A DNA stretch of 64,000 bases, taken from NCBI RefSeq assembly GCF_029953285.1, contig NZ_JASAOI010000023.1, positions 1 through 64,000 on the forward strand. Reading direction: 5' to 3'. The DNA comes from Yinghuangia seranimata. GTDB taxonomy: Bacteria; Actinomycetota; Actinomycetes; Streptomycetales; Streptomycetaceae. Shown piece by piece: positions 1 to 64,000 of the stretch. The translations under genes and the position numbers were made by a program. The stretch's first letter is position 1. Every line of letters begins with the position of its first letter. A model generated the notes under the pieces. The model saw nothing but the letters and a program-made list of their open reading frames with translations. It searched no databases and was not told the origin of the DNA.

Positions 1-533
1 CACGCGATGTAGGCGCTCACGCTGGAGAAGCCGTACTCGTGCCCCGCCATGTGGACCTCGCTCGCCCAGGCCATGTCGACGCCGGGCATCCCGGGGTCCG
101 CCGCGAGCGCGGCGTCCCGGGTCCACGCGGGCACGCCGGAGGGGTCGACGGTCTTCTCGCGGTAGTCCAGTTCGGTCCGCAGGACGGCCAGCGCGAACTC
201 GGGGTCGAGCTGCCCGGCGAAGATGAACCGGACCATGAAGTCCGGGTCGACGAAGCGCGGCGTCGGCTCGTACGGAGACCGCGCCCACTCCCACAGGGCC
301 TCGCGGCCCGCCTCGGTCATCCGGTACACCTTGGCGTCCGGGCCGCCCTCGCGCGCGTCCACGTCGTACTCGACCCAGCCGCGCTCGACGAGCTTGGCCA
401 GCCGCCGGTAGATCTGCGGCAGCTGGACGCCGTAGCCGATGTACTTCAGCGGGCCTTCCATCCATTTGCGCAGGTCGTAACCCGAGAACCGGCGCAGTGT
501 CAGCATCCCGAGGATGACGAAGTCGAGTTGCAT
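1..533 (-). CDS. PadR-family transcriptional regulator (3' end outside window)
   Basis: The protein starts MQLDFVILGMLTLRRFSGYD and has the N-terminal winged helix of PadR regulators (residues about 1-85), with a basic recognition segment and a wing containing GGPDAKVYRMTEAGREALW. An alpha-helical C-terminal part of the Vir_C type follows (LDPEFALAVLRTELDYREK) and runs off the left edge, so about 177 codons are visible. The start ATG has an AGAAGG ribosome-binding site. It is the last visible gene of a minus-strand group downstream of the transporter and sulfatase genes, with a 117-nt gap. PadR proteins are usually ligand-sensing repressors of adjacent genes, so it may control this cluster; that link is inference. 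Confidence 0.85.
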   Translation of the reverse strand, partial: MQLDFVILGMLTLRRFSGYDLRKWMEGPLKYIGYGVQLPQIYRRLAKLVERGWVEYDVDAREGGPDAKVYRMTEAGREALWEWARSPYEPTPRFVDPDFMVRFIFAGQLDPEFALAVLRTELDYREKTVDPSGVPAWTRDAALAADPGMPGVDMAWASEVHMAGHEYGFSSVSAYIA

Positions 534-650
534 GGCCTTCTCTTTGTCGATGCCGGGCACGCCTGCCCCGGACCGGTGCGTTCCGGCCCGGGACAAGCAT
601 GTCGGGTCGCGGCGCGCGGCGCCCCCCGCTCCGGCATTGTGTCGCCGGGC

Positions 651-3479
651 TCACTGCGCGGGCGCGCCGCCCGCCCGCGCCACGTCGCTGCGGGCGATGG
701 CGCGTTCGTCGGTGCCCAGGTAGCTCGCCACCACCTTCGGGTCGCTCCGGACGGCGTCCGGCGCGCCCTCGGCGATCACGCGCCCCGCCTCCAGGCAGTA
801 CACCCGGTCGCTGATGCCCATGATCAACGGCATGTCGTGCTCGATCACCAGCAGCGAAGCGCCCAGTTCGCGGCGGATCTCCTGGATGAGCGGGCCGAAC
901 GCCTCGGTCTCGCGCTGCGCGACGCCCGCAGTCGGCTCGTCCAGGCACAGCAGCCGCGCGTCCAGGGCCAGCAGCCCGGCCAGTTCGACGATGCGGCGGG
1001 TGCCCGTCGACAGGTCGGCGACGAACGCGTCCGCGTACCGGCCCAGGCCCAGGAAGTCGATCAGGTCGTGCGCCTCGGCCTTCTTCGCGCGCTCCCGCCT
1101 GACCGACGGCGGCAGCCGCAGCGCGGACGACAGCAGGCCCGTGCGGCCGCGCGCCTCCAGCGCCACCTGCACGGTCTCCGTGACCGTCAGCTCCGGGAAC
1201 AGCGTCGCCGCCTGGAACGTCCGGCCGAGCCCCCGAGCGGCACGCCGCGCCGGAGCCGCGCGCGACACGTCCTCGCCGAACAGCTCGACGCGTCCCGTGG
1301 CCGGCACGAACCCGCCGACCGCGTTCATCAGCGTCGACTTGCCCGCGCCGTTGGTGCCGATGAGTCCGACGATCTCGTTCGGCCGCACCTCCACGGACAC
1401 CCCGTCGACCGCGCTCACCCCGCCGAACCGCACCCGCACGTTCGACGCCGCGAGCACCGGCCGGCCCTCGGGCAGCGGCTCGCGTTCCGAGCGGGCGCGC
1501 GGCTTCGGCAGCACGGCGTCCGACCTCGAAGGCGCCGGACCCATGCGGCCCTCGGCCCACGCCAGCAGCCCGTCGCGCGCCGCATAGCCGATCTGCACCA
1601 GGCCGCCGGGGAAGTACAGCAGCAGGATCAGCAGGCCGACGCTGGACGCCAGCAACGGCACCAGCGAGTTGCCCGGGAACAGCGCGGGCAGGCCGATCAC
1701 CCACAGCGAGCCGAGCACCGGCCCCGACGTCGACCCGAGACCGCCGATCACGACGACCGACACGAGCATCAGCGAGTCCTCGCTGCGGAAGTACGCGTCG
1801 CCGTACGGCACGGTCTGCAGCGCCCCCGCCAGCAGCGCGCCGCCCAACCCGGCCACACCGCCTGCCAGCGCGAACGCGCGCAGCTTCACCCGCGTCGCGC
1901 CGACCGTGTACGCCGCGGCGGTCGCCGGGTTGTCGCGCACCCCGATCGTGGTCCGGCCCACCCCGGTGCGCCGCAGCCGCCCGGTCACCGCCAGCACGGC
2001 CACCAGCACGGCCAGCACCACGTAGTAGTAGGCGCGCTGCGACGACACGTCGAGGCCGAACACGTCGCTCCGCGGGAACGAGGCGGTGATCCGCGTGGGA
2101 CTGTCGTGGAAGACCTCCTGGCGGTACACCCACTGCTCGCACGCCACCGCGAACCCGAGCGTGCTCACCGCGAGCAGCAGCCCGCGTACCCGCAGCGCCC
2201 CGACGCCGATCACCGCCGCCAGCAGCGCCGTGACCACCGCCGCCACCGCGACCGCGGTCGGGAACGTCAGACGGTCGACGACCAGCACCCGGCCGCCGCC
2301 GACGTCGAGCCGCAGACCGCGCGACAGCGCCGCCGCCGTCATCGCCCCGATACCGGCGAACGCCATCTGCCCCAAGGACAGTTGCCCCGCCCAGCCGGTG
2401 AGCACCGTCACCGACGCCGCGCAGATCGCGTACGCCGCGATCACCGTGTACAGCAGGTGCCGCGACGGCTGCGTGACCGCCAACGGCACCACGATCCCGA
2501 CCAGCAGCAGCGCCAGCAGCCCGAACCGCTCCAGGTTCCGCACCCACCACAGCCCGCGCAGCCGCTCCGGCACCGGCCGGACCTTCGGCGCGAACGAGAA
2601 CGACGCCGTCTCCGCCGCCCCGCCGCGCGCCGCGAACACCGCGGCCAGGATCAGCCCGAAGGCCACCAGGTCGGTGAGCCCCGGCTGGTCGAGCCAGTTG
2701 AACTGCACCACCGCGTCGAGCAGCCCGAGCCCGACCCCGGCGACCAGCGCCGTCCGGAACGACCGCATGCGGGCGATCACCGCCGCGGCCAGCGCCCGCA
2801 TCAGCGTGGTCATGCCCAGCACCGCCGGCGCGGTCACCGACCCGTTGCGGGACGAGATGAGGATCAGGCACACCGTGGCGACCAGCCCCGCGATCGTCCA
2901 CACCGCGGTCGAGACCGCCTTGGGGCTGATGCCGTTCAGCCGCGCGAGCTCGGGGTTGTCGGCCGACGCCGCGACGGTCCTGCCCAGCACCGTCCGCCCC
3001 AGGAACCAGCCGAGCCCGGCCGCCGCCAGCGGGACGACGACCAGGATCGCCGCCTGCGTGGCGGTCACCTGGACGCCCGCCGGCCGCCACACGGACGACG
3101 ACCACACGGGATACGAACGCGCGCCGTCCACCTCCGGATAGGAGGCGACGACCACGAGCGCGAGCTGGGCGACGCCTATGGTGGCGACCAGCAGGATGAC
3201 GCGCGGCGCCACGAACAGCCGCCGCACCACCACGAGTTCGACCAGCGCCCCGAACGCCGAGCCCGCGGCCAGCGCAATCGGCAGCGCGATCCAGTACGGC
3301 ACCCCGTAGCGCACGGCCAGCAGCGCGAACAGCGCCGAGCCGACGAGGCCCATGTTCGCCACCGCGAAGTTGACCACGCGCGTGGACCGGTGGACGAGCA
3401 CCACGCCCATCGCGAGGAGACCGACGACCAGGCCGTCGACGACACCGTCGAACGCCAGCTGGCGGGTGAGGGTGATCAC
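651..3479 (-). CDS. LivH-LivM-LivG fusion: branched-chain amino acid-type ABC permease/permease/ATPase
   Basis: One 942-residue chain carries three normally separate subunits of a LIV-type (HAAT) importer. Residues 1 to about 290 are a LivH-like permease, about 310-640 a LivM-like permease (motif TGWAGQLSLGQMAFAGIGA), and about 675-930 a LivG-like ATPase. The ATPase has Walker A GTNGAGKST near residue 703, a signature LSTGT near 821, Walker B LLCLDEPTAG near 845 and the switch His in VIEHDM, so it looks catalytically complete. The start is GTG, one base after the stop of the MFS-LivF gene, implying translational coupling. No LivJ/K binding protein is visible nearby, so the substrate is unknown; the neighbouring sulfatase suggests something other than an amino acid. 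Fused LIV subunits are known in actinobacteria. Confidence 0.9.
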   Translation of the reverse strand: MITLTRQLAFDGVVDGLVVGLLAMGVVLVHRSTRVVNFAVANMGLVGSALFALLAVRYGVPYWIALPIALAAGSAFGALVELVVVRRLFVAPRVILLVATIGVAQLALVVVASYPEVDGARSYPVWSSSVWRPAGVQVTATQAAILVVVPLAAAGLGWFLGRTVLGRTVAASADNPELARLNGISPKAVSTAVWTIAGLVATVCLILISSRNGSVTAPAVLGMTTLMRALAAAVIARMRSFRTALVAGVGLGLLDAVVQFNWLDQPGLTDLVAFGLILAAVFAARGGAAETASFSFAPKVRPVPERLRGLWWVRNLERFGLLALLLVGIVVPLAVTQPSRHLLYTVIAAYAICAASVTVLTGWAGQLSLGQMAFAGIGAMTAAALSRGLRLDVGGGRVLVVDRLTFPTAVAVAAVVTALLAAVIGVGALRVRGLLLAVSTLGFAVACEQWVYRQEVFHDSPTRITASFPRSDVFGLDVSSQRAYYYVVLAVLVAVLAVTGRLRRTGVGRTTIGVRDNPATAAAYTVGATRVKLRAFALAGGVAGLGGALLAGALQTVPYGDAYFRSEDSLMLVSVVVIGGLGSTSGPVLGSLWVIGLPALFPGNSLVPLLASSVGLLILLLYFPGGLVQIGYAARDGLLAWAEGRMGPAPSRSDAVLPKPRARSEREPLPEGRPVLAASNVRVRFGGVSAVDGVSVEVRPNEIVGLIGTNGAGKSTLMNAVGGFVPATGRVELFGEDVSRAAPARRAARGLGRTFQAATLFPELTVTETVQVALEARGRTGLLSSALRLPPSVRRERAKKAEAHDLIDFLGLGRYADAFVADLSTGTRRIVELAGLLALDARLLCLDEPTAGVAQRETEAFGPLIQEIRRELGASLLVIEHDMPLIMGISDRVYCLEAGRVIAEGAPDAVRSDPKVVASYLGTDERAIARSDVARAGGAPAQ

Positions 3480-3480
3480 G

Positions 3481-5622
3481 TCAGCCCCCGTCTCTGCCGA
3501 GGAAGACCGCGCGGGCGAGGTCGTCGCGTTCGGTCAGTTCGCGGGCGTCGCCGGTGAACCGGACCTGCCCCTTCTCCAGGAAGACCGCGCGGTCGGCGAT
3601 CGACAGCGCGACGTTCAGCGACTGCTCGACGACGACCATCGTCAGACCGTCGGCTTTCAGGCGCTCGACGACCGCCAGCAGGTCCTGCACCACCACCGGC
3701 GCGAGACCGAGCGGCCCCGGCCGGGCCGCGAGGTCCGGGAACACGTCCAGCACGTACGCGAGCCGCCCGTCGCGGTGCGCCTGGTCCCGGTCGCGCAGCT
3801 GGAACGCCGCCATCTCCAGGTTCTCCCGCACCGTCATGCCCGGGAAGACGCCCTTCCCGCCGGCCAGCAGGCGGACGCCCATCCGGCCGCGCCGCTCGGG
3901 CGCGACGTACGTGATCGTCTTGCCGTTCAGCCGCACCACGCCGCGCGACGGCGTGCCCAGCCCGCAGACCGCCTTGAGGATCGTCGACTTGCCGGCGCCG
4001 TTGGTGCCCAGCAGCGCCAGCACCTCGCCGCGCCGGACCTCGAACCCGACGCCGAACAGCACCTGCACGTTGCCGTACGCGAAGTCCACGTCGTGCACCT
4101 GCAATACCGGCACGTGCTCCGGGTCCCGCGCCTGCCGGTCGCGCTCGGCCAGCTCCTCGCGCAGCTCCGCGACCACCAGCGACAGGTCGTGCTTGATGAA
4201 CCCCGAGCTGCGCACCAGCATCAGGCCGCCCACGAGTGTGGACGGCACGCCGATCACCAGCGCCGCCACGCGCGGGTCGTACGAGTCGAGGATCAGCGCC
4301 GACAGCAGCGACCCGCCCGTCGCGCCGACGAAGAAGATGTACACCGCGGCCAACGCCGCGCCCAGGCCGCGCAGCCGGTACGGCGACACCGACTGCATCA
4401 CCGGCCCGACCATCGCGAACGCGGCCGACAGCAGGATCAGCGGCAGCATCTGCACGACGGCGAACGCCGGCGCGTTCGGCATGAGCCACTGCACCGGGAT
4501 CAGCACCGCCACCGGCAGGATCAGCAGGCCGACCAGCCGCAGCGCCCGCGCCGGGTCGGTGCGGTAGAGCCGGTCGTAGTACGGGCCGACGAACGGCAGC
4601 ACCAGCAGCACACCGGCTCCGCCCAGCGTGCCGTACACGCCGCGCTCGAACGTGCCGAGCCCGAAGTGGTCCTCCAGCCACAGGTTCGTCAGCACGGGAC
4701 CGGTGAACAGCCCGAACCCGAGCGCGGCGAACGCCAGCACCACTGTGCGCGTCGTACGGATCCGCATCAGCCGCGCGAACGCCGCCTCGACCGACACGGG
4801 CGCGGGGGCGTCCTGCGCCACGACCTCGCCGAGCACCGCCCGCATCTCCTGCCGCCCCCGCGGCGGTTCGGGCAGCCGGAACGCGAACAGCGCCACCAGC
4901 GCGGTCGGCACGCCGAGCACGAAGAACGCCCAGCGCCAGCCGTCGTCGCCGCCCGCGAGCGCCGCGATCCCGCCGACCGCCAGCGGGCTCAGCGTCGCCG
5001 CGATCCGCCCCGTCGCCGCGTTCGCCGCGGCGAGCCGGCCGCGCACGCCGATCGGGTACGTGTCGGCGTTCAGCGACCCGTGCACCGGCAGGTTGCTCGA
5101 TTTCGCGACACCGACCCCGAGCCGGGCCAGGAACATCAGGAACACGTTGGCGGCCAGCCCGCACGCGACGACGAACGCCGAGAACGCCAGACCCGCCCAG
5201 CCCGCGACCCGGCCGCGCCGCGACCGGTCCGCCAGCCAGCCCATCGGCAGCGCCCCGAGCACGATGAACGCGCCCGACGCCGACGACAGGAACACGATCG
5301 CGCCGTCGCTCATCCCGAACGCGTCGCGGATGTCCGGCGCCAGCACACCCAGCGTCGCGGTCTCCAGCTCGTCGAACGCCGACAGCAGCGTCAGCGTCAC
5401 GAACGTCGCCGCCCCGCCGGCCGCGAGGCCCTCGCGCAGGGTCAGGGCCTGACCGCCGACGCCGGGGAGCAGCTCGTCCGCGAACAGGACGTCCCGTTCC
5501 GCGGCGGCCTGCCGGGTGCGCTCCGCCTCGGCGTCCAGCAGGCCTGCGGCCAGCCGCGCCGCGCCCGGCTCCGACCCGACCTGACCCCCCGGTTCTCCGG
5601 CGACCGGCTCCGCCGCGGTCAC
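3481..5622 (-). CDS. MFS permease fused to a LivF-type ABC ATPase domain lacking signature and Walker B
   Basis: Residues about 60-485 are a 12-helix major facilitator permease (loop GWLADRSRRGRVAG after helix 2). From residue 504 a LivF-like ATPase domain starts (VLQVHDVDFAYG), with Walker A GTNGAGKST near 539-547. Normally the helical region is followed by LSGGQ and Walker B with its catalytic Glu. Here FPDLAARPGP runs straight into LGLAPVVVQDLL, which in LivF proteins lies just after Walker B, so about 30 residues are missing in frame (junction near 3717). The switch region MVVVEQSLNVAL is present. As written, this domain should not hydrolyse ATP or complement LivG. The GTG start overlaps the sulfatase stop by four bases (GTGA). 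It could be a true deletion, a regulatory remnant or an assembly artefact. Confidence 0.88.
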   Translation of the reverse strand: MTAAEPVAGEPGGQVGSEPGAARLAAGLLDAEAERTRQAAAERDVLFADELLPGVGGQALTLREGLAAGGAATFVTLTLLSAFDELETATLGVLAPDIRDAFGMSDGAIVFLSSASGAFIVLGALPMGWLADRSRRGRVAGWAGLAFSAFVVACGLAANVFLMFLARLGVGVAKSSNLPVHGSLNADTYPIGVRGRLAAANAATGRIAATLSPLAVGGIAALAGGDDGWRWAFFVLGVPTALVALFAFRLPEPPRGRQEMRAVLGEVVAQDAPAPVSVEAAFARLMRIRTTRTVVLAFAALGFGLFTGPVLTNLWLEDHFGLGTFERGVYGTLGGAGVLLVLPFVGPYYDRLYRTDPARALRLVGLLILPVAVLIPVQWLMPNAPAFAVVQMLPLILLSAAFAMVGPVMQSVSPYRLRGLGAALAAVYIFFVGATGGSLLSALILDSYDPRVAALVIGVPSTLVGGLMLVRSSGFIKHDLSLVVAELREELAERDRQARDPEHVPVLQVHDVDFAYGNVQVLFGVGFEVRRGEVLALLGTNGAGKSTILKAVCGLGTPSRGVVRLNGKTITYVAPERRGRMGVRLLAGGKGVFPGMTVRENLEMAAFQLRDRDQAHRDGRLAYVLDVFPDLAARPGPLGLAPVVVQDLLAVVERLKADGLTMVVVEQSLNVALSIADRAVFLEKGQVRFTGDARELTERDDLARAVFLGRDGG

Positions 5623-7457
5623 GCCCGGACCCCGTGCGCGGCGACGTCCCCGGCCGGGTCCGCGTCCGGGTCCGTGTCGAGCGCCGCGAGGGCGTCCGCG
5701 ACCGCGCGCAGTGCCGTCGCCGGCAGCAGGCCGCCGGCCAGCGCGGCCAACTGCAGCAGCGACGTGTCGCCCACCATCTTCGCCACGCCGCCGTCGACCA
5801 GGCGGCCCAGGCCCAGTTCGCGCAGCACCGCCTCGGCCGCCGCGTCCGCGAACAGCTCGCGGATCGGGGCGTGCACGCTGCGCGGGCCGTCGGGGAACTC
5901 CGCGGGGTCGACCGGCGCGGCGCCCGCGGCGGTCTCGGCCTCCTCGCGTTGTTTCCGCACGAGCAAGTGCGCCTCGGTCGCCGGGCCCCGCGCGGGCAGG
6001 CCCAGGCGCTCGTACTGCTCGGCGGGCGCGTCGGCGGCGCGCATCGCTTCGACGAGCATGCTGATCATGCGCAGTTCGAGGCTGTCGTCCACCAGCGGGT
6101 CGAGCTGGTCCGGGTCCGTCGCCAGGTCGAACAGCAGCGTGCCGTGCGGCGCGGGGGAGATCGCGAAACCCGGGACCTTGAGGACGGGCGCGCCCTTCGT
6201 GAACGCGAACGCGCCGCCGGGGACGAACTCGGCCTCCGCCAGCTCACGCGGCTGGAACCGCGCCCGCATGTGCGTGGGCATCAGGGTGTACTGCGCCAGC
6301 GGCACGTTCGCCGCGTCCGCACACGCCCGCATATACACGTAGCGGCCGTCCGTGACCGAGACGTGGCCGCCGAACGCGCCGAACAGGCCCGCCTCGCGCA
6401 CCGGGGTGTCGTCGGCGATCGTCTCCCGCAGCGCGACGCCCGTCATGTCCGGCGTGCGCCCCACACCGAAGAACTCCAGCAGCGTGGGCGCCAGGTCGAC
6501 GGTCTGCACGAGCGACGCGCGGCGCTCCCCGCGCACCCGGCTTCGCGGGTCCCATACGAACAGCGGGGTGTGGATGGTCTCGTCGTACCACGGCATCACG
6601 GCCTTGCCCCACCAACCGTGCTCGCCCAGCAGGAAGCCGTGGTCGGTGCAGACGATCAGCATCGTGTCGTCCCACAGGCCGTGCTCGTCCATCGCGTCGA
6701 GGACGCGGCCGAGGTTGCGGTCGCACATCGACAGCAGCGCGGCGTACTCGTAGCGCACGTGCGCGACCTGCTCGTCGGTCTCGCGCACCATGCGGTAGTC
6801 CGGCCAGTCGTACTGCGGCCCGTCGTAGCCGTGCTCGTACAGCTCCTTGTAATGCTCCTGCGAGAAGAACGGCTCGTGCGGATCGAACGTCTCGATCTGC
6901 ACGAACCAGCCGTCCTCGGCCTTGTTGGTCTCGATGAAGTGCAGCCCGGCGTCGAAGGTCAGCGTCTGTGGCTGGTCCTCCTCGCGCGTCATGTAGCGCC
7001 GGTTGATCCAGTCCTGCCGCCAGGCCTCGCCGCGCAGCGTCTTGAGGCTGTCCGGGACCTCCGGGTCGGCGACGTGCCCCTTCCACGGGTCGCCCTCCTG
7101 GCCGCGGAAGAACTCGTAGGTGCGGTACCGGTTGTGGTACGTCGCGCCGCCGTCCTCCCAGTAGTGCTGGTGGTCCGTGACCAGGTGCGTGTAGACGCCC
7201 GCGTCGGTGAGCATCTCCGGGCACGAGTCGTCGAAGGGCTCCAGCGGCCCCCATCCGCGGTGCAGGAAGTTGTGGCGCCCGGTGTGCAGCTCCCGGCGGG
7301 CCGGCATGCACGGCATGCTCCCGGCGTAGCAGTTCTCGAACACCGCCGTCCGCTCCGCCAGCCGCGCGAAGTTCGGGGCGTGGACCCAGTCCGCCGCTCC
7401 GTACGGAGGAAGGTACCTGCGGTTGAGGGAATCGAACATGACCATGACGGCCTTCAT
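5619..7457 (-). CDS. Sulfatase (alkaline phosphatase superfamily, formylglycine type)
   Basis: This 612-residue protein has the sulfatase fold: N-terminal metal site MKAVMVMFDSLNRRYLPPYG, the formylglycine signature C-x-P-x-R as CMPARRELHTGR (residues about 70-81), and the second metal site TDHGFLLGEHGWWGK. The Cys would be converted to formylglycine for hydrolysis of a sulfate ester, or of a phosphonate/phosphate monoester as in some relatives. No signal peptide is evident with this start, which suggests a cytoplasmic enzyme acting after uptake. The ATG at 7457 is preferred over an upstream ATG because GGAGTG precedes it by a proper distance. It overlaps the MFS-LivF gene, so import and desulfation are probably co-expressed. 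The substrate is unknown. Confidence 0.92.
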   Translation of the reverse strand: MKAVMVMFDSLNRRYLPPYGAADWVHAPNFARLAERTAVFENCYAGSMPCMPARRELHTGRHNFLHRGWGPLEPFDDSCPEMLTDAGVYTHLVTDHQHYWEDGGATYHNRYRTYEFFRGQEGDPWKGHVADPEVPDSLKTLRGEAWRQDWINRRYMTREEDQPQTLTFDAGLHFIETNKAEDGWFVQIETFDPHEPFFSQEHYKELYEHGYDGPQYDWPDYRMVRETDEQVAHVRYEYAALLSMCDRNLGRVLDAMDEHGLWDDTMLIVCTDHGFLLGEHGWWGKAVMPWYDETIHTPLFVWDPRSRVRGERRASLVQTVDLAPTLLEFFGVGRTPDMTGVALRETIADDTPVREAGLFGAFGGHVSVTDGRYVYMRACADAANVPLAQYTLMPTHMRARFQPRELAEAEFVPGGAFAFTKGAPVLKVPGFAISPAPHGTLLFDLATDPDQLDPLVDDSLELRMISMLVEAMRAADAPAEQYERLGLPARGPATEAHLLVRKQREEAETAAGAAPVDPAEFPDGPRSVHAPIRELFADAAAEAVLRELGLGRLVDGGVAKMVGDTSLLQLAALAGGLLPATALRAVADALAALDTDPDADPAGDVAAHGVRA

Positions 7458-7542
7458 CGCCACTCCTGCCCGGTCGCGCGAGGCCAGGGCCCTGTCGGGC
7501 CCTGGCTCGTATGAACCCCAGAACATACTCATCGCGACTTGA

Positions 7543-7568
7543 ATGTCCAGAGGATCCGGGCTGGATAT
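7543..7568. promoter_or_regulatory. Inverted repeat upstream of the sulfatase-transporter operon
   Basis: ATGTCCAG and CTGGATAT form 8-nt arms with one mismatch around a 10-nt GC-rich spacer. The site lies in the 114-nt gap between the alcohol dehydrogenase stop and the sulfatase start, a plausible operator position for the PadR protein of this cluster. Assignment to PadR is inference. Confidence 0.35.
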
Positions 7569-7571
7569 GTA

Positions 7572-8678
7572 CTAGCGCACTGAGTGTTCGTGGACGAGAC
7601 TGACATGCACCGCGTCCTCGCCGGGCACCGCGCGCTCCAGGAGCGCGATGCCGCGCCCGACGTCCTCCAGGCCTACGTGGACGCCGCGCAGCGTGCGGGC
7701 GATCGACGGCCTGTCGGCCAGCAGCTGGACGGCCTGCTCCATGGACCCCGGCGTCGACCCCGCGCAGCCGTGCACGGTCAGGGACTTCAGCGACACGAGG
7801 TCGCTGAGCAGGTTCTCGACCGGCCGGAAGTGCTTGAGGCCGGCCAGCGCGACCCGGCCGCGGAAGGCCGCCAGTTGCAGGGCGGTGTTCACGGCGGCGG
7901 GCACCGGGGTCAGGTCCATGACCACGGACGCCATCCGGCCGCCCGTCAGCTCCCCGACGCGCTCGGTCACGTCCTCCGCGTCCACGTCCACGACCGCGTG
8001 CGCGCCCAGCTCGAGCGCCGTCGCCAGGCGGGTCCCGTCCGCGCCCGTACCGGTCACGATCACCTGCGACGCCCCCTGCGCGAGCGCCGCCGCCGCGCAC
8101 AGCAGGCCCTGGTGGCCGGGGCCCTGCACCACGACCCGGTCCCCGGTCCGCACACCCGCCGCGGCGACCCAGTTGAGGGCGTTGGCCAGCGGCTCGAACA
8201 CCGTCAGCTCGGCGGCGGTGAGCCCGTCCGGCGCCTTCATCAGGTGCGTCGTGGGCAGCAGCCGCATGAACTCGCCGTAGCCGCCCCACAGTCCGCCGTC
8301 GTGGTCGGCGCCCATCGTGTAGCCGTACAGCTGGAGGTTGGCGCACAGCCCGCCCGGGCCGCCGAGGCAGGCGCGGCACCGTCCGCAGGTCACGATCTCG
8401 TCGACGCACACCCGGTCGCCCTCGGCCACACCCCAGTTGGCGGCGGCCTCCGCGGTGATCGCGTGCACCACGCCGACGATCTCGTGCCCGGGGACGACAT
8501 CGGCGACCTCGCCCGGGACATGGCGCTGCCCGTGCAGCTGCATGGCGTCGCTGCCGCAGAGCCCCACCGCCTCGACCCTCAGCACCGCGCCGCCGGGCGG
8601 CGGGTCCGGGACGGCGAACTCCCGTATCTCGTACGTACCGTCGCCGGGGAACACCGCCGCGCGGGCGTGCTGGACCAT
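7572..8678 (-). CDS. Zinc-dependent alcohol dehydrogenase (threonine dehydrogenase-like MDR)
   Basis: A 368-residue medium-chain dehydrogenase/reductase. The catalytic zinc site is marked by VGLCGSD (residues about 37-43) and GHEIVGVV. The structural zinc lobe has four cysteines in CGRCRACLGGPGGLC. The nucleotide-binding half includes VVQGPGHQGLLCAAAALAQG. The start at 8678 has a clear GGAGG site in TTCGGAGGCCCGCAATG; longer upstream starts are spurious. It precedes the sulfatase operon on the same strand, separated by 114 nt with a possible operator, and may oxidise an alcohol released by the sulfatase (inference). The substrate cannot be read from sequence. Confidence 0.92.
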   Translation of the reverse strand: MVQHARAAVFPGDGTYEIREFAVPDPPPGGAVLRVEAVGLCGSDAMQLHGQRHVPGEVADVVPGHEIVGVVHAITAEAAANWGVAEGDRVCVDEIVTCGRCRACLGGPGGLCANLQLYGYTMGADHDGGLWGGYGEFMRLLPTTHLMKAPDGLTAAELTVFEPLANALNWVAAAGVRTGDRVVVQGPGHQGLLCAAAALAQGASQVIVTGTGADGTRLATALELGAHAVVDVDAEDVTERVGELTGGRMASVVMDLTPVPAAVNTALQLAAFRGRVALAGLKHFRPVENLLSDLVSLKSLTVHGCAGSTPGSMEQAVQLLADRPSIARTLRGVHVGLEDVGRGIALLERAVPGEDAVHVSLVHEHSVR

Positions 8679-8844
8679 TGCGGGCCTCCGAAGGGGTCGA
8701 GGGTGCGGTCCCGCGGCGGACCCGTGCGAGTCCGCGACCGCGCCGGCGCGCCCGGCGGCCGGCCCGGCGACGGTAGCCCGGCGAACCGCAAGGATCAACG
8801 CCATCCTTCGGATATTCGGCTTTGATGTTCGGAAATATGAACGG

Positions 8845-9243
8845 CTACACGAGCGGCAGCATCAGTGCCTCGGCGTCGGCCGCTTCGCGCAGGGTCTGGT
8901 CGAAGCGCAGGACGTACGAGCCGGCCGCCTCCAGGTCGGGGCGGCCGAGGACGACGACCGCGCCGGTGTCGGTCACCGCGACGACGCACGGCGTCAGGCC
9001 CTCGCTCGCCTCGGCCACCGCGGGCTCGCGTTCGTCCAGGTACACCAGGTCGAACGGCACCGCGATCGTCGACAGCAGCGCGGCCCAGTCCGCTCGGGGC
9101 TGCCAGCCGTCGTGGGTCAGCCCGTACAGTACGTCGTCCGGCGGCTCGCGGGCCCAGTCGAGGGCGCGCCCCATCGGGCGTCGGCTCTCGGTCTCCATGT
9201 CGTACACGCCGACCAAGCGGCGCACCACCTGCGCCCCAGCCAT
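8845..9243 (-). CDS. Hypothetical protein
   Basis: A 132-residue soluble acidic protein beginning MAGAQVVRRLVGVYDMETES that I do not recognise. It has a central beta-rich stretch (PCVVAVTDTGAVVVLGRPD) and ends ADAEALMLPLV. Codon use fits a real actinobacterial gene. The start is uncertain: the ATG at 9243 has only a weak ribosome-binding site, and the frame is open further upstream. It follows another small unknown gene on the same strand with a 68-nt gap, so the two may be co-transcribed. Confidence 0.55.
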   Translation of the reverse strand: MAGAQVVRRLVGVYDMETESRRPMGRALDWAREPPDDVLYGLTHDGWQPRADWAALLSTIAVPFDLVYLDEREPAVAEASEGLTPCVVAVTDTGAVVVLGRPDLEAAGSYVLRFDQTLREAADAEALMLPLV

Positions 9244-9311
9244 GACACCAGTGTGCGCCCGCCAGGCGCGTCGTGGCGCGCGCGAGGCGGGGATCCCGCC
9301 GTTGGTGATGG

Positions 9312-9647
9312 TCAGTGATAGACGCGCTGCAACGCGTGCTCGACGGCGGCCTCGGACAGCCGCTTCGCCGCGCGCAGCTCGGCAGGGCTCACCGGGTGGT
9401 CGTGCGCGGTGTGCTCGATGAACGCGTCCGCCGCGTCCATCACCCGGTGCCGTGCCCGGGAGATCTCCGGACGGCGTCCGCTGGACGCGATCATGCCGCT
9501 CCACGCCAGCGAGGCCGCGTAGGCGCCGCCGCGCGCCAGGTCCTCCGGCGAGATCGGCGCGTCGTGAGGGGCGCTGCGGCACTCGTGGAACACGGTCGCC
9601 TCACGCCCGTCGTCGGTGAACAGACCCGGACTCAGCAAGCTGCTCAT
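9312..9647 (-). CDS. Small hypothetical protein
   Basis: A 111-residue protein starting MSSLLSPGLFTDDGREATVF. The start is well supported by GGGAAGGAGGAGGTC just upstream. The C-terminal half looks helical (SPAELRAAKRLSEAAVEHAL). No signal peptide, membrane segment or family was recognised. It may form a short unit with the unknown gene ending at 8845. Confidence 0.65.
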   Translation of the reverse strand: MSSLLSPGLFTDDGREATVFHECRSAPHDAPISPEDLARGGAYAASLAWSGMIASSGRRPEISRARHRVMDAADAFIEHTAHDHPVSPAELRAAKRLSEAAVEHALQRVYH

Positions 9648-9730
9648 GACCTCCTCCTTCCCGCCCCCTCCGATCAGCGTAGGGCTGATTTGCCCGGATG
9701 TGCGTGCTATGCGGCAGGAGGTTTTCGGGC

Positions 9731-9771
9731 GGCCGGCCCGCACCCGGCACGGGGAGGGGTGCGGGCCGGCC
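9731..9771. terminator. Strong hairpin after the DUF2511-like gene
   Basis: Perfect 14-bp arms (9731-9744 and 9758-9771) around a 13-nt loop start three bases after the stop of the minus-strand gene ending at 9774. There is no U-tract, as usual in actinobacteria. The GC-only stem fits intrinsic termination before the next minus-strand gene. Confidence 0.75.
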
Positions 9772-9773
9772 CG

Positions 9774-10310
9774 TCAGCACTCGGCCTGGGCCGCCCCGAG
9801 CAGGTCGCTGAGGTCCACGCGCTTGCCGGCCGCCGACGAGTCCTCGGTCCAGATCGGCTCGATCGCGGGCAGCGCGAGCTTGACCTGGGCGACGTCGTTC
9901 AGGGCGTACTGCCGGCCGTCCGGGGAGGTGAACACCAGGGCGTCGCCGCCGCGGCACTCGATGCGGCCCTGGCGGACGGTCAACGGCCAGATCTTCCCGG
10001 ACTGTTGGAAGCCCGTGCGGTCCACGTCCCGGCCGGACGGGCCGCCGCCGTCGTCCTTGAGCAGCAGCAGGTACGCCGCCGCCGCGCCGGCGACGAGCAG
10101 CACCGCCACGACGACGACCACCAGCCACGTCCGCGACCGGGACGGTCGCCTTCGTGGAGGAGGCGGGTCCGCCGCTTCCGGTTCGGGCCACAGCCCCGGC
10201 ACGGGCTGCGGCAGGTGCTGCGGCGCACGGTGCTGCGCATGGTGCGGCAGGTGCTGTGGAACCTGCCCGGAAACTCTCGGTGGCACAGGTCTGTACGGCT
10301 GTTGTTCCAT
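9774..10310 (-). CDS. Single-pass membrane protein with DUF2511-like extracytoplasmic domain
   Basis: This 178-residue protein has a Pro/Gln/His-rich N-terminus (residues 1-60), one hydrophobic helix (TWLVVVVVAVLLVAGAAAAY, about 61-80) and an outside domain. The domain reads GKIWPLTVRQGRIECRGG, then LVFTSPDGRQYALND, and ends with a Cys; two Cys could pair. The WPLTV, PDGxxYALN and PIW pattern matches my memory of the DUF2511 family in actinobacteria (moderate confidence). The start ATG follows GGGGGTGGGG. It lies downstream of a Ser/Thr kinase gene with its own terminator, and could be a kinase target or cell-envelope partner (inference). Confidence 0.7.
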   Translation of the reverse strand: MEQQPYRPVPPRVSGQVPQHLPHHAQHRAPQHLPQPVPGLWPEPEAADPPPPRRRPSRSRTWLVVVVVAVLLVAGAAAAYLLLLKDDGGGPSGRDVDRTGFQQSGKIWPLTVRQGRIECRGGDALVFTSPDGRQYALNDVAQVKLALPAIEPIWTEDSSAAGKRVDLSDLLGAAQAEC

Positions 10311-10442
10311 CCCCACCCCCAAGGTATTGGCGACAGAACGTACTCCAGTCACGGCCGGGTTTTGGCAAGTTCGGAGCAATCCGTTTCCCACGATCACCTG
10401 GTCGGACACAGGGTGGGGAAGTGCCGTGGAACGTCTAGGAAT

Positions 10443-10465
10443 CGGGCCGCCGAACAGGCGGCCCG
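10443..10465. terminator. Hairpin after the Ser/Thr kinase gene
   Basis: CGGGCCGCC / GGCGGCCCG form a perfect 9-bp stem with a 5-nt loop (gaaca), ten bases after the stop of the minus-strand kinase gene. It probably separates the kinase from the downstream membrane-protein gene. Confidence 0.65.
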
Positions 10466-10474
10466 AGGTGTCCG

Positions 10475-12136
<1,662 letters not shown>

Positions 12137-12279
12137 GAACCCCCCAGGACCACCCCGCGATTCGGGGCACGAGTCTAGGGCCTGACCGGGACACCGCCGG
12201 TCCGGACGGCGGCGGAGACGACCGCCCGCCGACCGGTCGTACGGGCCGACCTGACACCGGACGTGGGACGGCATCGGCG

Positions 12280-12413
12280 GCGCCGACATGGTGATGTCGT
12301 CCGTCAGGCGGCCGGTCCAGCCGCGCACGTCGCGGCCCAGCCGCCGGACGAGTTCGTCGGGGTCGGTGCCCCGCGCGGTCGCGAGGCGCGTCGAGCGGGT
12401 AGAACTCGCCCCC
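12280..12413 (-). pseudogene. Remnant of a SpoIIE/PP2C-type phosphatase C-terminus
   Basis: On the minus strand one frame reads GGEFYPLDA (about 12410-12390), and after a frame change another reads RLATARGTDPDELVRRLGRD then TGRLTDDITM (to about 12287). Joined, these resemble the end of SpoIIE-type phosphatases, where a FYPL segment is followed by DP-x-ELV and a metal-binding DD in a (T/D)DD-(I/V)T motif. There is no start and no upstream catalytic core, and the frame is broken near 12390, so I read it as a decayed gene beside the kinase. Confidence 0.42.
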
Positions 12414-12466
12414 GACGCCGTTCCCGGCGCCCGGACCCAATACGTCACGGAGTGCCTCATCTGGTC

Positions 12467-12509
12467 GGCGGAGTGCCCGTTTCGGTTCCCGGGATCCGGG
12501 CACTCCGCC
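12467..12509. terminator. Hairpin after the epimerase gene
   Basis: GGCGGAGTGCCCG (12467-12479) pairs perfectly with CGGGCACTCCGCC (12497-12509) across a 17-nt loop. It begins four bases after the epimerase stop, so it should end minus-strand transcription before the PP2C remnant and kinase. Confidence 0.75.
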
Positions 12510-12513
12510 GCGC

Positions 12514-13443
12514 TCACTCCCCGGCCGCCGCGCCCGCCACCTCGCGTACGACCGCGTCGAAGTCCGTCGCGGCCACGCCGAGCACCCGCTCGGTCTCGGA
12601 AGCGTCCAGCAGGAACGCGTCGTCGTACAGGTACTCCATCTCCGCGACCTCGCCCATGATCGAGTCGGCCGCCGCGGCCGCCGCCAGTTGGTCGGCGGTC
12701 ATGCGCGTCAGCTCGGGCTGGGCCGCGCCGGCGGCCTTCGCGACGCGTGCCGCGAGGTCGCGCACCGTCGACACCGAGGACGGGACGTGCCACGCGCGGC
12801 CCCACACCTCGTCGCGGTCGTGCGCGTCGCCGACCGCGACCAGCGTGCGGGCGACGTCGCCGGTGTACGACCAGCTCTGCGGCGCGTCCAAGCCGCCCGG
12901 GTACACCGCCGCGCCGCCGGTGCGGGCGGCCGGGGCGACCATCAGGCAGAACAGCGAAATCGCGTCGGCCGCAAGGAAGTCGCTCGCCCGGACCTCGGCG
13001 ACCCGCACCCGCCCCGCCTCGTGTGCCGCGAGCGCGTCCTCCCACATCGCCGCGCGGACCCGGCCCTTGTCCGAGACCGGGGCCATGGGGAGGCCGGGGG
13101 TGAACGGGCCGTGAGGAAGGCCGTAGCCGTACGCGTTGCCGAGCATCACGTAGTCGGTGCCGGTGCGTTCGGCGGCGGCCAGCAGCGACGCCGCCAGCGG
13201 CGGGAACGCGGTGCGCCACTGGTCGTACGGCGGGGCCGCGCAGTTGTAGAGGGTACGGGCGCCGTCGAGCAGCCCGGCCAGCGTGTCCGGGTCGGTGACG
13301 TCGGCGGCGACGCGCTCGACGAGCGGATGCTCCGGCCCCGTGCCGCGCCGGGTGACGACGCGGACGCGCTCGCCCCGGTCGGCGAGCAGGCGGGCGGTGG
13401 CGATGCCGGTCGATCCGGCGCCGGTGACGATGTGGAGGGCCAC
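12514..13443 (-). CDS. NAD(P)-dependent epimerase/dehydratase family protein (extended/atypical SDR)
   Basis: A 309-residue Rossmann protein beginning MALHIVTGAGSTGIATARLL, with GxGxxG nucleotide binding, an ADVTDPDTLAGLL acidic-loop region and LYNCAAPPYDQW after beta-4. VMLGNAYGYG replaces the usual YxxxK catalytic region; a classical YxxxK is not obvious, so it may be a binding or atypical reductase member. The GTG start at 13443 is supported by TTCGGGAGAATCACC. It is divergent from a GlxA-type regulator (13591, plus), 147 nt away, which may control it. Confidence 0.85.
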   Translation of the reverse strand: MALHIVTGAGSTGIATARLLADRGERVRVVTRRGTGPEHPLVERVAADVTDPDTLAGLLDGARTLYNCAAPPYDQWRTAFPPLAASLLAAAERTGTDYVMLGNAYGYGLPHGPFTPGLPMAPVSDKGRVRAAMWEDALAAHEAGRVRVAEVRASDFLAADAISLFCLMVAPAARTGGAAVYPGGLDAPQSWSYTGDVARTLVAVGDAHDRDEVWGRAWHVPSSVSTVRDLAARVAKAAGAAQPELTRMTADQLAAAAAADSIMGEVAEMEYLYDDAFLLDASETERVLGVAATDFDAVVREVAGAAAGE

Positions 13444-13590
13444 GGTGATTCTCCCGAACGTTGGTGCGGTTTCCGTTGTTTCGGCCGCGTGTGTGCGGCG
13501 ACGGGACAACTCTGCGGCGGGCCGGACGCGTAGAGTACTGGCCGAAAGGCCAGGGATCCGGAAGTTCCGGCCACGGCCGGGGGAGGGTTC

Positions 13591-14586
13591 GTGCGCCGGG
13601 AACACGCGGGGCACCGGGAGCGGGACGAGCACCGGCCGCACCGGGTCGCCGTCGTCGCCGTCCCGCCGGTGACCGCGTTCGACCTGTCCATCCCCGAACT
13701 GGTCTTCGGCACCGCGATGGTGGAGGCCCAGCCGGCCTACGAGGTCGTCGTCTGCACGCCGGAGCCCGGCGAGGTCGCCACCACCGGCGGACTCGGCGTC
13801 GTCGTCGCCCACGGGCTCGACGCGGCGGCCGACGCCGACACCGTGCTCGTCACCGGCACCGGCGCGCGCCACAACGCCGACCCGCGCGTCCTCGACCTGC
13901 TGCGGGTCGCCGCGGCCGACGGGCGGCGCATCGCGTCCATCTGCACCGGCGCGTTCGTGCTCGCCCAGGCCGGACTGCTCGACGGACGCGCGGCCACCAC
14001 CTTCTGGGTCATGTCCGGCGAGTTCGCCCGCCGTTTCCCGGCCGTCGAGCTGCGCCGCGACGTGCTGTTCGTCGACGACGGGCAGGTGCTCACCTCCGCC
14101 GGGCTGTCCGCCGGCATGGACCTGTGCCTGCACATCGTGCGCACCGACTACGGCGCCGCCGTCGCCAACGCCACCGCGCGCCTGGTGGTCGCCCCGCCCG
14201 CGCGCCCCGGCGCGCAGGCCCAGTTCATCCAGTCCCCGCTGCCGCCCGAGCGCGGCGCCGCACTCGCCGACACCCGGGCGTGGGTGCTGACCCGACTGCA
14301 CGAACCGCTCACCGTCGCCGACATGGCGGCGCACGCGAGTACCAGCGTCCGCACCCTCACCCGGCGCTTCCAGGCGGAGACCGGGACCAGCCCCTTGCAG
14401 TGGCTCCTGCACCGGCGCGTCGACCGGGCGCTGGAGATCCTCGAGACCACCGACCTGCCGCTCGACCGGGTCGCACGGCAGAGCGGGCTCGGATCGGCGG
14501 ACTCGCTGCGCAAGCACCTCGTGCAGCGCGTCGGGCTCACCCCGAGCGCGTACCGCACGGCGTACGCCCGCTGGCCGCACGGCTGA
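13591..14586 (+). CDS. GlxA-family regulator: DJ-1/PfpI-like sensor plus AraC DNA-binding domain
   Basis: A 331-residue activator with an N-terminal DJ-1/PfpI-like domain (residues about 17-200), including the nucleophile-elbow-like SICTGAFVLAQAG. Its C-terminal AraC domain has two helix-turn-helix motifs (about 225-325; VADMAAHASTSVRTLTRRF and GLGSADSLRKHL). These sense unknown small molecules and usually activate nearby genes; the divergent epimerase gene is the likely target. The GTG start has GGGGGAGGG upstream. It ends 18 nt from the convergent gene at 14605, leaving no room for a terminator. Confidence 0.9.
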   Translation: MRREHAGHRERDEHRPHRVAVVAVPPVTAFDLSIPELVFGTAMVEAQPAYEVVVCTPEPGEVATTGGLGVVVAHGLDAAADADTVLVTGTGARHNADPRVLDLLRVAAADGRRIASICTGAFVLAQAGLLDGRAATTFWVMSGEFARRFPAVELRRDVLFVDDGQVLTSAGLSAGMDLCLHIVRTDYGAAVANATARLVVAPPARPGAQAQFIQSPLPPERGAALADTRAWVLTRLHEPLTVADMAAHASTSVRTLTRRFQAETGTSPLQWLLHRRVDRALEILETTDLPLDRVARQSGLGSADSLRKHLVQRVGLTPSAYRTAYARWPHG

Positions 14587-14604
14587 CCCGTCGCCCGTCG
14601 CCCC

Positions 14605-15012
14605 TCAGAGCCGGTAAGGGAACAGCGCGGCGTTCCGGCGCTCGACGGCGACCTCGACCCAGGTGCCGTCGACGCCGTCCGGCAGGGGAGCGGCCACGTC
14701 GAGCAGGACCAAGGTGCCGGCCAGGGTCAGGACCCCCGCGCCGTCCTCGGTCACGTCCAGCACACCGCGCAGGACCACGCGGTCGCCGTCGGCGCGGACC
14801 TCCGGCGCGGCCACCGAAGCGGCGCGGGCGTTGCCGCCCCACAGCAGGTCCTCGTCGACCGTCCACTCGACGTGGAACGCGCCCGGCGCGGCGTCCGGGT
14901 CGCCGCACCAGCGCACCGTCGTACGGCCGCACGGCGTCGCCACGCGGGCCAGTACGGGGTCGCCCGGGATGATCCGCTCCACCTGTACCAGCACCGGCCC
15001 ATCATGGGGCAC
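14605..15012 (-). CDS. Hypothetical beta-rich protein
   Basis: A 135-residue protein beginning PHDGPVLVQVERIIPGDPVL and ending NAALFPYRL. Alternating hydrophobic stretches (VLTLAGTLVLLDVAAPL, TWVEVAVERR) suggest a beta sandwich or barrel, but I do not recognise the family. The GTG start at 15012 is only 8 nt after the upstream alcohol dehydrogenase stop, indicating one operon and possible coupling. Another GTG at 14994 is an alternative start. It could be an accessory factor of that dehydrogenase (inference). Confidence 0.65.
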   Translation of the reverse strand: MPHDGPVLVQVERIIPGDPVLARVATPCGRTTVRWCGDPDAAPGAFHVEWTVDEDLLWGGNARAASVAAPEVRADGDRVVLRGVLDVTEDGAGVLTLAGTLVLLDVAAPLPDGVDGTWVEVAVERRNAALFPYRL

Positions 15013-15020
15013 GGTCGGGT

Positions 15021-16058
15021 TCAGTCCGCGAGCAGCACCGCGGCGCCGTTCACGCGGTCGGCCGCCAGGTCGGCGAGCGCCTGGTCCGCGCGGCCGAGCG
15101 GATACGGCGTCGTGGTCGCCTTGATGCCGATCCGCTGGGCGGTCTCCAGGAACTCGGCGCCGTCCTGCCGGGTGTTCGCGGTCACACTGCGGACCTGGCG
15201 CTCGTAGAACAGGTGCCGCTGGTAGTCGAGGACCGGAACGTCGGTGAGATGGATGCCGGCGATCGCGAGCGTGCCCCCGCGGTCGAGCGCCTCGAGGCCG
15301 GCCGGCACGGCGTCGCCGACGGGGGCGAACAGGATCGCGGCGTCGAGGGGTTCGGGCGGGGCGTCGTAGGTGTCCTGCGCGGACGCCGCGCCGAGCGCCA
15401 GGGCGAGGTCGCGGGCGGCGGGTGCGCGCGTCATCACGTGGACGGTGGCGCCCTGCGCGAGCGCGATCTGCGCGGCCAGGTGCGCGGACGCGCCGAAGCC
15501 GTAGATGCCGAGCCGACCGCCGTCCGGGAGTTCGGCGCGCTTCAGGGCCCGGTAGCCGATGATCCCGGCGCAGAGCAGCGGCGCGATGTGCTCCGGGTCG
15601 GCGTCGGGCGGCAGCGGGTAGGCGAAGTCCTCGGGGACGACGGCGTGCTCGGCGAAGCCGCCGTCGGCGTCCCAGCCGGTGTACGTCGACGCCTCGCACA
15701 GGTTCTCCCGCCCGGCGCGGCAGTACCCGCACACGCCGCACGTGTGCCGCAGCCACGCGACGCCGAGCCGGTCGCCGGGCGCGAACCGGACCGCGCCGGG
15801 GCCGAGCGCGTCCACGACGCCGACGACCTCGTGCCCGGGGACCGTCCCGGGCCTGCGCGGCGCGAGGTCGCCCTCGGCCAGATGCAGGTCGGTGCGGCAC
15901 ACCCCGCACGCCTCGACCCGCACCCGCACCTCGCCGGGCCCCGGCTCGGGCACGGCCCGCTGCACCTCGCGCAGCGGACGGCCCGCGATCGGCCCTGGCG
16001 TCTCCACGATCCAGGCGCGTTCCTGCGTCCCCGTGTCCGGCTCCCGTACGGCGGCCAT
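15021..16058 (-). CDS. Zinc-dependent alcohol dehydrogenase (AdhP/Adh1-like MDR)
   Basis: A 345-residue zinc dehydrogenase with [17 protein letters not shown] and [12 protein letters not shown] for catalytic zinc, and [15 protein letters not shown] for structural zinc. The coenzyme domain has [21 protein letters not shown], followed by VHVMTRAP where the coenzyme-discriminating residues sit. The family catalyses NAD(P)-linked alcohol/aldehyde interconversion. The start has a strong GGGAGGCGTC site. It is upstream of, and 8 nt from, a small unknown gene. Confidence 0.92.
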
Positions 16059-16140
16059 GACGCCTCCCTGAGTCGGCCCCGGCGCGTCGAAGGCGCACCG
16101 GGCGGCTGTCAGGACGTGTACCCCGTTCGGGGGAGCGGGA

Positions 16141-16761
16141 CTACCTCGGGGCGTCAGACGCCGGGGTGTTCGCGGCCGCCGCGGCGGGCTCGCCCGTGGG
16201 CTCGTCAGCGGGCTCGCCGGTGGTCGGCTCGTCCGCCGCGCCCGTGGGGAACAGGATCGGGCTGATCAGGTACGGCCTGCGGCCCGGCGCCGGCCCGTTG
16301 GCGAGCCGTGGGTGCAGGACCGAGAGCAGGTCCCCGAGGAGCGCGGCGAGCTCGTCCGGGTCGAGCCAGAGCGTGCCCTGCCGGTAGCCGACGGAGTCCG
16401 CGACCGGGTCGGCGCCGTCGTGGTCCAGGTAGGCGTTGAACTCGGCGATGAGGGTGACCATCGCGGCGGCGAAGCCGCGCCGGTGGTCGTCCGGCGTCAT
16501 GGCGGCCGCCGCTTCGCCGTCGATCGCCGGGCGGTCGCGGCGCAGCCGGTAGCGGCGCTCGACCGCGCCGCGCACCCGCTGCTCGCCCGCGACCTCCAGG
16601 AAACCGGACTCGGCGAGCAGCGCGACGTGCCGGTACACGGTCACCTTCGAGACCTCGGGCATCCGCGCGCACAGCTCGCCCGTGGTGAGCTCGCGGCCCC
16701 CGGACAGGGCGTGCACGACGCGCAGGCGGACCGGGTGGAGGAGCAGGTCGACGGTGTCCAC
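16141..16761 (-). CDS. Winged-helix (ArsR-like) transcriptional regulator
   Basis: Residues about 5-80 form an ArsR-type winged helix ([18 protein letters not shown], then [19 protein letters not shown] and wing [12 protein letters not shown]). The effector half is helical and followed by a Pro/Glu-rich tail with imperfect repeats ([16 protein letters not shown]). The GTG start at 16761 faces an alpha/beta hydrolase gene transcribed the other way. A dyad between them (16781-16794) is a likely operator, so it probably represses itself and the hydrolase. Confidence 0.85.
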
Positions 16762-16780
16762 GGCCTTACTATTTCACGAG

Positions 16781-16794
16781 TGATACCGTTATCA
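16781..16794. promoter_or_regulatory. Operator-like dyad TGATA-CCGT-TATCA
   Basis: A perfect 5-bp inverted repeat with a 4-nt spacer lies in an unusually AT-rich 73-nt divergent region between the winged-helix regulator and the alpha/beta hydrolase. Its position would cover both promoters. Confidence 0.5.
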
Positions 16795-16834
16795 AAGTTG
16801 AAAACGTTCGGTGGTCGTTCGTCAGGGAGGGTGC

Positions 16835-17707
16835 ATGCGCCAGGCAGAGGGGCGGGTCGTAGCGGTCAACGGCCGGTCGGTGTACGTGGAGGAGTCCGGC
16901 GCGGGGGCGGCCTGCGTCGTCTTCGAGGCCGGCCAGGGGCTCGGGCGCGCGAGCTGGGACGCGGTGCTGCCGTCACTCGCCGACCGCGCGCGGCTGGTGG
17001 CGTACGACCGCGCCGGGTTCGGCCGCAGCGGGCGCGTCGAAGGACCGCTCGACGTCGACGACATGGCCGCCGACCTCGCGGCGCTGGTCGAGGCCGTCGT
17101 CCCCGACGGGGCGCCGCTGGTCCTCGTCGGGCACAGCATGGGCGGGCTCGTCACGCGCCGCGCGGCCGAACGGCTCGGTGCCCGGCTCCGCGGCCTGCTG
17201 CTGGTCGACCCGACGCCCGAACAGGCACCCGTCTACGACACGTTCGACCAGACCGCCGCGAAGGTCGACCGCGTGCTGGGCGTCATGCAGCAGCTGTTCC
17301 GCTCACGCCTGCTCGCGCGCCTGGCCAGCGGCCGGATCCGCCGGGTGTTCCCGCCGGACACCTACGCGACGATGCTCGCCGAGGACTTCGTCCCGGCCGG
17401 CATCGCCCAGACCCGCAAGGAGCTCAAGGCCGTGGCCGCCGCCATCCCGCGCTTCCGCCTCGCACCGCCCGCCCCGCCGATCTGCCCCATCGTCCTGCTC
17501 TCCGCCGGCCGCCCCGAGCGGGGCCGCGCGCGGCAGCACGCCGACGTCGCCGAACACCAGCGGCTCTGGGCGCGGGACCTCCCGAACGCGCGGTACGAGC
17601 GGGTCGACTCCGGCCACCTCATCCAGGCCGAGCGGCCGCAGGACGTCGCGGAAGCGGTCGTCGAACTCGTCACGTGGGCCGAACTCGCGGGCGCCCCGCG
17701 CACCTGA
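16835..17707 (+). CDS. Alpha/beta-fold hydrolase
   Basis: A 290-residue hydrolase with the nucleophile elbow GHSMGG (residues about 93-98), an oxyanion/turn region near VVFEAGQGLG, and a C-terminal catalytic His in VDSGHLIQAERP. A typical Asp position precedes it in the variable part after LLSAGRP. It acts on an unknown ester, lactone or haloacid. The ATG at 16835 follows AGGGAGG; the upstream GTG is not needed. It is divergent from its probable repressor at 16141-16761. Confidence 0.9.
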   Translation: MRQAEGRVVAVNGRSVYVEESGAGAACVVFEAGQGLGRASWDAVLPSLADRARLVAYDRAGFGRSGRVEGPLDVDDMAADLAALVEAVVPDGAPLVLVGHSMGGLVTRRAAERLGARLRGLLLVDPTPEQAPVYDTFDQTAAKVDRVLGVMQQLFRSRLLARLASGRIRRVFPPDTYATMLAEDFVPAGIAQTRKELKAVAAAIPRFRLAPPAPPICPIVLLSAGRPERGRARQHADVAEHQRLWARDLPNARYERVDSGHLIQAERPQDVAEAVVELVTWAELAGAPRT

Positions 17708-18035
17708 GCCGGGGGCGGCGCGAGCGTGCCGGGCCGCCTCGCGGGGGCGCGGGAACTGGGGCGTTTCTGGGGGATCTTGGCACCACTCACGCCGCCTGGC
17801 ACCGCCCGCCGGGCCTTGCTCCGGGCCTAGCGGCCCTCCCAAGCCCTCCTTCGGCCTAGCGGCCCTCCCGAGCGCCGCGTCGCAGGACCTCGCGAGGACG
17901 AACGAGGGCGAGCGCCCAGCGGCCCGAACCAGCCCTGCGCCGTGCGACGCACGGCACGAAGGAGGGCCGTAAGGGCGCTGGGCGCGGCGTGAGCGGCTCC
18001 AGTGACCCCCGGACACGCCCTGGAACGGGCCCAGG
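17708..18035. other. Intergenic, repeat-bearing stretch between convergent genes
   Basis: No credible gene. It lies between the hydrolase and racemase homologue stops and contains a 17-bp direct repeat plus imperfect inverted copies of CCTCCTTCG-type segments that could fold. It could serve as a bidirectional termination region. Confidence 0.5.
17824..17869. repeat. 17-bp direct repeat GGCCTAGCGGCCCTCCC
   Basis: Two exact copies at 17824-17840 and 17853-17869 (period 29), separated by aagccctccttc. A partly complementary segment (GAAGGAGGGCCG) occurs near 17959-17970. Confidence 0.7.
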
Positions 18036-18866
18036 TCAGACCCGCGCCGGGACCTGCGAGACCGCGCGGGTGAGGAGGGTGGCTGGCACGTGCGCGGCGT
18101 CCGCGAGGGCCTGGCCGAGCGGGTGGGTGAGGGCCGCGGCGGGCATCGTGCCGTCCCGGCCGCTCAGGACGACGCTCACCGAGCCCGGCGTCGCGGGTGC
18201 GTCGGGGGCCGGGGCGGCGGCGTCGAGGCCCAGCCGCCGCAGCGCCTGCCGGGCGACCGCCTCGGCGCTGTCGTGCAGCACCGTGCCGGGCGGCAGCGCG
18301 CTCATGATCCGGTCGGTGACGAGGGGGTAGTGCGTGCAGCCGAGCACCACGGCGGCGGCGTCGGCGGGTGTGCGGGCGGCGGCGTCGGCGACGGCCAGGT
18401 CGACCGCGTCCGTGTCGCCGCGGTCGACCGCCTCGGCCAACCCCGGGCACGCGATCCGGTACGCCGGAACCCCGTCGGCGAAGCGGCGGATCAGCCCGGC
18501 CTGGTAGTCGCTGGCCGTCGTCCGCTCGGTCGCCCACACCGCGAACGGCAGCCCGGCGGCCGCGGCGGGTTTCACTGCCGGCACGGTGCCGATGACGGGG
18601 ATCGCCGGCTCGAGGTGCGCGCGCAGCTCGTCGACGGCGGTCACAGTGGCCGTGTTGCAGGGGATGACGACCGCGTCCGCACCACGCTCGGCGGCCAGTC
18701 GGCCCCCGGCCAGCAGCCGCTCGGTGACGAACTCGCCCGTCTTCGCGCCCCACGGCATGCCGTCGGGGTCCATGACCAGGACGAGGTCGCTGCCGGGCAC
18801 CAGGTGCCGCAGCCATCCGGCGGTCGGCAGCATGCCCAGTCCGGAGTCGACGAGCGCGATGATCAT
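18036..18866 (-). CDS. Glutamate/aspartate racemase family protein
   Basis: A 276-residue MurI-like racemase. It keeps both catalytic cysteines, in VIPCNTATVTA (residues about 70-80) and LGCTHYPLVTD (about 178-188), the latter with the conserved His. The N-terminal Asp-Ser is in ALVDSGLGMLPTAG, where classical MurI has DSGVGGLTV. GMPWGAKT corresponds to the PYG-K segment. It may make D-Glu or act on another acidic amino acid. Divergence at the N-terminus and the location away from murein genes suggest an accessory paralogue (inference). Confidence 0.82.
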   Translation of the reverse strand: MIIALVDSGLGMLPTAGWLRHLVPGSDLVLVMDPDGMPWGAKTGEFVTERLLAGGRLAAERGADAVVIPCNTATVTAVDELRAHLEPAIPVIGTVPAVKPAAAAGLPFAVWATERTTASDYQAGLIRRFADGVPAYRIACPGLAEAVDRGDTDAVDLAVADAAARTPADAAAVVLGCTHYPLVTDRIMSALPPGTVLHDSAEAVARQALRRLGLDAAAPAPDAPATPGSVSVVLSGRDGTMPAAALTHPLGQALADAAHVPATLLTRAVSQVPARV

Positions 18867-19225
18867 TCGGCGAACGTATCAGGGCGACGCGGCCGCCGTC
18901 GGCCGGGTGGCGGAGGCGGCGCGCCGCCCTTGCGGCGGCGGACCCGCGGGCCGGGCGGCTGCGGGGCTGTCCGCCGACCCGCCGGCGCACGGCATCCTGC
19001 TGCGGCACCCGGTCGGCGACCGCACCGACGCGGCGGACACATCCCGTCGGCATGTCCGGCGGTCCCCCGATCGGCCCCCGCGAAGTCACCGGCGTCGTCC
19101 TGGCCCCGCGCCACGCGCCCGAGCGGGTGCGGCCGTTCGGTGGAGGTGCGCGCGTGGTGGCGCGGATCGGCGGGGTCCGGCTCCTACTGTCGGGACGGAC
19201 GACCACGCGAGCGCGAGGAGTGGCG
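18867..19225. other. Divergent intergenic region, no gene seen
   Basis: About 360 nt between the racemase homologue and the ABM-domain gene. Small open frames cross it, but none has both a ribosome-binding site and protein-like composition. It probably holds the two divergent promoters; TACTGT near 19192 could be a -10 for the plus-strand gene. Confidence 0.4.
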
Positions 19226-19534
19226 ATGGCCGAGCACAGCCCCGTCTGGGTGTCGGGAAACTGGCACGTGGCGGACGGCAACGGCGAGGAGTTCATCAGC
19301 CGTTGGACCGCCTTCCTGACCTGGACCCGTGACGCCAACGACGGGTTCGTGCACGCCCGCCTCCTCCGCGACCAGCGCGATCCCAACCACTTCGTCTCCT
19401 TCGCCGCGTGGCGGGACGCCGATGCCCGCGGCGCGTGGCAGGACCGGCCGGACTTCGCCGAGTACATCGGCCGGTGCCGCGAACTGTGCGCCGACATGAC
19501 CAGCAGCGGCTACGAACTCGCCGCCGCCGTCTGA
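19226..19534 (+). CDS. Antibiotic biosynthesis monooxygenase (ABM) domain protein
   Basis: A 102-residue ferredoxin-like dimeric alpha-beta barrel protein. It starts MAEHSPVWVSGNWHVADGNG and has the ABM pattern of a helix with FISRWTAFLTW, a strand GFVHARLLRDQRDPNHFVSF and a terminal helix. Such proteins oxidise small aromatic or polyketide substrates without cofactor, or serve as stress/quinone-handling enzymes. The ATG has GAGGAG upstream. A large terminator follows the stop. Confidence 0.78.
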   Translation: MAEHSPVWVSGNWHVADGNGEEFISRWTAFLTWTRDANDGFVHARLLRDQRDPNHFVSFAAWRDADARGAWQDRPDFAEYIGRCRELCADMTSSGYELAAAV

Positions 19535-19623
19535 CGGCAGGCCCGTCCTCCCCGACGGGGGTGTCCCGGGCGGACCGCACCGCCCCGGACACCCCCGATC
19601 GCCGGCCTGCCGTGCGAGCCGCG
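19534..19623. terminator. Large nested bidirectional hairpin
   Basis: An outer perfect stem ACGGCAGGC (19534-19542) / GCCTGCCGT (19615-19623) encloses a 17-bp stem with one mismatch (19557-19573 with 19580-19596). It sits between the plus-strand ABM gene and the convergent membrane-protein gene ending at 19677, and should terminate both. Confidence 0.8.
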
Positions 19624-19676
19624 CTCACCGCCGCCGACCGGACCGTGTCGGCCGGTTGTCCAGGTGTGTCCGCGTC

Positions 19677-20054
19677 CTACTCGTCCGCGGCGAAGAGCCC
19701 GAAGAACGGCGGAAACGTCAGAACGAGTGCCGCCACGACCAGCGCGACACCGAGGGCCATGATCCTTCCGGGATCCGCACCGCGGCGTCGGAAGCCGAGG
19801 TGCAGCAGCGGCCAGGCCGCGACGTAGGCGATGGTCGCGATCAGGCTCTTGCCGCTGAGCGCCCCCACGTCGTGGTTCCAGGCCATCCACTCCTTGACGT
19901 CCGGACTCGCCTCGCAGAGCACGGTGTTGATCCCGAGGACGACCGCAGCCGCGGGCGCGGCGAGGAACGCCGCCGCGATCGCGCCGTACCCGTCCTCCCG
20001 GCCGGTGTCGGGATCAGCACTTCCGGACGTGGTGCCACTGTGCGTGCTTGCCAT
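19677..20054 (-). CDS. Small integral membrane protein
   Basis: A 125-residue protein with a hydrophilic N-terminus and about three membrane helices (AIAAAFLAAPAAAVVLGINT, SLIATIAYVAAWPLLHLGF, MALGVALVVAALVLTFPPFF). The inter-helix loop SPDVKEWMAWNHDVGALSGK is likely outside. I do not recognise the family. It lies 50 nt downstream of another membrane-protein gene on the same strand, so the two probably form an operon and perhaps a complex. Confidence 0.7.
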   Translation of the reverse strand: MASTHSGTTSGSADPDTGREDGYGAIAAAFLAAPAAAVVLGINTVLCEASPDVKEWMAWNHDVGALSGKSLIATIAYVAAWPLLHLGFRRRGADPGRIMALGVALVVAALVLTFPPFFGLFAADE

Positions 20055-20104
20055 GGCCGTACTCCTCTCGCGCGTCTCGCTCGGCCGCCGTCCGGCGCCG
20101 GGCG

Positions 20105-20842
20105 CTATTGGTCGAGGAACCCGTTCGGTGCCACCGCGTTGATCGCGGTGCCCAGGCCCGCCGCCACGACGGCGGCGGCGAAGGCGACGACGAAGTACGT
20201 CGTGGCGGTCGCGCGTGTCCGCGCGTTCCGGTTGAGCACGTGCGGATAGCGGAACGCCACGAAGGCGACCGCCGTGGCCAGCAGCGGGGTCACCCAGCCC
20301 ACGTGCTCCTTCCACTCCATCCCGAAGTCGTGCCAGAAGTCGAGGTCGTGCGCGGCCAGGTACGCCTGGGGGTAGTCCGTGGTGTCCCCGCCGGGTGCGG
20401 GCTTCGCCCGGTAGCCGGGGTAGACGAGCCAGGTCCCGCTGACGACCGTCAGCCACGAGACGACGGCCAGCGAGACCGTCGAGAGCAGCCGAACCGCGTC
20501 CTTGACGGGCGTCATCCGCCGTGCGGTCAGCGTCGCGAGCCCGCCGGCGAAGGCGTGCACGATCACCACGCCGCACAGGACGTGCGCGAGGAACCAGGCT
20601 TCGCGCGCCGTCAGCAGATGCCCGGCCTCGGGCCGGGCGGCGAGCGCGCCGAGCGCCGCGGGGACGACCACGGCGGCTACCGCCAGCGCCAGCAGCATCC
20701 GCCGCTGGCGGCTGGGCAGTTCCTCCACAACGAGGCTGTCCGCGCCCGCCGGGGCGCCGTCGGCGCCGTCCGGCCGATTCCCGAGCGGGACAGCCGATTC
20801 CGCTTCCACGCGGTCAGGGCTATGGTTGAACGCACTCTCCAC
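20105..20842 (-). CDS. Polytopic membrane protein, possible heme-binding type
   Basis: A 245-residue protein with about five to six membrane helices. Histidines recur inside or near helices (FLAHVLCGVVIVHAFAGG; FWHDFGMEWKEHVGW; YPHVLNRN), a pattern that would suit heme b or metal ligation as in cytochrome b-like proteins; this is inference. A Trp/Tyr-rich loop WLVYPGYRAKPAP lies between helices. The GTG start at 20842 has GGAGGAGAACGCT. It is followed by a second small membrane-protein gene. Confidence 0.72.
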   Translation of the reverse strand: MESAFNHSPDRVEAESAVPLGNRPDGADGAPAGADSLVVEELPSRQRRMLLALAVAAVVVPAALGALAARPEAGHLLTAREAWFLAHVLCGVVIVHAFAGGLATLTARRMTPVKDAVRLLSTVSLAVVSWLTVVSGTWLVYPGYRAKPAPGGDTTDYPQAYLAAHDLDFWHDFGMEWKEHVGWVTPLLATAVAFVAFRYPHVLNRNARTRATATTYFVVAFAAAVVAAGLGTAINAVAPNGFLDQ

Positions 20843-21112
20843 AGCGTTCTCCTCCGTCAGGCGGTGAACAGACCCGCCCCCCGAGACGCTCTGCGGATTT
20901 GCCCAAGCGCACGGTGCATGGCAGGTCGTTTCCCAATGCGAAACGCCGTTCCTGTGCAAGGACGGTAGCGGCCCTTTGCGCAACAGTCACCGGCGGTGCG
21001 CGTACCGGCGGGAGTGCATGCAAGACCGGCATAGTTCGGCATGCGGGTCGCCCAACGGCCAAGCGGGTGGCGGCGGTTCGGGCAGTGATCGGCGTCGTGC
21101 GCCCATGTCCGG

Positions 21113-21144
21113 GGCCCGGGGTGCCTCAGGCTGCACCCCGGGCC
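21113..21144. terminator. Second hairpin after the sigma factor operon
   Basis: GGCCCGGGGTGC (21113-21124) pairs perfectly with GCACCCCGGGCC (21133-21144) across an 8-nt loop. It lies about 70 nt beyond the sigma-factor stop, downstream of a first hairpin. Confidence 0.7.
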
Positions 21145-21163
21145 GATGCTCCCGCGCCGGCGC

Positions 21164-21204
21164 GCGGGTGTTCCGCCCCGGCCGACGCCGAGCGGAACAC
21201 CCGC
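21164..21204. terminator. First hairpin after the sigma factor operon
   Basis: GCGGGTGTTCCGC (21164-21176) and GCGGAACACCCGC (21192-21204) form a perfect 13-bp stem with a 15-nt loop, beginning eight bases after the stop of the ECF sigma gene. Confidence 0.78.
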
Positions 21205-21212
21205 GGCGCGGC

Positions 21213-22115
21213 CTACCTCGCCAGCTGCGCCGGCTCCTCCAGTCGGGCCAGCTTGTCGGGGTTCGCGACCGCGTAGATCCGGGTGATCAGCCCGCTCTCC
21301 ACCACGACGCTCACCGCCGCCGACCGGCCGTCGCGCTCGATGCGGGCCGCCGGGGCGCCGTTGAGCCACAGCGCGGACGTCGCAGCGTCGCGGTTCGCGC
21401 GGGACAGCAGCGTCGCGACCAGCTCGGCGCCGTGCACGGGAGCCTGGGCCGCGGAGGCCGCGCCGCCGCCGTCGGCGATCAGGACGACATCCGGGGCCAT
21501 CACCTCCATCAGCTCCTGCAACCGCCCCGTCCGCAGCGCCGCGAGGAACCGCTCCAGCACGGCCTGCTGCTCCGCGTGACTCACCCGCACCCGGGGCCGC
21601 CGGGCCGCCACGTGGTCGCGGGCCCGCCGCGCGATCTGCCGGACCGCGGCCGCGGACTTGCCGACCGCCTCCGCGATCTCGCCGTACGGCACGTCGAACA
21701 CCTCGCGCAGCACGAAGACCGCCCGCTCCGTCGGCCCGAGCGTCTCCAACACGGTCAGCATCGCGATCGAGACGCTCTCCGCCAGCTCGACGTCCTCGGC
21801 GACGTCCGGACCGGTCAGCAGCGGCTCGGGCAGCCACTCGCCGACGTAGTCCTCGCGGCGCCGCGACACCGTGCGCAGCCGGTTGAGCGCCTGCCGCGTG
21901 ACCACCCGGATCAGGTACGCGCGCGGGTCCCGCACCTGCGCCCGGTCGGTCTCGGCCCAGCGCAGCCAGGACTCCTGCAGCACGTCCTCCGCGTCCGCCG
22001 CCGAGCCGAGCATCTCGTACGCGACGGTGAACAGCAGCGTCCGCAGCCCGACGAACGGGTCGTCGGCCGGGTCGGCGGGCGCGGCGGTCGAGCTGTGCGT
22101 CATGCCGTCGATCAT
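21213..22115 (-). CDS. ECF41-type RNA polymerase sigma factor (SigJ-like) with C-terminal SnoaL-like domain
   Basis: A 300-residue sigma factor. Region 2 is about residues 20-85 (DAEDVLQESWLRW), region 4 about 120-180 (YGEIAEAVGKSAAAVRQIARRA), and a C-terminal NTF2/SnoaL-like regulatory domain about 190-295. ECF41 hallmarks are present: EWLPEPL in the linker, IADGGGAAS (DGGG motif) and NPDKLARL near the end. In this group the fused domain replaces an anti-sigma factor. The ATG at 22115 overlaps the stop of the AhpD/CMD gene (ATGA), so the two are translationally coupled, the usual ECF41 partner arrangement. Confidence 0.93.
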   Translation of the reverse strand: MIDGMTHSSTAAPADPADDPFVGLRTLLFTVAYEMLGSAADAEDVLQESWLRWAETDRAQVRDPRAYLIRVVTRQALNRLRTVSRRREDYVGEWLPEPLLTGPDVAEDVELAESVSIAMLTVLETLGPTERAVFVLREVFDVPYGEIAEAVGKSAAAVRQIARRARDHVAARRPRVRVSHAEQQAVLERFLAALRTGRLQELMEVMAPDVVLIADGGGAASAAQAPVHGAELVATLLSRANRDAATSALWLNGAPAARIERDGRSAAVSVVVESGLITRIYAVANPDKLARLEEPAQLAR

Positions 22116-22690
22116 GCCGCCGGCGCCGCGTCCGAGGAGCCGGGGCGCGTGGCCAGCGGGACCTCGCAGGCCGCGGAGAAGCCCTGCGAGGCCACGCCGT
22201 TCGCGACGTTGGCCCGGGTCGCCAGGTTGACGTACGCGACGAACGCGGTCAGCTCGACCATCGCCGCGGCGCCCAGCCGGTCGAGCAGGTCCGCGTACTG
22301 CTCGTCGGTCACCGTGAGCGGCGTGTCGGTCATGGCCTCGGCGTACGCCATCACGTCGCGCTCCAGCGGCGTGAACACGTCCGCGTACCGCCACCGCGGC
22401 ACCTGGCTCGCCTTCGCCAGGTCCAGCTCCTGGTGGATCGCCTGGAAGTAGCCGACGTCCAGGCACCAGCTGCACCCGACCTGCGCCGCGACCGCCATGT
22501 GCGCGAACGACTTCAGGCCCGCGTCGACCGCGTCCCACGCGCCGACCCGGCCCCCGAACTCGAGGTTGTCCTGCGTGACGCGGGGGCTGTTCCAGTTCAC
22601 CTCCACGTTCTCCGGAACCGCGCCCAGCTGCTTGATCATGTTCTCCCTGAGCTCGGCGGGGAGCTCGGCCTTCGGAAGCCGCAGTGCCAT
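22112..22690 (-). CDS. Carboxymuconolactone decarboxylase/AhpD-like protein
   Basis: A 192-residue AhpD-fold helical protein with the CxxC redox pair in VGCSWCLDVGYFQAIHQ (residues about 68-84). It has the typical helix pattern following it (ERDVMAYAEAMTDTP). Proteins of this type are the usual ECF41 sigma partners, and may have peroxidase or thiol-redox activity. The start has CAGGAGGACACC. Just upstream is a good ECF41-type promoter, so the downstream sigma factor probably drives this operon. Confidence 0.92.
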   Translation of the reverse strand: MALRLPKAELPAELRENMIKQLGAVPENVEVNWNSPRVTQDNLEFGGRVGAWDAVDAGLKSFAHMAVAAQVGCSWCLDVGYFQAIHQELDLAKASQVPRWRYADVFTPLERDVMAYAEAMTDTPLTVTDEQYADLLDRLGAAAMVELTAFVAYVNLATRANVANGVASQGFSAACEVPLATRPGSSDAAPAA

Positions 22691-22727
22691 GGTGTCCTCC
22701 TGGTAGGCGTTCCTGCTTCGCCATGAA

Positions 22728-22754
22728 GACACCGCCCGCCCGCCGGTTGTGACA
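22728..22754 (-). promoter_or_regulatory. Predicted ECF41-type promoter of the CMD-sigma operon
   Basis: Reading the minus strand, TGTCACA (22754-22748) is followed after 16 nt by TGTC (22731-22728). Characterised ECF41 promoters have TGTCACA at -35 and CGTC at -10, so the -35 is exact and the -10 has one mismatch. The start codon lies 38 nt downstream of the -10. Confidence 0.65.
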
Positions 22755-22797
22755 TACGCGGTTCGTCGTCGGCGACCTCGTGCCAGGCGCCTGCTCC

Positions 22798-23736
22798 TCA
22801 GTCCGTCGTCCAGCGGCGGAGTTTCTCCGGGTTGCGCACCACCCAGATGCGCTGGATCCGTTCGCCCACGACGTCGAACGCGAACACCGTCACGGTGACG
22901 CCGTCCTGCCGGGTCACCAGACCGGGCTGGCCGTTGACCGTACGTTCCACGAGCGTCGTGTCGCCGGTCCTCCGGCGGGCGATTTCGACCCAGGCGTGCG
23001 CGATCCGCTCGCCGCCGCGGATGGGATGCAGGAAGGTCGTGGCGAGGCCGCCGCCGTCGGCGATCGCCGTGGCGTCGGGGTCGAGCAGGCGGATGAGGGC
23101 GTCGATGTCCTTGGCCTCCCATGCCTGCTTGAAGTCCCCGACGACTCGGGCGCGTTGGGCCGCCGGGGTCGCGGAAGGCCGCGAAGCCCGTATGCGGCGG
23201 CGGGCCGAGGACGCCAGTTGGCGGCAGGCCGCCGGGGTGCGGCCGACGACCTCGGCCACTTCGGCGAAGGAGTGGCAGAAGACGTCGTGCAGGATGAACG
23301 CGACGCGTTCGGCCGGGGTCATCGCGTCGAGCATGACCAGGAAGGCCAGGTTGACGGACTCGTCGAGGGTGATCCGGTCGGCCGGGTCGACGACGGCGCC
23401 GCCGGGGCGCGCGCCGATCCACTCCGTACGTTCGGGCAGCGGCTCGGGGATCCATTCGCCGACGTAGGTTTCCCGCCGGGCCCGGGCGGAGCCGAGCAGG
23501 TTGAGGCAGATGCGGCCGACGACCGTCGTCAGCCAGGCCCCGGGGGACGCGATGGCGTCCTGTTCCCGTCGGGACATGGCGTACCAGCGCGTGAAGCCCT
23601 CCTGGACGGCGTCCTCGGCCTCGGTCAGGGAGCCCAGGAGCCGGTAGGCGACGTTGATCAGCTGACGCCGCTCGCTCATGATCGCGTCCAGGCCCGGATC
23701 GGGCCGGCCGTGTCCCGGCTCGGATCGGATGGTCAT
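22798..23736 (-). CDS. Second ECF41-type sigma factor with SnoaL-like C-terminal domain
   Basis: A 312-residue paralogue of the sigma factor at 21213-22115. Region 2 has TEAEDAVQEGFTRWYAM, the linker EWIPEPLPER, and region 4 FAEVAEVVGRTPAACRQLAS. The C-terminal SnoaL-like domain has the DGGG motif (IADGGGLATTFLHP) and VVRNPEKLRRW at the end. Both ECF41 linker and tail motifs are kept, so self-regulation through the fused domain is expected. It has no private CMD gene; the CMD-sigma pair lies downstream on the same strand, 107 nt away. The start at 23736 is MTIRSEPGHG; a later ATG (MSERRQL) is possible. Confidence 0.92.
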   Translation of the reverse strand: MTIRSEPGHGRPDPGLDAIMSERRQLINVAYRLLGSLTEAEDAVQEGFTRWYAMSRREQDAIASPGAWLTTVVGRICLNLLGSARARRETYVGEWIPEPLPERTEWIGARPGGAVVDPADRITLDESVNLAFLVMLDAMTPAERVAFILHDVFCHSFAEVAEVVGRTPAACRQLASSARRRIRASRPSATPAAQRARVVGDFKQAWEAKDIDALIRLLDPDATAIADGGGLATTFLHPIRGGERIAHAWVEIARRRTGDTTLVERTVNGQPGLVTRQDGVTVTVFAFDVVGERIQRIWVVRNPEKLRRWTTD

Positions 23737-23889
23737 GGTGCCGCCGGCTCCCTCGGTCGCTTCGGTGTCCACCTGTTCGACAACGCGGCCCGCCGGATTG
23801 TGAGGCCGGCGCGTGGCCTGACATTCCGGGGGGCTGTGTTGTCGGACCCGCTGAGGCCAACAGACCACCCAGCGAGCAGGGAGCCCATC

Positions 23890-24549
23890 ATGACCACCTC
23901 GATGCCGGCGGGGCCGTTCACCGACCCGTCCTCCACCGGTCAGGCGTTCAGCGAACCGGTGTCCGCACAGCGTCTGGAGCGGGCGGCCGCCGCGCTGACC
24001 GCGCACGGTTTCACCGTGGAGGTCCTGGACGGGGCCGCCGCCGCGCGCACCCGGATCAAGGACCTGATCCCCGAGGGCGCCGGCGTGTTCACCGGGGCCA
24101 GCGAGACCCTCCGCCTGTCCGGCATCGACGAGGACATCAACGCCGGCGGGCGGTACAACGCCGTCAGGCCCCAGGTCCTGGCGATGGACCGAGGGACGCA
24201 GATGGACGAGATCCGGCGGCTGACCGCCGCGCCCGACGTCATCGTGGGCAGCGTCCACGCGGTCACCGAGACCGGCTCCCTCGTGATCGCGTCGGGCAGT
24301 GGAAGCCAGCTGCCCGGCAACGCCGGCGGCGCCGCCCGCGCGATCTGGATCGTCGGGGCGCAGAAGGTGGTCCCCGACCTGGACACCGCGTTGCGGCGCG
24401 TCGAAGAGCACTGCCTGCCGTTGGAAAGCGCCCGCACCCAGGAGGCCTACGGGTGGCCCAGCGCCGTCAACCGGCTTCTGGTCCTCAACGCGGAACACCA
24501 GCCCGGGCGCGGCGTTGTCCTGCTGCTCCGCGAAGCCATCGGATTCTGA
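23890..24549 (+). CDS. LUD-domain protein (LutC/YkgG-like)
   Basis: A 219-residue protein of the LUD (DUF162) family. It shows helix-rich recognition of a nucleotide-like ligand, with EGAGVFTGASETLRLSGI and DVIVGSVHAVTETGSLVIAS. SGSGSQLPGNAGGA and IWIVGAQKVVPDLDTAL are the conserved C-terminal segments. LutC works with LutA and LutB in lactate oxidation, but neither is nearby, so a stand-alone role is likely. The ATG has GCAGGGAGCCC upstream. It is divergent from the second ECF41 sigma gene and may be one of its targets (inference). Confidence 0.88.
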   Translation: MTTSMPAGPFTDPSSTGQAFSEPVSAQRLERAAAALTAHGFTVEVLDGAAAARTRIKDLIPEGAGVFTGASETLRLSGIDEDINAGGRYNAVRPQVLAMDRGTQMDEIRRLTAAPDVIVGSVHAVTETGSLVIASGSGSQLPGNAGGAARAIWIVGAQKVVPDLDTALRRVEEHCLPLESARTQEAYGWPSAVNRLLVLNAEHQPGRGVVLLLREAIGF

Positions 24550-24609
24550 ACCGAGACGAAGCCGTCCGCACCGGGGCGGGCGGTCCAACGAACGGAGGGC
24601 AGGGCGGCA

Positions 24610-25077
24610 ATGCCAGCGCAACGCGAAGCGGACGAGGCCGGGATCCGCAGGCAGGTCGACACGATCGTCGAAGGACTCCAGGCCAAGGATCCCGACGTCC
24701 TGAAACAGGTGTACGCAACGGACATCGTGTCCTTCGACGTCGAGCCGCCGCTCCAGACCGTGGGGGTGGCGGCGAAACTCAGGAACTGGGCGCCGGTGTT
24801 CGCGTCCTTCGACACCGTGACCTACGAGGTCCGCCGCCTGACCCTCGCCGTGGGCGACGAGGTGGCCTTCGGACACGCCTTCGCCCGTCTCGGCGGCAGG
24901 CTGAAGAACGGGACGACGGTGACCGGCATGTGGGTCAGGGTCACGTACGGCTTCCGGAAGATCGACGGCACCTGGCTGATCACGCACGACCAGGTCTCGG
25001 TGCCGCTCGACATCGTGAGCGGCAAGGCGGTCGTCGATCTCGAACCCGACGCCCCGCAGCCGCCCGGCACGGGCTGA
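24610..25077 (+). CDS. SnoaL/DUF4440-like NTF2-fold protein
   Basis: A 155-residue cone-shaped alpha+beta barrel protein. Its helix GIRRQVDTIVEGLQAKDPDV and following LKQVYATDIVSFDVEPPL are typical of the SnoaL_3/DUF4440 group, and WLITHDQVSVPLD closes the fold. Members are small enzymes (cyclases, isomerases) or binding proteins. It lies 60 nt after the LUD gene on the same strand, probably in one transcript. Its fold matches the C-terminal domain of the neighbouring ECF41 sigma factors, which may be coincidence. Confidence 0.85.
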   Translation: MPAQREADEAGIRRQVDTIVEGLQAKDPDVLKQVYATDIVSFDVEPPLQTVGVAAKLRNWAPVFASFDTVTYEVRRLTLAVGDEVAFGHAFARLGGRLKNGTTVTGMWVRVTYGFRKIDGTWLITHDQVSVPLDIVSGKAVVDLEPDAPQPPGTG

Positions 25078-25193
25078 ACGCCGCCCGCCAGGCCCTGCTG
25101 CGCGGACGCTCGGCGACCAACGTTCCGAACGGACTGCCGGTCAGGTGACATGCTGCTCGCCCGGCCTTTGTGCCGACCTGCGGTCCAGCGCCG

Positions 25194-26018
25194 TCAGGCC
25201 GTGGTGGGGGCGGGGAGCAGGCGGGCGCGGAGGAAGGCGAGGACTTCGTCGCGGGCCCGCACGGTGGGGTGGCCTTCCTCGTCGACGAGGTGTGCGGTGA
25301 CCACGCTGTGCGGGGTCCGGACCATGTCGCGGAAGAACGGCGGGGGTTCGGGGTTGGCGCATTCGCCGGGGAGGACGCGGGCGTCGAAGCGGTCGCCGAG
25401 GAGTTGTGTGTAGGCGGCGAAGCGTTGGCCGGTGCACCACTTGTCGTTGTCGAAGCGCAGGCCGAGTGCGGTGAGTCCGTCGCGCTCGAAGCGCTCGCGG
25501 ATGGCGGCCGCGTCCTCGGACGACAGTTCCAGGGCGGCCGGGTCGTCCAGGGGCAGCGAGGGCTGGCCGAGGACCGGGGCGATGACGGACGGTTCCAGCG
25601 TCATGGTCAGCGCGAAGTTGCCGGTGAAGCACATTCCCACCGCGCCGACGCCCGGGCCGCCGCACTCGTCGTGCGCGGTCCTGGCCAGCGCGCGCAGCCA
25701 CACCGCCACCGGGCTCGTACCGCCGCCGGCGAAGGCCCTGAACTCCTTGCTGACGCACGCCCGTTTGAGGATCGGCTCGGCGAGCTCGACGGTGGGGTAC
25801 GCCCCGTCGACGCCGAAGAGCGAGGGCACGTAGACGGTGAAACCCGCGTCGCGTACCCATCCGGCGAAGCGCAGCACGTCGGGGCTGATGCCCGGCATCT
25901 CGGGCATCACCACCACCGCGGGACCGCTCCCGGCCACGTAGACGGTCTTCTCGTCGCCGCCCAGCGACACCACGCGCTTGGCGAAGTCGTCCAGTCCGGC
26001 ACCGCCGCCGAAACCCAT
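25194..26018 (-). CDS. Dienelactone hydrolase family protein
   Basis: A 274-residue alpha/beta hydrolase with a cysteine nucleophile elbow, VGMCFTGNFAL (residues about 138-148), as in dienelactone hydrolase. The acid and His positions are less clear; DEEGHPTVRARDEVL near the end may supply the His. Start: the ATG at 26018 is preceded by GGGGGCACGGATC; a GTG five codons upstream is less well placed. It is divergent from a TetR gene with two operator copies between them, so TetR probably represses it. Confidence 0.88.
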   Translation of the reverse strand: MGFGGGAGLDDFAKRVVSLGGDEKTVYVAGSGPAVVVMPEMPGISPDVLRFAGWVRDAGFTVYVPSLFGVDGAYPTVELAEPILKRACVSKEFRAFAGGGTSPVAVWLRALARTAHDECGGPGVGAVGMCFTGNFALTMTLEPSVIAPVLGQPSLPLDDPAALELSSEDAAAIRERFERDGLTALGLRFDNDKWCTGQRFAAYTQLLGDRFDARVLPGECANPEPPPFFRDMVRTPHSVVTAHLVDEEGHPTVRARDEVLAFLRARLLPAPTTA

Positions 26019-26037
26019 GATCCGTGCCCCCACTATG

Positions 26038-26086
26038 CGATCGATCGGTCGTAATTATCGCGGGACGCTACACGACCGATCGGTCG
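26038..26086. promoter_or_regulatory. Paired TetR operators between dienelactone hydrolase and tetR genes
   Basis: A perfect 14-bp palindrome CGACCGATCGGTCG at 26073-26086 and a one-mismatch copy CGATCGATCGGTCG at 26038-26051 lie 35 bp apart in the divergent region. The right copy ends three bases before a -10 hexamer for tetR; the left copy is next to the hydrolase start. Confidence 0.75.
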
Positions 26087-26088
26087 CA

Positions 26089-26094
26089 TACAAT
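26089..26094 (+). promoter_or_regulatory. -10 hexamer TACAAT of tetR; leaderless start predicted
   Basis: TACAAT lies seven bases before the ATG at 26101, so transcription would start at or beside the A of the start codon. No ribosome-binding site precedes the ATG, which agrees with a leaderless mRNA. Confidence 0.6.
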
Positions 26095-26100
26095 CGGCGG

Positions 26101-26721
26101 ATGGCCTCCGACACCACCGACCCCGCCGCGGACCTCCCCGCACCGCGCGCCGACGGGCGCCGCGCCCGCGGCGACCGGACCCGACACGACGTCGCCCGGC
26201 AGGCCGCCATGTCCGCGACCGTCCACGGCCTGGACGCCATCACCGTCGGCGCGCTCGCCGCCCGGACCGGGCACAGCAAAAGCGGCATCCTCACGGTGTT
26301 CGCCAACCGCGAAGCCATCCAGATCGCCGCGGTCGCCGAGGCCCGCACCCTGTACCTGCGGCACGTCGTCGAGCCGTCGTGGCCCGCCGCTCCGGGTGCG
26401 CCCCGACTCCGGGCCCTGCTCGACAACTGGGTCGCCTACCTGCGCGACGGCGTCTTCCCCGGCGGGTGCTTCATCACCGCGACCTCGGTCGAATACGGCC
26501 GCCGCGAAGGCCCCGTCGCCGACGCGGTCCGCGGCCTCGCCCGCGAATGGCTCGACCTGCTGGAGGCCGAACTGTCCGCTGCCGGCAGCGACTCTCCGAC
26601 CGACGACGCCTTTCGTATCGACGCGTACCTGCGCGCCGCCAACACCCGCTACCAACTCTTCGGCGACGAGGTCGAGTTGGAGCGCGCCAGACGCCTGTCC
26701 CTGGACGTGCTCGGCGCTTGA
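26101..26721 (+). CDS. TetR-family transcriptional regulator
   Basis: A 206-residue regulator with an N-terminal helix-turn-helix (residues about 25-70; VGALAARTGHSKSGILTVFA). The C-terminal ligand domain resembles the TetR_C group with FPGGCFITATSVEYGRREG. The start ATG has no ribosome-binding site but follows a good -10, so it is probably translated from a leaderless mRNA. Two palindromes in the divergent region are its likely operators; dienelactone hydrolase is the likely target. Confidence 0.92.
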   Translation: MASDTTDPAADLPAPRADGRRARGDRTRHDVARQAAMSATVHGLDAITVGALAARTGHSKSGILTVFANREAIQIAAVAEARTLYLRHVVEPSWPAAPGAPRLRALLDNWVAYLRDGVFPGGCFITATSVEYGRREGPVADAVRGLAREWLDLLEAELSAAGSDSPTDDAFRIDAYLRAANTRYQLFGDEVELERARRLSLDVLGA

Positions 26722-26964
26722 CGCCGACACTCGGGCACCGTGGACGGTCAGGCGGACTCAGGCGCTCGCAGCGTTGACGGCGTTCGGTACCGTGCGGGCG
26801 ACGTGTTGAGGATGAGATGCCCGTTCACCGAGGTCACGGTCACTGAAGGTCTCCCGGTCCCACGTCTCGCCCGCTGGTGCTGGAACGCGTTCGACGGCCT
26901 CAGGCGGCCACGCCGACGAGGTGCGCCGGTGGACGGAACTCGCCCGCGCGGAGCCGACCGCACC

Positions 26965-27000
26965 CGCCTGACCTGCCTCGGGTCCGGGGCGGGTCAGGCG
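26965..27000. terminator. Hairpin between convergent tetR and SDR genes
   Basis: CGCCTGACC (26965-26973) and GGTCAGGCG (26992-27000) form a perfect 9-bp stem that overlaps the SDR stop codon at 26994. The rest of the 272-nt convergent gap shows nothing gene-like. Confidence 0.5.
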
Positions 27001-27815
27001 ACCCAGGCCGTGGTCAGCGCCTGGACGGCCGAACCGTCGAGGTCCTTGAGCTTCGTCCCGGCGAAGGCCCGTGCGGCGTCGGAGGTCAGGACGCGGAATG
27101 CGGGCCGGTCGGCAGCCAGCAGTTCGACGATCTGCCCTGCCACGTCGTCGGCGGTCTGGGCGGCGGCGAAGGCGGCGCGGGTGCGGTCCAGGTAGGCGGA
27201 CAGGGCCGGCGCGTAGGGGCCGGCCTGTTCGACGGCGTCGGCGGGAAGGCCGACGTTGCTGACGAACTCACTGGCGACCGCGCCGGGTTCGACGATGCTG
27301 ACGGAAACGCCCGCGGTGGCCGCGACGGGCGCGAGGGACTCCATGAAGCCTTCGACCGCGAACTTGGCGGCGCAGTACGCCTCGTTGAAGGGCTGGCCGA
27401 TCACTCCGCCGACGCTGGTCACGGTCACCACGCGGCCCCCGCTCGCGCGCAGCAGCGGCAGCGCGGCCTTGGTGACGTGCAGGACGCCGAAGAAGTTGAC
27501 CTCCATGACCGCGCGCACGTCGTCGACGCTCTCCTGCTCGAGCGTGCCCACGTGGCCCGCCCCGGCGTTGTTGACCACCGCGTCCAGCCGGTCGAGGCCG
27601 TCGAGGCACGCCTGGACGGAGGCCGGGTCGGTCACGTCCAGCGCCCGCACGTCGACGGTGACACCGGCCTGCTCCGCCGCGGCGAGCAGCGGGCCCGCCT
27701 TCGCGGTGTCACGCATCGTCGCGATGACACGCAGCCCGGCTCGCGCGGCGGCGACGGCGGTGGCCAGGCCGATGCCGGAGGAGGTGCCCGTGATGAGGGC
27801 GGTCTTGGTGCTCAC
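26994..27815 (-). CDS. Short-chain dehydrogenase/reductase
   Basis: A 273-residue classical SDR: TGTSSGIG (residues about 10-17) for coenzyme, VNNAGAGHVG, a Ser in VTSVGGV and the catalytic YCAAK (about 150-154). GAVASEF after beta-6 is typical. The residues after beta-2 (MRDTAKAG with Arg) suggest NADP preference. The GTG start at 27815 has GGAGA some distance upstream. It is divergent from a MarR gene with an AT-rich palindrome between them, so it is probably MarR-controlled. Confidence 0.92.
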   Translation of the reverse strand: MSTKTALITGTSSGIGLATAVAAARAGLRVIATMRDTAKAGPLLAAAEQAGVTVDVRALDVTDPASVQACLDGLDRLDAVVNNAGAGHVGTLEQESVDDVRAVMEVNFFGVLHVTKAALPLLRASGGRVVTVTSVGGVIGQPFNEAYCAAKFAVEGFMESLAPVAATAGVSVSIVEPGAVASEFVSNVGLPADAVEQAGPYAPALSAYLDRTRAAFAAAQTADDVAGQIVELLAADRPAFRVLTSDAARAFAGTKLKDLDGSAVQALTTAWVA

Positions 27816-27835
27816 GTCGGATCGTCTCCAGATGC

Positions 27836-27848
27836 TTATGATTCATAA
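27836..27848. promoter_or_regulatory. MarR operator-like palindrome TTATGA-T-TCATAA
   Basis: A perfect 6-bp inverted repeat with a 1-nt centre sits in a strikingly AT-rich island (about 27834-27890) between the divergent SDR and marR genes. It is the most AT-rich stretch nearby, as expected for an operator-promoter. Confidence 0.6.
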
Positions 27849-27914
27849 CTAATATTGACCATAACTATTACGGACGATATTTCGCTTGTCAAACACCTGG
27901 GTAGGCTCGGCTTC

Positions 27915-28334
27915 ATGTCCACTCCACCCGATGAGCTGACCCCGGAGGTCGTCGCCCTGTTCGCGGCCGTCAACCGCCGCTACGCCCAGGAGTCCGAGGC
28001 CGCCGCGGCCGCCCACGGGTTGACCCCGCAGCAGGCCAAGGCGCTGCTCGCGGCCGAGGAGCCCGTCCCGATGCGCCGGATCGCCGAGCGGCTGCACGCC
28101 GAGCCGTCCAACACGACCGCGATCATCGACCGTCTGGAATCCCGCGGCCTGGTCGAGCGCGGCCTCGACCCGGCCGACCGCCGGGTCAAGCGCGTCGCAG
28201 CCACCGAGGCCGGCCGCGCGATCGCCGCCGACCTCCGCGTGCGGATGCCCTTCGCCGCCGACCCGTTGAGCCCCCTCACCACACGGCAACGCGAGACGTT
28301 GCGCGGCCTGCTGCAACGGATCCTGGACGCGTGA
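27915..28334 (+). CDS. MarR-family transcriptional regulator
   Basis: A 139-residue MarR protein with winged helix residues about 50-115: MRRIAERLHAEPSNTTAIID and the wing DPADRRVKRVAATEAGRAI with the conserved DxRR. The ATG at 27915 is chosen over an upstream ATG at 27855 because the latter lies in the operator region. It is divergent from the SDR gene and probably represses it and itself through the palindrome at 27836. Confidence 0.9.
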   Translation: MSTPPDELTPEVVALFAAVNRRYAQESEAAAAAHGLTPQQAKALLAAEEPVPMRRIAERLHAEPSNTTAIIDRLESRGLVERGLDPADRRVKRVAATEAGRAIAADLRVRMPFAADPLSPLTTRQRETLRGLLQRILDA

Positions 28335-28467
28335 CGTCGGCGCGAACCGGGACCGCACCCGGTGAGGACGACGAACACGGCCCGGTCGGCCGTGGCGGTG
28401 ACCCTTCCAGGGCGTCGCGGCAGGTGCCCCACGGATCCCCGCGTCTTGTGAGACCGTTGAGCCCACC

Positions 28468-29217
28468 ATGACCGACCGCACGACCGCCGCGTCCTCCTCC
28501 CGCATGCCCCACCTCGCGCTGCGCCCCGCCCCCGCGGGCGCGCCCGAGCTGGTCCTGCTCGTGCTGCCCGGCGGACGCGCGCGGGACGTCGGGCCCGCGT
28601 CACGCAGACACCTCGCGTACCAGCGCATGGCGCACATGGGGCGCGAGCTCCAGCGCCGCTCGCTCACCACCCGCGACTATCCGACGCTCGACGTCGCCGT
28701 CCTGCGCTACCGCCTGCGCGGCTGGAACGGCGCCGAGGCCCATCCGGTCGCCGATGCCCGCTGGGCGCTCGAGACCGTGCGGAACACCTACCCGCAGACC
28801 CCCGTCATGCTGCTCGGCCACTCCATGGGCGGCCGCACCGCGCTGCGTGTCGCCGACCTGCCCGGCGTCGCCGCGGTCGCCGCACTCGCGCCGTGGACGC
28901 CCCAGGGCGAGCCGCTGCCGGCCGTGGGGGAGCGCCCGGTCCTGCTGGTGCACGGCCTCGCCGACAACGTCACCGACCCCTCCGACTCGCTCGCCTACGC
29001 CCGGCGGCTGCGCGCCACCGGGGCCTCGGTGTGCCGCGTCGAAGTGCCCGGCGCCGGACACGCGATGGTCCGCGGACACGAGGTGTGGACCGACCTGGTC
29101 GCCGCGTTCACCGCCCTCGTCGTCGGACGCACGGCCGGCCCCATGGCCGACGCCCTCGCCGACGCCGGCAAGGCCACCGACGACGACGGGCTCCGGCTGC
29201 AGCTCCCGCCCGCCTGA
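28468..29217 (+). CDS. Alpha/beta hydrolase (dienelactone-hydrolase-like/serine esterase)
   Basis: A 249-residue hydrolase with the nucleophile elbow LLGHSMGGRTAL (residues about 113-124), an Asp in LVHGLADNVTDP and the catalytic His in VPGAGHAMVRG. The order Ser-Asp-His and spacing fit a complete triad. The substrate is unknown. It lies 134 nt downstream of marR on the same strand. Its stop is 8 nt from the convergent CYTH gene, so the two transcripts overlap. Confidence 0.85.
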   Translation: MTDRTTAASSSRMPHLALRPAPAGAPELVLLVLPGGRARDVGPASRRHLAYQRMAHMGRELQRRSLTTRDYPTLDVAVLRYRLRGWNGAEAHPVADARWALETVRNTYPQTPVMLLGHSMGGRTALRVADLPGVAAVAALAPWTPQGEPLPAVGERPVLLVHGLADNVTDPSDSLAYARRLRATGASVCRVEVPGAGHAMVRGHEVWTDLVAAFTALVVGRTAGPMADALADAGKATDDDGLRLQLPPA

Positions 29218-29224
29218 ACGCGGG

Positions 29225-29797
29225 TCACCCGGCCGGGCGCAGCCCGTACTCGGCCAGCCAGCCCAGCAGCTCCGTCCGGGACGCCGTGACCAGCCGGCCC
29301 CCCGCGAGGCGCGGGTCGTCGGTCACCTCGGCGACGGAGGCGGCGGGCGCCGGGAACGCCTCCGCCTCCTCGTCGGTCGCGAACTCGGCCTCGGCCACGA
29401 CCAGCCCCCGCAGCGGACCCTCGAACACGTCCACGCCCAGCGGAGGGACGCTCAGCCGCGACTTGCGCAGGACGTCCGCCGGCAGCGCCGCCAGCACGTC
29501 GTACTCGGCGGGGGACAGGTAGGTGTTGGTGATCAGGCCCCGCACCGCCCCGGGCAGCCCCGCCGGGACCTTCTGCGTGAGCTTGAGCTCGACGCGCCCG
29601 TCGGCGTAGTCCACCCGGCGCAGCCGCAGCCGGGTCCCGTGCACGTACCGGTCGGTGATCGTCCGGGCGACCGTCACGGCCGCGAGGTCCGGCGGGCCGG
29701 CGAGCAGGAACCGCCGCTCGCGTTCGACCAGCGCGTACTTGCCCGCCCGTACGCCGTCGGCGCCGACCGTGCCGGCCCTGCCCGCCTCGACTGCCAT
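29225..29797 (-). CDS. CYTH-domain protein
   Basis: A 190-residue triphosphate tunnel metalloenzyme-like protein. It starts with the ExExR-type motif in VERERRFLL (residues about 24-32), then TITDRYVHGTRLRLRRVDY and VELKLTQKVP. The basic and acidic residues alternate in strands, as needed to bind triphosphate and metal. VVAEAEFATDEEAEAF supplies late acidic residues. The family includes adenylate cyclases, thiamine triphosphatases and tripolyphosphatases; the substrate is not predictable. Confidence 0.85.
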   Translation of the reverse strand: MAVEAGRAGTVGADGVRAGKYALVERERRFLLAGPPDLAAVTVARTITDRYVHGTRLRLRRVDYADGRVELKLTQKVPAGLPGAVRGLITNTYLSPAEYDVLAALPADVLRKSRLSVPPLGVDVFEGPLRGLVVAEAEFATDEEAEAFPAPAASVAEVTDDPRLAGGRLVTASRTELLGWLAEYGLRPAG

Positions 29798-29848
29798 CGG
29801 GCAACCGTATCGGCGGCCAACTCGGATCGCGGCTTCGCGCCTAATCAG

Positions 29849-29888
29849 CGAGGACCGGCCCGCGGTGGGGGTCGCGGGCCGGTCCTCG
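29849..29888. terminator. Hairpin after SRPBCC gene
   Basis: A perfect 16-bp stem (29849-29864 with 29873-29888) closes an 8-nt loop, eleven bases beyond the stop of the minus-strand SRPBCC gene. It is one of the strongest hairpins in the window. Confidence 0.85.
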
Positions 29889-29898
29889 GTGGTGGTGG

Positions 29899-30342
29899 CT
29901 AGTGCCAGTCGCTGATCCGGACGTCGTTCGGCGAGGGCTCGCCCTTGCCGGTCTCGACGAGCTGCTTGATGCTCAGCAGGAAGGTCGCCCACTTGGTGCT
30001 GCAGTGGTACATGAACTCCACCGGCTCCTTCCACCCCGCCTGCTTGAACAGCACGACGGTGTAGTCGCCCGCCTGCTTGAGGTCGAAACTGATGTGCGTG
30101 CCGATCCACTCCTCGGGGCCGTCGACGACCTCCCACAGCACACGCTCGTTGGGCGTGGTCTCCAGGACCTTCATGTCGAAGCCGCCTGGCGGGAAGCGGA
30201 ACTTGACCACACCGCCGACCGCCGGGTCGCCCGTGGTGTCCTCGGTCCACCAGGCCGCGAGGCCGTCGATCGTGGTCAGGGCCGCGTAGACGGCGTCCGG
30301 GGACGGCGACACGACGCCGATCCGGTGCAGGATGTCCACCAT
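29899..30342 (-). CDS. SRPBCC (AHSA1/START-like) ligand-binding protein
   Basis: A 147-residue START-like protein: MVDILHRIGVVSPSPDAVYA, AALTTIDGLAAWWTEDT, FRFPPGGFDMKV and a C-terminal helix TFLLSIKQLVETG. The fold binds hydrophobic ligands in a cavity. The ATG at 30342 is preferred because GAGAAGG lies nine bases upstream; a GTG three codons earlier abuts that site. It follows the arsR-SRPBCC pair on the same strand (93-nt gap), probably as the third gene of the unit. Confidence 0.88.
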   Translation of the reverse strand: MVDILHRIGVVSPSPDAVYAALTTIDGLAAWWTEDTTGDPAVGGVVKFRFPPGGFDMKVLETTPNERVLWEVVDGPEEWIGTHISFDLKQAGDYTVVLFKQAGWKEPVEFMYHCSTKWATFLLSIKQLVETGKGEPSPNDVRISDWH

Positions 30343-30435
30343 TTTCGACACCTTCTCTCTCGGGTTCGTTCTCGGTTCGTTGGGATCGTTTGCGTGGCTC
30401 GCGGCGCGGCGCGGGGCGCCCGGCGCCGGCCGGGG

Positions 30436-30780
30436 TCAGCCCTGCTGCTCCTGGGCACGCTGGATCGCTTCCGCGATGCGCTTGATGCGCCGCAGTCGGG
30501 CGTCCCACGCGGCGCCGACGGACGACAGCTGGGCGACCGCGCGGGCGAGCTGGGCCTCGTCGACCTCGTAGAGGCGCTCGCGCCCGGACGGTGTCGCGTG
30601 CACCAGCCCGACGCGGTCGAGGACCCCCAGGTGCTTGGCCACCGCCTGCCGGGTGACCGGCAGTTGCTCGCTCAGCGTGGTGGCCGTCCCGCCCCCGCCG
30701 CTCAGCAGCAGGTCGAGCATGCGTCGCCGGATGGGGTCGCCCACCGCCGACCAGAGCTCGTCGTCGATGGCGGTGCTCAT
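30436..30780 (-). CDS. ArsR-family transcriptional repressor
   Basis: A 114-residue winged-helix protein: MSTAIDDELWSAVGDPIRRR, recognition helix VTRQAVAKHLGVLDRVGLV and wing PSGRERLYEV. No metal-binding CxC is visible, so it is not a metal sensor. Its ATG overlaps the stop of the upstream SRPBCC gene (ATGA), coupling their translation. ArsR-SRPBCC pairs are common in actinobacteria. It probably binds the paired dyads at 31256-31315 and represses its own operon. Confidence 0.92.
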   Translation of the reverse strand: MSTAIDDELWSAVGDPIRRRMLDLLLSGGGGTATTLSEQLPVTRQAVAKHLGVLDRVGLVHATPSGRERLYEVDEAQLARAVAQLSSVGAAWDARLRRIKRIAEAIQRAQEQQG

Positions 30781-31238
30781 GGCGTCGACGCCAGCTTCTC
30801 CGCATAGGTGACCAGGCGGGGCAGGAAGTGCTCCCATCCCCGGGCGTGGTCGTTGTACGCCTCTTCGAGGACGGCCGCCTCCCAGCCCTTCTCCCGGAAG
30901 CCGGACTCGCAGAAGCGCAGGAGCGTGCCGCCGTCGGACGGGACCAGTTCGAACGTCACCAGCAGCGAGTTGTCCGCGGCCGCGACCTCGTCCTCCTCGT
31001 ACACCCACCGGAAGGAGAACCGCCGCGGCGGGTCGGCCTCCATCACGGTGACCGGGGAGACGTGGGTCGGAGTGGCGCTGTCGCCGAAGCTGATGGTGCC
31101 CGTGCCGCCAGGCACGGGGTCGAGGTCCGCGTCGTCGGGCCACCACTCGCGCAGGTGCTCGGGCCTGCTGATGACCTGGTAGACCACCTCGGGCGACGCC
31201 TCGATGTGGATCTCCCGCTCGATGGTGCCGTACTCCAT
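30777..31238 (-). CDS. SRPBCC/AHSA1-domain protein paired with ArsR
   Basis: A 153-residue START-like protein (EREIHIEASPEVVYQVISRP, HLREWWPDD, FRWVYEEDEVAAADNSLLVT). It starts with a strong GGAGGAGG ribosome-binding site and ends overlapping the ArsR start. It is first in the operon, directly behind the operator-promoter at 31256-31315. The role could be sensing or sequestering the ligand that releases ArsR (inference). Confidence 0.92.
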   Translation of the reverse strand: MEYGTIEREIHIEASPEVVYQVISRPEHLREWWPDDADLDPVPGGTGTISFGDSATPTHVSPVTVMEADPPRRFSFRWVYEEDEVAAADNSLLVTFELVPSDGGTLLRFCESGFREKGWEAAVLEEAYNDHARGWEHFLPRLVTYAEKLASTP

Positions 31239-31255
31239 GGCGACCTCCTCCTTTC

Positions 31256-31315
31256 GCAACCTTTGGTTGCACATGACTGTAGATCAATCCTCCGTCATGT
31301 GCAACCAAAGGTTGC
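31256..31315 (-). promoter_or_regulatory. Double ArsR operator over a -35/-10 promoter
   Basis: A perfect 22-bp inverted repeat (31256-31277 and 31294-31315) has a 16-nt spacer. Each arm itself contains a dyad: GCAACC-TTT-GGTTGC (31256-31270) and GCAACC-AAA-GGTTGC (31301-31315). On the minus strand TTGCAC (31304-31299) and TACAGT (31281-31276) are spaced by 17 nt, so each operator half overlaps one promoter hexamer. This suits tight autorepression. Confidence 0.85.
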
Positions 31316-31319
31316 GGGA

Positions 31320-32057
31320 TTAGAGGTTCGGTCGGCGGACGACGGCCTGCCAGCGGCGCCACGCCCCGGGGCGGCGCGTGACCGCGTCCACGTCGTCCAG
31401 CGTCAACGGCAGGACGGGCTCCCGGTCGGCGAGCAGTTCCGCCAGCTCGGGGCCGGAGAAGTAGTGCGAGAGCAGGCCGGGCGCGTGGGCGTCGGCGTCG
31501 GTGTAGCGGATGGTGTGCGAGCCGTCGGGGTGTTCCTCGGCGATCTCGTGCGGGCGGCCGACCCGCGTGCCGACCGCGTTGACGCGCAGCGCGAACAGGC
31601 CGCCGGGCGCGACGCGTTCGAGGGCCGCGCGGATGTGGGCGTGTGCGGTGTCGCGGTCGCCGTGCTGGAAGACGTTGATGCCGACGACCACGGGGAAGCG
31701 CTCGTCGGGCCGGAGCGTCGACAGGTCGCCGTGGGCCAGGCGCCCGGCCCGCTCCGGGGCCCGCTCGCGGATCGCGGCGAGCGCGGTCGCCGAGACGTCC
31801 AGCCCGAGCAGGTCCAGCCCGCCCGCCACCAGCGGGAGGAGGTTGCGGCCGTTGCCCGGGCCGATGTACAGGCCGGGGCCGGGGAGCAGGCCGTGGGTGC
31901 GGGCGGCGCCGAGGACGTCGTCCACGAACGCGTCGGGCGCCATGTCGAGGAAGCGGCCCGCGGCGAACTCGGCGTCCCAGTACGCGGCGGCGAGCGCGGC
32001 CTGCGCGGCGGGGTCGTCGCCCGCGCCGCCGTCCGGACCGGTGGGGTGCTGGTTCAT
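31320..32057 (-). CDS. Class I SAM-dependent methyltransferase
   Basis: A 245-residue methyltransferase with motif I LYIGPGNGRNLLPLV (residues about 63-77), the acidic residue after beta-2 in LLGLDVSATALA, and motif IV in VVVGINVFQHGDR. The motif I glycine pattern is GPGNG rather than GxGxG. The substrate is unknown. Its stop is only five bases from the ArsR operator, so it must end just before the next promoter. It follows a MarR gene on the same strand. Confidence 0.88.
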   Translation of the reverse strand: MNQHPTGPDGGAGDDPAAQAALAAAYWDAEFAAGRFLDMAPDAFVDDVLGAARTHGLLPGPGLYIGPGNGRNLLPLVAGGLDLLGLDVSATALAAIRERAPERAGRLAHGDLSTLRPDERFPVVVGINVFQHGDRDTAHAHIRAALERVAPGGLFALRVNAVGTRVGRPHEIAEEHPDGSHTIRYTDADAHAPGLLSHYFSGPELAELLADREPVLPLTLDDVDAVTRRPGAWRRWQAVVRRPNL

Positions 32058-32121
32058 GCGACGGGGTCCTTCGCGGTGTCGGCGGGGGCGGTCTCGGCGT
32101 TCGCCGAGCCCGTGGTCCGGC

Positions 32122-32616
32122 TCAGGCGCGGTCGTCCAGCGACAGCAGGAGTTTGCGCAACAGCTTGGCGAGGGTGGCCTGTTCGGCCGGGGTCAGGCCG
32201 TCGATGAGGGCGAGCTCGTTCGCGATGTGGCCGCCGATGAGGCCGTCGGCGATGCGGCGGCCCTCCTCGGTCAGCGTGGTGCGGACGAGCCGCCGGTTCT
32301 CCGGGTCGGTCGCGCGCGTGACGAGGCCCTTGGCGACGAGCCGGTCGACGCGATTGGTCAGCGCCGCAGGGGAGATCATCGCCGCGCCGGCCAGGTCGGA
32401 CATGCGCAGCGTGCCGCCGCCGCCCGCGCGCAGCAGGGTCGTCAGGACGTCGTACTCCCAGGCCTCGAGGCCGTGCGCTTCGAAGTACTCCTTGACGCCT
32501 TGGTCGAGCAGCCGTGCCGCGCGGAAGATCCGGACCACCACGCCGATCGGCGCCGTGTCCAGGTCGGGGCGGACCGCGCCCCACCGCTCGATGATCCCGT
32601 CGACCGCGTCGTCCAT
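32122..32616 (-). CDS. MarR-family transcriptional regulator
   Basis: A 164-residue MarR protein: MSDLAGAAMISPAALTNRVD (helix-turn-helix) and wing DPENRRLVRTTLTEEGRRI with conserved ENRR. It is divergent from a DUF1330 gene and upstream of the methyltransferase. The 162-nt divergent region carries repeated GTCRAAA-type half-sites (32641-32715) that may be its operators. Confidence 0.92.
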   Translation of the reverse strand: MDDAVDGIIERWGAVRPDLDTAPIGVVVRIFRAARLLDQGVKEYFEAHGLEAWEYDVLTTLLRAGGGGTLRMSDLAGAAMISPAALTNRVDRLVAKGLVTRATDPENRRLVRTTLTEEGRRIADGLIGGHIANELALIDGLTPAEQATLAKLLRKLLLSLDDRA

Positions 32617-32640
32617 GGCGTGAGCCTAACAGTCCCTTCG

Positions 32641-32715
32641 ATGTCGAAACGTTTGACGCCGGTGTGCCGTGCGGCGTAACATCCCTGATGTCAAACAGTT
32701 CGGCGTCGAAATGTT
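32641..32715. promoter_or_regulatory. Cluster of GTC(A/G)AA(A/C) half-sites in the marR/DUF1330 divergent region
   Basis: ATGTCGAAACGTTTGAC (32641-32657) contains the 8-bp palindrome AAACGTTT. ATGTCAAACAG and GCGTCGAAATG follow at about 32688-32712; GTCAAAC is the exact complement of the GTTTGAC at 32651-32657. These spaced half-sites could bind MarR. Confidence 0.4.
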
Positions 32716-32778
32716 CGTGATGGAAGAGTCTTGTGAAGGGCCTTCCACGGCACGGACACCGGAACCAAGGAGCACGCC

Positions 32779-33075
32779 ATGCACTACGTCCTCTTCGTCA
32801 GGACCGACACGACCCCCGACGCCGACCTCGGCCACTACCTCGCCAACGTCGGCGCGACGCTCGCCGAGCACGAGGGCCGGCTCCTGGCGTTCGGCGCCCC
32901 GGAGCGGCTGGAGGGCGGCGTGGACTACACCCGGATGGCGCTCGTCGCGTTCCCGTCCGCGGACGCCGCCCGCGCCTGGTACGCGTCGGACGCCTACCAG
33001 GAGCTGGCCGGCTGGCGCGTCGAGACCATGGGGCACCCCGTCGACGTCAACCTCGTGGCCGGCCTCGCCGCCTGA
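32779..33075 (+). CDS. DUF1330/ABM-like small protein
   Basis: A 98-residue alpha-beta dimeric-barrel protein: MHYVLFVRTDTTPDADLGHY, a strand with RLLAFGAPERLEGG, then MALVAFPSADAARAWYASDA YQ, typical of DUF1330 proteins where an aromatic-rich helix follows FPS. These resemble heme-free monooxygenases or stress proteins. It has an AAGGAG ribosome-binding site and is divergent from marR. A strong terminator follows. Confidence 0.82.
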   Translation: MHYVLFVRTDTTPDADLGHYLANVGATLAEHEGRLLAFGAPERLEGGVDYTRMALVAFPSADAARAWYASDAYQELAGWRVETMGHPVDVNLVAGLAA

Positions 33076-33133
33076 GCCCCGCGGCCCGGCGCCCCGGCGC
33101 CCCGGGGCCTCGGGGCCTCGGGGTCGGAAAGGC

Positions 33134-33171
33134 CGGCGGCCCGCACCCCCCGCCAGGGGTGCGGGCCGCCG
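33134..33171. terminator. Bidirectional hairpin between DUF1330 and amidohydrolase genes
   Basis: A perfect 16-bp stem (33134-33149 with 33156-33171) with a 6-nt loop lies between the two convergent genes and just after the amidohydrolase stop. Confidence 0.85.
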
Positions 33172-33177
33172 CCCCGC

Positions 33178-34119
33178 TCAGTGCCGGCCGAACAGCTCCG
33201 CGGCGTTGCGGTCGAGCACGGCCGCCGCGTCGTCCGCGGAGAGTGCGTCCTGGACCGAGGTCACGGCGCGGCGCAGCAGGTCGCCGCTCTGGTACGGGAA
33301 GTCCGTCCCGAGCACGAGCCGGTCCGCGCCGAACGACTCGGCCGCGGCGCGCAGCGCGGGCACGTGCCCGTGGCTGACCGTGTCGAACCACATCCGCCGC
33401 GCCGCGACGCTCGGCTTCTCCGGCGTGCCGGGCGACTCCCACTGGTACTGGTTGTCGGCGCGCTGGAGCAGCATCGGCAGGGCGCCGCCCAGGTGCGAGT
33501 TGATGATCCGCAGCCGGGGATAGGCGGCGGGGACGCCCGCGAGGATCATGTGCATCACCGCGATGGTGTCCTCCATCGGCGCGCCGACCATCCAGCGCAT
33601 GCGGTGCTCGCCGATCAGCGGCGTGTCCGCGTCGTGCCCCGACGGGTGCACGTACAGCACGCTGCCGCGCCGGTCGAGCTCGGCGAGGACCGGCGCGAAC
33701 GCGGGGTCGGCGAGCGTCGTGCCGAGGACGTCGGTCGTGACGGCGACGCCGACCATGCCCAGGTCGTCGAGGGCGCGGGTGAGTTCGACGAGCGCGTCGT
33801 CCACGTGCGGGAGCGGCAGCGCGGCGAACGCCGAGAACCGCTCCGGGTGCGCGGCGACGACGTCCGCGTACAGGTCGTTCGCGAACCGGGCCGCGGTGAC
33901 CGCGTGCCGCCGCTCGGCGAAGTGCGGCACCTGGGGGGACACCGACAGCACCTGGTGCGCGATCCCCGCGCTGTCGTTGAGCGCGAAGCGGGCCTCCAGC
34001 TCACCGGGCGTCGCGCCCGCGCCGGTGTCGCGCTGCGTCCCGGTGTCGTCGCGGCCGAACGAGTCGAGCAGGTCGAGGTACTCGTCGGTCCACAGGTGGG
34101 CGTGCACGTCGATGCGCAA
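33178..34119 (-). CDS. Amidohydrolase-2 family metal-dependent hydrolase/decarboxylase
   Basis: A 313-residue TIM-barrel enzyme with the metal-binding MRIDVHAHLW (HxH), later His in LYVHPSGHD and NSHLGGALP, and the terminal Asp in LVLGTDFPYQSG. This order is that of ACMSD-like decarboxylases and related hydrolases acting on aromatic acids. The start is a TTG at 34119, with GAAGGA seven bases before it; no ATG fits. It lies behind a promoter element shared with the SRPBCC gene at 35415, with lysR between them. Confidence 0.88.
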   Translation of the reverse strand: MRIDVHAHLWTDEYLDLLDSFGRDDTGTQRDTGAGATPGELEARFALNDSAGIAHQVLSVSPQVPHFAERRHAVTAARFANDLYADVVAAHPERFSAFAALPLPHVDDALVELTRALDDLGMVGVAVTTDVLGTTLADPAFAPVLAELDRRGSVLYVHPSGHDADTPLIGEHRMRWMVGAPMEDTIAVMHMILAGVPAAYPRLRIINSHLGGALPMLLQRADNQYQWESPGTPEKPSVAARRMWFDTVSHGHVPALRAAAESFGADRLVLGTDFPYQSGDLLRRAVTSVQDALSADDAAAVLDRNAAELFGRH

Positions 34120-34159
34120 GGGGTGTCCTTCGGAGCGTCGGAAAAAAGGGGGGTGAACG

Positions 34160-34227
34160 CCAGTCTGGTTTCGCGCCGGACCATGATCAACGACGGATCG
34201 CTGCACCCTCGTTTCGCGTGGCATCAC
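34160..34227 (-). promoter_or_regulatory. Shared 68-bp promoter element, copy A (amidohydrolase gene)
   Basis: On the minus strand it begins GTGATGCCA, contains GAAACG and GTGCAGC, then GTTGATCATGG, and ends CCAGACTGG. TTGATC and CAGACT are 17 nt apart and could be -35 and -10. About 50 of 68 positions match copy B at 35309-35376 without gaps. The upstream block is where a LysR activator would bind. Confidence 0.75.
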
Positions 34228-34394
34228 GATGGCGTGACCAGCGCCACGCGGCGCGGAGCCGGCCTGGCGTGATCTTTACCCGCGGCCGGAATGCCCTGTA
34301 CTCGGCTAACGGTTGAATCGCAATGCGCTCGTTAGCGTGCGCGGGGCGCCGCGAACGGCACGGGATCGTGCAGGGCTCGGGAGGGGTGGGAGAC

Positions 34395-35312
34395 GTGCTG
34401 GACATCCGGGAAGTGGAGGCGTTCCTCGCGGTCGCGGAGGAACTGCACTTCGGACGGGCCGGGGAACGGCTCGGGGTGTCGACGTCGCGGGTCAGCGGAC
34501 TCGTGCGGGCGTTCGAGCGGCGCGTGCGGACCACGCTGTTCGAACGCACGAGCCGCGAGGTCAAGCTGACCGAGGCGGGGCGGCGGCTGTTCGCCGAACT
34601 GTGCCCCGCGTACACGTGGATGCAACGGGCCATCGCCCAGGTCCGGGACGCCGCCGAGCCGCGCGGCTCGGTGCTCAGGGTCGGCTTCTCCACGACGCTG
34701 CCACCGGAACTGGTCGACAAGAGCATCGCGGCGTTCGAGGAGCGGTACACCTCGTGGCGCGTCGTGAAGTCCGAGTACCCGACGTCCGAGGTGCTGCGCT
34801 GGCTGCACCAGGACTGGCCCGTGGACGTGTTCGTCACCTGGCTGCCGGGGGAGCCCGCGCTGCTCGGGCTGCGCGGCATGCACATCGGGCCGGTCGCCGC
34901 CCGGGTGCCGCGCGTCGTCCTCGTCGGCGCCGACCACCCGCTCGCGGTCCGCGCCTCGGTCGACGTCGAGGAACTCGCCGCGCACGAGGTCATCGCGTTC
35001 GGCGAGCTGCCGGAGGGCGTCTCCCGGGTCTGGACGCCGCGGGTGACCCCGAACGGCAGGCCCATGGCGCTGCGTTGGCTCAACACCGTGTACCTCGAGG
35101 AGGCGATCCGGGCGGTCGTCCACGAAGGCGCGGCGCACCTCACCTTCGGCGGCCTGCTCGACCGCTACCCGCGCCCCGGCGTCGTGGAGGTTCCGGTGAC
35201 CGGCGTCGGCCCGATGTCCGTCGTCTCCCTGTGGTCCACCGAGACACCGGTGCAGATCGCGCGCGTCGCGAACGGGTTCGCGGACACCGTCGCGGAGGTC
35301 GGCGGATCGTGA
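34395..35312 (+). CDS. LysR-family transcriptional regulator
   Basis: A 305-residue LysR protein: DNA-binding residues 1-60 (IREVEAFLAVAEELHFGRAG, then VSTSRVSGLVRAFERRV) and a periplasmic-binding-fold effector domain from about residue 90. The GTG at 34395 with GGTGGGAGAC upstream is preferred over longer starts. It lies between an amidohydrolase gene (minus) and an SRPBCC gene (plus) that share a 68-bp promoter element, so both are likely direct targets. Its own stop codon lies inside copy B of that element. Confidence 0.92.
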   Translation: MLDIREVEAFLAVAEELHFGRAGERLGVSTSRVSGLVRAFERRVRTTLFERTSREVKLTEAGRRLFAELCPAYTWMQRAIAQVRDAAEPRGSVLRVGFSTTLPPELVDKSIAAFEERYTSWRVVKSEYPTSEVLRWLHQDWPVDVFVTWLPGEPALLGLRGMHIGPVAARVPRVVLVGADHPLAVRASVDVEELAAHEVIAFGELPEGVSRVWTPRVTPNGRPMALRWLNTVYLEEAIRAVVHEGAAHLTFGGLLDRYPRPGVVEVPVTGVGPMSVVSLWSTETPVQIARVANGFADTVAEVGGS

Positions 35313-35376
35313 TGCCAGGTGAAACGCGCGTGCAGCAGACAGGCGTTGATCATGGCCGGCGGCCTCTCCAGACTGG
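35309..35376 (+). promoter_or_regulatory. Shared 68-bp promoter element, copy B (SRPBCC gene)
   Basis: GTGATGCCA, GAAACG, GTGCAGC, GTTGATCATGG and CCAGACTGG occur in the same order and spacing as in copy A at 34160-34227. TTGATC and CAGACT (17-nt spacer) could be the promoter. The element starts at the last codons of lysR and ends 38 nt before the SRPBCC start. Confidence 0.75.
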
Positions 35377-35414
35377 GAACACCCCCTACCAGTACTGGAA
35401 TTCCGAGGATCGCC

Positions 35415-35909
35415 ATGCCCAGCCGGCTGTTCTACCGCGGCCCCGCCGTCGACGTCCTGCACACCGAGTACGCGCAGCGCGGCCGACGTGACGAAAAGGC
35501 GCCGATCCTCGCGGACTTCGAGATCGAGGTGAAGGCGCCGCCGGAGTGCGTGTGGGAGGTGCTGGCCGACCCCGCCGGATGGCACCTGTTCGACCCGAAC
35601 ATCAGCGACGTCCTGGTCGACGGCCCCGTCGCGCCCGGCACCCGCTTCACCTGGCGGATGGGCCGCGCCGCCATCAGGTCGCGCTTCGCCGTCGTCGACC
35701 CGGAACGCGAGATCACCTGGACCGGCAGCTCGTCCGGCGCCAACGTCGTGCACCGGCACCTGCTGTCGCTCACCGCGTCCGGCTGCACCCTGCTGCGCAC
35801 CGAGGAGTCGATGGCGGGACTGTTCGCCACGCTGTTCTACAACTCGGCGAAACTCCAGACGCAGCTTGAGCACTGGCTCACGTCGGTCAAGCGCGCCGCC
35901 GAGTCCTGA
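35415..35909 (+). CDS. SRPBCC-family protein (polyketide cyclase/START-like)
   Basis: A 164-residue START-like protein: ADFEIEVKAPPECVWEVLAD, AGWHLFDPNISDVLVDG, ITWTGSSSGANVVHRHLLSL and a long C-terminal helix YNSAKLQTQLEHWL. It may bind or transform an aromatic product. The ATG follows GAGGATCGCC. Its promoter element is shared with the amidohydrolase gene on the other side of lysR, suggesting that the two act in one LysR-controlled process. Confidence 0.88.
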   Translation: MPSRLFYRGPAVDVLHTEYAQRGRRDEKAPILADFEIEVKAPPECVWEVLADPAGWHLFDPNISDVLVDGPVAPGTRFTWRMGRAAIRSRFAVVDPEREITWTGSSSGANVVHRHLLSLTASGCTLLRTEESMAGLFATLFYNSAKLQTQLEHWLTSVKRAAES

Positions 35910-36000
35910 CGGTGCACGTCGGGCGGCCTGCGGCCGCCGTCGCACCCGTAGTTTCCGTGTCCCGCTCGTTCAGCGCCTCCACCTCGTAAGGACCGACCCG

Positions 36001-36807
36001 ATGCTGCCTGCACGCCTGCGCTCCGCCGCCGCCGCGGTGTCCCTCGTCCCGCTGCTGTTCGCGGCGTCCGCCTGCAAGATCGGGGGCGACGACAAGGACG
36101 CCAAGGGCGGTACGGGCGGCGGCAAGGCCGACCCGGCCGCGGCGGCGCAGCCCGCGGCCGGGTCGGGTGCGCCGTCCGGTGGTGGCTCCTCCGGTGCTGC
36201 CGTGTCCGGCGGCGGAGCGGCCAAGGCGCTGACGGCAGACCAGCTCAAGGCCGCGCTCCTCGTCCAGTCCGACATGCCGAGCGGCTGGACGGTCAAGCCG
36301 GGCTCGACGGTGTCCCCGAGCAAACTCAACGCCACGCCCGCCGGGTGCCAGGCGATCGTCGACCTGGTCTCGGGCGACCCGAAGGCCGCGCCGACGGCGA
36401 CCGGGAACGGCGTGCTTACGAACGGTTCGTCCAAGGACGCCCAGTACTTCGTCTCGATGGAGCAGTACTCCGGCGTCGCCACCAAGCTCCTCGACGACGT
36501 GGTGAAGGAGACCGGCCCCGGGTCCTCCTGCGGGACCGTCAACGCGACCGACGGCGACAACGCGTTCATCTACAAGGCCGCGCGGTCCGACAGGACCCCC
36601 AAGAGCCTCGGCGACGCCGTGCTCTACCTCGACATCACCACCTCCCAGCCGGGCCAGTCGGCGGAACTCCCCGGGCGCATGCAGATCGTGCGCTCGGGCG
36701 AGGTGCTGATCCAGTTCGTCGGCATGCAGAAGTCCGGGAAGCCCGAATGGGTGCCCGACGCCGTGGTGAAGGCGCAGGTGGAGAAGATCAAGGCCGCCCA
36801 GAAGTAG
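36001..36807 (+). CDS. Secreted lipoprotein of unknown function
   Basis: A 268-residue protein with a signal peptide (MLPARLRSAAAAVSLVPLLF) and lipobox FAASAC, so it should be lipid-anchored at Cys25. A Gly/Ala/Ser/Pro linker (about 30-75) precedes a soluble domain with two further Cys (AGCQAIVDL and SSCGTVNATDG) that could form a disulfide. The domain resembles DUF-type sensor lipoproteins of actinobacteria, but I cannot name it. AAGGA lies upstream of the ATG. Confidence 0.75.
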   Translation: MLPARLRSAAAAVSLVPLLFAASACKIGGDDKDAKGGTGGGKADPAAAAQPAAGSGAPSGGGSSGAAVSGGGAAKALTADQLKAALLVQSDMPSGWTVKPGSTVSPSKLNATPAGCQAIVDLVSGDPKAAPTATGNGVLTNGSSKDAQYFVSMEQYSGVATKLLDDVVKETGPGSSCGTVNATDGDNAFIYKAARSDRTPKSLGDAVLYLDITTSQPGQSAELPGRMQIVRSGEVLIQFVGMQKSGKPEWVPDAVVKAQVEKIKAAQK

Positions 36808-36905
36808 CGGGCGCCGGCACGGTCGCACAGCTGGTTGTCAGCCGCGCCCGGTACGTTCCGGACGCCCGCCAAGGCGTCGCGGACCACGATCGGGAGGGAC
36901 CGGCC

Positions 36906-37307
36906 ATGTCCATATGGCTGACACTGGTGAAGCTCGACCCGGCGGCCGCCGACGAGGCCCGTACACGGCCGGAGTCGGTCGCCGGCCTCCTCGACGGCAC
37001 CGCCGGCCGCCACGCCGAGGACTACCGCGCGCTCGGCGACATCGCCGAAGGCCGCGCCGAGACCGAAGAGGGCACCGCCGACTGGACCCGCGCCTATCCG
37101 GCACTGGCCGCCGCGACCGGCACCGACCGCCCGCTCGTCGAGGGCTCCGACAACGGCTACGGGCCCGCGTTCGTCCTCGGCCCCGACGACGTCCGCCGCG
37201 TCGCCGACGGCCTGGCCGCCGAGGGCTGGACCGGCTTCCTGGAGATCGCCCGGTTCTACGTCGCGGCCGCCGCCGAGGGCCGCGCCGTGCTCGGCGCGCT
37301 GAGCTGA
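36906..37307 (+). CDS. DUF1877-like hypothetical protein
   Basis: A 133-residue soluble protein: MSIWLTLVKLDPAAADEART, then LVEGSDNGYGPAFVLGPDDV with a helix RRVADGLAAEGW. The GYGPA-x-x-L-x-P-DDV pattern is that of DUF1877 proteins, whose role is unknown. GGGAGG lies upstream of the ATG. It follows the lipoprotein gene by 98 nt on the same strand. Confidence 0.62.
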   Translation: MSIWLTLVKLDPAAADEARTRPESVAGLLDGTAGRHAEDYRALGDIAEGRAETEEGTADWTRAYPALAAATGTDRPLVEGSDNGYGPAFVLGPDDVRRVADGLAAEGWTGFLEIARFYVAAAAEGRAVLGALS

Positions 37308-37343
37308 GCCGACGGGCGAACCGCGCGGTGTCAGCGCCCGGTG

Positions 37344-37991
37344 TCAGCGCTCGCCCGGGTCCGCGCCCGTCAGCAGTACCCGGACCAGCGCGCGCAGCCG
37401 CTCGTCGTGGTCCCCCTCGTGCCCCGTCGGTCCGTGCAGGACGGCCGGCAGTGTCAGCATCGCGGTGCCGCCGGTCAGCAGCGTGGCCGCGGCCGACGTG
37501 TCGATGTCGCCGACGCGGCCCAGGTGTCGCTCCGCGTCGAGGTACGCGATCAGCCCCGCCTGGATCTGCTGCGGCGCGGCCGCCTGCCGGTGGACCTCCT
37601 GCAGGAACCGGTGCAGCAGCTCCGGCGTGCTCAGCAGGCCGGCGAGAATCGGCAGCCCCTGCCGGTGCAGGCCGAGCGCGGCGTGCGCGTAGGCGAGCAG
37701 GTTGTCCTCGACGGTGCCCGAGCCCGCCTCCGGCAGATCGGCCTGCAACTCCGCGACGATGCGCGTCGCGCGCCGCACGAGCGCGGTGACCAGCAGCTCG
37801 TTCTTGTCCGCGAAGTAGTTGTAGAGCACCCCGGACGAGACGTCCGCCTCCCGGGCGATCTCACGCGCGGTGAGGGCGGTGACCGGGCGGTCGCGCAGCA
37901 GGCGTTCGGCGGTGTCGAGGAGGTGTTCGCGCAGCGCGGTACCCGGGTCGTCGTCGACCCGGCCGCTGACTGCCTTCGCGCGTCGTGCCAC
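37344..37991 (-). CDS. TetR-family transcriptional regulator
   Basis: A 215-residue TetR protein with an HTH at residues about 30-70 (LTAREIAREADVSSGVLYNY, then FADKNELL). The start is GTG at 37991. It is the third gene behind an ABC-2 type exporter operon on the same strand, 69 nt from the permease stop. Tandem ATGAAC/GTTCAT palindromes in front of the ATPase gene are its probable operators, which would make the operon self-repressed and drug-inducible (inference). Confidence 0.9.
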   Translation of the reverse strand: MARRAKAVSGRVDDDPGTALREHLLDTAERLLRDRPVTALTAREIAREADVSSGVLYNYFADKNELLVTALVRRATRIVAELQADLPEAGSGTVEDNLLAYAHAALGLHRQGLPILAGLLSTPELLHRFLQEVHRQAAAPQQIQAGLIAYLDAERHLGRVGDIDTSAAATLLTGGTAMLTLPAVLHGPTGHEGDHDERLRALVRVLLTGADPGER

Positions 37992-38060
37992 GTTCTGCGG
38001 TCGCCTGTCTGTGCGGTGCCCGGGCGCGCCCGCTTCGAGGTCGCGCCCGGGCGGAACGGC

Positions 38061-38795
38061 CTAGGTGATGTCGCGCCTCACCGTAGTCGAGACCGCCGCG
38101 GCCGCGAACGCCGCGGCGTAGCCGACCAGCACGGCGGCGGCGCCCCATTGCGGCAGCAGGTCGCCCGCGTCCGGAGCCAGGTTGCCGACCGCGCGCCCGC
38201 CCGCGAACGGCAGCCAGCGCGCGAACCCGCCCACCAGTTGCCCGACCAGCCCCTCGACCAGGGCGATCCATGCCAGCGCCACGGACACCGCGCCGGCCAG
38301 GTTGCGGACGAGCGCGCCGACTCCGACGCCGATCGCGGCGAACGCGGCGTTCCAGACGACCCCGCCGGCCAGTGTCCGCCACACGCCGGTGTCGCCCCAG
38401 TCCAACGACGCGCCCTTCGCCGCGTATCCGACGGCGGTCGCCGGTAGCGCGACGGCGGCGCACGCCACGCCGAGCAGCGCGCCCAGGCCGGTGTACACCA
38501 CCAGCTTCGCGGCGACGACGCGGGCGCGGCGCGGTGTGGCCAGGTATGTGTCGGTGATGGTCTTGTGCCGGTACTCGCCGGCGACCGCGAGGATCCCGAG
38601 TACGAGGGCGAGCAGCGAAACCATCCCCGCGTGCGCGACGGCGCGGGTCGCCGTGTCGGCCTTGCCGGTGTCGGCGCCGGAGGCGAACAGGCCGGTCACG
38701 CCGAGCAGCGTGAGCAGCGGACCGCCCGCGGCGAGCAGCCACGGAGCGCGGGTGGTGCGGAGTTTGAGGAGCTCGTTGGCGATGAGTGTGGGCAC
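38061..38795 (-). CDS. ABC-2 type transporter permease
   Basis: A 244-residue protein with six membrane segments (LLAAGGPLLTLLGVTGLFAS, AGMVSLLALVLGILAVAGEY, LGALLGVACAAVALPATA and others). The cytoplasmic loop EYRHKTITDTYLATPRRARV is the conserved ABC-2 coupling region. It pairs with the ATPase gene 13 nt upstream. Such two-gene exporters move drugs, lipids or peptides, or regulate membrane functions. Confidence 0.9.
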   Translation of the reverse strand: MPTLIANELLKLRTTRAPWLLAAGGPLLTLLGVTGLFASGADTGKADTATRAVAHAGMVSLLALVLGILAVAGEYRHKTITDTYLATPRRARVVAAKLVVYTGLGALLGVACAAVALPATAVGYAAKGASLDWGDTGVWRTLAGGVVWNAAFAAIGVGVGALVRNLAGAVSVALAWIALVEGLVGQLVGGFARWLPFAGGRAVGNLAPDAGDLLPQWGAAAVLVGYAAAFAAAAVSTTVRRDIT

Positions 38796-38808
38796 AGGCT
38801 CTGTCCTT

Positions 38809-39567
38809 TCAGCGGGCGGCGGCGGGGGCGGTCCCGCCGGGGCGTTGCGGTGCTCCGCCCGCGGGGTCGGGCACGGGGCCGGTCAGGCGCAGGAACGCGT
38901 CCTCCAGCGAGTCGTCGCCGAGCCCGTCCAGCGGCCCGGCGTACCGCAGCCGCCCCTCGTGCACGATGACGACGTGGTCGACGGTCTGCGCGACCTCGCT
39001 CAGCACGTGGCTGGAGACGAGCACGGTGCGGCCCTCGGCGGCCAGGCGGCGCAGCATGCCGCGCAGCCACGCCATCCCTGCCGGGTCCAGGCCGTTGGCG
39101 GGCTCGTCCAGTACCAGCACCTGCGGATCGCCGAGCAACGCCGAGGCAAGGCCCAGCCGTTGCCGCATGCCGAGTGAGTAGCCGCCCACGCGCCGTTCGG
39201 CGTGCCCGGCCAACTCGACCAGCTCCAGCACCTCGTCGACGCGCGACACCGGAACGCCCGTGGTGGCGGCCAGGATCCGCAGGTGGTCACGGGCGCGCCG
39301 GCCCGGGTGGAAGCCGGTGGCCTCCAGCAGCGCGCCGACCACGCGCCGCGGCCGCTCCAGGTCCGCGTAGCGCCGCCCGCCGATCAGCGCCTCGCCCGAG
39401 GTGGGGCGCACGAGGCCGAGCAGGACGCGCAGCGTCGTCGTCTTGCCCGCGCCGTTCGGGCCGAGGAAACCGGTCACCTGGCCCGAGGGAACGTCGAAAG
39501 TCAGCTCCTCGACGCCGCGTGCGGCGCCGAAGCGCTTGGTCAGGTCCCGTACGGAGATCTCCGTCAT
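38809..39567 (-). CDS. ABC transporter ATP-binding protein (ABC-2/drug export type)
   Basis: A 252-residue ATPase with Walker A GPNGAGKTTT, signature YSLGMRQRLGLA, Walker B VLVLDEPANGLD and the switch His in VSSHVLSEV, so it is complete. The ATG at 39567 has GGGAG upstream; a GTG one codon earlier is possible. First gene of an exporter-tetR operon behind two overlapping palindromes. An Ala/Pro/Gly tail follows the ATPase domain. Confidence 0.92.
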   Translation of the reverse strand: MTEISVRDLTKRFGAARGVEELTFDVPSGQVTGFLGPNGAGKTTTLRVLLGLVRPTSGEALIGGRRYADLERPRRVVGALLEATGFHPGRRARDHLRILAATTGVPVSRVDEVLELVELAGHAERRVGGYSLGMRQRLGLASALLGDPQVLVLDEPANGLDPAGMAWLRGMLRRLAAEGRTVLVSSHVLSEVAQTVDHVVIVHEGRLRYAGPLDGLGDDSLEDAFLRLTGPVPDPAGGAPQRPGGTAPAAAR

Positions 39568-39581
39568 CACATGCTCCCGTT

Positions 39582-39611
39582 ATGAACGTTCGTTCATGAA
39601 CATGTGTTCAT
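39582..39611. promoter_or_regulatory. Overlapping tandem TetR palindromes
   Basis: ATGAAC-GTTC-GTTCAT (39582-39597) and ATGAAC-ATGT-GTTCAT (39596-39611) are two perfect dyads sharing two bases. They lie 15 bases before the ATPase start and would cover its promoter. The downstream tetR gene is the likely source of the repressor. Confidence 0.75.
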
Positions 39612-39696
39612 TCTAATCACAGGCAGGGGCGCGGGCGCCACGGCATGTCGTGGCGCCGTGGTGTCATGGCCCGGAACCGAGCGAGGGAGAGACGGC

Positions 39697-40419
39697 ATGT
39701 CGATGCACGAGATCGAGGACCTGGTCGCGGACTCGATCCTGCTGCTGGACGCCGGGCACCAGGCCGACGAGCCGCGGGTGCGCGAGTGGATCGCGGCGCT
39801 GTACGCGTTCCAGGACGTGTACGACTGCTCGTTCACCCGGTTCCGGGTCATGGACGCGCTGGTGCGGAGGCGGTTCGCGTACCGGTTCGAGGTCGACGCG
39901 CATCCGGACCACGCCGTGCGGCGTGCGTACTTCGACGGGCTGACCGGGTTCACGGCGCTGCGCGAGTACGACGAAGACGCCGAGGACGACGACGACTTCG
40001 AGGGGTACACGGACTGGCTCGAGGACGGCTACGTCGACCCGCCGCACCTGTACTGCGAGGCGGGCACCGCGCTATGGCGGCGCATGCTGGACGCGGGCCG
40101 GCTCGGCGGCACCGACGCCGTCGCGCCGCGACCCGTGCCGCTCATCGAGGCGGTCGCGGCCACCGCGGAGGCCGCCGAGCGCGCGGGGGACGTCGCCCTG
40201 ATCGGCGAGTGGTACGCCCTGGGCTGCCACACCCTCCTGGACGGTCCTATCGGCTGCCCGTACAGCACCGACGAACTCGCCGAGATGCCGGCGGTCGCGG
40301 CGTTGCGCTCTGTCGTCCTGCGCACTGGTGCGCTGCCGGCCGGACCGCCGGACGGCTTCGACGACCTGGGCGACGACGAACTCGAGGCATGGTGGTGGGC
40401 CGTGGGGGAGGACCGCTAG
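39697..40419 (+). CDS. Hypothetical acidic protein
   Basis: A 240-residue protein beginning MSMHEIEDLVADSILLLDAG that I do not recognise. It has a strongly acidic run (YDEDAEDDDDFEGYTDWLED), several Trp/Tyr clusters and a helical middle (EAVAATAEAAERAGDVALIG). No membrane segment or signal. GAGGGAGAGACGGC precedes the ATG. It is divergent from the exporter operon but the TetR palindromes are nearer the exporter. Confidence 0.65.
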   Translation: MSMHEIEDLVADSILLLDAGHQADEPRVREWIAALYAFQDVYDCSFTRFRVMDALVRRRFAYRFEVDAHPDHAVRRAYFDGLTGFTALREYDEDAEDDDDFEGYTDWLEDGYVDPPHLYCEAGTALWRRMLDAGRLGGTDAVAPRPVPLIEAVAATAEAAERAGDVALIGEWYALGCHTLLDGPIGCPYSTDELAEMPAVAALRSVVLRTGALPAGPPDGFDDLGDDELEAWWWAVGEDR

Positions 40420-40426
40420 CCGGTGG

Positions 40427-40993
40427 TCACGGGTTGGCGCGCAGCCACGCGAGCACCTGCTCGGCGTGCGTGTCCGGCGGGAACACCGGATAGAACACGT
40501 GTTCGACGCGCTCGTCGCGGACGACCAGGGTCAACCGCTTGAACAGCCGCATTCCGGCCGCCTCGAACGTCGGCAGGCCCGGGTCGTCCGCCAGCCGCAA
40601 CCCCGCGTCCGACACGAGCGGGAAGGGCAGGTGCAGCCGGCCGGCCGCCTCCCGCTGGTCCGCCGGGTCCTGGCTCGACAGGCCGAACACCCGTGCCGCT
40701 CCGGCCGCGACGAGGTCGCGGTGGTGGTCGCGGAACGCGCACGCCTCGGCCGTGCACCCGCGCGCGCCGGGGATGAGGTCCCAGCCGTCGGGCGGCGGCG
40801 CGCCCGGCACGGTGGTCATCGGGTAGACGTACAGGACCGTCCGCCCCGGGCCGAGCGCGGCGAGGCGGACCTGGCCGCCGTCCGTGGCGGGCAACGCGAC
40901 GTCCGGCAGGGCCGTCCCGGCGAGGTGACGCGCCGCGCCGTCGTCGTCCGGCACCGGCAGGTCGTCGGGCAGCACCGCAGGGTCGTGGGTCAT
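40427..40993 (-). CDS. Peroxiredoxin (PrxQ/BCP-like, AhpC/TSA family)
   Basis: A 188-residue thioredoxin-fold protein. The motif GARGCTAEACAFRDHH carries the peroxidatic Cys followed five residues later by a second Cys, the PrxQ-type pair. TVLYVYPMTTVPG precedes it, with an extra PPPDGWDLIP insertion between the usual YP-x-x-x-TPG loop and the Cys. It should reduce peroxides with thiol reductants. Its stop is 8 nt from the convergent gene at 40419. Confidence 0.85.
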   Translation of the reverse strand: MTHDPAVLPDDLPVPDDDGAARHLAGTALPDVALPATDGGQVRLAALGPGRTVLYVYPMTTVPGAPPPDGWDLIPGARGCTAEACAFRDHHRDLVAAGAARVFGLSSQDPADQREAAGRLHLPFPLVSDAGLRLADDPGLPTFEAAGMRLFKRLTLVVRDERVEHVFYPVFPPDTHAEQVLAWLRANP

Positions 40994-41058
40994 GCGGCAC
41001 AGCCTCGCACGCCGGACCGCGCCACCGCGGCCCGCCCGTCCGGCGCGGGCGCGGCGGG

Positions 41059-41313
41059 TCAGGCCGTGCCGAGGCCGTGGTGCAGTTGTCCGCTCAGGTC
41101 CGCCGTCACGTGGCGGACCCACGCGGCGAATTCCTCTCGGGGTTCGGACTGGGCGCCGCTCAGCAGTCCGACCTGCGCGTCGCTGAGCCGGTTGTCGCCT
41201 TGTTCGTTGATCAGCAGGCCGAGTTCGGCCAGCAGCCACACGAGGCGCTCGGCGTCGCCGTGTTCGATCGAGGCGGCATGGGGGTGGTGGCTCACAGTGA
41301 CGGATCCGGGCAT
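41059..41313 (-). CDS. Small hypothetical protein
   Basis: An 84-residue protein (MPGSVTVSHHPHAASIEHGD, then LVWLLAELGLLINEQGDNRL and VRHVTADLSGQLHHG) with a helical character and several His. No family recognised. The GGAGGGAGAGCGCC site before the ATG supports translation. Confidence 0.65.
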   Translation of the reverse strand: MPGSVTVSHHPHAASIEHGDAERLVWLLAELGLLINEQGDNRLSDAQVGLLSGAQSEPREEFAAWVRHVTADLSGQLHHGLGTA

Positions 41314-41449
41314 GGCGCTCTCCCTCCGGTGTCGTCCTTTCCACGCTACGCCGGGGTTCGCGCCCGGTCGCCCCGGAACGGCGCGGGCCGGGCCCCGCCG
41401 CCGCGCCGGAACGCATCGCCCCTGGTCACAGCCCCGGCCCGGCGCGCGG

Positions 41450-42457
41450 TCAGGACAGGCGGCCGACGACCTCGTCCGCGAAGACGCGCATGAAGCCGAG
41501 CTGGTCCGGCACGAACTGCGCGACGATCACGTTGCGGACGCCGTACTCCGCGATCTCGGCCAGCCGCTCCGCGCACCGCCCGATCGGCCCGGCGACCGTG
41601 GAGTGCGCCGCGAGCCACGCGGTCAGGCCGAGTTCGTCGACGAGCGCGGCGTTGTGCGCGGCGGTCTCGGGGGAGGCGTGGTGCCGCGAGTCGTAGCGGC
41701 GCTTGAGCTCCTCGATCCGGGGCACGAGGTGGTCCGGCAGGCCCTTGCCCTCCGTCGTGAAGCGGAAGACATGGTTCGCCGTGCCCGCCAGGACCGAGCG
41801 GACCTGCGCGATCCCCTCCGCCTCGGTGGCGGCCGGCACCACGTTCGCCATGCACCACACCTCGATGTCCGCCAGGTCCCGCCCGGCCTCGGCGGCACCT
41901 GCGGCGACGTGCCCGAGATTGCGCTCGTACGCCTCCCGGGTCAGCGAGTTCGACAGCACCACCCCGTCGGCGATCCGGCCCGCCGCCCGCAGCGTGCGCG
42001 GGCCCTCCGCGGCCATCCACACCGGCGTGGGGCCGGGCGCCCAGCGCTGCACCAGCTCGGCGCCCTGCCAGGTGACGGTCTCCCCGCGGGTGAGGCCGCG
42101 CACCGCCGCGACGTACTCCTCGGTCTCGGCGACCTTCGCCGGGCGCACGCCGATGTTGCGCAGCGCCGAGTCGCCGGAGGACAGGCCGAGCACGAACCGG
42201 CCGCCGCTCATGTGCTGCAACGCCGACGCGGCCGACGCGGCGACCGCCGGGTGGCGCGTCATCGGGTTCGACACCGTGATCGCGAGCCGCTGCGTCGTCG
42301 TGCGCTGCGCCGCGAACGCGAGCGACACGTACGGGTCGGCCCACAGCGACTGCGAGTCGCCCGTCGTGAGCATGGCGAAACCGCAGTCGACGGCGACCTC
42401 CAGCCAGGCCGCGTAGTCGGCGAAGTCCTTGACCGTGGTGCCGGTGGCGAAGCGCAT
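41450..42457 (-). CDS. Luciferase-like, probably F420-dependent, oxidoreductase
   Basis: A 335-residue TIM-barrel protein of the LLM superfamily: MRFATGTTVKDFADYAAWLE, then LAITVSNPMTRHPAVAASAA and FVLGLSSGDSALRNIG, the typical barrel strands with the SGD loop. Similar enzymes use F420 for hydride transfer or FMN for monooxygenation. The ATG overlaps by one base the stop of the upstream amidohydrolase gene (TGATG), so the two are translationally coupled and probably work on the same substrate. Confidence 0.9.
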   Translation of the reverse strand: MRFATGTTVKDFADYAAWLEVAVDCGFAMLTTGDSQSLWADPYVSLAFAAQRTTTQRLAITVSNPMTRHPAVAASAASALQHMSGGRFVLGLSSGDSALRNIGVRPAKVAETEEYVAAVRGLTRGETVTWQGAELVQRWAPGPTPVWMAAEGPRTLRAAGRIADGVVLSNSLTREAYERNLGHVAAGAAEAGRDLADIEVWCMANVVPAATEAEGIAQVRSVLAGTANHVFRFTTEGKGLPDHLVPRIEELKRRYDSRHHASPETAAHNAALVDELGLTAWLAAHSTVAGPIGRCAERLAEIAEYGVRNVIVAQFVPDQLGFMRVFADEVVGRLS

Positions 42458-43278
42458 CACTCCGCCTCCAGGCCCAGGATCGCGCGGATGTTGCCCGCGA
42501 GGATCAGCCGCTTGTCCTCGTCGGGCAGGTCCGCCTCCAGCACCTGCCCGAGCACGTGCGTACGGCGATAGCCGAGCGGCGCCGAGTACAGGTCCGTCCC
42601 GAACACCAGTCGGGACGCCCCGTGCGCCCGCACGAACGGCTCGATCAGGTCGAAGGTGTAGGCGAGCGACGTGTCGAACACGAGGTTCGGCGCGACCTCC
42701 GCCACCTCCACCGCCTGCCGGGCCTGCTCGAACGACGAGAACGCGTCCAGCACGACGAACGTCGTCTCGGGGAAGTCCCGGCCGAGCCGCTGCACCTTCC
42801 ACAACGCCTCGTCCGCGACCTCGGCAAGCGCGTGCAGGAACGGCACCAGCCCCCGCTCGGCGCAACGCTCCACCACCGCGCGCACGAGCGGCGAGTCCGT
42901 CGACACCCCCTGGAACCGGGTGTGCAGGCTGACCCCGCGCAACCCCAGCTCGTCGGCGATCCGGTCCACCTCCGCGAGCCCGGCCGGCCCGTACAACGGC
43001 TCGACGATCCCCAGCGCCGCCGCGAACCGGTCCGGAACAGCGTCCCGGTACGCCGCGATCGCGTCGTTCACCCGCCGCGTGTCCGCCAGCCCGGCCGGAC
43101 GCAGATACCCGTGCCCGGGAATGACCACCGCGCGGTCGACCCCGTTCCGGTCCATCGTCGCCACCCGCGCCGCCACTTCCCCGTCCGCCGCCTCCTTCAC
43201 GGCCCCGGGCCCCAGCCCCAGACTCCCGTGCACGTCCCCGACATGGTGATGGCAGTCCAACACCTCGAACATCGGCAC
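42457..43278 (-). CDS. Amidohydrolase family metal-dependent hydrolase
   Basis: A 273-residue TIM barrel with the N-terminal metal site VLDCHHHVGDVHG, His in VSLHTRFQG and PFLHALAEVADE, and a C-terminal Asp in LVFGTDLYSAPLG. This matches amidohydrolase-2 type lactonases/decarboxylases. The GTG start at 43278 has GGGAGGG; an ATG two codons on is possible. It is coupled to the LLM oxidoreductase gene behind it. Confidence 0.88.
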   Translation of the reverse strand: MPMFEVLDCHHHVGDVHGSLGLGPGAVKEAADGEVAARVATMDRNGVDRAVVIPGHGYLRPAGLADTRRVNDAIAAYRDAVPDRFAAALGIVEPLYGPAGLAEVDRIADELGLRGVSLHTRFQGVSTDSPLVRAVVERCAERGLVPFLHALAEVADEALWKVQRLGRDFPETTFVVLDAFSSFEQARQAVEVAEVAPNLVFDTSLAYTFDLIEPFVRAHGASRLVFGTDLYSAPLGYRRTHVLGQVLEADLPDEDKRLILAGNIRAILGLEAE

Positions 43279-43415
43279 GAACCCTCCCCTCCACCCCCGG
43301 CGCCCGGCCGCCGCACCCTAGCCCCACCCGCACAAGTGATCAACGGCCGTCGGCGCAGACCTCCGACGGCTCGACACCTGACGCCCGAAACGCCTTTGCC
43401 GCTACCGTGGATCGC

Positions 43416-44798
43416 ATGGCGGGCATCGTGCTGCACGGCCCCGAAGGCCAGGACCGGCGATTACCTTGCGGCGCCGTCCTCATCGACAACACGACCTACT
43501 TCTCGGCGGTCGACCTGATCTCCGGCCAAGGCATGGACGCCTACCGGGTGTTCAACCTCGCCAACCTGCTTGAGTGCGTCGTCGTCGCCGACCTCGTCAT
43601 CACGTCGCCCACGGCGGCGTGGCAGCCGTCGAGCGACGACACCCTGTTCGCGGACGGCGGGCCGTGCCGCAACCTCGTGTTCGACGGCTCCGACGAAACG
43701 GAGCTCGGGCGGCTGTTCGTCGATGCGATCGCCGCGGCGGAGCGGGACGCCGCGTCGCGGCGCGTCGTACGGCGGCTCGGGTACGCGCCCCAGGACGCGG
43801 CGCCCGCCGTCCGGCTGTTACGCCAGTGGCGGGAGGCCGCGGAACGCGACCCGCAGGGCTTCGTCCGCCAGTACTCGGAGCCCGCCTACCTCACCGACCC
43901 CGCCAGCCACGCCAAGCTGTCCGCGCTGCACGGACCGGCGGGCGCGACGGCGGCCGCGGAGTTCCAGCTCGCGCAGTTCCTGCTGCGCACCAGCGTCGCC
44001 TACGCGCTGTCCGCGCGCTGGGCGTACCACCCGCATTCGCACCGGCTCGACTACGTGTCCATGCGCATGCGCCGCTCCAACCAACAGGCGCTGCACCTCG
44101 GGCAGGAGATCGTCCGCGTGACGGAGACCGCCGCCTCGGAGGCGCTCGAGACCCGAAGGCAGGACTCACTCCTGCGTGAGTTCGGCGCCTTCCGGTACGA
44201 GTCGCCGGTGCCGTTCGTGCTCGGCGCCGTCCTCGCACAGTGCCGGCGCCCCGCGGACGTCCTGCCCGTCGCGCTGGAGATGCGCGACACGCGCGGCGCG
44301 CGCCGCTACCGACGGTGGGCCGGCGAAATCGTCGCCGCCGGCCGCTCGGGCGACCTCGACCGCTGGGACCGCGCCGAACACGAACTGCGCGACGCCCAGC
44401 GCATCCTCGGCGCCGAGCTGTCCGGCGTGTACTTCGGGCGGCCCGGCCGCAGCCGGACGGGCGTCGTCGAGAACGTCGCGACACACATCGGAACGGTCGA
44501 CCCGAGCCTGCTCCTCGAGCACCGCTGGGCGGAACTCGCCGCACGCGAGGCCGCCACGGCCGCCGGGAAGCTGCCGGAGGCGCTCGACCGGTGGAAGGCC
44601 CGGCGCCGCAAGCGCAACGTCGTGTTCCTGCTGCGCCTGGCGAAGGAACGCCGGCACATCGACTCGCTCAACACCCTGCTGCGCGGCGTCTTCGACGCAC
44701 CGCTCGACGCCGACGGCATGGCCACCCTTAGGGACCTGCACCAGCGCAACCGTCGGAACGTCGCCGCGTTGTCCGCGCTGGCCCGGATCACCCCGTGA
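43416..44798 (+). CDS. Large hypothetical protein
   Basis: A 460-residue protein that I cannot assign. The N-terminal quarter (residues 1-110) is beta/alpha mixed (LPCGAVLIDNTTYFSAVDLI, FNLANLLECVVVADLVITSP). A helical middle and an Arg-rich C-terminal part follow (KARRRKRNVVFLLRLAKERR). One Cys pair candidate is weak. No signal or membrane helix. A GTG three codons upstream (43407) may be used instead, and TACCGT just before it could be a -10, giving a nearly leaderless start; there is no ribosome-binding site. It is divergent from the amidohydrolase-LLM pair. Confidence 0.7.
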   Translation: MAGIVLHGPEGQDRRLPCGAVLIDNTTYFSAVDLISGQGMDAYRVFNLANLLECVVVADLVITSPTAAWQPSSDDTLFADGGPCRNLVFDGSDETELGRLFVDAIAAAERDAASRRVVRRLGYAPQDAAPAVRLLRQWREAAERDPQGFVRQYSEPAYLTDPASHAKLSALHGPAGATAAAEFQLAQFLLRTSVAYALSARWAYHPHSHRLDYVSMRMRRSNQQALHLGQEIVRVTETAASEALETRRQDSLLREFGAFRYESPVPFVLGAVLAQCRRPADVLPVALEMRDTRGARRYRRWAGEIVAAGRSGDLDRWDRAEHELRDAQRILGAELSGVYFGRPGRSRTGVVENVATHIGTVDPSLLLEHRWAELAAREAATAAGKLPEALDRWKARRRKRNVVFLLRLAKERRHIDSLNTLLRGVFDAPLDADGMATLRDLHQRNRRNVAALSALARITP

Positions 44799-44833
44799 GG
44801 GACTGGCCCCACCGGGTGATGCGTCGGCGGGTC

Positions 44834-44860
44834 GGGGCGGGGGTGCGGGGTGGGGGTGGG
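44834..44860 (+). other. G-run tract, potential G-quadruplex
   Basis: Five G-runs of three to five bases separated by 1-3 bases (GGGG-C-GGGGG-TGC-GGGG-T-GGGGG-T-GGG) lie 20 nt before the start of the secreted beta-lactamase-fold gene, within its likely 5' leader. It could fold as a quadruplex or act as an extended Shine-Dalgarno region. Confidence 0.5.
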
Positions 44861-44880
44861 CGGCGGGTGAGACTGCGGCC

Positions 44881-46101
44881 ATGAAGCGCACCCGCTCGAT
44901 CCGCCTGTTCTGTGCCGCCGCGCTCGTCGCCGCGAGTCTGCAGGCCGTGTCCGCCGTTCCCGCCGCCGCCTCGGGCCAGGACTGGTGGAAGGGGCGCGGC
45001 TGTGTGGCCACTCCGTCGCGTGACGTCCGCGGTGCCGGGCGGGTGGCGCTCGAGGTGGCCGAGCAGGCGAAGCGGGAGTTCGGGCTCAACGCGGTGATCC
45101 TGCGGGTGAACCGAGGGGGCCGCGAGGTCGTCACGTCGGCGATGGGCGAGTCGATGACGGGGGTGCCGGCCGACCCCGCCATGCATTTTCGGATCGGGTC
45201 GGTTGCCATCGCCTTCATGGGCACGACGCTGCTGCGCCTCGCCGACCAGGGCCGGGTGAGTCTCGACGATCCGGTGTCGCGCTGGATTCCGGAGCTGCCG
45301 AACGGCGACCACATCACGTTGCGGATGCTCGGGAACACGACGTCGGGTCTCAGTGACTACGTCACGAACACCGATTTCCTCGCCGAGCTGGCGGCGCACC
45401 CCTTCCGGCAGTGGACGCCGCAGGAGCTGGTCGACTTCGCGCTGACCAAGACCTGGTACGCGCCGGGCACCAACTGGAGCTACTCGCACGCCAACTTCGT
45501 CCTGCTCGGCGCCGCGCTGGCCCGCATCACGCACACGCCGTTGGACCAGGTGCTGCGCCAGTACGTCATCGACCCGTTGGGCTTGAGCGAGACCCGCAAC
45601 TCGTACACCCCGGACATCCCGACACCGGTCCTGCACGCGTTCACCTCGGAGCGCGGCACGTACGAGGAGTCGACGTTCTGGAACCCGTCGTGGACGACCG
45701 CGCCCGGAGCGGTTCTCACCGGGGACATCTGCGACGTCGCCAGCTCCGCCGAGGGCATCGGCGCAGGGCGCCTGCTGTCCCCGCACGGCTACCAGGAACT
45801 GCTCGACCCCGGCACGGTCGGCCTCGGCGGCCCGACCAAGGACTGCCCGCCCGACGTGTGCGTCGCCAACACCGAGGAACTCCACTACGGCATGAGCGTG
45901 CTCGTGCTCGGCGACTGGATCGTCCAGAACCCGTCCTTCTCCGGCTACGCCGCCGCGCAGGGCTACTCCTCGCAGACCGGCCTCGCGCTCGCCGTCTCGA
46001 CGACGAAGGGCCCCACGACCCCGGGCGACCTCAACACCGCCCAGGTCATCATGAACCGCATCGCGGCCGCCCTCGGCCACCCGATCCCCGGCAAGGCGTG
46101 A
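44881..46101 (+). CDS. Secreted serine beta-lactamase-fold protein with degenerate active site
   Basis: A 406-residue protein with a Sec signal peptide (FCAAALVAASLQAVSAVPAA). The class C/esterase fold is clear: FRIGSVAIAFMGTTLLRLAD, LDDPVSRWIPELPNGDHITL, LGNTTSGLSDY and PGTNWSYSHANFVLLGAAL. In active members the first motif is SxxK and the second YxN. Here they are S-V-A-I and Y-S-H, so the catalytic Lys and the Asn are missing, and no clear HxG motif is seen near the C-terminus. It may bind peptidoglycan or substrate without hydrolysis, or use different chemistry. Two Cys (DCPPDVCVAN) may pair. Confidence 0.88.
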   Translation: MKRTRSIRLFCAAALVAASLQAVSAVPAAASGQDWWKGRGCVATPSRDVRGAGRVALEVAEQAKREFGLNAVILRVNRGGREVVTSAMGESMTGVPADPAMHFRIGSVAIAFMGTTLLRLADQGRVSLDDPVSRWIPELPNGDHITLRMLGNTTSGLSDYVTNTDFLAELAAHPFRQWTPQELVDFALTKTWYAPGTNWSYSHANFVLLGAALARITHTPLDQVLRQYVIDPLGLSETRNSYTPDIPTPVLHAFTSERGTYEESTFWNPSWTTAPGAVLTGDICDVASSAEGIGAGRLLSPHGYQELLDPGTVGLGGPTKDCPPDVCVANTEELHYGMSVLVLGDWIVQNPSFSGYAAAQGYSSQTGLALAVSTTKGPTTPGDLNTAQVIMNRIAAALGHPIPGKA

Positions 46102-46121
46102 CGGAATCCGCCGACGCCGGC

Positions 46122-46153
46122 CCGGCCGCCGCCCCCGTGCGGGCGGCGGCCGG
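46122..46153. terminator. Bidirectional hairpin between convergent genes
   Basis: CCGGCCGCCGCCC (46122-46134) and GGGCGGCGGCCGG (46141-46153) form a perfect 13-bp stem with a 6-nt loop between the beta-lactamase-fold gene and the SnoaL-like gene. Confidence 0.82.
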
Positions 46154-46161
46154 GGCAGCGG

Positions 46162-46605
46162 TCAGGACGCGGTCTCGCCGTCCCCGATGATCGAGTCCAC
46201 CGTGATCCAGTCAGGGGGGCTGGTGGGCGGCGTCTTCCAGAAGATGTCGAGCTTGCAGATCAGGCCCTGGTCGTTCAGCTCCAGGTAGTTCGCGAACCGC
46301 ATCGCCAGCGGCTCCTCGCCCGGGGCGTAGGTGATGATCTCCACGGCCTCGTTGAAGGCGTAGCGCCCGTCGTCGCTCAGGAACGTGAAGCGGGACTGGA
46401 GTTCGTGGGTCTGCGTGCGGCCGATCACGCCGGAGACGAACGCGATGTAGGCGTCCTTGCCGCGGCAGGTGTCCTCTTCGTTGTCGCGCATGCCGATCCG
46501 CACGAAGTCGTCGGCGAGCGTCGACGCCACCAGGTCCCAGTCGTGGCTGTCCACGCCCTTCCAGAAGTTGGCGACGGTCTTCGCCCGCGCCTCGCGGTCT
46601 GTCAT
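46162..46605 (-). CDS. SnoaL-like NTF2-fold protein
   Basis: A 147-residue protein: KTVANFWKGVDSHDWDLVAS, LADDFVRIGMRDNEEDTCRG, YIAFVSGVIGRTQTHELQSR and a C-terminal strand LICKLDIFWKTPP. This is the SnoaL_2/DUF4440 pattern; it could be an isomerase, cyclase or dehydratase. It follows the APH-like gene by 34 nt and is probably co-transcribed with it. The role of the pair is unknown. Confidence 0.85.
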   Translation of the reverse strand: MTDREARAKTVANFWKGVDSHDWDLVASTLADDFVRIGMRDNEEDTCRGKDAYIAFVSGVIGRTQTHELQSRFTFLSDDGRYAFNEAVEIITYAPGEEPLAMRFANYLELNDQGLICKLDIFWKTPPTSPPDWITVDSIIGDGETAS

Positions 46606-46639
46606 ACGGGAGTTCCCTCCGGGTCGGGCCGTGCGGGCG

Positions 46640-47911
46640 TCAGCCGACGTCCTGCAGGCGGTGGTGCGTGGTCATCGCCGACCCGGCCGGGCCCATGAGC
46701 TGGTGGGCGCGCCACAGCCGGCGGTGGAACAGGGGGACGAGGTCCTTGTCGTGCGCGCCGTCGTCGGCGACCACGAACTCCTCGAGCGCCGCGTCGCCTT
46801 CCTGCCACGTACGCGGACGCCGGCCCAGCAGCACGGCGAGATCGTCGAGGTCCGCCTCGACGCACGCCCGGCCGATCTCGTCGAACCGCTGCAGGTGCCG
46901 GGCCAGTCGGAACAGCCGGCGCAGCTCGTAGTCGCCCGAACGCAGCGACTCGACGAGGTGGCGGGTCGGGACGGCGGCGGCGGACGGCTCGGCGGCGGCC
47001 GGGAGTTCGGGCGCCTCCAACGGCACGCCGAGGAAGTCGGCCAGCGCCTCGACCGCGAACAGGTTCGTCTCGTTGCACCACTGGAGGTTGGTCATGTAGT
47101 CCGACCCCGGCGGCGGGTCGGCGAGCGCCGCGTGGAAGGCCAGCTGGTTCGTCAACGTGAAGGCGAAGTGGTGGTGCGCGACCGCCTCGGCGTCGACCGG
47201 ACGCCCCGACAGCTCCTCGTACTTCGCGTACATCCGCCGGAAGTCGCCGTAGCCGATGATCGTGTCGCGCATACGGAACGCCGCCAGGTCCATCAACGGG
47301 TCACCGATGTGCGCCAGTTCGAGGTCGAGGACGGCGGTGACCCGCTGCCCGTCGTGGTGGAACTGCCCCGAGTCCCACACCACGACCGACTCGCGCCCGC
47401 GCGCGTCGAGCGGGTGACGGCGCAGCCATCCCAGGCAGAACTCCATGAACGGGTCCGGCCGCTTCTTGGACGCCCGGTACCAGCGCTCATACGCGGCCAC
47501 ACCGCCCCGCCGGACCCCGGCGGCCTCGAACGGCGCCACGTCGAGGGCGTGCAGCTCGGCGAGGATACGCAGGTAGTCGTCCATGACGGCGTCGCGCTGC
47601 GCCTCGGTGCACCCCGCGAAGTCCGGTTGCCCTGGCACCCGGTCGATGACGAACGCGCGCGGCTCGTCGATCCAGCCGTGCACGCCCGCGACCGGCACGC
47701 CGCGCTCGTGCATCAGGCTCTGGACGAGCATCTCGTGCTCCAGCGGGAACACGCCCGGGTAGTCGGTGCGGTCGCCGCGCACGCACAGTTCAAGCGTCCG
47801 GCCGTCGCGCACGACGTCGGCGAACCACACCGGCCGCCAGCGGGCCTGCCGCTCCAGACGCTCGACGGGGCCGAGGTTTTGCTCCAGCCAGGTCCGTATG
47901 AGGCTCTCCAT
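46640..47911 (-). CDS. Phosphotransferase (APH/ChoK-fold) family protein with altered Brenner motif
   Basis: A 423-residue protein whose residues about 30-300 have the aminoglycoside phosphotransferase fold: VFPLEHEMLVQSLMHERGV, VIDRVPGQPDF, then VVWDSGQFHHDG where active kinases have HGDxxxxN, and AVLDLELAHIGDPLMDLA with the metal-binding Asp. The Asp is kept but the His and Asn are Trp and His, so kinase activity is uncertain. A roughly 120-residue helical C-terminal extension follows. The ATG at 47911 has GGTGACGGCC. A divergent MarR gene and dyad lie upstream, suggesting control by it. Confidence 0.85.
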   Translation of the reverse strand: MESLIRTWLEQNLGPVERLERQARWRPVWFADVVRDGRTLELCVRGDRTDYPGVFPLEHEMLVQSLMHERGVPVAGVHGWIDEPRAFVIDRVPGQPDFAGCTEAQRDAVMDDYLRILAELHALDVAPFEAAGVRRGGVAAYERWYRASKKRPDPFMEFCLGWLRRHPLDARGRESVVVWDSGQFHHDGQRVTAVLDLELAHIGDPLMDLAAFRMRDTIIGYGDFRRMYAKYEELSGRPVDAEAVAHHHFAFTLTNQLAFHAALADPPPGSDYMTNLQWCNETNLFAVEALADFLGVPLEAPELPAAAEPSAAAVPTRHLVESLRSGDYELRRLFRLARHLQRFDEIGRACVEADLDDLAVLLGRRPRTWQEGDAALEEFVVADDGAHDKDLVPLFHRRLWRAHQLMGPAGSAMTTHHRLQDVG

Positions 47912-47928
47912 GGCCGTCACCGAATCAC

Positions 47929-47949
47929 AGTTGCGCCACTGACGCAACT
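47929..47949. promoter_or_regulatory. MarR operator-like dyad AGTTGCG-N7-CGCAACT
   Basis: A perfect 7-bp inverted repeat with a 7-nt spacer in the 111-nt divergent region between the APH-like gene and marR. TAGACT at about 47957 could be the -10 of marR, so the dyad would cover its -35. Confidence 0.65.
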
Positions 47950-48022
47950 AATTCTGTAGACTGGGTCCGCCGCCGCCGACACGGGGCACCGCGCCGGAAC
48001 CGGGAAGGCCGACGACCGACAG

Positions 48023-48535
48023 ATGACCGACAAGAAGACCAGCACGCGGCCCCTCAGCGAGGCCGCCGTCGGCGACAACACGCCGCAGGGGGACTGGCTG
48101 CGCGCGGTGGTCCCGCCGCTGCGCGACCTCGTCCGGGCGTCGCGCGACGACCGCCTCATCGAACGGGTCAGCCACGAAGCGGGGGTGCGCGTACCCACGC
48201 ACCTCGTCCTCGCGCTCACCCGCATCGGCGACTTCCAGCCCGTGCGGCTGTCCGACCTCGCCGACCAGATGGGTGTCGGCCGCACCACGCTGAGCCGCCA
48301 GGTCGCCGACCTCGTCACGGCGGGCCTGGTCGCCCGCACCCCCGACCCCGCCGACGCCCGCGCCGCCACCCTCGAACTGACCCCGCACGGCGACGAGACC
48401 CTGCGCCGCATCTGGGACGCCTGGGGCCGCCTCGTCGCCGGCCTCACCGACGGCTGGCCGGCCGCCGAACGCGAGGCCCTGCCCCGGCTGTTGGCCCGCC
48501 TGGGGGCGGGACTCCAGGCACTGGTCGACGACTGA
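48023..48535 (+). CDS. MarR-family transcriptional regulator
   Basis: A 170-residue MarR protein with recognition region LADQMGVGRTTLSRQVADLV and wing DPADARAATLELTPHGDETL. The canonical Arg-Arg of the wing is replaced by ARAAT. A perfect dyad upstream lies between it and the divergent APH-like gene. It probably represses both. Confidence 0.9.
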   Translation: MTDKKTSTRPLSEAAVGDNTPQGDWLRAVVPPLRDLVRASRDDRLIERVSHEAGVRVPTHLVLALTRIGDFQPVRLSDLADQMGVGRTTLSRQVADLVTAGLVARTPDPADARAATLELTPHGDETLRRIWDAWGRLVAGLTDGWPAAEREALPRLLARLGAGLQALVDD

Positions 48536-48637
48536 CGGCACACCGCCGAGGCCGCGCCGGGGCGTCATACGGTGGTGAGCAGGGCGAGCGAGCGGTCGAG
48601 GCGAGCGGCGAAGTCGGACGCGCCGCACGTGCCCCGT

Positions 48638-48670
48638 GGGCCGTACCCGCCGTGCGAGCGGGTACGGCCC
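48638..48670. terminator. Hairpin between marR and carboxylesterase genes
   Basis: GGGCCGTACCCGC (48638-48650) and GCGGGTACGGCCC (48658-48670) form a perfect 13-bp stem with a 7-nt loop, midway in the 179-nt gap between convergent genes. Confidence 0.78.
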
Positions 48671-48714
48671 TCCCCGGAGCTCCGACACCACCGGGGGCTG
48701 GGGGAACCCGCCGG

Positions 48715-50292
48715 TCAGCGCTCCGCGGCGGCGCGCCACACGCGCCGGGACGTCGCCAACGGGTCGGACACGACCGTCGATTCGCTGTCCCATACCCGGG
48801 TCAGCGCCTCGTCCGGGGTGAACTCCGGCCAGCCCGGGTCGCCCGTTGCGGCGAAGCCGGTCCAGGCGGCGCGCAGCTGTTCGGACAACCGCAGGTAGTC
48901 CGCCGGGGGCTGCTTGCCGGCGAACAGGAACCGGCCCATCTCGCCGCGGGCGTGGCCGAACGCGGCCGGGATGTCGATCGTGTGTACGGCACCCATCGCG
49001 CCGCCGAACACCGGGCTGCGCCACGCGAATTCGTACAGGAACGCGCGCCCGCCCGCCGCCGCGTGCGCCTCGGCGAGCCACGTCGACGGCATCCGGAACA
49101 GCGAGTCGGAGTACATGTCCGTGTGGATACGCCCGTCCGACGCGCCCGGGGCGGCGGCCCGGTACGCGGCGGCGGCCGAGGCGTCAAGCCCCAGCACCCG
49201 CGCGGTGTCCTCCGGCCGGGTCGAACGCTTGGACGGGCGCGGCTGCTTGGGGACGGAAGGGTCCGGCTTGGACCGGCTGCGCGCCATCGTCAGCAGCATC
49301 GGCAACGAGCCGAGCATCCCGCGAAGGGACGGACGGATCGCGCCGTGCTGCATCGCCCACAACGTGAACTCGTCACGCGTGTAGCCCGAGATCAGGTCGA
49401 TGTCGCGCGCCGCCCCCGACCGCACCGCGAGCCACGGCTTGTCGACGACCGTGATCCCGTCGATCGTGGGCGAGAACGCGGTGATGGCCTCCGGCGTCGA
49501 CCAGGCGCCCGGCTCGGCCTCCATCGAGGCCAGCGGCACGTCCTGGAAGGCCAGCAGCCGGGCCGGCGCCGTGCCCGGCAGGGAGTCGGGCGCGATGCCC
49601 GCGGCGTCGCGGATCAGGTCGGAGATCCGCGCGGCTTCCTCCTCCGGGATGAACCGGCCCGCCATGCTCTGCACGATCGCCCGCCGGAACAGGCCGCGCG
49701 CGCCCGGCGCGGTCATCAGCGCCGCCACGGACGCGCCGCCGCCCGACTCGCCGAAGACCGTCACGTTGTCCGGGTCGCCGCCGAACGCCGCGATGTTCTC
49801 CTGCACCCAGCGCAGCGCGGCGGCCTGGTCGAGGAAGCCGCGGTTCGCCGGCGCGCCCGGCACGTAGCCGAACCCCTCGAAGCCCACCCGGTAGTTGAAC
49901 GTCACCATGACGACGCCGTCCCGCGCGAGCACCTCGCCGTCGTGCGTCGGGTCCGCCGCGTGGCCGCTCTTCCACCCGCCGCCGTAGATCCACACCATGA
50001 CCGGCAGCCGGTCGCCCTCGCCGCCCGGCGTCCAGACGTTGACGGTCAGGCAGTCCATGCCGTCGGACGGCCGCCACACGACCGGCATGCCCGGAACCAG
50101 CGGAATCTGCGGCGGCGCCACGCCGAACTCGCGCGCCGGACGGACGCCGTCCCACGGCTCCGCGGGGGCGGGGGCCCGGAAACGCAGCGCACCCTCGGGC
50201 GGAGCGGCGAACGGGATGCCCTTGAACACCCTCAGGCCGTCGGCCTCCGTACCGGCGACCTGTCCGCCGGTGGTCTTGACGACAACTCCCAT
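48715..50292 (-). CDS. Type-B carboxylesterase
   Basis: A 525-residue esterase/lipase of the cholinesterase-like family: GLRVFKGIPFAAPPEG (early conserved block), MDCLTVNVWTPGG, oxyanion loop WIYGGGWKSGH and nucleophile FGESGGGASVAAL (residues about 184-196). YTRDEFTLW gives a likely acid and the His lies in FGHARGEMG. No signal peptide. It is the last gene on this strand after PhoX-like and the importer operon, and has a paralogue at 57985-59481 on the other side of that operon. Confidence 0.92.
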   Translation of the reverse strand: MGVVVKTTGGQVAGTEADGLRVFKGIPFAAPPEGALRFRAPAPAEPWDGVRPAREFGVAPPQIPLVPGMPVVWRPSDGMDCLTVNVWTPGGEGDRLPVMVWIYGGGWKSGHAADPTHDGEVLARDGVVMVTFNYRVGFEGFGYVPGAPANRGFLDQAAALRWVQENIAAFGGDPDNVTVFGESGGGASVAALMTAPGARGLFRRAIVQSMAGRFIPEEEAARISDLIRDAAGIAPDSLPGTAPARLLAFQDVPLASMEAEPGAWSTPEAITAFSPTIDGITVVDKPWLAVRSGAARDIDLISGYTRDEFTLWAMQHGAIRPSLRGMLGSLPMLLTMARSRSKPDPSVPKQPRPSKRSTRPEDTARVLGLDASAAAAYRAAAPGASDGRIHTDMYSDSLFRMPSTWLAEAHAAAGGRAFLYEFAWRSPVFGGAMGAVHTIDIPAAFGHARGEMGRFLFAGKQPPADYLRLSEQLRAAWTGFAATGDPGWPEFTPDEALTRVWDSESTVVSDPLATSRRVWRAAAER

Positions 50293-50375
50293 GTCCTGCT
50301 CCTGAATCGATGGTCAAACGCCGGTCAGCTCGTCCGCCACGGCCCGGCGCGGTCGGCGACCGGCTCCTCGGCCCG

Positions 50376-51818
50376 CTACAGGCCCGGCCCGCGCAGCGCC
50401 ACGGTGCAGCCGACCTTGGACTGGATGTTGAAGTACAACGTGCGGCCGTCCGGGTCGAACGTGGCGCCCGCGAACTCCGCGTCGGGGTCGCCCGGCACCG
50501 GCGCCAGCCGCGCGATGTCGAACAGCGCGCCACCCGTGGTGAGGCCGCGCAGGTAGTTCTCGCCCTCGCCGTCCTCGCACAGGATGAGCGTGCCGCGCGG
50601 GCTGACCGCGATGTTGTCGGGCATGTCGAGCACCGACGAGTGCGGCGACTCGTAGACCAGGCGCAGCTGTTGCCGGTGGATGTCGTACGCCCACACCTGG
50701 CCCCGCCCGGCGCCGAACGCCGACAGACCGCCCGGTCCCGTCGGCTGCTCGTCGCCGGGTGCGGCGGCGCCGCCTTGGGTGGACACGATGTAGACGGTGC
50801 CGTTGTCGTACACCGAGCCCTCGAGCCGGGAGAAGACCGCCGCGCCCTTGGCCTGGCCGGAGCGGCTGACCGTGGGCGACGCGTCGAACCACGTCGCGCC
50901 CGGCGCGAAGGCCGGGTCCGGGTCGTCGATGTCGACCCAGGTCACCGGGTAGGAGGCGTCCTCGGCCTGCCCCAGGTGCAGCTGCGCGCGCGGCGTCCCG
51001 TCGACCGCGAGCATCTGCAGCCGTCCGCCGTCCAGCAGCCGCCCCGCGCGCATCGGGTGCACGGGCGGCAGATAGCGGTAGAAGCCGGAGGCGAACAGCG
51101 GGTTGTCCTCCGTGAGGTACAGCACGCCGTGCACCGGGTCGAACGCGACCGACTCGTGCTGGAAGCGGCCGGCCGCACGGATCGGTTCGCGGCCGCCGGG
51201 CCCGTGTACCGGGACCTCGAAGAGGTAGCCGTGCTTGCGCTGGAGCTTGCTGTTGTCGGCGCCCGGCACGGGGCTTTTGACATCGGGGCCGTCGACGGAC
51301 TCCTCGCAGCTGATCCAGGCGCCCCACGGCATCGGGCCGCCGGCGCAGTTCATGATCGTGCCGTTCAGGCTGACCCGGTGGTCGGTCAGGCGGCCGTGCC
51401 GGTCGAGCGTCAGGGTGGTGGTGCCGCCTCCGCCGAACGCGTCGTAGGCGTCCGCCGGATCGCCGATCGCGCCGGGCGTGCCCGGCACTTCGTGGTTGCG
51501 CACCAGCACGGTGGTGCCGCCCCAGCCGCGGAACGCGGCCATGCCGTCGGGGCGTGCGGGCGTCGGGAACCCGTCGCTCATCGGCTCGCCGAACACACCG
51601 AACGAGCGGTAGCTGAAGCCGGGCGGCAGGTGCAGGCGGACCTGCCCGTCGCGGTCGTCGGGCACCGGGGCGAGCGGCCCGAGGTCGCGCACGGGCGCGC
51701 GGCGCGACGGGTCGGCGGCGGCGTGCGCGGACGCGACCAGGCCCTGGAAGGGCCCGGCGGCGAGCGCGACGCCTCCGGCGGCCGCGGCGCCGCGGGTCAG
51801 GAAGTCTCTTCGATCCAT
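50376..51818 (-). CDS. Tat-exported PhoX-like protein (DUF839)
   Basis: A 480-residue protein with a twin-arginine signal MDRRDFLTRGAAAAGGVALA. The mature part is the DUF839/PhoX beta-propeller: FSYRSFGVFGEPM, LVRNHEVPG, MNCAGGPMPWGAWISCEES and FQHESVAFDPVHGVLYLTED. The Cys, Glu and Asn in these loops are near the metal cluster in PhoX-type phosphatases. It could be an alkaline phosphatase or a related metal-dependent phosphoesterase outside the cell. It lies between the importer operon (after a terminator) and a carboxylesterase gene. Confidence 0.9.
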   Translation of the reverse strand: MDRRDFLTRGAAAAGGVALAAGPFQGLVASAHAAADPSRRAPVRDLGPLAPVPDDRDGQVRLHLPPGFSYRSFGVFGEPMSDGFPTPARPDGMAAFRGWGGTTVLVRNHEVPGTPGAIGDPADAYDAFGGGGTTTLTLDRHGRLTDHRVSLNGTIMNCAGGPMPWGAWISCEESVDGPDVKSPVPGADNSKLQRKHGYLFEVPVHGPGGREPIRAAGRFQHESVAFDPVHGVLYLTEDNPLFASGFYRYLPPVHPMRAGRLLDGGRLQMLAVDGTPRAQLHLGQAEDASYPVTWVDIDDPDPAFAPGATWFDASPTVSRSGQAKGAAVFSRLEGSVYDNGTVYIVSTQGGAAAPGDEQPTGPGGLSAFGAGRGQVWAYDIHRQQLRLVYESPHSSVLDMPDNIAVSPRGTLILCEDGEGENYLRGLTTGGALFDIARLAPVPGDPDAEFAGATFDPDGRTLYFNIQSKVGCTVALRGPGL

Positions 51819-51955
51819 GGCGGTTCTCTCCTGTCTGGCGGGCAGGGGGAGTGCTGTGGCAGCGGAACCGAACGGGACGGGCTCGGGCCCGCGGGCGGGA
51901 GCGGATCGGGTGGGTGCGTCGGTGGTGGACGCGGAGGGTCGGCGTCCGGAGTGGG

Positions 51956-51990
51956 GCCCGGGCGGCGGTCGGCATTACCGCCGCCCGGGC
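51956..51990. terminator. Hairpin after the binding-protein gene
   Basis: GCCCGGGCGGCGGT (51956-51969) pairs perfectly with ACCGCCGCCCGGGC (51977-51990) around a 7-nt loop, ten bases beyond the substrate-binding protein stop. It ends the Dpp-like operon. Confidence 0.82.
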
Positions 51991-52000
51991 GTCTGACGGG

Positions 52001-53554
52001 CTACTTCGCCGGCCGGGTCTCCCAGGCGACGTCCGGCAGGTAGCTGGGGCCGTAGTTGAAGCCGGTCATCTTCTTGCCGTTGAAGGCGTAGATGCCGTCC
52101 ATGCGCAGCACACCGACGAACCACGCCTGCTCGACGACGTAGCGCATGACGTCCTGGTACATCGGCGGCTGCTGGGCCTCGGGCGCGGCGTTCGCGGCGG
52201 CCAGCTTGCTCGTCAGCACCGGGTCCTCGGTCGCGAACGGGTTGAACGCGGTGGCGTGCGGCAGCATCCAGTCGAGCGACGCGAAGTAGGTCGCGGCGCC
52301 GCCGTACCCGTAGCCGAGCACGGGGAACCTCTTCGACGTGGCGTTGACGATCCACTGGCCGACGGTCGCGTCAGTGGTGACGTTCGCCTTGACGCCGACC
52401 TGCTTCCACTGCTCGATGACCGCCTGGGTGATCAGGTCCATGCCCAGCAGGCTCTGCGTCTCGACGTCGACGGTGAACCCGTCCGGGTAGCCCGCCTCGG
52501 CGAGCAGCTGCTTGGCCTTCGCGGGGTCGTACGGGTAGCGGTTGTCCAGGTCGGCCGCGAAGCCGTCGAGCCCCGGCAGCGAGATCTGCGTGGTCGGCTG
52601 CGCGTACGACTGGAACAGCGCCTTGGCGATCGCCTCGCGGTTCACCGCGTAGTTCAGCGCCTGGCGCACCCGCAGGTCCTTGAGCGGCTTGGCGATGGTG
52701 CCCTGACGGTCCACCAGGTTCACGCCGGTGAAGATCGCCGGGCTGTTGACCACCGACAGGCCGCCGGACTTCGCCGTGTCGACCTGGCTGGGGAGGATGT
52801 TGGTGATGTCGGCCTGGCCGGTCTTGACCGCCTGGATCGCCGACTGGGGGTTCGGGATGACCTTGATGACCACCTTCTTCCAGTGGATCCGCGACGCGTC
52901 CCAATACCCCGGGTTGGGGACGTAGGTGTAGTGGTCGCCGGACACCGTTCCCCCGGGGTCGAGCGTGTACGGCCCGGCGCCGTACGACCCGGTGCCGAGC
53001 TTGTCCGGGGCGACGAGGCCCTTGGGGCTGATGACCGAGCCGACCATGGTGATCTGCTCGAGCATGCGCGGCAGCGCCGGGTTGGGGCTGCTGCAGTGGA
53101 TGTGCACGACGTCGGCGCCCTTGGCGGTCACCGATTCGATCGCGGACGTCCACGAGACGTTCAGGCCGTTCTTGCGCACGTAGTCCAGCGACGCGGCGAC
53201 CGCCTCGGCGTTGACCGGGGTGCCGTCGGCGAAGTTCACGCCGGCGCGCAGCTTGAGCTCGAAGTCGGTGTTGCCGGTGCCGACGTAGCCCCATTCGGTG
53301 GCGAGCGCGGGATGGACCTTGCCGTCCTGGCCGGTCCGCAGGAGGGTGTCGTACGCCAGGTTCACGAACCAGTTGTCCGAGCCGACGTTGGCCTTGGCCG
53401 GGTCGAGGCTGGCGGGCGGGCTGAGGGTGACGATGTTGAGGGTGTCGCTCTTGCCGCCGGAGCTGCTCGACGAGCTGCCCCCGCAGCCGGTGGCGGCGAG
53501 CGCGAGCGCGGCGAGTCCCGCGACCGCGGTGCTGAATCTGGTGCGTCTGCGCAT
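52001..53554 (-). CDS. ABC transporter substrate-binding lipoprotein (SBP family 5, peptide type)
   Basis: A 517-residue lipoprotein: signal [18 protein letters not shown] with lipobox LAATGC, then a Ser/Gly tether. The family-5 domain follows with [40 protein letters not shown] and [20 protein letters not shown]. Four Cys total are few; one is in [10 protein letters not shown]. Family 5 binds peptides but also sugars, opines, nickel chelates and aromatic amides. It is the last gene of the importer operon, 14 nt from the ATPase. Confidence 0.92.
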
Positions 53555-53568
53555 GGTTCGTGCCTTCC

Positions 53569-54630
53569 TTAGGGGTTCTTCGGCCGGGGGAGGTGCTTCG
53601 GTCCGGCCGAGGCGGGGCTCGGGACGGGCGGCTCGACGACGAGGTGGCAGGCCACCGACCGTTCGGACGACGGTGCGCCGTCCGGTCCGGCGCCGAGGGT
53701 CAGCAGGGGCGGACGCTTCTCGCGGCAGACGTCCACCGCGATCGGGCAGCGGTGCGCGAACACGCAGCCGGTTGCGGAAGGCGCCGCCGCGGTTCCGGTA
53801 CCGGCGCCCGCCGCATCGGCCCGGGCCAGCCGGCGGGTGCGCTGCGCGGCGGGGTCGGGTTCGGGGGCGGCGGCCAGCAGGGCCTGGGTGTACGGGTGCG
53901 CCGGGCGGTCGTACACCTCGCCCGCGTCGCCGGCCTCCAGCACCTGGCCCCGGTAGAGCACGAGGATCCGGTGCGACAGGTGGCGCACGACAGGCAGGTC
54001 GTGGGCGATGAACAGGTAGCTGAGCGACAGTTCGCTCTGCAGCTCGGCCAGCAGGTTCATCACCTGGGCCTGGATGGACAGGTCCAGCGCACTGACCGGC
54101 TCGTCGCAGATCACCAGCTTCGGCGACAGCATCAGCGCGCGGGCGATCGCGATGCGCTGGCGCTGGCCGCCGGAGAACTGGCCGGGATAGCGGCCGGCGG
54201 TGTCCGCCGGCATGCCGACCCGCTCCAGCATTGCGGTGACACGATTCAGCACCTCGGCCTTGCCGAGTTTCTCGTGGACCAGCAGCGGCTCGGCCAGCGT
54301 CTGGCCGATGGTGCGCGCCGGGTTCAGCGACGAGTACGGGTCCTGGAACACCACCTGCAGCCGGTCGCTGAGGCCGCGTCGGGTGCGCGGCGCGGCGCGT
54401 GTGATGTCCTGCCCGGCGAAGCGGATCTCGCCGGAGTGCACCGGGTTCAGACCGAGGATCGCCCGGCCGATGGTGGACTTCCCGGAGCCGGACTCGCCGA
54501 CCAGGCCTACGGTTTCGCCTTCGCGGACGGTGAAGCCGACGCCGTCCACCGCGCGCAGCGGCGGGGTGCCGCGGCCCTGGCGGAACTGCACGGACAGGTC
54601 GCGGACCTCGAGGATGTTCGGTGGCGTCAT
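53569..54630 (-). CDS. Oligopeptide-type ABC transporter ATP-binding protein (DppF/OppF-like)
   Basis: A 353-residue ATPase: Walker [10 protein letters not shown] near residue 45, signature [15 protein letters not shown], Walker [14 protein letters not shown] and [13 protein letters not shown]. The C-terminal oligopeptide domain has the Cys pattern [16 protein letters not shown], which may hold an iron-sulfur cluster as in other Opp ATPases. The ATG overlaps the upstream fusion gene stop by four bases (ATGA). Confidence 0.93.
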
Positions 54631-56582
54631 CGGAGGCTGCCCTCCTCGATCAGGGACTGGACGTGGATGCAGCGGGTGAGGCGGCCCGCCTGGGGCTCGG
54701 TCAGCGCGACCGCGTCGGCGCGGCACGCGTCGGTGGCCAGGTCGCAGCGCGCCGCGAACCGGCAGCCGTGCGGCCAGTCGCGAGGCGCCGGCACCGCGCC
54801 GGGGATCGTCGGCAGCGGCTCGCCCCACACCGCCTTGTGCGGGTTGGCCGCCATCAGACCCGCGGTGTACGGGTGCATGGGGCGCGCGAACATCGGCTCG
54901 ACGTCCGCCTGTTCGACGACCTGGCCGGCGTACATCACCACCGCGCGGCGGCACAGGTCGGCCACCACGCCCCAGTCGTGCGTGACGATCAGCACGGCCA
55001 TGCCGGTGCGCTCCTGCAACTCGCGCAGCAGGCCCAGGATTTCCGCCTGGACGGTGACGTCCAGCGCGGTGGTGGGCTCGTCGGCGATCAGCAGGCGCGG
55101 CTCGCCGGCCAGTGCGAGCGCGATGGCGACGCGCTGCGCCATGCCGCCGGACAGCTGGTGCGGGTAACGGCGCGCGACCGCCTCGGGGTTCGGGATGTGC
55201 ACCGAGTCCAGCAGTTCGACGGCGCGCTTCCGGGCCTCCTCACGGCTGCCGCCGCGGTGTGTGTGGACGGCTTCGGCGAGCTGGCGTCCGACCGGGTACG
55301 TGGGGTCGAGCGCCACCATGGGCTCCTGCGACACGTACGCGATGCCGGTGCCGCGGATCGCCGCCATCGCGTCGCGCGACCCGCTCACCTCGACACCGTC
55401 GAACACGACGCTGCCCGCGGTGATCCGGCCGCCGCCCGGGATGAGCCCGAGCACGCCCAGCGAGGTCACCGACTTGCCGCACCCGGATTCGCCGACCAGG
55501 CCGACGGTTTCGCCGGGCGCGACGTCGAGGCTCACACCGTCGACGACGCGGGTGCCACCGATCTCGATGGTGAGGCCGCGTACCGACAGCAGGGCCTGCG
55601 GGTCGGGCGGCAACGGCGCCTCGGAGCCGGCGTCGGCGGGCGCCGCGGCGGCCTTGGCCTTGGCCTTGTCCGGTCCCGAACTCGCTTTGGAGACCGACCA
55701 CTTCTCGACCGCCGCATCGCGGATCGCGTCGCCCAGCAGGGCCAGCGCGACGACCGTCAGCACCAGCGGGACACCGGCGGGCACCAGCATCCACGGGTCG
55801 CGGTCGATGGCCTGGGAGGCGTCCGCGACCAGGCCGCCCCACGACGGGTCCGGCGGCTGCGCGCCGAGCCCCAGGTAGCCGAGCCCGGCCTGGATGATGA
55901 CGACGATGGCCGAGAACAGCGCGCCCTGGACGATGATGGTGCTGGCCATGCGCGGCAGGACGTGCCGCCGCAGGATCTGCCCGTGCGTCAGCCCCGCGAC
56001 CTTCGCGGCCGCGATGAACAACTCCTCGCGGATGGTCAGCGTCTGCGCGCGCAACACCCGCATCAGGCCCGGGGCTCCGAGGATGCCGAACGTGATCATC
56101 GCGGCGTGCAGGTTCCCGGGGAAGACCGCGAGCACCACCAGCACGATGATGATGGGCGGCATCGCGAACATCATGTCGGCGACCCGGGTGGTCACCCAGT
56201 CCACCCAGCCGCCCCGGTAGCCCGCGAGCAGGCCGAGCGTCACACCGATGAGCAGGTACACGGTGAGCGCTTCGACGACCGCGCCCAGGGTCGACCGGCC
56301 GCCGAACAGCAGGCGGCTGAGCAGGTCGCGGCCGAGCACGTCGGTGCCGAGCAGGTGGCTGCCGGACGGGCCGGACAGCACGTTGTCGAGGTCCTGTGAC
56401 AGCGGATCGTGCGCGGTGAACAGCGGCGCGGCGGTGGTGGCCAGGAGCAGCAGTGCCAGCCACGCCGTCGCGATCACCGCGGCCGGGCGGCGCAGCACGC
56501 GGCGGACCAGGCCTGGCGAAGAAGGCTTTGCGGTAGGGGAGTTCACCGCGGCGTTCGCGGTCGCTTGTGCTGTCGTACTCAT
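54627..56582 (-). CDS. DppC-DppD fusion: peptide-type ABC permease plus ATPase
   Basis: A 651-residue chain. Residues about 20-305 are a DppC-like permease with six helices and the coupling loop around [20 protein letters not shown] short Ala/Lys-rich linker ([14 protein letters not shown]) follows, then a DppD-like ATPase from about 335: Walker [10 protein letters not shown] near 364, signature [15 protein letters not shown], Walker [14 protein letters not shown], and C-terminal Cys cluster [15 protein letters not shown]. Fused permease-ATPases occur in actinobacteria. The ATG overlaps the dppB-like stop (ATGA). Confidence 0.92.
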
Positions 56583-57526
56583 GCGGCACGCACCCTCGGG
56601 TCGAGCCGGCCGTAGGCCAGGTCCACGAGCAGATTGACCACGACCACCACGCCGGTGACGTACAGGACCACGCCCTGGATCACCGGGATGTCGTGCTGGA
56701 CCGTCGCCGACGACGTCTCCCCGCCGAGGCCCGGCAGGGCGAAAATCGTCTCGACGAAGACCGCCCCGGCCAGCAGGCTGACCATGACGACGCCGAGTAC
56801 GGTGACCACCGGCAGCGCCGCGTTGCGCAGCACGTGGCGGTAGAGGATCGAGCGCTGCCGGAAGCCGTTGGCCTCCATGACGCGGATGAAGTCGCGGGAC
56901 ATGGTGTCGAGCACCGAGTCGCGGGTCTGCTTGGCGATGATCGCGACCGAGCTCACCGACATGGACACCACCGGCAGCACCAGCGACCTGGCCCATTCGG
57001 TCGGATCGTCGGCGAACGGCACGTAGCCGGTGACCGGCAGCCAGCGCAGTTTGACCGCGAACAGCGCGATGAGCACGAGGGCCAGCCAGAACGCGGGCAC
57101 CGCGAGACCGACCAGCGACAGGACGTCGACGGTGCGGACCAGGGCGCCGCCGCGCCGCGCGCTGAGCACGCCGAGGCTCACGCCGATGATGCCGGACACG
57201 ATCGTGCCGGTGACGATGAGGGACAGCGAGACCGGGAGGCGCGTGTTGAGCATCTGCGCGACCGGCTCGCCGGTGAACAGTGACGCGCCGAGGTCACCGT
57301 GGAGCACACCACGCAACCAGTGCCAGTACTGGGCCGGCAGGGAGTCGTCGAGGCCCAGTCGGGCACGTACGTCGTCGTACTGCGCCTCGGTGGCGTGCTG
57401 GCCCACGATGGTTCGCGCGGGGTCCCCGGGGACCAGCGAGACCAGCACGAACGTGAAGGCGGAGACGACGAACAGCAGTGGTATGGACGACAACAGCCGC
57501 CTGACCACGAGTCGGAGAATGGCCAT
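56579..57526 (-). CDS. Peptide-type ABC permease (DppB/OppB-like)
   Basis: A 315-residue permease with six membrane helices. It starts MAILRLVVRRLLSSIPLLFV, carries the long outside loop DPARTIVGQHATEAQYDDVR of the DppB family, and has the EAA-like loop RVMEANGFRQRSILYRHVL. The ATG at 57526 has GAGG six bases upstream; a GTG two codons earlier is an alternative. First gene of the importer operon, transcribed away from the 458-nt region holding two TTGAC-type promoters that point the other way. Confidence 0.92.
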   Translation of the reverse strand: MAILRLVVRRLLSSIPLLFVVSAFTFVLVSLVPGDPARTIVGQHATEAQYDDVRARLGLDDSLPAQYWHWLRGVLHGDLGASLFTGEPVAQMLNTRLPVSLSLIVTGTIVSGIIGVSLGVLSARRGGALVRTVDVLSLVGLAVPAFWLALVLIALFAVKLRWLPVTGYVPFADDPTEWARSLVLPVVSMSVSSVAIIAKQTRDSVLDTMSRDFIRVMEANGFRQRSILYRHVLRNAALPVVTVLGVVMVSLLAGAVFVETIFALPGLGGETSSATVQHDIPVIQGVVLYVTGVVVVVNLLVDLAYGRLDPRVRAA

Positions 57527-57660
57527 GCTCACCTCGGGGGCGTGGGGCGATGCCCGGATTAATGGATTCAGCAGAGGATGGCGAGAGGTCGCGGGGGAGC
57601 CCTGAGGGCGTCGTTGGGGACCTGTGGCGGGAATCTGGTGCGGAACGTTAGCGCGTAATT

Positions 57661-57690
57661 TTGACTGTCGCTAGATTTGGAGCATAAATC
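57661..57690 (+). promoter_or_regulatory. Promoter family member P1, TTGACT-18-TAAATC
   Basis: TTGACTGTCGCTAGAT begins at 57661, with TAAATC after an 18-nt spacer. It shares TTGACTGTCG and AGAT with P2 at 59598 and the TTGAC(T/G)NTCG core with 57828 and 61377. It points toward the carboxylesterase gene 300 nt away but may also serve as a regulator site for the divergent importer operon. The surrounding 57527-57984 gap shows no gene. Confidence 0.55.
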
Positions 57691-57827
57691 TCGGCTGCGT
57701 CCACCTGTCGAGACGCGCAAAAGCGGCGGACCCGCCCGCCGGTGGGCATCGGGGTTCGCGCCCGACGGGCGCTCAGTCGGAGAGTCGCACGGCGCCGGGG
57801 CGCCTGGGTGCTTGAGCTTGCTTTTGG

Positions 57828-57857
57828 TTGACGATCGTTATGAGCGCGCAATAGCTT
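57828..57857 (+). promoter_or_regulatory. Promoter family member P1b, TTGACG-18-TAGCTT
   Basis: TTGACGATCG at 57828 with TAGCTT at 57852-57857 after 18 nt. The carboxylesterase start is at 57985, leaving a leader of about 120 nt. It shares the TTGAC(T/G)NTCG core with the three other sites. Confidence 0.6.
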
Positions 57858-57984
57858 GCGCACATCCAAACCCGACCGAACACTCGGTAGTTTTCAATGG
57901 GCGTCGGCGCAGCCATCCCGTCCCGGGCGATCCGCGCCGGGCGGGGGAGAGCGGTGCGCCGGCCGCCGTGGGAGGAAGCGCCAC

Positions 57985-59481
57985 ATGGGTCAGCCTCAGG
58001 ACGACACCGCCCCCGAAGTCCACACGAGCTCGGGCCGCGTCCGCGGCGGATACGAGAACGGACTCGCCGTGTTCAAAGGGGTGCCCTACGCCGCCCCGCC
58101 CGTGGGCCCGTTGCGGTGGCAGCCCGCCGCTCCGCACCCGGGATGGAGCGGAACGCGGGACGCCGCGGCGTTCGGCCCCTCCGCGCCCCAGGCCGTCCGG
58201 GAGGGCGACCCCGTCCTCGGCGGCCACGGATTCCCGCCGTTCGACGAGGACTGCCTGACCCTCAACATCTGGACGCCGGCCGCCGACGCCGCCGCCCGGC
58301 CGGTCCTGGTCTGGATCCACGGCGGCGCGTACATCTCCGGGTCGAGCGCCATGCCGAACTACTCGGGCGAGACGTTCGCCCGCGACGGCGACCTCGTCGT
58401 GGTCACCCTCACCTACCGGCTCGGGCCGCTGGGGCTGCTGTACTTCGGCGGCTCCGACGGCGAGGCCGCGCCCGGCAACGCGTGGCTCTCCGACCAGGCC
58501 GCCGCGCTGCGCTGGGTGCACGACAACATCGCCGCGTTCGGCGGAGACCCCGGCAACATCACGGTCGCGGGACAGTCGGCGGGCGCCCAGGCCACCGCGG
58601 CGCTCGCGGGACATCCCGACACCCGGGGCCTGTTCCGGCGGGCCATCCTCCAGAGCGTCCCGCTCGGCATGCCTCTCGCCACGCCCGCGCAGGCTCGCGC
58701 CAGTACGGCGGCGTTCCTGGAGACGGTCGGTGTGAAGAACGTCGACGAGTTGCGCGACGTGTCCTGGCCGAAGCTGGTCGAGGCGTCCGTCGAACTCCTC
58801 ATCGCCACGCTGCGCTGGGGGCATTGGGCGGTTCCGTTCGTGCCGGTGCTCGACGGTTCGACCATCCCGCGCCCACCGGTCGACAGCCTGCTCGACGGGC
58901 CCGGCGCCGACCTCGACGTGCTGGTCGGCTGGACCCGGGAGGAGGCCGCGTTCAGCTTCGCCGTGAACGAGATGTACGCGTCGGCGGACAGGGAGCAGGT
59001 CCTGGGCCGGCTGCGCGAGAGCCTCGGCGAGGACGCGGAACGCGCCTATGCCGCGTATGAGGCGGCCCGCCCCGGCGCGCGGCCGATCGACGTCCTCGTC
59101 GACCTGACCACCGACGAGGCCTTCCGCAAGCCCACCCTCGAGTTCGCCGAGGCCCGTGCCGGGCAGGGGCGGCCGGTGTGGGTCTACGAGTTCGACTTCC
59201 CGACCCCCGCGCACGACGGTGTCCTGGGCGCCCCGCACTGCCTGGACCTGCCGTTCGTGTTCGACAACTTCGACGCCTGGGCGCATGCGCCGTTCATCGC
59301 CGGGATGGAAGGGCGGGTCCGGGACGGCCTCGCGGCGGCCATGCACCGCGCGTGGATCGCCTTCATCCGCACGGGCGACCCCAACCACCCCGCACTGCCC
59401 ACGTGGGTGCCGTACGACCGGCAGTCGCGCACCACCATGCACTTCGACACGGTGATCACGGCGCAGGCGCACCGCGCGTAG
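57985..59481 (+). CDS. Type-B carboxylesterase, second copy
   Basis: A 498-residue esterase: LAVFKGVPYAAPPVGPLRWQ, DCLTLNIWTPAAD, oxyanion loop VWIHGGAYISGSS and nucleophile AGQSAGAQATAAL, where Gln replaces the usual Glu of GESAG. WTREEAAFSF may give the acid, and GAPHCLDLPFVF the His. No signal peptide, so it would act inside the cell. It is behind two members of the TTGAC promoter family and followed by the aryl-CoA ligase gene, fitting release of an aromatic acid from an ester (inference). Confidence 0.92.
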   Translation: MGQPQDDTAPEVHTSSGRVRGGYENGLAVFKGVPYAAPPVGPLRWQPAAPHPGWSGTRDAAAFGPSAPQAVREGDPVLGGHGFPPFDEDCLTLNIWTPAADAAARPVLVWIHGGAYISGSSAMPNYSGETFARDGDLVVVTLTYRLGPLGLLYFGGSDGEAAPGNAWLSDQAAALRWVHDNIAAFGGDPGNITVAGQSAGAQATAALAGHPDTRGLFRRAILQSVPLGMPLATPAQARASTAAFLETVGVKNVDELRDVSWPKLVEASVELLIATLRWGHWAVPFVPVLDGSTIPRPPVDSLLDGPGADLDVLVGWTREEAAFSFAVNEMYASADREQVLGRLRESLGEDAERAYAAYEAARPGARPIDVLVDLTTDEAFRKPTLEFAEARAGQGRPVWVYEFDFPTPAHDGVLGAPHCLDLPFVFDNFDAWAHAPFIAGMEGRVRDGLAAAMHRAWIAFIRTGDPNHPALPTWVPYDRQSRTTMHFDTVITAQAHRA

Positions 59482-59498
59482 CGCGCCCGGGCGGGGCC

Positions 59499-59525
59499 GG
59501 CCGGGGCTCTCGTCGAGCCCCGGCC
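59499..59525. terminator. Hairpin after the second carboxylesterase gene
   Basis: GGCCGGGGCTC (59499-59509) and GAGCCCCGGCC (59515-59525) form a perfect 11-bp stem with a 5-nt loop, 17 bases after the stop. It separates the esterase from the ligase gene, which has its own promoter. Confidence 0.75.
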
Positions 59526-59597
59526 GCCCAGCTGACACGATTCAGCGCGATTGCCCGGCGGATTCGGCAGCAATGGGATGGATCATATCGCGTCTCA

Positions 59598-59627
59598 TTG
59601 ACTGTCGTCAGATCTCGTGGATAACGT
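59598..59627 (+). promoter_or_regulatory. Promoter family member P2, TTGACT-18-TAACGT
   Basis: TTGACTGTCGTCAGAT at 59598 with TAACGT at 59622-59627 after an 18-nt spacer, 40 nt before the ligase start. It is nearly the same as P1 at 57661 over the first 26 bases. Confidence 0.65.
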
Positions 59628-59667
59628 GAGGCTACGACCCCGCTCACATCAGGACGAGGTGGCGCTC

Positions 59668-61290
59668 ATGGAGCTGTCCCCATCCGCCCACGTAGACAGT
59701 TTCTGTCGCGATCGGCTTCCCCCCTTCGAGCAGTGGCCCGACCTGCTCTTCGAACTGCCTGAGGTGCACTACCCCGACCGGCTCAACTGCGGCACCGCGC
59801 TGTTGGACGACGTCATCGCGGCCTTCGGCCCGGACCGCCGCTGTCTGGTGACGCCGCAGCAGAGCTGGACGTACGGCGACCTGCTCCATCGCGCGCAGCA
59901 GGTCGCCCAGGTGCTGACCGAGGACCTCGGTCTGGTGCCCGGCAACCGTGTACTGCTGCGCGGCCCGAACAACCCCTGGCTGGTGGCCTGTTGGTTCGGA
60001 GTGCTGCGCGCCGGCGGGGTCGTGGTGACCACGATGCCGCTGCTGCGCGCACACGAGCTCACGACACTGGCCGAGATCAGCCTCCCCACGGTCGCGATCT
60101 GCGACCACCGGTTCCTGGACGAGCTGAACGCCGCCGCCGTGCCGGGGCTCTCCGTCGTCGCGTACGGCGGGGAGGGCGACGACGACCTGACGGCCCGCTG
60201 CGCCGCCAAGCCCGGCGTCTTCGCCCCGGTGGACACCGCCGCCGACGACGTCGCGCTCGTCGCCTTCACCTCCGGCACGACCGGGCGCCCCAAGGCGACC
60301 ATGCACTTCCACCGCGACGTGCTGGCGAACGCCGACACCTTCTCCAGGCACATCATCAAGCCCGAGCCCGACGACCTGTTCACCGGGACCCCGCCGCTCG
60401 GCTTCACCTTCGGTCTCGGCGGCCTGGTGGTGTTCCCGCTCCGCGTGGGCGCCGCGACGCTGCTCACCGAGCGCGCCACGCCTGACGAACTGGCGGACCT
60501 CGTAGCGGATTTCGGCGTGACGGTGCTGTTCACCGCGCCGACCGCCTACCGGGCGATCCTGGCCGCCGGGCTCGCGCCGAGGCTGACCTCGCTGCGCCGC
60601 TGCATCTCGGCCGGCGAGGCGCTGCCCGCCGCGGTCTGGGACGCGTTCCACGCCGCGACCGGGGTGCGCATCATCGACGGCATAGGGGCGACGGAGATGC
60701 TGCACGTGTTCATCTCCGCCGCCGACGACGACATCCGTCCCGGCGCGACCGGCCTCGCGGTGCCCGGCTACACCGCGGAGGTACTGGCGCCCGACGGCGG
60801 CCGCGCCCCGGACGGCGAGCCGGGCCTGCTCGCGGTCAAGGGCCCGACCGGCTGCCGCTACCTCGACGACGCGCGCCAGCTCACCTACGTCAAGGACGGC
60901 TGGAACATCACCGGCGACACCTACATCCGTGACGCGGACGGCTACTTCTGGTATCAGGCGCGCAGCGACGACATGATCATCTCGTCCGGCTACAACATCG
61001 CGGGGCCCGAGGTCGAACAGGCGCTGCTCGCCCACCCGGACGTCGTCGAATGCGGCGTCGCCGGAGCCCCCGACGCCGCGCGCGGCACGATCGTCATGGC
61101 CTTCGTCGTGCTGCGCGAGGGCGTCGAGCGTGACGAAGCCACCGTGAAGGCGCTCCAGGACTTCGTCAAGGCGACGGTCGCGCCGTACAAGTACCCGCGC
61201 GCCGTCGAGTTCGTCGACGCGCTGCCGCGCACCAGCAACGGCAAGCTGCTGCGCGCGGAACTGCACGCCTGGGCCGCGAAGTCGCCGTGA
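59668..61290 (+). CDS. Aryl-CoA ligase (benzoate/2-aminobenzoate-CoA ligase family)
   Basis: A 540-residue adenylate-forming enzyme: P-loop FTSGTTGRPKATMHFHRD (residues about 198-215), DGIGATEMLHVFISA (A5), DGWNITGDTYIRDADGYFWY (A7), DDMIISSGYNIAGPEVEQAL (A8) and RTSNGKLLRAEL with the catalytic Lys (A10). The MLHVFIS A5 region is that of benzoate- and 2-aminobenzoate-CoA ligases. Together with the monooxygenase/reductase downstream, 2-aminobenzoate or salicylate is the best guess for substrate. The ATG at 59668 has GAGGTGG; an upstream GTG is less likely. Confidence 0.9.
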   Translation: MELSPSAHVDSFCRDRLPPFEQWPDLLFELPEVHYPDRLNCGTALLDDVIAAFGPDRRCLVTPQQSWTYGDLLHRAQQVAQVLTEDLGLVPGNRVLLRGPNNPWLVACWFGVLRAGGVVVTTMPLLRAHELTTLAEISLPTVAICDHRFLDELNAAAVPGLSVVAYGGEGDDDLTARCAAKPGVFAPVDTAADDVALVAFTSGTTGRPKATMHFHRDVLANADTFSRHIIKPEPDDLFTGTPPLGFTFGLGGLVVFPLRVGAATLLTERATPDELADLVADFGVTVLFTAPTAYRAILAAGLAPRLTSLRRCISAGEALPAAVWDAFHAATGVRIIDGIGATEMLHVFISAADDDIRPGATGLAVPGYTAEVLAPDGGRAPDGEPGLLAVKGPTGCRYLDDARQLTYVKDGWNITGDTYIRDADGYFWYQARSDDMIISSGYNIAGPEVEQALLAHPDVVECGVAGAPDAARGTIVMAFVVLREGVERDEATVKALQDFVKATVAPYKYPRAVEFVDALPRTSNGKLLRAELHAWAAKSP

Positions 61291-61376
61291 CGACGGTTTG
61301 CGGTCGGCCCGAGGGCGGTGGGGTCCGCAGGCTCCCGGAGCGGGATACGGCCGAGGCCGTCGAATATCTCGTAAAT

Positions 61377-61406
61377 TTGACGCTCGCAATATGAGCGGCA
61401 TAGAGT
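61377..61406 (+). promoter_or_regulatory. Promoter family member P3, TTGACG-18-TAGAGT
   Basis: TTGACGCTCG at 61377 with TAGAGT at 61401-61406 after an 18-nt spacer, 31 nt before the GTG start of the monooxygenase/reductase gene. It gives that gene a promoter separate from the ligase but of the same family. Confidence 0.65.
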
Positions 61407-61437
61407 CGTGGTGGACCAGGAACATCAGGAGGACCCT

Positions 61438-63909
61438 GTGCGGGTAGCGGTAATCGGAGGAGGCCCCGGCGGGCTGTACTTCTCGGCCCTCGCCAAGCAG
61501 CTGTCGCCGTCGTGGGACATCACGGTGTGGGAGCGCAACGCGCCGGACGACACGTTCGGCTTCGGCGTCGTGTTCTCCGACGAGACCCTCGACGGCATCG
61601 GCCAGGCCGATCCGGTCGTCTACGCCGCGATGTCGGGGGAGTTCGCCCGGTGGACCGACATCGACGTGCGCTACGGCGGCCGTACGCTCACCTCGGGCGG
61701 GCACGGCTTCGCCGCCCTCGGCCGCAAGCGGCTGCTCCAGATCCTCCAGGAGCGCTGCGCCGAACTCGGTGTCGACGTCCGCTACCGCACCGAGGCCCCG
61801 GATGTCGACGAACTGGCCGCGCGGTACGACCTGGTGGTCGCGTCCGACGGTGTGCGCTCCGCGGTGCGCGACCGCCACGCCGAGCGCTTCGGCCCCGACC
61901 TCGACGAGCGCAGCTGCCGCTACATGTGGCTCGCCACCGACAAGGTCCTCGAGGCGTTCACCTTCATCGTCGACCGCCACGACTTCGGCGCGTTGCAGGT
62001 GCACGCGTACCCGTTCGACGCGACGCGCAGCACGGTGATCGTCGAAATGGCCGAAGACGCCTGGCGTGCCGCCGGGTTCGCCGACCTCGCGGCTCGCGAC
62101 CTGCCGCGCGGCGCCAGTGACGAGGCGAGCATCGCCCGCTGCGAGGAGCTGCTGGCCGAGCACCTCGACGGCCACCGGCTGATCCCCAACAACTCGCGCT
62201 GGATCCGCTTCACGACCGTGCGCAACGCGACCTGGCGGCACGGCAACGTCGTGCTGCTCGGCGACGCCGCGCACACCGCGCACTTCTCGATCGGCTCGGG
62301 CACCAAGCTCGCCATGGAGGACGCCCTCGCGCTCGCCGCGTGCCTGCACGAACAGCCCGGTATAGACGAGGCGTTGGCCGCGTACGAGGCCGAGCGCCGC
62401 CCGGTCGTCGAGTCGACGCAGCGCGCCGCGCAGGCCAGCCTCGAGTGGTTCGAGAACATCGGCCGCTACACCGGGCAGGCGCCTGAGCAGTTCGCGTTCA
62501 ACCTGCTCACCCGCAGCCGTCGGGTCACGTACGACAACCTGCGCTCCCGCGACGCCGACTTCGTGGGCGTGGCCGACCGCTGGTTCGCCGAGTCCACGGT
62601 CGAGTCGGGCGGGGCCCCCGACGGGACGGTCCCCGCGGGCACGGCGGCCGCCGCGGACACGCCCCCGATGTTCCGCCCCTTCCGACTCGGCCGACTGCTC
62701 CTCGGCAACCGCGTCGTGGTGCCGCCGATGACCACCGGCACCGCGTGCCGCGGCGTACCCGGCGACTTCGAGCAGGCCCACCTGACCGCGCTGGCGCTCG
62801 GCGGCGCCGGGCTGGTCTTCGCCGGAATGACCGCCGTCACCCCGAACGGCCGCCCCGGGCCCGGGAGTCCAGGGCTGTACAACGACGAGCAGGAAGCCGC
62901 CTGGCGGCGCATCGTCACCGCGGTCTCGGGGAACTCCGGCGCCGCGCTCGGCATCCAGCTCACCCACGCCGGGCGCCGCGCGGCACGCACCGATCCCGGG
63001 GCCGACGGCCGCTCCCGGCCGCTGGCCGACTCGGCCGCCTGGCCGGTCGTCGCCGCGTCCGCCCTCGCCTGGGACCAGGACAGTCAGACGCCGACCGCCG
63101 CAACCGCCGAGGAACTCTTCGAGATATCCAGCCAGTTCGCCGCGGCCGCGCGCCGCGCCGACCGTGCGGGCTTCGACGTCCTGGAACTCCAGTACGGGCA
63201 CGGGCACTTCATGTCCGGCTTCCTGTCCCCGCTGACCAACACCCGCACGGACGGGTACGGCGGCGACCTGGCCGGCCGGCTGCGCTACCCCCTCGAGGTC
63301 CTCGCCGCCGTGCGGGAGGTGTGGCCCGAGGACAAGGCGCTCGTCGTCCGGATCTCCGCGTGCGACTGGGCCGACGGCGGCACCACAGAGGACGAGGCGG
63401 TCGAGATCGCCCGCGCGCTGGCCGCCGCGGGCGCCGACGCGGTCGACGTGTCGACCGGCGAAGTCGTCTCGCACGAGCGCCCCGCGTACGGCCGCAGCTA
63501 CCAGACGCCGTTCGCCGACCTGATCCGCAACGCCACCGGCGTGCCGGTCATCGCGGTGGGCGCGATCTCCACGTACGACGACGTCAACTCCATCCTGCTG
63601 GCCGGCCGCGCCGACCTGTGCGCGATCGGCCGCGGGCACCTGCACGACCCGCTGTGGACCCTGCACGCCGCGACCGCGCAGGACTACCGGGGGCCCGGCG
63701 CCGTGTGGCCGGATCCGTGGCAGGCCGGCAGCGGGCGTCCGCCCGGCGCGCGCACCGACCGGGTGCCGCCGCGCCTGCACCTGCTGCGCGAACCGGTCGA
63801 GCCCACCCCCCAGCGCTGGCGGCCCGTGCCCGTGCCGCAACCGAGCGTCAACTCGTGGTCTTTCCCGAGGTATTCGCCGCGGGATACCCGTATTGGAACC
63901 GGACGATGA
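61438..63909 (+). CDS. Bifunctional aryl-CoA monooxygenase/reductase (2-aminobenzoyl-CoA or salicylyl-CoA 5-hydroxylase type)
   Basis: An 823-residue fusion. Residues 1 to about 385 are a flavin hydroxylase: MRVAVIGGGPGGLYFSALA (FAD), VVASDGVRSAVRDRH and LLGDAAHTAHFSIGSGTKLA. From residue 411 an old-yellow-enzyme-like domain follows (MFRPFRLGRLLLGNRVVVPP, LGIQLTHAGRR, GFLSPLTNTRTDGYGG). This architecture is known from 2-aminobenzoyl-CoA monooxygenase/reductase of Azoarcus evansii and from salicylyl-CoA 5-hydroxylase relatives, where the ring is hydroxylated and, in the former, reduced. The GTG has AGGAGG upstream. The last 35 or so residues are Pro/Arg-rich and unlike the family end. Confidence 0.93.
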   Translation: MRVAVIGGGPGGLYFSALAKQLSPSWDITVWERNAPDDTFGFGVVFSDETLDGIGQADPVVYAAMSGEFARWTDIDVRYGGRTLTSGGHGFAALGRKRLLQILQERCAELGVDVRYRTEAPDVDELAARYDLVVASDGVRSAVRDRHAERFGPDLDERSCRYMWLATDKVLEAFTFIVDRHDFGALQVHAYPFDATRSTVIVEMAEDAWRAAGFADLAARDLPRGASDEASIARCEELLAEHLDGHRLIPNNSRWIRFTTVRNATWRHGNVVLLGDAAHTAHFSIGSGTKLAMEDALALAACLHEQPGIDEALAAYEAERRPVVESTQRAAQASLEWFENIGRYTGQAPEQFAFNLLTRSRRVTYDNLRSRDADFVGVADRWFAESTVESGGAPDGTVPAGTAAAADTPPMFRPFRLGRLLLGNRVVVPPMTTGTACRGVPGDFEQAHLTALALGGAGLVFAGMTAVTPNGRPGPGSPGLYNDEQEAAWRRIVTAVSGNSGAALGIQLTHAGRRAARTDPGADGRSRPLADSAAWPVVAASALAWDQDSQTPTAATAEELFEISSQFAAAARRADRAGFDVLELQYGHGHFMSGFLSPLTNTRTDGYGGDLAGRLRYPLEVLAAVREVWPEDKALVVRISACDWADGGTTEDEAVEIARALAAAGADAVDVSTGEVVSHERPAYGRSYQTPFADLIRNATGVPVIAVGAISTYDDVNSILLAGRADLCAIGRGHLHDPLWTLHAATAQDYRGPGAVWPDPWQAGSGRPPGARTDRVPPRLHLLREPVEPTPQRWRPVPVPQPSVNSWSFPRYSPRDTRIGTGR

Positions 63910-63925
63910 AGCCCAGACCGGGCTT
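63909..63925. terminator. Short hairpin after the monooxygenase/reductase gene
   Basis: AAGCCC (63909-63914) and GGGCTT (63920-63925) with a 5-nt loop begin at the last base of the stop codon. A second CCGGC/GCCGG dyad follows near 63970. No further gene start is seen before the window ends. Confidence 0.45.
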
Positions 63926-64000
63926 CTCCCGGGAAGAGGCCTGCGCAGACAACGACGGCCACCAGAAAGCCGGCTGAGCCGGTGCCGCCGGGCAAGACCG

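Follow-up and report, generated by a model that had tools for sequence, protein, structure and literature searches.

Carriers of the MFS and importers of the ABC type are regarded as two distinct solutions to the problem of powering transport. In the stretch of DNA analysed here (the window: 64,000 nt from the soil actinobacterium Yinghuangia seranimata, C1:1–64000, which thus begins at a contig end), a single gene joins an MFS carrier to an ABC ATPase; it overlaps a sulfatase gene on one side and all but touches, on the other, a gene for further parts of a LIV-type importer. The locus raises the question of what such a transporter would carry, how it would be supplied with substrate and energy, and whether the sulfatase belongs to it. 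An earlier note on this DNA had seen in it a hybrid transporter for a sulfate ester, possibly with the MFS domain in place of a binding protein.

Organisation of the locus

The genes in question lie on the minus strand and are transcribed in the order zinc dehydrogenase, sulfatase, MFS–LivF, LivH–LivM–LivG, and PadR regulator, all five with Pfam domain matches. The run from the sulfatase to LivH–LivM–LivG and its touching or overlapping ends are as the earlier note described them: the sulfatase and the fusion gene share four bases (GTGA, 5619–5622), and a single base separates the stop of MFS–LivF from the start of LivH–LivM–LivG. The fusion (3481..5622, 713 aa) matches MFS_1 at 79–431 (E 9.8e-33) and ABC_tran at 524–616 (E 1.6e-15). 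The following chain (651..3479, 942 aa) carries two LivH/LivM-type permease domains (BPD_transp_2 in two stretches, E 1.3e-47), ABC_tran at 692–851, and BCA_ABC_TP_C, and Pfam thus confirms the domain order that had been proposed for both polypeptides. The LivG part is complete, with the signature LSTGT, the Walker B motif LLCLDEP, and the switch His, and its ABC_tran match spans the profile length. A chance origin of the open frames of the unit is ruled out by the Pfam matches and by conservation.

The two outer genes are less closely attached. The PadR-family regulator (3..596, minus strand; PF03551, E 1.4e-08) is open at the contig end. The zinc-binding alcohol-dehydrogenase-like gene (7572..8804, minus strand; PF08240 and PF00107) precedes the sulfatase gene by 114 bp on the same strand, and its membership in the sulfatase/transporter unit is uncertain.

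With LIV-I/HAAT importers (LivFGHMJ), the locus shares the two BPD_transp_2 stretches, a LivG with the BCA_ABC_TP_C tail, and a LivF-type ATPase. It differs in that LivH, LivM, and LivG form one chain, while LivF bears an N-terminal MFS carrier and, in the window copy, a deletion described below.

The MFS domain

The MFS domain (4207..5439, minus strand; residues about 62–472) has 12 membrane helices in the AlphaFold prediction and, with its MFS_1 match and motif A, has the features of that superfamily. It is present in all 60 aligned fusion ORFs, where D84 is found in 59, E85 in 55, D132 in 58, and R136, D187, and R230 in 60 each; the Asp of motif A is conserved in 58 of them and that of TM1 in 59. 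By these features, the domain looks like a working carrier and not like a relic.

The best Foldseek matches of the domain are DgoT (6e9n) and SPNS2, and the best PDB sequence match of the MFS part is 6e8j (HnSpns). The 12-helix MFS fold is shared with these anion/H+ symporters and SPNS proteins, with TM-scores of 0.63–0.79 by target length in the best ten matches, whereas sequence identity in those ten is 17–19%, and the window domain, unlike them, is fused to an ABC ATPase. Among NCBIfam models, D-galactonate and aromatic-acid carriers score best, with a top score of 56 against a cut-off of 395 bits.

It is conceivable that the complex offers a second path through its MFS domain: an intact conjugate would be imported by the LIV part with ATP, and the MFS domain would let out the product of its hydrolysis (an aglycone, sulfate, or a sugar acid), which would couple the two movements. 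The conserved Asp residues, the likeness to the organic-anion/H+ symporter DgoT and to SPNS proteins, the kind of substrate named by the weak NCBIfam matches, and the hydrolase N-termini read, which show no obvious signal peptide, are all in keeping with such an arrangement. However, the best of those NCBIfam matches falls far below its cut-off, and we regard a second path as unlikely.

Fusions of MFS carriers to unrelated modules are already catalogued, as the entry for the Sensor Kinase-MFS Fusion family (2.A.1.34) in PMC3924187 indicates; the partner there is, by the name of the family, a sensor kinase, whereas here it is an ABC ATPase. In the open-licence papers searched, no MFS–LivF fusion was found described.

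Distribution of the fusion

MFS–LivF fusions were found in Embleya, Yinghuangia, Frankia, Parafrankia, Pseudofrankia, and Acidimicrobiia. They occur in 2 of 293 genomes of the order (E up to 1e-150) and in 18 of 396 of the phylum (E up to 1e-120), the genome of the window being included in both counts, and in 76 of 296 sampled genomes of the class to which genome G663 belongs (E up to 1e-130). The 60 aligned ORFs include two duplicates, L179 (same contig as L017) and L180 (same contig as L013), which were dropped, leaving 58 distinct loci. Neighbours were counted at the 47 loci that are flanked on either side by 5 kb or more; the other 11, with short flanks, are the window itself, L018, L020, L027, L033, L037, L039, L042, L093, L185, and L187. 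At all 47, a LivHMG-like gene was found no farther than 8 kb from the fusion, which places the pairing of the two genes beyond chance.

In a divergent class, the same parts are split in another way: LivH and LivM form one chain, and MFS, LivF, and LivG form the other (three proteins). Such MFS–LivF–LivG chains of about 1000 residues, with LivHM separate, are encoded at L171:7522–10572, L185:3736–6639, and L186:8128–11151. The fusion architecture is thus real, recurrent, and conserved, and its presence at 58 distinct loci and in 76 genomes of the class of G663, split in two ways, suggests that the two halves work together.

Two placements deserve a remark. Locus L030 clusters in the tree with MAGs named Acidimicrobiia. 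Locus L020 (CAMDCC010000291.1, 1140–3332) encodes a 63%-identical MFS–LivF on a 3.8-kb contig binned as Bifidobacterium breve; it is probably a mis-binned contig of another actinobacterium.

The binding protein

No LivJ/K gene was seen next to the unit in the 64,000-nt window, which starts at the contig end, and the absence claimed by the earlier note therefore stands for the window; it does not stand for the genome. The genome contains five MFS–LivF genes and five genes for LivJ-like lipoproteins. Four fusions and four lipoprotein genes form adjacent pairs, the latter beside LivHMG. The fifth LivJ-like gene is an orphan on the 15.5-kb contig C93, where it is directly flanked by two sulfatase genes, with a gene for the formylglycine-generating enzyme (FGE) about 4 kb away (L105: 22–4895 and 7494–8456). 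One of these C93 sulfatases has a C-terminal HEAT-repeat match.

In the fusion tree, the window copy falls into a clade with the copies on contigs C22 and C28 and two Embleya copies (support 1.0), and in the binding-protein tree (FastTree), the C93 gene falls into the clade of the partners of these fusions (support 0.965); placement within the two clades has low support (0.043 and 0.245). From the gene counts and the matching tree positions, the C93 lipoprotein is likely the partner of the window transporter. The C93 lipoprotein itself has no Pfam match, and four homologues 43–52% identical to it match Peripla_BP_6, the domain that LivJ-like lipoproteins encoded beside relatives share with LIV-I/HAAT systems. 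A comparison of the contig ends of C1 and C93 revealed no overlap that would link the two physically. In the cluster of the C22 paralogue, a cytochrome P450 gene follows directly after the binding-protein gene (L091:13572–14843).

The proposal of an MFS domain that stands in for the binding protein in selecting the substrate, or else of a complex that works as an exporter, drew on the lack of a binding-protein gene beside the unit in the window, and six of the 47 relatives' loci likewise have no LivJ-like gene within 8 kb (L021, L029, L031, L163, L184, and L186). Against this, the other 41 do have a LivJ-like gene at that distance, and the genome holds five such genes for five fusions, the orphan included; the proposal is disfavoured for the family and appears to us highly improbable. 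The LivHMG-like gene at all 47 loci and the 41 LivJ-like neighbours favour a binding-protein-dependent importer instead.

A deletion in the LivF domain

The earlier note had counted all ABC parts of a LIV importer in the two polypeptides, and it is here that its description does not hold. The LivF nucleotide-binding domain of the window copy (3484..4110, minus strand) is incomplete: Walker A is present, while the ABC signature and Walker B are absent. An alignment of the DNA with three paralogues and Embleya places an in-frame deletion at 3712..3717 (minus strand; about residues 636–637), and it removes exactly 96 bp, or 32 residues, comprising the signature and Walker B with its catalytic glutamate. 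In the protein alignment, the segment is present in all four paralogues of the same genome. When judged by the aligned segment and a wider pattern, both motifs are kept in 59 of the 60 ORFs (57 other distinct loci), the window copy alone being without the segment; a strict motif pattern recovers the signature in 51 and Walker B in 57.

Each ATP site of an ABC dimer needs the signature motif of the partner domain to be complete, and a deletion in LivF alone would thus damage both sites. As written, the ABC motor of the window copy would be broken; either this is so, or the assembly is in error. The structure predictions of two proteins differ: block means of AlphaFold pLDDT are 24–47 for the window LivF domain and 49–88 for residues 501–720 of an intact Embleya homologue predicted with the same 26 homologues.

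The rest of the gene appears to be under constraint. Among positions that are otherwise invariant, the window copy is changed at 3 of 105 in the remaining LivF and at 1 of 146 in the MFS domain. In the same test on 16 relatives, 14 show 0–2 (LivF) and 0–3 (MFS) changes, L106 shows 3 and 10, and L094 shows 22 and 23. The rest of the window fusion gene, judged by this measure, does not look decayed. The deletion may be real and recent, or it may be an assembly error, and if it is real, the window copy may do nothing. No clear undamaged orthologue was found within the genus, the fusions of two other genomes being 61–71% identical.

The removal of the signature and Walker B and the lack of a confident fold for the LivF domain in AlphaFold would accord with a duplicate in decay that no longer serves any function; this fits poorly with the constraint on the rest of the gene and with the other genes of the unit, which are open and tightly packed. 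Such decay is a possibility to be taken seriously, though we do not expect it. A bolder reading takes the family for one obligate ABC and MFS machine with a shared ATPase, in which the ABC half would import a sugar conjugate and the MFS half would move the product or a second substrate; the window copy, with its LivF motor cut, would then serve as an MFS carrier only, having switched from ATP-driven to gradient-driven transport. We hold this to be quite unlikely.

The sulfatase

The window sulfatase (5619..7457, minus strand, 612 aa) matches PF00884 (E 2.7e-31) and PF16347, as well as sulfatases in the PDB by sequence. The core motif of type I formylglycine sulfatases is C-x-P-x-R, and the enzyme contains it as CMPARRELHTG. 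The genome also encodes the maturation enzyme: PF03781 exceeds its cut-off on C93 and C73, and there is a short match on C37. The sulfatase therefore has the marks of type I. At E 1e-10, the sole match of the enzyme in the genome is itself.

The start at 7457 is preferable to an ATG farther upstream, at 7532, since AGGAG stands just 5′ of the ATG at 7457, and homologues in genomes G004 and G626 start at the same residue. Read from this start, the N-terminus shows no signal peptide, and the first core strand begins at once. A sulfatase of this kind would require that the sulfate ester enter the cell first.

Window-type sulfatases with 60–64% identity were found in four other genomes (G004, G353, G626, and G600), for which the phylum search lists no fusion. 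Three of them lie at uptake loci, beside an oligopeptide-type ABC system in G004, a sugar-type ABC system in G353, and an MFS carrier in G626, and in all three, an FGE gene occurs within the same 19 kb. The window resembles these loci in its sulfatase and in having a transporter nearby, whereas its transporter is an MFS–LivF fusion. That the same enzyme recurs with changing transporters fits a sulfate ester that is taken up whole and then cleaved in the cytoplasm. In G600, no transporter was recognised near the sulfatase, and a PadR gene lies beside it, as one also does in G626. The PadR regulators that adjoin window-type sulfatases at L159:10678–11322 and L161:8121–8720 (44% and 38% identical to the window PadR, respectively), in genomes with no fusion listed, suggest a PadR–sulfatase pair.

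Hydrolases near the fusion and a possible substrate

Within the fusion family, a sulfatase within 8 kb is uncommon. It was found at 11 of the 47 loci, eight of them from one Acidimicrobiia clade; at L166 and L168, the match is weaker and some kb away from the fusion. In the clade, 8 of 11 loci have sulfatases of the DSLNR type, one or two each, whose genes run divergently to the fusion, and among the three without, L027 is cut at the contig end. The sulfatases of L021–L030, at 6.6–10 kb, read CMPARHDILCG, with Cys where the window enzyme has Thr before Gly.

A second association comes from genome G663, where the fusion and LivHMG share one stretch with genes for a binding protein and three sulfatases and with a weak match to GH20. 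One of the sulfatases is of the window type (37% identity), one is of the type of C93b (39%), and one is C93a-like (30% over 151 residues); no FGE was seen in the cluster. Across the 296 genomes of the class, many of them fragmented, 26 have both a fusion and a sulfatase, and with the best few candidates per genome scored, the two lie within 10 kb in 2 of the 26, where a rough estimate puts the expected number at about 0.3; G892, one of the two, is not independent of the already counted locus L030. With 11 of 47 loci and 2 of 26 genomes, the sulfatase is ruled out as a general partner of the fusion family. A functional link between sulfatase and transporter, as the earlier note had supposed, is nevertheless likely, given an N-terminus that shows no signal peptide, the Acidimicrobiia clade, the G663 cluster, and the window-type sulfatases beside other transporters in three of four genomes, and a sulfate ester is a plausible substrate for the window copy.

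The neighbours are often glycosidases. Pfam found one nearby at 15 of 17 loci, the loci and their neighbours having been picked by eye, with none of the Acidimicrobiia loci L021–L043 among them. GH3 is represented at L012, L013, L014, L019, L091, and L131, GH2 at L012, L015, L106, L170, and L181, GH78 at L017 and L093, GH1 at L016, and GH20 at L092 (strong) and L157 (weak, just over the cut-off). At L094 and L182, the single neighbour tested in each case is not a glycosidase. The strong GH20 match is a hexosaminidase-type gene that follows the C28 paralogue cluster (L092:1687–3288), and together with the weak one in G663, it hints at amino-sugar conjugates as substrate.

An ordinary amino-acid LIV importer that stands beside a sulfatase by chance would explain why LivG, LivF, and the permease domains score as branched-chain parts, though all below the NCBIfam equivalog cut-offs. 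It would not account for the glycosidase and sulfatase neighbours in several lineages, nor for a LivJ-like gene between sulfatases. The earlier note had named clusters without the sulfatase, or with a dedicated binding protein and an amino-acid substrate, as speaking against its proposal. This applies in part: at 36 of the 47 loci, the 8 kb around the fusion contain no sulfatase gene, and at 41 they contain one for a binding protein, but the neighbours checked are mostly glycosidases and not amino-acid genes. The neighbour genes thus do not favour an amino-acid substrate, and we rate the chance arrangement as very unlikely.

A proposed mechanism

On balance, it is probable that the family consists of LIV-type importers that depend on a binding protein, contain an MFS domain of their own, and feed hydrolases, and that the window copy represents a sulfate-ester branch. 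The window locus would derive from a family of LIV-type (HAAT) ABC importers in which LivF is joined to an MFS carrier and LivH, LivM, and LivG make up a single chain; such an importer would come with a LivJ-like lipoprotein and, in many cases, with hydrolases acting on conjugated sugars. These genes and domains are what was observed in the family; their joint working and substrate, we infer, would be as follows. A sulfated sugar or another sulfate ester, delivered by the C93 binding protein, would enter through the LivHM pore at the expense of ATP, and sulfatases that owe their maturation to FGE would release the sulfate in the cytoplasm. The MFS domain would act as a conserved accessory carrier and not as a substitute for the binding protein. 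In the window copy, the 96-bp deletion would take away the LivF signature, on which the ATP site of LivG relies, as well as the Walker B motif of LivF, and so disable the motor, in which case the gene may have been lost recently or a paralogue may lend its LivF, unless the assembly is wrong.

Finally, the fusion family differs from LIV-I/HAAT importers in that its neighbours are often glycosidases or sulfatases, which calls for caution in annotation, as proteins that resemble branched-chain amino-acid transporters by score may serve the uptake of sugar conjugates.
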